Assembly: GCA_021818905.1 (NCBI GenBank) | Contig: JAKASS010000020.1 | Coordinates: 1 to 13,121, forward strand | Reading direction: 5' to 3' | Length of the DNA: 13,121 nucleotides | DNA from: Nanobdellota archaeon | GTDB taxonomy: Archaea > Nanobdellota > Nanobdellia > Parvarchaeales > Parvarchaeaceae | Shown: positions 1-13,121 of the stretch, piece after piece | Position numbering within the stretch: the first letter of the stretch is position 1 | Layout of the letters: every line of letters starts with the position of its first letter | Position numbers and translations under genes: made by a program | The notes under the pieces: model-generated | Databases searched by the model: none | What the model saw: the letters and a program-made list of their open reading frames with translations, nothing else | Told to the model about the DNA's origin: nothing

Positions 1-33
1 TGTCCTTCTTTTCCATGTCTATCACCTGGTTTG

Positions 34-63
34 AAGGATCTCCTCCACAAAGATCCTTTTTTT
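34..63 (+). terminator. Hairpin plus T-run, probable terminator
   Basis: AAGGATCT (34-41) and AGATCCTT (51-58) form a perfect 8-bp stem around a 9-base loop, followed directly by seven T (57-63). This looks like an intrinsic terminator for a plus-strand gene lying to the left of the window. One frame stays open from base 2 to a TGA at 32-34, which could be the last ten codons of that gene, but this is too short to support a gene call. Confidence 0.5.
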
Positions 64-108
64 AGCTTGTTAGAAGCCATATCCTTGTAGATACGGCTAT
101 TCTATTAA

Positions 109-127
109 TGAGTTATGCAACCGAATA
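109..127 (+). repeat. 19-base repeat, inverted partner at 10509-10527
   Basis: TGAGTTATGCAACCGAATA occurs here on the plus strand and again exactly on the minus strand at 10509-10527. In both places a frame through it reads E-L-C-N-R-I. A 19-base exact match is unlikely by chance in 13 kb. Here it lies in the 110 bases between the terminator-like hairpin and the first gene. Confidence 0.55.
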
Positions 128-141
128 ATAATCGGAGAAAG

Positions 142-150
142 TTATTTATA
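142..150 (+). promoter_or_regulatory. TATA box of the PRT-BtpA-HAD operon
   Basis: TTATTTATA is centred about 27 bases before the ATG at 173 and is preceded by a purine-rich CGGAGAAAG stretch resembling a BRE. No Shine-Dalgarno sequence precedes the ATG. The spacing fits a leaderless archaeal transcript starting at or next to the start codon. Confidence 0.55.
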
Positions 151-172
151 TCAGTTATAATCTAGAATTTGA

Positions 173-1102
173 ATGTCTTACAATGAAAATGGTTCTACTC
201 CCCATCGTTTGACCGAACTAGAAAAGATACTCAGGGAAGCCTCAAAAGACAAGGATCCGGCACGTTTAGCCGGGCGGGTCCTTGATATAACGCAGCTTTA
301 TTTTGATAAACTTTTACCGGACAAAAGCAGTTCCGATTATAAGCCAAAGCCGTCAGATAAGGAAACGATGGAAACATTGTTGTCGATAGGTGCGAAGCTG
401 ATACCAACAGTCACCAAGAAGAGGGACATGGATCTAAAAGGGATAAGACAAGGGTTACGAGACATTTCTAAAGGGCTGCTAACAAGAGATATTAACAGAG
501 GCCCAAATTCGAGATATTTGGATCAGATGTTGGGTGAGGATAAAGAACGGTTTGTCGAGGCATTCTACGCGACAGCAAAGAAAGCATTGAGCGGCGTAAA
601 GATAGATACGATAGTTTACATAGCTTCTGGTGGCCTGGAGCCGGCCTTGCTGATAAAAGATATAAAACCGAATGCGGAATTGGTGCCGCTGAGATACTCC
701 AATTACAAGAGAGGGGACTATACCCCAATGCCGCCGGGTTACATGACAGAATCAGACCTAAGCAAAAAGATCCATGGCAAGCGCGTAATAATCATTGATG
801 ATGACATAGATAGCGGTAGGTCAATGATCGTGACTTTGCAAAGAATATCCAAATTTAATCCATCCAAACTTTATTGCGGTGCGGTCATGGGTCTTAAGCC
901 AGAGGAATATATCTCCGTCTGGAGCGAATCAAAGAGGGATCTACTGTCATCCCACATTGAGACGCTGGCCAGTTCTGATACTGTAAAGTTTAATCTGGAT
1001 CATAAAAGTGATAGAAGGAGACCATATATTTACTCTGTAAAACAGGAATCGATACCTGCCGAGGCGGAGCTCGTAAACCCATGGGACGCAATAGAGGATT
1101 GA
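173..1102 (+). CDS. Phosphoribosyltransferase-domain protein
   Basis: A 309-aa cytosolic protein with the type I phosphoribosyltransferase PRPP-binding signature at residues 205-217 (VIIIDDDIDSGRS): a hydrophobic strand, acidic residues, then a small-residue turn that binds the PRPP ribose phosphate. A strand-loop at about 147-158 (VYIASGGLEPAL) fits the pyrophosphate loop of the same fold. The first 120 residues are mostly charged, probably helical, and carry no motif I recognise. This extension makes the protein longer than simple purine or pyrimidine PRTases (about 180-230 aa). The start has a TATA box at leaderless distance. The 3' end overlaps the BtpA-family gene by 22 bases, so the two are probably translationally coupled. 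The fold is clear; the acceptor base or sugar cannot be told. A regulatory role, as in some PRT-like proteins, is also possible. Confidence 0.8.
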   Translation: MSYNENGSTPHRLTELEKILREASKDKDPARLAGRVLDITQLYFDKLLPDKSSSDYKPKPSDKETMETLLSIGAKLIPTVTKKRDMDLKGIRQGLRDISKGLLTRDINRGPNSRYLDQMLGEDKERFVEAFYATAKKALSGVKIDTIVYIASGGLEPALLIKDIKPNAELVPLRYSNYKRGDYTPMPPGYMTESDLSKKIHGKRVIIIDDDIDSGRSMIVTLQRISKFNPSKLYCGAVMGLKPEEYISVWSESKRDLLSSHIETLASSDTVKFNLDHKSDRRRPYIYSVKQESIPAEAELVNPWDAIED

Positions 1103-1905
1103 CAAAGACCTTTGGCCAGGAAAAACCGATCATAGGCGCGCTTCATTTCTCGCCCCTCTTAGGATACAAAGGATTTAGGGACCTGAACGAGGTGCTAAAA
1201 AATGCCCTTCTAGATCTGAAGGCTCTCGAGATGGGAGGCGTAAACGGCGTGGTATTGGAAAATAATTACGACTTTCCGCATAGGATATTTGTAAATCCAG
1301 AGACCGTAGCTGCGATGACCTATCTCGGCGCAGAGATAAGAAAGCGCACAAATCTGCCACTCGGGGTAAGCGTACTTTGGAACGATTATAAGGCTTCTTT
1401 GTCGATCGCTAAAGTGATCGGCGGCGCCTTTGTCAGGATATCCTCATTTGTAGACGATATATCCACGGATTTTGGAGAGATACATCCAGATCCAGACGAG
1501 ATCGTCGCATATAGAAAATCCATAGGAGCGGAAAAAATCGCTTTGTTCTCAGATATACAAGTAAAGTACTCCAAAAATTTAAATGGGCAGCCAATCGAAC
1601 GATCCGCAATGGAAGCCGAGAAGAAATGCGCCGATGCCGTGATAGTGTCGGGCAAGGCGACAGGGGAGCCACCAGCCATAGAAAAACTTGTAAGCTGTAA
1701 AAATTCCGTCGGCATCCCGGTACTGATCGGCAGCGGGATGGATGCGAAGAACGCAGCCAGTCTTTTGAGATATGCCGATGGCGCGATAGTCGGTACTTAT
1801 TTTAAGGCCGGGAAAATATCAGGGAAAGAGCGAAACGCCAAACCGTATACTGCAAGAGTAGACGTATCAAAGGTCAAAAAACTCATGAGAACATTATCAG
1901 TATAA
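1081..1905 (+). CDS. BtpA/SgcQ-family TIM-barrel protein
   Basis: A 274-aa protein, the usual length for the BtpA family. Family landmarks are visible in order: a first strand and loop with His and Pro (GALHFSPLLG, 19-28), the block ALEMGGVNGVVLENNYDFP (48-66; family consensus is close to 'GvDgiivENfgD.PF'), a late phosphate-loop-like SGKATGEPP (190-198), and the terminal (beta/alpha)8 phosphate site with GSGM and DGAIVGTYFK (217-242). BtpA was named for photosystem I accumulation in cyanobacteria and SgcQ lies in an enterobacterial sugar operon. Archaeal members have no agreed reaction, although the barrel end looks built for a phosphorylated ligand. The start lies inside the end of the PRT gene. 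A HAD phosphatase follows 15 bases later, so PRPP or phospho-sugar metabolism is a reasonable guess, not a demonstration. Confidence 0.85.
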   Translation: MGRNRGLTKTFGQEKPIIGALHFSPLLGYKGFRDLNEVLKNALLDLKALEMGGVNGVVLENNYDFPHRIFVNPETVAAMTYLGAEIRKRTNLPLGVSVLWNDYKASLSIAKVIGGAFVRISSFVDDISTDFGEIHPDPDEIVAYRKSIGAEKIALFSDIQVKYSKNLNGQPIERSAMEAEKKCADAVIVSGKATGEPPAIEKLVSCKNSVGIPVLIGSGMDAKNAASLLRYADGAIVGTYFKAGKISGKERNAKPYTARVDVSKVKKLMRTLSV

Positions 1906-1920
1906 AAGACACAGCGACTT

Positions 1921-2562
1921 ATGATCGATACCATAATTTTTGATTTAGAAGGAGTCGTCGTAGATACTGAACCAATATGGGATAGAGCCCAAGAAGAACT
2001 TCTAAGACGTAGGGGCCTTGTCTACGATAGAGAGAAAGGAAAACATTTGATTACCGGCAGGTCACAAATCGAAGGGATGATCATAATGCAGGAGATATAT
2101 GGACTTAGCGGCGACCCAAAGGAGTTGACAGAGAAAAGAGCCGGCTTGGTAAGAGAGCTGTTTGAGAGCCAGCTGAATTTCATACCTGGGTTTCAAAGTT
2201 TTTATAAAGGAATCAGAGGAAGATACAGGACGTGCATCGCAACAGCCCTAGCCAAAGAACTATTAGAAGTGATCGATAAAAGACTGATGCTGTCAGAGCT
2301 GTTCGATGGAAAAATCTTTTCTATAGCAGATGTAGGGTACGTTTCCAAACCAAACCCGCACGCGTTCTTATACGCCGCAAAGAAGATGGATTCGCAACCC
2401 CAGGACTGCCTAGTGATAGAAGATGCCCCGAATGGAATAGAAGCAGCAAAGAGAGCTAATATGAGGTGCGTCGCTTTAACGACTTCGTTTAAAAGAGACA
2501 AATTAAGCGGCGCAGATTTTATTGTAGGCTCTTATCCGGAAATCGACTTATCGGCTTTTTAA
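1921..2562 (+). CDS. HAD-superfamily phosphatase, beta-phosphoglucomutase type
   Basis: A 213-aa intact HAD hydrolase with a helical cap. Motif I is FDLEGVVVDTEP (D8 nucleophile), motif II is the Thr at about 108 (CIAT), motif III is K143 (SKPNP) and motif IV is E167-D168 (VIEDAPNGIEAA). This matches phosphatases and mutases acting on small phosphorylated sugars or nucleotides. The second motif-I acid, usually Asp, is Glu here (D8-L-E10-G). The residue is still acidic, but the change may alter phosphatase versus mutase behaviour. The gene is last in the operon, 15 bases after the BtpA gene. Bases 2326-2562 belong to a direct repeat whose second copy (7694-7929) is a broken fragment. This copy has all motifs, so it is the functional one. 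Confidence 0.88.
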   Translation: MIDTIIFDLEGVVVDTEPIWDRAQEELLRRRGLVYDREKGKHLITGRSQIEGMIIMQEIYGLSGDPKELTEKRAGLVRELFESQLNFIPGFQSFYKGIRGRYRTCIATALAKELLEVIDKRLMLSELFDGKIFSIADVGYVSKPNPHAFLYAAKKMDSQPQDCLVIEDAPNGIEAAKRANMRCVALTTSFKRDKLSGADFIVGSYPEIDLSAF

Positions 2563-2628
2563 TATTTAAATGCCACTTCGTGGCATGCAAGTTCATCGAA
2601 TTTGCCCTTTCTTTCGGTAAAAGTTACA
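2326..2628 (+). repeat. Island-flanking direct repeat, left copy (303 bases)
   Basis: Matches 7694-7995 with two differences that I can find: three adjacent bases near the left edge (GTA at 2337-2339 against ATG) and one fewer C in the right copy (C-run 2426-2429 against 7794-7796). It contains codons from about 136 to the stop of the HAD gene plus the last part of a convergent minus-strand gene. The left flank (HAD gene start) is continuous here and the right flank is foreign. For the other copy the reverse holds. This is the signature of an insertion by recombination within the repeat. Confidence 0.92.
2559..2628 (-). pseudogene. 3' remnant of the 169-aa convergent gene
   Basis: On the minus strand this segment encodes the last 22 residues (VTFTERKGKF...VAFKY) and stop of the intact protein encoded at 7926-8435. 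To its right the reading frame meets unrelated sequence and soon a stop, so only a tail remains. It contains a small hairpin, TGCCAC-TTC-GTGGCA (2571-2585), that also follows the HAD stop codon and may help end HAD transcripts. It shows that the HAD gene and the 169-aa gene were neighbours before the island arrived. Confidence 0.8.
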
Positions 2629-2694
2629 CTTGTCCGTCTTCCTCACGCTTTCGGCTACGTATGCGACTCTCTTGCGATCCCATTCCAAGCCTAT
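2629..2694 (-). pseudogene. Possible coding remnant beside the island junction
   Basis: Immediately right of the repeat, one minus-strand frame is open for 22 codons with protein-like composition (IGLEWDRKRVAYVAES followed by VRKTDK). It is bounded upstream by an in-frame TAG (2695-2697) and downstream by the repeat junction, where the frame changes. No start codon is visible. I do not recognise the family. It may be a leftover of a gene cut by the integration, but a 66-base open frame could also arise by chance. Confidence 0.25.
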
Positions 2695-2710
2695 CTAAAA
2701 GACGCATAGT

Positions 2711-2745
2711 ATAGTATATAACATTTAAATAATCTAAGATACTAT
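2711..2745 (+). promoter_or_regulatory. Promoter with inverted repeat, first ATPase gene
   Basis: A TATA-like CATTTAAAT (2722-2730) is centred about 27 bases before the ATG at 2753. It is flanked by ATAGTAT (2711-2717; also at 2706-2712) and ATACTAT (2739-2745), a perfect 7-base inverted repeat that could be an operator. The 10-mer ATAGTATATA (2711-2720) recurs at 4234-4243 in the abiE promoter. Confidence 0.45.
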
Positions 2746-2752
2746 TGATAAT

Positions 2753-4027
2753 ATGGACTTGGAGCTTTTGAAAGTCACGATAGAGGAACAAAGAGAAAGG
2801 ATAGAAAAGTTGATGGAAAAAGAAAACATGATCGGGAGAGAGTTAAAAGTAAGCGAGTACATAAAATATCCGAACTCTTTGGTGATCTTGGGTGTAAGGA
2901 GGGCGGGTAAATCAGTGCTTTCTATACAGACGTTTTACAAGCAAAAATTCGCTTATATAAATTTTGACGATGAAAGACTTATAGATCTGGACACTTCCGA
3001 TCTTAATAAGATATTACAAATATTTTATGAGCTGTACGGGCCGTCTGTAGACAATCTTATTTTTGACGAAATACAGAACATACGAGGTTGGGAATTATTC
3101 ATAACCAGGCTCCGGGATACCAATAGAGTGATAGTCACCGGTTCAAATTCGAATCTTTTAGGGGGGGAATTAGCTACGCGCCTGACTGGCAGGCATATAG
3201 ACGTGACTCTTTTCCCGTTTAGTTTCAAGGAATTTTTAAGATATGAGAAATTTGAGATCAAGACCGTATTTACGACGAAAGAAAAGGCGCAGCTTATCGC
3301 CTTGCTTAGGGTCTATCTGAAGAACGGCGGGTTTCCAGAAAGCATAAGATCCGGCAAAGAGATAGTCGCTAGCATATATAGCGACATATTGACAAAGGAC
3401 ATCATAAACAGGCACAAGATAAAAAACAGAGAAGATCTGAGAAAGGTAGCGAGATATCTCGTTTCCAATTCAGCGAATGAATTCACTTTTAAATCGTTGA
3501 GGGGCGTAAGCGAGACAAATAGCTTGATAACCCTGTCTAACTGGGTCAGATACATGGAAGAGGCGTACCTTCTATTCAGATTAGAGAGGTTTTCATTTAA
3601 ATTAAGGCAGACTTTCAAAGCTCCGAAGAAGATATACTGCATCGATAATTCGATCATAAGCAGTATCGGCGTCAGACTTTCAGAAGATCTCAGCGGCTTG
3701 ATGGAAAACATGGTCGCAGTGGAATTATTCAGGAGGAAGAGCTATGACCGAAAATCGCAAGAAATATATTATTGGAAAGACCACCAACAGCATGAAGTCG
3801 ATTTCCTAATAAAGGAAAATTTTAAGATAAGCCGGATCATACAAGTAACGTATGCGTCTTCTAGAGAAGTCATAAAACCGAGGGAAATCAGCGATCTCAT
3901 CAAGGCCTCTAAAGAGCTCCACTGCAACGATCTCCTCGTCATAACATGGGACTACGAAGCCGAAGAAAAAGTCAAGGGAAAGAAGATAAGGTTCGTACCG
4001 TTGTGGAAATGGCTCCTTGACGTTTAA
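2753..4027 (+). CDS. AAA ATPase with DUF4143-type C-terminal domain (first copy)
   Basis: A 424-aa protein of the archaeal AAA_14 + DUF4143 family. Walker A is GVRRAGKS (47-54) and Walker B is LIFDE (102-106) in the typical 'FDEIQN..GWE' block. A sensor-like TGSNSNLL (129-136) follows, then the family block LATRLTGRHIDVTLFPFSF (140-158) with a likely arginine finger. After a winged-helix-like middle (about 215-300) the C-terminal part has EVDF (348-351) and IQVTY (363-367), which resembles a PD-(D/E)xK nuclease core but has Q-V-T where E-V-K would be expected, so nuclease activity is doubtful. The last 36 residues are nearly identical to those of the second ATPase at 6201-7496. Function in this family is not established. 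Its place next to a toxin-antitoxin pair suggests defence, plasmid or virus biology. No signal peptide or membrane segment is seen. Confidence 0.88.
   Translation: MDLELLKVTIEEQRERIEKLMEKENMIGRELKVSEYIKYPNSLVILGVRRAGKSVLSIQTFYKQKFAYINFDDERLIDLDTSDLNKILQIFYELYGPSVDNLIFDEIQNIRGWELFITRLRDTNRVIVTGSNSNLLGGELATRLTGRHIDVTLFPFSFKEFLRYEKFEIKTVFTTKEKAQLIALLRVYLKNGGFPESIRSGKEIVASIYSDILTKDIINRHKIKNREDLRKVARYLVSNSANEFTFKSLRGVSETNSLITLSNWVRYMEEAYLLFRLERFSFKLRQTFKAPKKIYCIDNSIISSIGVRLSEDLSGLMENMVAVELFRRKSYDRKSQEIYYWKDHQQHEVDFLIKENFKISRIIQVTYASSREVIKPREISDLIKASKELHCNDLLVITWDYEAEEKVKGKKIRFVPLWKWLLDV
3919..4027 (+). repeat. Shared 3' module of the two ATPase genes, copy 1
   Basis: These last 109 bases of the first ATPase gene align without gaps to 7388-7496 with five mismatches (about 95% identity). 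The rest of the two genes is far more divergent. The module encodes HCNDLLVITWDYEAEEKVKG and the following K-K-I-R-F-V-P-L-W-K-W-L-L. This copy ends in a perfect 14-base palindrome, GACGTTTAAACGTC (4019-4032), over the stop codon. The second copy lacks this palindrome. Confidence 0.9.
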
Positions 4028-4220
4028 ACGTCGGGATAAAGACGGCCGCACGATCATGATGGCGGCTATGCGTTGCAGAATAAAGATTTATCGAACTAGT
4101 TATGCGCACGCCTACAAGCAAATCAAACATGTTTATGCCCTCTTAGATCTAAAGATTGATAAACGTTTAGCTCTTTCCTCCTTTGGATCCATAAATGCAG
4201 GACGCTCGGGATCTTATTGT

Positions 4221-4254
4221 TTTATAAATATTAATAGTATATAAATCATATACT
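4221..4254 (+). promoter_or_regulatory. abiE promoter with palindromic operator candidate
   Basis: AT-rich TATA-like sequences lie at 4221-4230 (TTTATAAATA) and 4238-4246, 20-35 bases before the ATG at 4263. AGTATAT (4236-4242) and ATATACT (4248-4254) form a perfect 7-base inverted repeat with a 5-base spacer, overlapping the second TATA-like sequence. AbiEi antitoxins of characterised systems repress their own operon by binding inverted repeats at the promoter, so this is the natural operator candidate. The rest of the 235-base gap after the first ATPase shows no convincing gene. Confidence 0.5.
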
Positions 4255-4262
4255 TAACATAT

Positions 4263-5045
4263 ATGAAAAACAACTTATCCAAAACAGAACAAGAGATCTA
4301 TTTTAATCTGGGACAGGGCGAAATATACGATATTCTAACGATAAGCGGTCTGGTCCATTTAAAGAAAAGAACTTTGCTGGTCCTTTTAGCCAGGATGAAC
4401 AAGAAGGGGTGGATCACCAGGTTGAAAAAAGGGATTTATTTGGTGAATGCCCCGAACTTAAAAACGCTAAAAGACCCATTTTTAGCCGCCTTGAATACCT
4501 TCAATGGCTATCTTGGTTTTTCTTCGGCTTTGTATGTCTACGGTGCGATGGACGAATACCCATCTGCTATTTTTGTATGCACTCAAAGGACTTCCGCATC
4601 AAAAACACTGAATAAAACCATAGAGGTAAGGGCAGTAGCATTGGGCAAAAGAGCCACCGGGGCGGTCTCTTTTAAGGATTACTTTGTCTCATCAAAATCA
4701 AAGACGCTATATGATAGTTTTTATCTTCCACAGCACAGCGGGGGATATTCGAATATCCTGGCGGCGATTCCCAGGCTTGATTTAAGTGATGACGATTGGA
4801 AGACATTTTTGTTTTATGCCCAAAAATTCGGTAAAAGCGGTTTTTGCAGGAAGGTCGGTTTTTTACTCGAATTATTGAACCACGTATCAGATGGCGCCGT
4901 GCCGTCAGACGTATTGAAAGGATTGAATCTAGGAAAACAGCTAGTAAAACTTGGAAATGGTCGTCACGGGAAATTTATAAAGAAATGGCATATAATGGAC
5001 TATATCGAGGAGAAAGATTTAATGGGCAAGATATATCATGGATGA
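4263..5045 (+). CDS. abiEi: AbiEi-type antitoxin / transcriptional regulator
   Basis: A 260-aa protein with the AbiEi plan. Residues about 5-62 are an N-terminal winged helix ending in the wing RMNKKGWITRLKKGIYLV (44-61), where 'G-W-I-x-R-x-x-K-G-I-Y' is a hallmark of the family. A C-terminal domain follows, with GFSSALYVYG (85-94) and a further helical region. In studied AbiE systems this protein neutralises the AbiEii toxin without stable contact (type IV) and represses the operon through promoter inverted repeats; one sits at 4236-4254. The stop codon overlaps the start of the toxin gene by 8 bases, the usual translational coupling. Length is close to bacterial AbiEi. I am confident of the family because of the partner gene; activity is inferred. 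Confidence 0.85.
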   Translation: MKNNLSKTEQEIYFNLGQGEIYDILTISGLVHLKKRTLLVLLARMNKKGWITRLKKGIYLVNAPNLKTLKDPFLAALNTFNGYLGFSSALYVYGAMDEYPSAIFVCTQRTSASKTLNKTIEVRAVALGKRATGAVSFKDYFVSSKSKTLYDSFYLPQHSGGYSNILAAIPRLDLSDDDWKTFLFYAQKFGKSGFCRKVGFLLELLNHVSDGAVPSDVLKGLNLGKQLVKLGNGRHGKFIKKWHIMDYIEEKDLMGKIYHG

Positions 5046-5811
5046 ATCGATGTATACGATGTTGGCGAGTAGACATGGTTTATCGACCGATTTCGTCATA
5101 AAAGACCACTACCTTATGCGGCTTCTGCAATACATATCGATGTTTGCAAACAAAGACTTTATATTGACTGGCGGGACGGCTATAAACAAGGGTTATCTGA
5201 AAGAAAAAGCGAGATTCTCGGAAGATGCGGATTTTGAGTTGAGGCATAAGATAAAAATAAATGAATTGATCGGTCATTTAAATGAAGTAGCGACAAAAGC
5301 GAAGGACTTTTCTGGCACGGAAAAAAGGTTACTCAAGATATATTATCAAATTGACTTTAAATACCGGCTGCCCGGCTCCAATGGAGATAAAGTAAGACTA
5401 GACGTCGCATTCAATGAGATCGCGCCGGCATGGTCAAATACGAGCATCGAAGAGATTGTCTCCTCGTTTAGCGAGGAACGAGTGTATGGCCTAAATATTT
5501 ATAGTTTAGAAGAGCTATTGGCTAGAAAGTTATATGCAGTTTATAGACGGACGGAAGGGAAAGACATCTACGATCTATTTTACAGCTTAGGGTTAGTGGA
5601 AAGGAATAGATTTTATGATGCAAGCAGACGATTCTTTGATTATAAAAAATTGGACTTCAAAGAAGTCTTGCCTATGGTGGCTGACAAATTAAGAGCGATA
5701 AAACACGCCTACATAGCCCCGAGAGTAAACAATTATATCCCATTAAAATTAAGACCTAAGAATTGGGAGATAGTTTCTAATTCCATCGCGGATTACATAA
5801 ATAATTTTTGA
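5038..5811 (+). CDS. abiEii: AbiEii-type nucleotidyltransferase toxin
   Basis: A 257-aa DUF1814-type nucleotidyltransferase. Motif I is intact: TGGTAINKGYL (44-54) followed by RFSEDADFEL (59-68), giving the G-G...S-x-D-x-D metal-binding pattern. A further acidic strand is RLDVAF (120-125, D122), and the C-terminal signature is ARKLYAVYRRTEGKDIYDLF (162-181). All catalytic-type residues appear present. AbiEii-family toxins are NTP-dependent and stop growth by transferring nucleotides to an essential cell component; tRNA 3' ends are the target in characterised mycobacterial relatives. In bacteria the pair aborts phage infection, so here it could guard against archaeal viruses or stabilise the island. 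Translation is coupled to abiEi by an ATG inside its last codons. A structured, T-rich element follows directly. Confidence 0.88.
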   Translation: MDESMYTMLASRHGLSTDFVIKDHYLMRLLQYISMFANKDFILTGGTAINKGYLKEKARFSEDADFELRHKIKINELIGHLNEVATKAKDFSGTEKRLLKIYYQIDFKYRLPGSNGDKVRLDVAFNEIAPAWSNTSIEEIVSSFSEERVYGLNIYSLEELLARKLYAVYRRTEGKDIYDLFYSLGLVERNRFYDASRRFFDYKKLDFKEVLPMVADKLRAIKHAYIAPRVNNYIPLKLRPKNWEIVSNSIADYINNF

Positions 5812-5908
5812 TCCGGAGCGCTTAAGACCATAAAGTCCGTCATTCCTAGTCGGCATTTGAGCCGTCAAAGGACTGAAAAATAAAACACTGAAAGGACCGG
5901 ATGTTTTT
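5811..5908 (+). terminator. Nested stem-loop followed by T-run after abiEii
   Basis: Starting at the toxin stop codon, three nested complementary pairs can be drawn: ATCCGG (5811-5816) with CCGGAT (5897-5902), AGTCC (5834-5838) with GGACT (5870-5874), and CGGC (5851-5854) with GCCG (5861-5864). TTTTT (5904-5908) follows the outer stem. It could be an elaborate terminator or the 3' end of a small RNA; the long single-stranded joints make the outer stem uncertain. Confidence 0.4.
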
Positions 5909-6148
5909 AAGTGAAAACAAGCAAATCACGCTTGTGCACGACCCCATTAAATAAGCCTGGACCCGCCCGACTCGCTTCGGGCATCCTTCCCTGCTGTGCC
6001 CAGCCGATAAGTCGATGGCGGCCTTTTAATGGGAATGCAAACGATTACAGCGGCAACGGGAACGATGGCGCGCTACGAATGTGAACGGGGCCCCGCCTTA
6101 GCGTTTCTTTTCTACCGTGCGATCAGAAAGAAGGAAACAATTATAAAT
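5909..6148. other. Gene-free stretch with GC-rich structured DNA
   Basis: No gene with family support is seen between the toxin terminator and the second ATPase promoter. It is clearly richer in GC than its neighbours. CCCATTAAA (5943-5951) is complementary to TTTAATGGG (6025-6033), enclosing a hairpin GCCCGA-CTCGCT-TCGGGC (5965-5982). Further right, CGCTA (6071-6075) can pair with TAGCG (6099-6103) around the palindrome CGGGGCCCCG (6086-6095). A 44-codon frame with ATG at 6029 ends at 6163 and overlaps these structures; I see no reason to call it a gene. A structured non-coding RNA or the remains of a small mobile element are both possible. Confidence 0.4.
5943..6033 (+). ncRNA. Candidate structured RNA closed by a 9-bp stem
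   Basis: The perfect 9-bp closing helix 5943-5951/6025-6033 may continue inward with A5954-T6024 and G5955-C6023, then C5956-C5957 with G6021-G6020 past a bulged base. It encloses a 6-bp hairpin at 5965-5982 and a second arm where CTGG (5957-5960 area) could pair with CCAG (5999-6002 area). The GC content is well above that of the surrounding DNA, as expected for stable RNAs in a moderately AT-rich archaeon. It does not match tRNA, 5S, SRP or RNase P patterns known to me. The strand is undetermined; plus is chosen because flanking genes run that way. Confidence 0.3.
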
Positions 6149-6179
6149 TCTTTCCTTATTTAAAGGAAAGACTTAAATA
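6149..6179 (+). promoter_or_regulatory. Promoter with perfect 9-base inverted repeat, second ATPase
   Basis: TCTTTCCTT (6149-6157) and AAGGAAAGA (6163-6171) are perfect complements with a 5-base spacer. They sit directly upstream of a TATA-like TTAAATA (6173-6179) about 25 bases before the ATG at 6201. Related purine blocks occur at about 6126-6136 (GAAAGAAGGAA) and 6181-6187 (GGAAAGA). This looks like a repressor site overlapping the BRE/TATA region. Confidence 0.5.
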
Positions 6180-6200
6180 GCGGAAAGAAGCATATAAAAT

Positions 6201-7496
6201 ATGATAAGCAGAGAGACCTGGATATCCGTGATAAAGGACTTCGTAAGCGGAGAAGAGCCGGAGACGGTAAAAAGAGACATAAAAATAACTTTGGATATCC
6301 CGATAAGACGAGCGATAGCCATAATCGGCCCGAGAAGATGTGGTAAAACGTACTTGATGTACCAATTGATCCATGAGTTGGTCGTCGATAGAAAGGTGAA
6401 AAAAAGCAGGATGCTCTATGTAAACTTTGAGAACGACGTTTTAGTGGGGTGTACGACCGAAGATCTGAGGGACATGATGGGCATTTTCTATGAGATCTAT
6501 CCGGAAAACACGGAGGAAAAGACATACTTGTTTTTGGATGAGATACAAAACGTAGACGATTGGGAATCGTTTGCAAGGTCGTTGATCGATGCGGGAAATG
6601 TACAGCTAGCGATAGCGGGCTCGTCGGCAAAACTCTTGGCAAGGGAGATAGCCACAAGTCTGAGGGGAAGGACCCTCTCTTATTATGTGTACCCGTTCAG
6701 TTTTAACGAATTTCTTTCCATGAAAAAGATAGGCGTCGAACGTTACGTCTCGTCAAAGGAAAAGGCGGTAATAGTCCACGAATTAGACGATTATATGAAA
6801 AGTGGTTATCCCGAGGGCATACTTTTTAGAAATGGGCTGCAGGAGATACTTAAGGACATATTGAATGTCACGATATACAGGGATATAATCGAAAGATTCG
6901 GAGTAAAGAACCAAAAGCTTCTGAGACTGATGCTTAGGGCGTTTATATCATCGAAATATTTCTCCGTCAACAAGTTTTATAATTACGCCAAGTCTCTGGG
7001 GATCAAAACCAGCAAGGATTCGATCTACGCCTATTTAAATCATGTCACCGATAGCCTCTCCTTTTTTGTCCTTAAAAAATATTCTGGGTCTTATAAGGAA
7101 CCAGAGCGTACTTTGTCAAAGACTTATGTCGTTGACAACGGCTTTTTCTTATTGAATAATGTAAATGACATGGGCAGGCTTTTGGAGAACGTCGTCTTCG
7201 TAGAATTGTTAAGAAGAAGTTCGCCGGATCAAGACCTGTTTTATTTTGAAGAGGACAAAAAAGAGGTCGATTTTGTCGTATCGAATGGAACGAAGGTAGA
7301 GAAACTGATCCAAGTCGCATACGACCCGCGGGCGGAAGAAACGAAGAATAGAGAGACCCGTGCTCTGGGGTTCGCTTCCGATAGGGTCCATTGCAACGAT
7401 CTCCTCGTCATAACCTGGGACTACGAAGCCGAAGAAAAAGTCAAGGGAAAGAAGATAAGGTTCGTACCGTTGTGGAAATGGCTTCTTAACCTTTAA
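6201..7496 (+). CDS. AAA ATPase with DUF4143-type C-terminal domain (second copy)
   Basis: A 431-aa protein of the same architecture as the one at 2753-4027. Walker A is GPRRCGKT (43-50) and Walker B is LFLDE (110-114), again followed by IQN and a 'DDWE' block. The sensor-like element is AGSSAKLL (139-146). The block IATSLRGRTLSYYVYPFSF (150-168) carries the likely arginine finger. The C-terminal fold has EVDF (355-358) and IQVAYD (370-375), again with Q rather than E and no Lys, so a nuclease site looks degenerate. By eye the body is only distantly similar to the first ATPase, yet the last 36 residues are almost identical at DNA level as well. The two are therefore old paralogues sharing an exchanged or constrained tail. 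It is probably transcribed alone from the promoter at 6149-6179. Function is unknown; a defence or mobile-element role is inferred from the AbiE neighbours. Confidence 0.88.
   Translation: MISRETWISVIKDFVSGEEPETVKRDIKITLDIPIRRAIAIIGPRRCGKTYLMYQLIHELVVDRKVKKSRMLYVNFENDVLVGCTTEDLRDMMGIFYEIYPENTEEKTYLFLDEIQNVDDWESFARSLIDAGNVQLAIAGSSAKLLAREIATSLRGRTLSYYVYPFSFNEFLSMKKIGVERYVSSKEKAVIVHELDDYMKSGYPEGILFRNGLQEILKDILNVTIYRDIIERFGVKNQKLLRLMLRAFISSKYFSVNKFYNYAKSLGIKTSKDSIYAYLNHVTDSLSFFVLKKYSGSYKEPERTLSKTYVVDNGFFLLNNVNDMGRLLENVVFVELLRRSSPDQDLFYFEEDKKEVDFVVSNGTKVEKLIQVAYDPRAEETKNRETRALGFASDRVHCNDLLVITWDYEAEEKVKGKKIRFVPLWKWLLNL
7388..7496 (+). repeat. Shared 3' module of the two ATPase genes, copy 2
   Basis: Gapless match to 3919-4027 with five mismatches, three of them in the last 17 bases. 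An unbroken run of more than 65 identical bases lies in its middle. Synonymous sites are conserved, which protein-level selection alone does not explain; recent gene conversion or recombination between DUF4143 genes is the simplest reading. Confidence 0.9.
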
Positions 7497-7502
7497 ATTT
7501 AT

Positions 7503-7548
7503 CTGGACAAACATGCTTGTAACTGCTTTTCATGCTGATTTTGTCCAG
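7503..7548 (+). repeat. Inverted repeat after second ATPase gene
   Basis: CTGGACAAA (7503-7511) and TTTGTCCAG (7540-7548) are perfect 9-base complements separated by 28 bases that contain a direct repeat CATGCT (7513-7518 and 7531-7536). It lies 7 bases after the stop codon. It could act as an RNA hairpin that ends or protects the ATPase mRNA, or be a remnant of a mobile-element end. There is no T-run directly after it. Confidence 0.4.
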
Positions 7549-7611
7549 TAGGTCGTTTCTGCTAAGCTCCCCATATCACCCCCTATGATTTTGTGATACG
7601 GTTTTATATGT

Positions 7612-7703
7612 GTCGACAATTTAGATGTCATATGGAAATGCGTTCAAAAAATTTGTTTACTTACTTTGGGTATGGGGCGAATAAGTCGGCAGAGCAGATG
7701 TAG
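7612..7703 (+). pseudogene. 5' fragment of a second GGCT-like gene
   Basis: From the ATG at 7632 this reads MEMRSKNLFTYFGYGANKSA-EQM and then a TAG at 7701. It is nearly the N-terminus of the GGCT-like protein at 8479-8772. From CATATGG onward the DNA is about 91% identical (6 mismatches in 66 bases). The similarity reaches upstream to GTCGAC (7612 and 8457), and a TATA-like TTTTATATG (7602-7610) is still in place. Homology stops at 7694, where the HAD fragment begins, and the junction shares a G or GCAGATG-like microhomology. It is a truncated paralogue or orthologue brought by the island. Confidence 0.85.
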
Positions 7704-7929
7704 GATGCGTTTCCAAACCAAACCCGCACGCGTTCTTATACGCCGCAAAGAAGATGGATTCGCAACCCCAGGACTGCCTAGTGATAGAAGATGCCCGAAT
7801 GGAATAGAAGCAGCAAAGAGAGCTAATATGAGGTGCGTCGCTTTAACGACTTCGTTTAAAAGAGACAAATTAAGCGGCGCAGATTTTATTGTAGGCTCTT
7901 ATCCGGAAATCGACTTATCGGCTTTTTAA
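7694..7929 (+). pseudogene. Truncated, frameshifted copy of the HAD phosphatase gene
   Basis: This is the HAD part of the right repeat copy. It lacks motifs I and II and so cannot be active. One C is missing in the run at 7794-7796 (compared with 2426-2429), which shifts the frame just at motif IV; after that point the residues match the intact protein to the stop at 7927-7929. A plus-strand open frame from 7666 runs through it but its first half is out of frame and meaningless. Confidence 0.92.
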
Positions 7930-7995
7930 TATTTAAATGCCACTTCGTGGCATGCAAGTTCATCGAATTTGCCCTTTCTTTCGGTAAAAGTTACA
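7694..7995 (+). repeat. Island-flanking direct repeat, right copy (302 bases)
   Basis: Partner of 2326-2628. Here the right flank is continuous with the intact 169-aa gene (minus strand), while the left flank is the foreign GGCT-like fragment. Together with the left copy it brackets 5,065 bases (2629-7693). Confidence 0.92.
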
Positions 7996-8435
7996 AGCCT
8001 TAATTTTGTAAGCACTTCATCGTCTGATACATAGAACTCTACGAATTTGCCTATATCAGGGATAGGCCCCATGCCTTTTTGTCTTTCCACTTCTACTCTG
8101 TATAAGTTATCGTTTATCTTTGATATGTTATTTTTGTAGTTGGCGTATACCCATCTTGGGTCATGAAGAAGCAGGCTTCTAATCGTATCCTGCATTACCG
8201 GTATCTTCGCAGAAAGATCGTGGCGCCTGTTTTGTTCTATCAGGAATTCTACGGGATTATGATTATCGTCGAATATTACGAAATATTTTTCCTTGTTATC
8301 CGACTGCTGGAACGTTCTAGGTGTGTATGCGGTGTTAAAATCAGAAACGAACGCACCTTTACCGGCATAAATGTCAGCTTCGCCTATAACGGGTGCGTTT
8401 TCAAAATCCTCTATTATATCATCCAAGCCCTTCAT
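7926..8435 (-). CDS. Hypothetical 169-aa soluble protein
   Basis: I do not recognise the family. The protein is acidic to neutral and polar, with no signal peptide or membrane helix. It has a strand-rich middle (YFVIFDDNHNPVEFLIEQ, then KFVEFYVSDDEVLTKLRLVTF near the end) that suggests a small alpha/beta or beta-sheet fold. The ATG at 8435 has a TATA-like box on the minus strand (TATTTAAAT, 8465-8473) about 30-35 bases upstream, supporting this start. Its stop codon overlaps that of the HAD copy by two bases (7926-7928 against 7927-7929). It is divergent from the GGCT-like gene. The same gene's tail is left at 2559-2628, so it is an old resident of this locus. It is not in the minus-strand shadow of another real gene. 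Confidence 0.7.
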   Translation of the reverse strand: MKGLDDIIEDFENAPVIGEADIYAGKGAFVSDFNTAYTPRTFQQSDNKEKYFVIFDDNHNPVEFLIEQNRRHDLSAKIPVMQDTIRSLLLHDPRWVYANYKNNISKINDNLYRVEVERQKGMGPIPDIGKFVEFYVSDDEVLTKLRLVTFTERKGKFDELACHEVAFKY

Positions 8436-8441
8436 ATCACT

Positions 8442-8473
8442 TCCTATTATAGATGCGTCGACAGTATTTAAAT
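8442..8473. promoter_or_regulatory. Two face-to-face promoters in 43 bases
   Basis: The 43-base gap between the divergent starts at 8435 (minus) and 8479 (plus) holds two TATA-like boxes. CCTATTATA (8442-8450) lies about 32 bases before the plus-strand ATG. TATTTAAAT (8465-8473) lies about 33 bases before the minus-strand ATG. Each box thus lies near the other gene's start, so the two promoters probably exclude each other. GTCGAC (8457-8462) sits between them. Confidence 0.45.
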
Positions 8474-8478
8474 GTCAT

Positions 8479-8772
8479 ATGGAAGTGCAATCAAAAAATT
8501 TGTTTGCTTACTTTGGATATGGGGCGAATAAGTCGGCGGAGATGATAAATGCCATAACGGGGGAAAAGCCAAAAGGTTACAGTGCCGTACTCTATGGCTA
8601 TAAGCTTTGTATACAGTCATTAAAAGACATCCCGCCGAAACCGAGAAGCGTCCTTAGCTTCTGGGGGAAAGGGTTCCGCAGCTATATTATAGTAAAAGAA
8701 AATAATTCTAAAGTCAATGGCACCCTATGGTTTCTTTCGCAGGATGGACTGCGACACGCCGATAAGAAATAA
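8479..8772 (+). CDS. GGCT/AIG2-like protein, probably shortened
   Basis: A 97-aa protein beginning MEVQSKNLFAYFGYGANKSA. The strand plus 'Y-G-A-N' turn at 11-17 corresponds to the 'YF.YGSN' opening of the gamma-glutamylcyclotransferase / AIG2-like fold, and a later strand reads KVNGTLWFLS (78-87), like the family's 'v.G.ly.l'. Family members usually run to about 120-150 aa and continue with an acidic, often Asp-Glu-Gly, segment that is missing. After residue 90 the frame runs out in LRHADKK while another frame opens into a membrane protein, so the C-terminus was probably lost by frameshift or deletion. The catalytic Glu is not identifiable. The start is supported by conservation with the fragment at 7632. 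Activity is unlikely to be normal. Confidence 0.65.
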   Translation: MEVQSKNLFAYFGYGANKSAEMINAITGEKPKGYSAVLYGYKLCIQSLKDIPPKPRSVLSFWGKGFRSYIIVKENNSKVNGTLWFLSQDGLRHADKK

Positions 8773-9103
8773 CAAAGAGCAAAGTCTTTTTGCCAGCTTG
8801 GAAGACTCAGCCAAGACTTTGAGCATCAGCAAGCAGAAAGAGCTTTTCATCTTGACATCCAGGACGTCTAGAACGGAATGGAGTCTCGTCCTGTTCTTTT
8901 CTTTGTTCCTTCTTTCATTGGTTACATTTATGCAGCTCGGGACAAGCTACTTGGTCTCGGTATTAATAACCGCAGGCATGAACATATCAGTGCTTCTTCT
9001 CCCTATAGTGACATACCATATAGATTTCATGTCCGTAGAAGAGGAAGCCATCTCAAAAACACCTTACGCAGATACTATAGCAGTGGTAAATTCAGAGAAA
9101 TAA
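8744..9103 (+). CDS. Small two-helix membrane protein
   Basis: A 119-aa product from ATG 8744. A polar N-terminus with heptad-like SLEDSAKTLSISKQKEL (19-34) is followed by two hydrophobic segments (about 46-63 and 69-91) and a short acidic tail. I do not recognise a family. The start is uncertain: the frame is open to 8717 and overlaps the end of the GGCT-like gene in another frame. No TATA box is clear at leaderless distance. Because the upstream gene also looks cut at this point, this may be the 3' part of a longer membrane protein gene joined here by deletion. It ends 25 bases before the convergent glycosyltransferase stop. Confidence 0.55.
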   Translation: MDCDTPIRNNKEQSLFASLEDSAKTLSISKQKELFILTSRTSRTEWSLVLFFSLFLLSLVTFMQLGTSYLVSVLITAGMNISVLLLPIVTYHIDFMSVEEEAISKTPYADTIAVVNSEK

Positions 9104-9109
9104 ATAGGG

Positions 9110-9123
9110 GATCTAAGATCTTT
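9110..9123. terminator. Small palindrome between convergent genes
   Basis: GATCT-A-AGATC (9110-9120) followed by TTT lies in the 25-base gap between the membrane-protein stop (9103) and the glycosyltransferase stop (9129). The position fits shared termination, but the stem is short and the loop of one base would have to open. Confidence 0.25.
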
Positions 9124-9128
9124 GCCGC

Positions 9129-10208
9129 CTATCTTTTGTTATAAAATACTTCATCGTACACTTTTGCGATTTCCCGCATAACAACACCAGTTTCGCATTG
9201 CTTTGCGTCATTGTAAGCTTTTTTAACGTTTATTCTGTGCCATGCTCTGCTGTTTAATATGTCACGTAGATTATTCTCTCGCCACAGAACAGTATTTCTT
9301 TTCACTACATCTGGCAGCACCCCATCATAACACAAAACAGGTATCTGGCATGCCTTTGCTTTCATCGGCGGTATCCCGAATGGCTCTATCGAAGACGTTT
9401 GGAGATACACATCAAATGAGTCATAAGTCTCAGCAATAAGCGATTCATCTAGAAATCCGTAATATTTTATTCTTTTATCATCACGAATCACGTCCAAACG
9501 CGGAAAGTTTGCGCCATATATTCTAAGTTCCAAATCGTCATCTTTCACCTGCTTGAATATCTGTATGAATTTCTCTAATTTTGGTAGTTTATTTTGTCCA
9601 AAAGTGTTTATGTAACCTATAATCGTCTTATCCGTCCCTTCCCTTTTTGTATTATTATGAAACTTGTCTAAATTTATCGGATTATTTATAACTCTCAATT
9701 TTTCTGGTTCTATGCACAAAAGACCCTCAAGAACATTACTGACGATGTCGCTTACAGCTATTATTTTATCAAATTCTTTTAATCTCAGATAACTCTCAAA
9801 GAATCGTCTTTTAGCGGTTTTCAGATAGACTATGTTTTTTATTCCTTTCAAAGCTACCGGACTCAATAGCGCCACCGCATCATGGACCGTGACTATTTTC
9901 TTCCTCGGAAGCCCAAAAAACTTAGGGGGCATATCTCCTAAAGATAAAACATGAATGTTTTTATTTGTTATGTCCTTGCGATCAAAACCAAAATTGAAAT
10001 ATAGCCAATTGTTCACGGTATTCGTAAAACCCTTTCTCTTTAGCTTTGGGTTTAGTTTCAAGTATGCATTGGGCTGGATTCTTTTCTCTATATTATAATT
10101 AGTGAACTTCTCAAGATTATTGCCCACCTCAAAACAATAGTCAGATATCCCGCTGCCGACTTTTTGAAATCTAGCAGCAATAAGGACAACATTTTTTTCC
10201 TGAGGCAT
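9129..10208 (-). CDS. GT4-type glycosyltransferase with altered catalytic motif
   Basis: A 359-aa GT-B glycosyltransferase. The N-terminal Rossmann domain has a glycine turn (VGSGISDY, 17-24) and HDAVAL (109-114). The linker has DKIIAVSDIVSNVL (147-160) and LRVINNPINLDKF (171-183), typical of GT4. The donor domain begins at IIGYINTFGQNK (196-207) and contains SIEPFGIPPMKAKACQIPVL (273-292). In retaining GT4 enzymes this block is E-x7-E; here the first Glu is present (E275) but the second position is Lys (K283), so donor binding or activity may be changed. The ATG at 10208 is preferred because a TATA-like box sits 28 bases upstream; a TTG at 10229 is an in-frame alternative. The gene looks AT-richer than the operon at the left. 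A role in surface glycans or in glycosylating proteins such as the one at 11543 is plausible. Confidence 0.85.
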   Translation of the reverse strand: MPQEKNVVLIAARFQKVGSGISDYCFEVGNNLEKFTNYNIEKRIQPNAYLKLNPKLKRKGFTNTVNNWLYFNFGFDRKDITNKNIHVLSLGDMPPKFFGLPRKKIVTVHDAVALLSPVALKGIKNIVYLKTAKRRFFESYLRLKEFDKIIAVSDIVSNVLEGLLCIEPEKLRVINNPINLDKFHNNTKREGTDKTIIGYINTFGQNKLPKLEKFIQIFKQVKDDDLELRIYGANFPRLDVIRDDKRIKYYGFLDESLIAETYDSFDVYLQTSSIEPFGIPPMKAKACQIPVLCYDGVLPDVVKRNTVLWRENNLRDILNSRAWHRINVKKAYNDAKQCETGVVMREIAKVYDEVFYNKR

Positions 10209-10230
10209 ATTTCCTTTATTGGTCCCCAAC

Positions 10231-10245
10231 CTATTTAATATATTC
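10231..10245 (-). promoter_or_regulatory. TATA box of the glycosyltransferase gene
   Basis: Read on the minus strand this is GAATATATTAAATAG. Its A/T core is about 28 bases before the ATG at 10208, which decides for that start over the TTG at 10229, because the TTG would leave no room for a promoter. Confidence 0.5.
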
Positions 10246-10250
10246 TCGAG

Positions 10251-10409
10251 TTATTTAGTCGTTCAAAGCCGCTTTTTCCACATTAAGGAAAATCGGAAAA
10301 TTGCCGGGCATATAGATATGTATCAATGCATTTAAAGTTGCCCGGGCCGCGGCATAAAAAAATGCATGGTAAAAAATAAGCAGATGCGCCTAGGAAAATA
10401 TTAGCGCCA
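10251..10409. other. Non-coding stretch with inverted repeat and A-runs
   Basis: No gene is supported here. CCGGGCA (10304-10310) pairs with TGCCCGG (10339-10345), flanking a TATA-like CATTTAAAG (10329-10337). GCAT and ATGC (about 10352-10365) flank a run of seven A. These could be an orphan promoter with its operator or a minus-strand hairpin with T-run, i.e. a terminator for the small ORF at 10410-10550. Confidence 0.35.
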
Positions 10410-10550
10410 TCATAAAAATCGGCAGGCCGTGGCTGCGTGTACGTCTTCTTCGAGAATCTGCTTGAGAAGGGCGACAACGCCCTTCTCGCTATGCCCGATA
10501 CGATGGACTATTCGGTTGCATAACTCAGCGATGACCTTATAAATCATCAT
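10410..10550 (-). CDS. 46-aa ORF with a strong Shine-Dalgarno sequence
   Basis: Minus-strand ORF starting MMIYKVIAEL and ending in ATACRFL. It has an unusually good Shine-Dalgarno sequence, AAAGGAGGATCACT (10551-10564), with GGAGG six bases before the ATG; the other genes here look leaderless. This suggests a different origin or a position inside an operon. The IS6-like element begins three bases upstream of the SD, so any native promoter has been cut off. A second ATG directly follows the first. It contains the 19-base sequence shared with 109-127 (codons E-L-C-N-R-I) and a perfect 10-bp hairpin. No family is recognised. It may be the N-terminal stub of a longer gene or an RNA that happens to be open. 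Confidence 0.4.
   Translation of the reverse strand: MMIYKVIAELCNRIVHRIGHSEKGVVALLKQILEEDVHAATACRFL
10464..10487. repeat. Perfect 10-bp hairpin with 4-base loop
   Basis: GAGAAGGGCG (10464-10473), loop ACAA, and CGCCCTTCTC (10478-10487). It is the strongest simple hairpin in the window. It is not followed by a T-run on either strand, so it is not a standard terminator; it could be an RNA processing or regulatory structure. Confidence 0.75.
10509..10527 (-). repeat. Inverted partner of the 19-base repeat at 109-127
   Basis: Exact reverse complement of TGAGTTATGCAACCGAATA. It lies within the small ORF 10410-10550, 40 bases from the outer end of the insertion sequence. Confidence 0.55.
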
Positions 10551-10566
10551 AGTGATCCTCCTTTCT

Positions 10567-10589
10567 GGCACTGTTACCAAATACGGTTG
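10567..10589 (+). repeat. Left terminal inverted repeat of the IS
   Basis: 23 bases, beginning GGCACTGTT, matching the reverse complement of 11470-11492 at 22 positions. Confidence 0.88.
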
Positions 10590-10634
10590 GTGAATGTTAA
10601 TTACATCGGCTGCCATCTTTATTTAAGGTAAAAA

Positions 10635-11522
10635 ATGGAAAACCGATGTAATTATTGTAAAAGCAGCAGTGTGGATTTAAATGGCTTTAGAAAGACAAAA
10701 AGGAGGGGAAGCATACAGCGATACCGCTGTACGTCCTGCGGCAAGGCGTTCGTGGAAAACGGCGGTTTCAGGTGGAAACACCATGCGAAACGCACCATGA
10801 TCGGCAGCATCCACCTCCATCTGATAGGATCGTCGCTTAGGGACGCTGCAAAGTTCCTTTCCGTGTCCAGGTGGTTCGTGGAATACGGAAAGATGATCAT
10901 AGGATATGCAAAGGACATCAAGCCTTTCAGGACGGAAAGGCTTCATATGGACGAGATGTCCGTAAAGATGCGCGGGAAGTCCTTTTACGTATGGGCTTCC
11001 ATCTGCAGGGGAAGCAGGTTTGCCACGGCTTTTCTCGCTTCCGACAGGACGAAGAAGAACGCCAGACTGCTGATGAAGGAGTCCCCGCCAGCCATGAACA
11101 TCACCACGGACGGAGCCTTTGGATACGGATCCGTAATAAAAGACTTAAAAGGCTTGGGGTATCACCACGACCACTATCACCGCTGCGCTTCCTTCGAGGA
11201 CAAGAAGGACAATGATCCCATGGAAAGACGGGACGATCCCTATCGTGCCAATACCCATGAGCTTCGCGGGTTCAAGGAGCTTTACACTGGAGACTTGTTC
11301 GTAAGGTTGTGGACGTTCTACTATGACTTCATAAGGCCGCATTCTTCCCTCGGCAGGACCCCTGCCGAAGAAGCTGGGCTTGTAAGGTATCACGAAGACG
11401 ATGATCGGTTCGGACGGTGGGAACGATGGGTCGAGAGAGCTTCGCTCTCTTTTTATTTGGCTTATATATCAACCGTATTTAGTAACAGTGCCGTAACCAA
11501 AGGTCGTTTTAAACTTAAATAA
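10635..11522 (+). CDS. IS6-like DDE transposase with N-terminal zinc ribbon
   Basis: A 295-aa transposase. Residues 5-35 hold a zinc ribbon (C5-x2-C8 and C32-x2-C35, within 'YRCTSCGKAF'). A helix-turn-helix-like region (about 63-88) follows. The RNase H-like DDE core has D106 (RLHMDEM), D159 (NITTDGA) and a probable E197 (DPMERRDD), then TFYYDFIRPHSSLGRTPAEEAG (227-248), typical of archaeal IS6/IS240-type enzymes. It catalyses transposition by acting on the 23-base ends. The reading frame has no stop inside the element: it crosses the right inverted repeat and uses a TAA ten codons outside, so the last residues (VTKGRFKLK) come from host DNA. All catalytic residues seem present, so it may be active. 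It is preceded by a TATA-like TATTTAAGG only about 12 bases upstream, so the true promoter is unclear. Confidence 0.88.
   Translation: MENRCNYCKSSSVDLNGFRKTKRRGSIQRYRCTSCGKAFVENGGFRWKHHAKRTMIGSIHLHLIGSSLRDAAKFLSVSRWFVEYGKMIIGYAKDIKPFRTERLHMDEMSVKMRGKSFYVWASICRGSRFATAFLASDRTKKNARLLMKESPPAMNITTDGAFGYGSVIKDLKGLGYHHDHYHRCASFEDKKDNDPMERRDDPYRANTHELRGFKELYTGDLFVRLWTFYYDFIRPHSSLGRTPAEEAGLVRYHEDDDRFGRWERWVERASLSFYLAYISTVFSNSAVTKGRFKLK
11470..11492 (-). repeat. Right terminal inverted repeat of the IS
   Basis: Reverse complement of the left end with one difference; it lies inside the transposase reading frame. Confidence 0.88.
11514..11522 (+). promoter_or_regulatory. TATA box of the surface-protein gene
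   Basis: CTTAAATAA is centred about 25 bases before the ATG at 11543, consistent with a leaderless transcript. It overlaps the last codons of the transposase frame, and the IS ends only 21 bases further left, so the insertion sits just upstream of the core promoter and may have changed upstream control. Confidence 0.5.
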
Positions 11523-11542
11523 AGCCAACTACTCCATTAATC

Positions 11543-13121
11543 ATGGATCGTGGGTCCCAGACCGCCCTAGAGTACATGATGACCTACGGGTGGATGGCTA
11601 TAATGATAGTAGTAGCAATATCCGTGCTGTTTTATCTAGGCGTTTTTGGCGCGGCTTCGGTGCCGCCAATGTCCATAAGCGGTTTTCCCGGCATTTCTGT
11701 AAACAGCGCTGCGGCGAACACTACATTTTTTGAGTTTTCATTGTCGAACAACCTAGGTTTTTCGGCCAATATAAAGAACGTTACCGTTACAGTGAATGGG
11801 AACTCTTTTGATAATTTCCTTTGCACGACCCCATATCTGTTTCCGGGGCAAAGGTCCGAATGTGCAGTCCTAGGAAACTTCGGCAGTTCTTATACGGGCG
11901 TCTCGGTCTACATAGATTATACCGTATCATCCTCTTTCCTAAGCGGGCAGTCTTCCGGTCTTGTGCAATTGACGCCCACGCATGCGCCCACCCCCTATAA
12001 TTTCCCATCTCATGCTATAAACATAACGATTACGGCGTCCGGGAACGTAACCGCACCTTTCCAGGAAGAAATCGTTTTGAATTCTTCGGAGTTTTACCCT
12101 TATGAAACCGCCGATCTTGGAAATATGCGTTTTTACAATGGCTCTGCAAATAATTCAACGGAACTTTATAGCTGGTGCGAAAGCGGCTGCTATTCTCAGT
12201 CGAATGATTCGATAATATGGGTCAAGCTTAACGGTGATCTAGCGAAGCACAAGCCAGTAAACATAACGCTCGTCTTTGAGCGGCCGACGAATTACGACGG
12301 GATATACGCAGGCGAAGCCCCGCAGCTTTCTCCGACTTATGCGGAGTACGATAACGGCGTGAACGTCTTCAGCGAGTACTGGAATTTCGCGGGCACATCA
12401 CTGCCTTCGGGTCTGTCTGAAATTACCGGCGCAGGCGGGACCATAAGTTTTGATAACAAAGCGATGATAACATTGTCAAGTCTTTCTTGGGGCACTTATC
12501 TGGTCACGACTTCGCAGGTCAATGATAATCATGTCACAGACGCCGACATGCGTCAATATCCGACAGTTTCTAAAGGCCCCACGTCTTTGGCTGCGTTGGT
12601 TGTAAGCAGCACGTCTACTCTAGGTACGACTTCTTATGCAGATTATTATGCATTCCCTTCTTCGTCCGCATCAAACTATTTTGCTGCGGTTTACGGTTAT
12701 GATAGTAATGGCAACGGCTTTCCATTTTCTACGTTAGGCGATACGCAGGACGGGAATACAAATTTCGGTGTTTTCAGTTTAGGCATAAACTCTAGTGGAG
12801 ATCTCGGTTTCGCTTTGATAAACTACCTTAGTCAATCCGCTGCAAGCAATTCAGAGATCCTTCCGTCATTCTATATCGGTCTGCAGACAATAAACGGGAC
12901 CGCGACTTATCAGTGGCTTCGTGTTCGAGTTTATCCTCCCAATGGGATAATGCCGACTGCGAGAGTAGGCCCCCCGCCCCAGACCGTATTCACCGAATCT
13001 GGCCTTCCTTCAGGATACAAGTGGAACATCACTTATGACAGCATAAAAAACAGTGCGACTACTCCGTCTACTACGTTCTCGACATCGCCAGGTTCTTATC
13101 CATACTCAGTAGCTACACTTT
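11543..13121 (+). CDS. Pilin-signal / DUF2341-like surface protein (3' end outside window)
   Basis: At least 526 codons, still open at the window edge. The N-terminus MDRGSQTALEYMMTYGWMAI followed by a hydrophobic stretch to about residue 34 is an archaeal class III (type IV pilin-like) signal: Q at 6, E at 10, then the membrane helix. A prepilin peptidase would cut just before Q6. Residues about 150-285 resemble DUF2341: a strand-rich domain with 'MRFYNGS', 'IIWVKLNGDL', 'NITLVFERPTNYDG'. From about 483, FTESGLPSGYKWNITY begins the beta-sandwich repeat common in Thermoplasmata and ARMAN-like surface proteins. Many N-x-S/T sites suit N-glycosylation. It probably sits on the cell surface, as a pilin-like or adhesin-like protein. 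The glycosyltransferase nearby may act in the same process. The frame was followed codon by codon through most of the segment with no stop. Confidence 0.85.
   Translation, partial: MDRGSQTALEYMMTYGWMAIMIVVAISVLFYLGVFGAASVPPMSISGFPGISVNSAAANTTFFEFSLSNNLGFSANIKNVTVTVNGNSFDNFLCTTPYLFPGQRSECAVLGNFGSSYTGVSVYIDYTVSSSFLSGQSSGLVQLTPTHAPTPYNFPSHAINITITASGNVTAPFQEEIVLNSSEFYPYETADLGNMRFYNGSANNSTELYSWCESGCYSQSNDSIIWVKLNGDLAKHKPVNITLVFERPTNYDGIYAGEAPQLSPTYAEYDNGVNVFSEYWNFAGTSLPSGLSEITGAGGTISFDNKAMITLSSLSWGTYLVTTSQVNDNHVTDADMRQYPTVSKGPTSLAALVVSSTSTLGTTSYADYYAFPSSSASNYFAAVYGYDSNGNGFPFSTLGDTQDGNTNFGVFSLGINSSGDLGFALINYLSQSAASNSEILPSFYIGLQTINGTATYQWLRVRVYPPNGIMPTARVGPPPQTVFTESGLPSGYKWNITYDSIKNSATTPSTTFSTSPGSYPYSVATL

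Follow-up and report, generated by a model that had tools for sequence, protein, structure and literature searches.

Our analysis indicates that a block of likely defence genes in a Nanobdellota archaeon lies between two nearly identical copies of a segment of its own neighbouring genes. We estimate a probability of about one half that the block arrived by homology-anchored, one-sided illegitimate recombination with DNA of a relative, leaving a merodiploid scar. Little is known about the ways in which host-dependent archaea, whose genomes are tiny and contain little CRISPR, obtain defence genes. Insertion scars are datable and traceable, because scraps of neighbouring genes let strain comparison give donors, order of arrival and mechanism, and the scar described here puts PDC-S01, a defence candidate that is very common but still unvalidated, at sites of strong recombination. 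The window is the whole stretch of DNA that was analysed, 13,121 nucleotides of contig JAKASS010000020.1 (assembly GCA_021818905.1); coordinates refer to it, and features are on the forward strand unless stated otherwise.

Results

Direct repeat and restored locus

BLASTN aligned bases 2325–2628 with 7693–7995 at 99.0% identity over 304 columns (E = 1.8e-152), confirming the near-identical direct repeat that the first-pass annotation had placed at 2326–2628 and 7694–7995. The spacing of the copies is 5368 bases, and the island between them is therefore about 5.06 kb long. The copies differ by two substitutions close together at the left edge (gggtacg/ggatgcg) and by a 1-base deletion (CCCC/CCC) some 100 bases into the repeat; the other approximately 200 bases are identical. 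The left copy contains the 3′ part of a HAD-family hydrolase gene (1921–2562; Pfam PF00702, E = 5e-20) and the last 22 or so codons of a convergent 169-aa gene. The right copy contains a truncated HAD 3′ part, frameshifted by the deletion, and the 3′ end of the 169-aa gene (7926–8435, reverse strand), which has a 75% orthologue in the closest relative, G012. As the first-pass annotation had proposed, the left copy belongs to an intact HAD gene and the right copy to an intact 169-aa gene, and collapsing the repeat restores the locus: both genes were intact and convergent when 1–2628 was joined in silico to 7996 onward. A third, partial copy of the repeat (111 bases, 99%) lies on another contig (C15:13177-13287).

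Cargo of the island

By its predicted proteins, the island is likely a block of putative virus-defence genes; the two ATPases and the AbiE pair reported between the repeats were all recovered with Pfam and PADLOC. ATPase 1 (2753–4027) is an AAA_14-DUF4143 protein (PF13173, E = 2.6e-32; PF13635, E = 3.4e-24), and ATPase 2 (6201–7496) belongs to another AAA_14-DUF4143 subfamily. Both match the PADLOC model of the candidate defence protein PDC-S01 over nearly its full length (E = 7.9e-98 and 4.1e-96, respectively). PDC-S01 is common in archaea and, like most such PADLOC candidates, still awaits validation (PMC12988326). Over its last 111 bases, ATPase 2 matches the ATPase 1 end at 95% identity. 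The genome has 13 copies of these ATPases, and the ends of the genes are conserved whereas their bodies differ. Between the ATPases, adjacent and overlapping ORFs match the antitoxin AbiEi (4263–5045; PADLOC, E = 8.5e-37) and the nucleotidyltransferase toxin AbiEii (5038–5811; PF08843, E = 5.4e-23; PADLOC, E = 6e-27), as in an AbiE type IV toxin-antitoxin system. Upstream of ATPase 2 is a fragment of a LamG-type surface-protein gene (6008–6101), whose ORF reads WRPFNGNANDYSGNGNDG and which matches LamG/pilin-like genes of relatives. No integrase, relaxase, replication or mobilisation gene was recognised in the island among its ORFs or by Pfam and PADLOC, and a curated-family search of the island found no recombinase or endonuclease family.

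Inner flanks and novel joint

The inner flanks had been described as foreign. This does not hold on the right, where 7602–7694 is an 87% copy of 8447–8541 (BLASTN), the upstream region and start of a short GGCT-like ORF (8479–8772). The GGCT-like label rests only on the motif YFGYGAN, with no curated family above its cut-off. On the left, 2629–2752 comprises the inner flank and the region that precedes ATPase 1; 2629–2702 had no match, and the sequence from about 2703 is the ATPase's own upstream sequence, which is conserved ahead of the orthologous genes in G010, G014 and G011. The right-hand scrap and the direct repeat are in register at one offset of 847 bases, so the remnants on both sides of the island derive from its own locus. 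The similarity may weakly reach a 169-aa start codon near 7585, an extension that is not significant alone (30 of 500 shuffles were equal). At 7686–7700 a novel joint connects the GGCT-like start to the HAD 3′ part; AGCAGATG is shared there, a short and ambiguous microhomology.

The two kinds of remnant have diverged unequally, with three differences in 304 columns for the repeat versus 12 in 95 for the scrap (Fisher p = 4e-6). A single local duplication is therefore insufficient to explain them, whereas recipient-derived repeats together with a donor-derived scrap would be sufficient. The 87% identity of the scrap suggests that DNA from another genome entered at the present locus.

Searches for related loci and elements

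An empty or donor version of the HAD/169-aa/GGCT locus was not found in any relative compared. G012 retains the 169-aa gene and a glycosyltransferase and lacks the HAD gene, the GGCT-like gene and the island. The HAD protein has a best match, by score, of 30% in relatives, BtpA is encoded by three of the 28 genomes (at ≤40% in the other two), and the GGCT-like protein occurs in one other genome at 38%. A search of the genome contigs with the 169-aa protein gave no match. The island DNA matched none of 72,556 plasmids and 50,697 phage records, and the island proteins had no match in IMG/VR; the plasmid, phage and viral searches returned distant ATPases only, all below 60% identity and at 26–35% for the best among the matches listed. 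One named record, JAJYZA010000009.1 (Nanoarchaeota archaeon FK4.bin88), came up in a pattern scan for the 3′ end of the ATPase. Neither an Rfam nor a tRNA scan returned a hit, so there is no tRNA-type attachment site.

Recurrence across the genus

Direct repeats of neighbouring, non-ATPase sequence bracket 17 of 41 ATPase clusters versus 3 of 138 control genes (p = 4e-10); when pilin-gene repeats are left out, the counts are 9 of 40 and 3 of 138 (p = 9e-5). The bracketing repeats are 70–424 bases long and have no common target motif. Since no sequence is common to the repeats of different host genes, a site-specific recombinase is disfavoured, and a site-specific integrative element was rejected on this ground and for want of a recombinase in the island. 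A composite transposon was also rejected: the repeat is made up of the ends of the HAD and 169-aa genes, and the IS at 10557–11492 is outside the island. The AbiE pair of contig C15, within a 134-base repeat of 98.5% identity, was considered as a second case and left uncounted because copies of that repeat are scattered across the genome.

At the gatC site of the same genome, G012 has an empty site (ABC permease–gatC), the one such case found. The scar consists of a duplicated gatC and a truncated gatA. The gatA piece is 76% identical to the native gene, a distance about that of G012, and the changes fall at codon positions 1, 2 and 3 in the numbers 5, 6 and 22 (p = 9e-5). These mainly third-position changes indicate that the scar was acquired from a relative and is not a local duplicate; such a pattern could only have been gained within a functional gatA elsewhere. 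Judged by codon pattern, the gatC case displays donor DNA, with no equivalent duplication of the recipient in evidence. In the cysS case of G001, approximately 135 bases are near identical and the last codons then show synonymous differences only, as would be expected where donor and recipient alleles meet. These cases suggest that defence genes of this genus often come on the DNA of close relatives and that their arrival leaves duplicated scraps of genes behind.

Discussion

In the mechanism that we favour, the donor would be a related strain with the cargo inside its own HAD/169-aa/GGCT locus. Homology with the 3′ region of HAD/169-aa would have positioned one end of the entering DNA, and the other end, within the donor's GGCT-like start, may have been joined to HAD through microhomology at a point 302 bases upstream of this anchor. 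The fragment probably bridged two chromosome copies in the recipient. The outcome would be duplication of 302 recipient bases, intact native genes and a divergent donor scrap at the right edge. A linear fragment from a relative would account for a right end in which the local 169-aa/GGCT promoter is present as a divergent copy. To explain 87% versus 99% identity in terms of donor and recipient, the 302 bases must either stem from the recipient on both sides or have undergone later conversion.

The first-pass annotation had proposed Campbell-type integration, in which a circle bearing the cargo together with 302 captured bases of the locus enters by one homologous crossover. Its one-crossover topology and the recency implied by the near-identical repeat both stand. 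The model predicts exactly the observed order of repeat, cargo and repeat, with outer flanks that are contiguous on collapse, and the joint between GGCT-like start and HAD would be the closure point of the circle. However, the gene, plasmid, phage and IMG/VR searches gave no positive evidence for a circle, the cargo having neither a replication, integration or mobilisation gene nor related DNA among plasmids and phages. In addition, a circle from the lineage of the 87% scrap should bear 302 equally divergent bases, whereas those observed are 99% identical. We regard this route as unlikely.

A local tandem duplication of the HAD–169–GGCT segment (about 848 bases), after which the cargo replaced the spare 169-aa copy, seems less probable still. 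It would explain why the left remnant (the 169-aa 3′ end) shares a register with the right one (the GGCT start and perhaps the 169-aa start), but to reconcile 99% with 87% it must add gene conversion confined to the 302 bases, and the gatC duplicate is demonstrably not local.

Mis-phasing, in which an intact HAD–169 locus coexists with a separate 5.37-kb circle or strains are mixed, is improbable. The assembly resembles one from short reads with k = 127, since the start of C15 is exactly the final 127 bases of C23; the repeat has an identical stretch that exceeds this length, and the phasing is thus unproved by the assembly. However, the joint is unique sequence, which is unlikely to be a creation of the assembler, the repeat copies are not identical to each other, and other contigs and species carry similar scars. 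Homing-like self-mobilisation of the ATPase genes, with long target duplications, would fit their strong association with bracketing repeats, their 13 copies in the genome and their conserved ends, but is equally improbable given the variable repeat length, the absence of a target motif and of a recombinase or endonuclease family, and a gatC scar of donor DNA without target duplication.

Recombination with a relative's DNA may also be more general. We suggest, tentatively and with well under even odds, that PDC-S01-type ATPases are preferred cargo of one-sided homologous capture from relatives, which would build defence arrays beside housekeeping genes and leave a record of donor scraps; the ATPases or their conserved 3′ ends might themselves promote recombination. 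The literature searched contained no description of an association between PDC-S01 and gene-fragment repeats. Both island ATPases match the PADLOC PDC-S01 models end to end, and their defence role here is that of a candidate.

As in archaeal tRNA-gene integrative elements, direct repeats flank the cargo and the target gene stays intact (PMC4158269). Unlike those elements, the island has no integrase, tRNA or common attachment sequence, and its repeats far exceed a core site. Homology-facilitated illegitimate recombination (HFIR) and transformation merodiploids yield such products in bacteria (PMC3240628, PMC5361080, PMC3784515). In the T6SS effector-immunity arrays of Vibrio cholerae, competition and defence genes are likewise inserted serially beside conserved anchors, leaving fragments and arrays (PMC5361080), whereas here the cargo is PDC-S01 ATPases and AbiE, and the scars are pieces of unrelated host genes and ATPase ends. 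In Streptococcus pneumoniae merodiploids, a fragment of donor DNA spans two copies of the chromosome, and the recipient segment that lies between its points of contact is duplicated, a similar outcome; those duplications span 100–900 kb between existing repeats (PMC3784515), whereas ours span 70–424 bases with a non-homologous joint. HFIR was described in competent bacteria and in E. coli conjugation (PMC3240628), whereas we infer it from sequence scars in an uncultured archaeon. In HFIR, homology places one side, as the 302-base repeat with an intact HAD gene would do here; microhomology places the other, as may have happened at the joint of the island; and, as in the island, non-homologous genes are gained while the neighbouring gene stays intact.

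Structure of the repeat-bracketed locus

The source genome (G000; 944,665 bases in 25 contigs, the window being C16) was compared with a search set of 28 genomes of the genus. BLASTN aligned 2325-2628 with 7693-7995 at 99.0% identity (E 1.8e-152), which bears out the near-identical direct repeat around the island reported in the first-pass annotation. The copies differ at three points: two substitutions adjoin the left edge and a 1-base deletion lies some 100 bases from it. Their final ~200 bases show no differences. As also claimed there, collapsing the repeat gives back the HAD-family hydrolase gene (1921-2562, plus strand) and the convergent 169-aa gene (7926-8435, minus strand), both intact. 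The right inner flank, described as foreign, proved to be local: 7602-7694 copies, at 87% identity, the stretch 8447-8541, which runs from ahead of the GGCT-like ORF (8479-8772, plus strand) into its beginning. The offset of 845-847 bases is the one expected had the HAD-169-GGCT locus been present twice. The scrap at 7602-7694 is joined to the 3' part of the HAD gene at ~7693. Because it copies the local GGCT-like start, the island sits between the 3' end (2562-2628) and the promoter side of one copy of the 169-aa gene. The 302-base repeat carries 3 differences in 304 positions and the scrap 12 in 95 (p 4e-6); from these sequences, one shared age and source for both seems unlikely.

The locus, with or without the island, was found in no relative among the genus genomes searched; G012 has only the 169-aa gene (75%) and a neighbouring glycosyltransferase in common with it. 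The overlap between contigs C23 and C15 is exactly 127 bases long and free of mismatches, which is typical of short-read k=127 assembly; phasing across the ~200-base identical run of the repeat therefore depended on read pairs and is provisional. C15 (L062 13177-13287, minus strand) also holds a 111-base, 99% identical piece of the HAD/169-aa junction, immediately past a Fic-like gene's stop codon and ~1.4 kb beyond an ATPase.

In G012 (C55, L066 3285-4584) 29 bases separate the 169-aa gene from a GT2 gene that faces it. The same GT2 gene lies on C19 in G000 (L065 7282-9516), adjoining an ATPase; thus a rearrangement split this junction, with ATPases at both ends. An IS-like transposase at 10557-11522 (IS6/IS1-like matches below NCBIfam cut-offs) has eight more near full-length copies in the genome at 90-94%. 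Short dispersed repeats at 10420-10508 (more than 15 copies) and 1-127, within which the contig starts, are probably MITE-like or IS ends.

Cargo of the island

The island encodes two AAA_14-DUF4143 ATPases (2753-4027 and 6201-7496), assigned by PADLOC to the candidate defence family PDC-S01 (E 8e-98 and 4e-96), and a PADLOC AbiEi/AbiEii pair (4263-5811). Nothing in it was recognised as a recombinase, relaxase or replication gene. Its base composition (0.41) is intermediate between the flanks (0.445 and 0.389), and its parts have different relatives within the genus: G010, G014 and G011 for ATPase 1 (73-75%), and G007, G021 and G004 for the AbiE pair (68-70%). PDC-S01 is described as ranking fourth in frequency among prokaryotic defence systems, with a higher abundance in Archaea than in Bacteria; AbiE and several PDCs are enriched in DPANN archaea, and experimental validation is absent for most PDCs (PMC12988326).

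The last ~110 bases of the two ATPases (3918-4028 and 7387-7497) are 95% identical, the genes being otherwise dissimilar. On C15 the 5' and 3' flanks of ATPase 2 recur at 87% and 89% identity (L062 10225-10346 and 11647-11817) around a different ATPase, a sequence pattern that suggests body swapping between conserved arms. The AbiE pair of C15 has a 134-base direct repeat on both sides (L062 898-1031 and 4048-4181; 98.5% identical), itself dispersed in the genome.

Bracketing repeats across the genus

Recurrence was assessed in 47 regions around ATPases and 39 regions serving as controls, a gene being bracketed when direct repeats of at least 60 bases of non-ATPase sequence lay on both sides. 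In a first pass 12/44 ATPases were bracketed vs 1/138 control genes (p 1e-7), most of the control regions having been drawn around HAD-like and 169-aa-like genes and not picked at random. With ATPases clustered at 90% identity and 5 kb of extra sequence allowed, the counts were 17/41 and 3/138 (p 4e-10), or 9/40 and 3/138 when repeats of pilin-like genes were left out (p 9e-5); at 3 kb, pilins left out, they were 6/40 and 1/138 (p 6e-4). Since the window contributes two of the nine non-pilin cases, the 3-kb figure with the window excluded is the independent test. Another of the nine, C24, has 967-base copies on both sides that look like a multicopy element and not host gene ends. These counts establish association, not cause, and the ATPases may just lie at insertion-tolerant sites.

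In the non-pilin cases that involve host sequence, the bracketing sequence is the cysS 3' end in G001/G003 (156 bases, 96%) and in G041 (106 bases, 92%), where the ATPase is of a different type; gatC plus the gatA start in G000:C7 (424 bases, 76%); and, within the array that holds this gatC, an ABC permease 3' end (99 bases, 72%). G015 and G038 add two repeats of intergenic sequence. Where the repeat comes from cysS, from the permease or from the window, the duplicated gene is followed by an ATPase downstream on the same strand and then by the truncated copy. What lies on the 3' side of cysS varies within the genus (L151, L153, L189, L231-L241), and ATPases with cysS-end duplications occur there in two separate lineages. 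Pilin-like genes (QSALEYMMTYGWAI start, LamG-like YSGN end) form tandem arrays interleaved with ATPases (G004:C3, examined as L074/L158; G004:C21, L075; L162; L170), and ATPase 3'-end remnants precede many of them.

Divergent copies at gatC and cysS

In G012 the ABC permease lies immediately upstream of gatC, an empty site; G000 has three ATPases and a second gatC at that position. The extra and native gatC differ by 16/9/43 changes at codon positions 1/2/3 (third-position excess, p 4e-7), and a 49-codon truncated gatA differs from the native gene by 5/6/22 (p 9e-5). A stop-bearing truncated gatA is not expected to acquire such a bias in place, so it evolved within a complete gatA, and that gene was most likely in another genome. 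The three gatC versions are roughly equidistant (75-76%). The cysS repeat of G001 is mostly near identical and its final codons differ synonymously only (AAG/AAA, CTA/TTG, TGA/TAA), as though two functional alleles had come together at that point.

Origin of the duplication

Homology-facilitated illegitimate recombination with DNA of a relative matches these facts. DNA would arrive from a relative, homology would place one side and microhomology would join the other, and the fragment would bridge two copies of the recipient chromosome. Both 302-base copies would then be recipient sequence, and hence identical, and the GGCT-like scrap would be donor sequence, and hence divergent. At this locus the anchor side, the donor and the chromosome bridge are what we infer. 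The Campbell-type integration of a circle, as first proposed, would give a map identical to that of a bridging fragment, but searches of plasmid, phage and IMG/VR sequences gave no positive evidence for a circle, and we consider this the less likely route. Homology on one side with microhomology on the other defines homology-facilitated illegitimate recombination (PMC3240628), which has been proposed for T6SS arrays (PMC5361080), and a fragment bridging two recipient chromosome copies has been demonstrated in pneumococcal merodiploids (PMC3784515).
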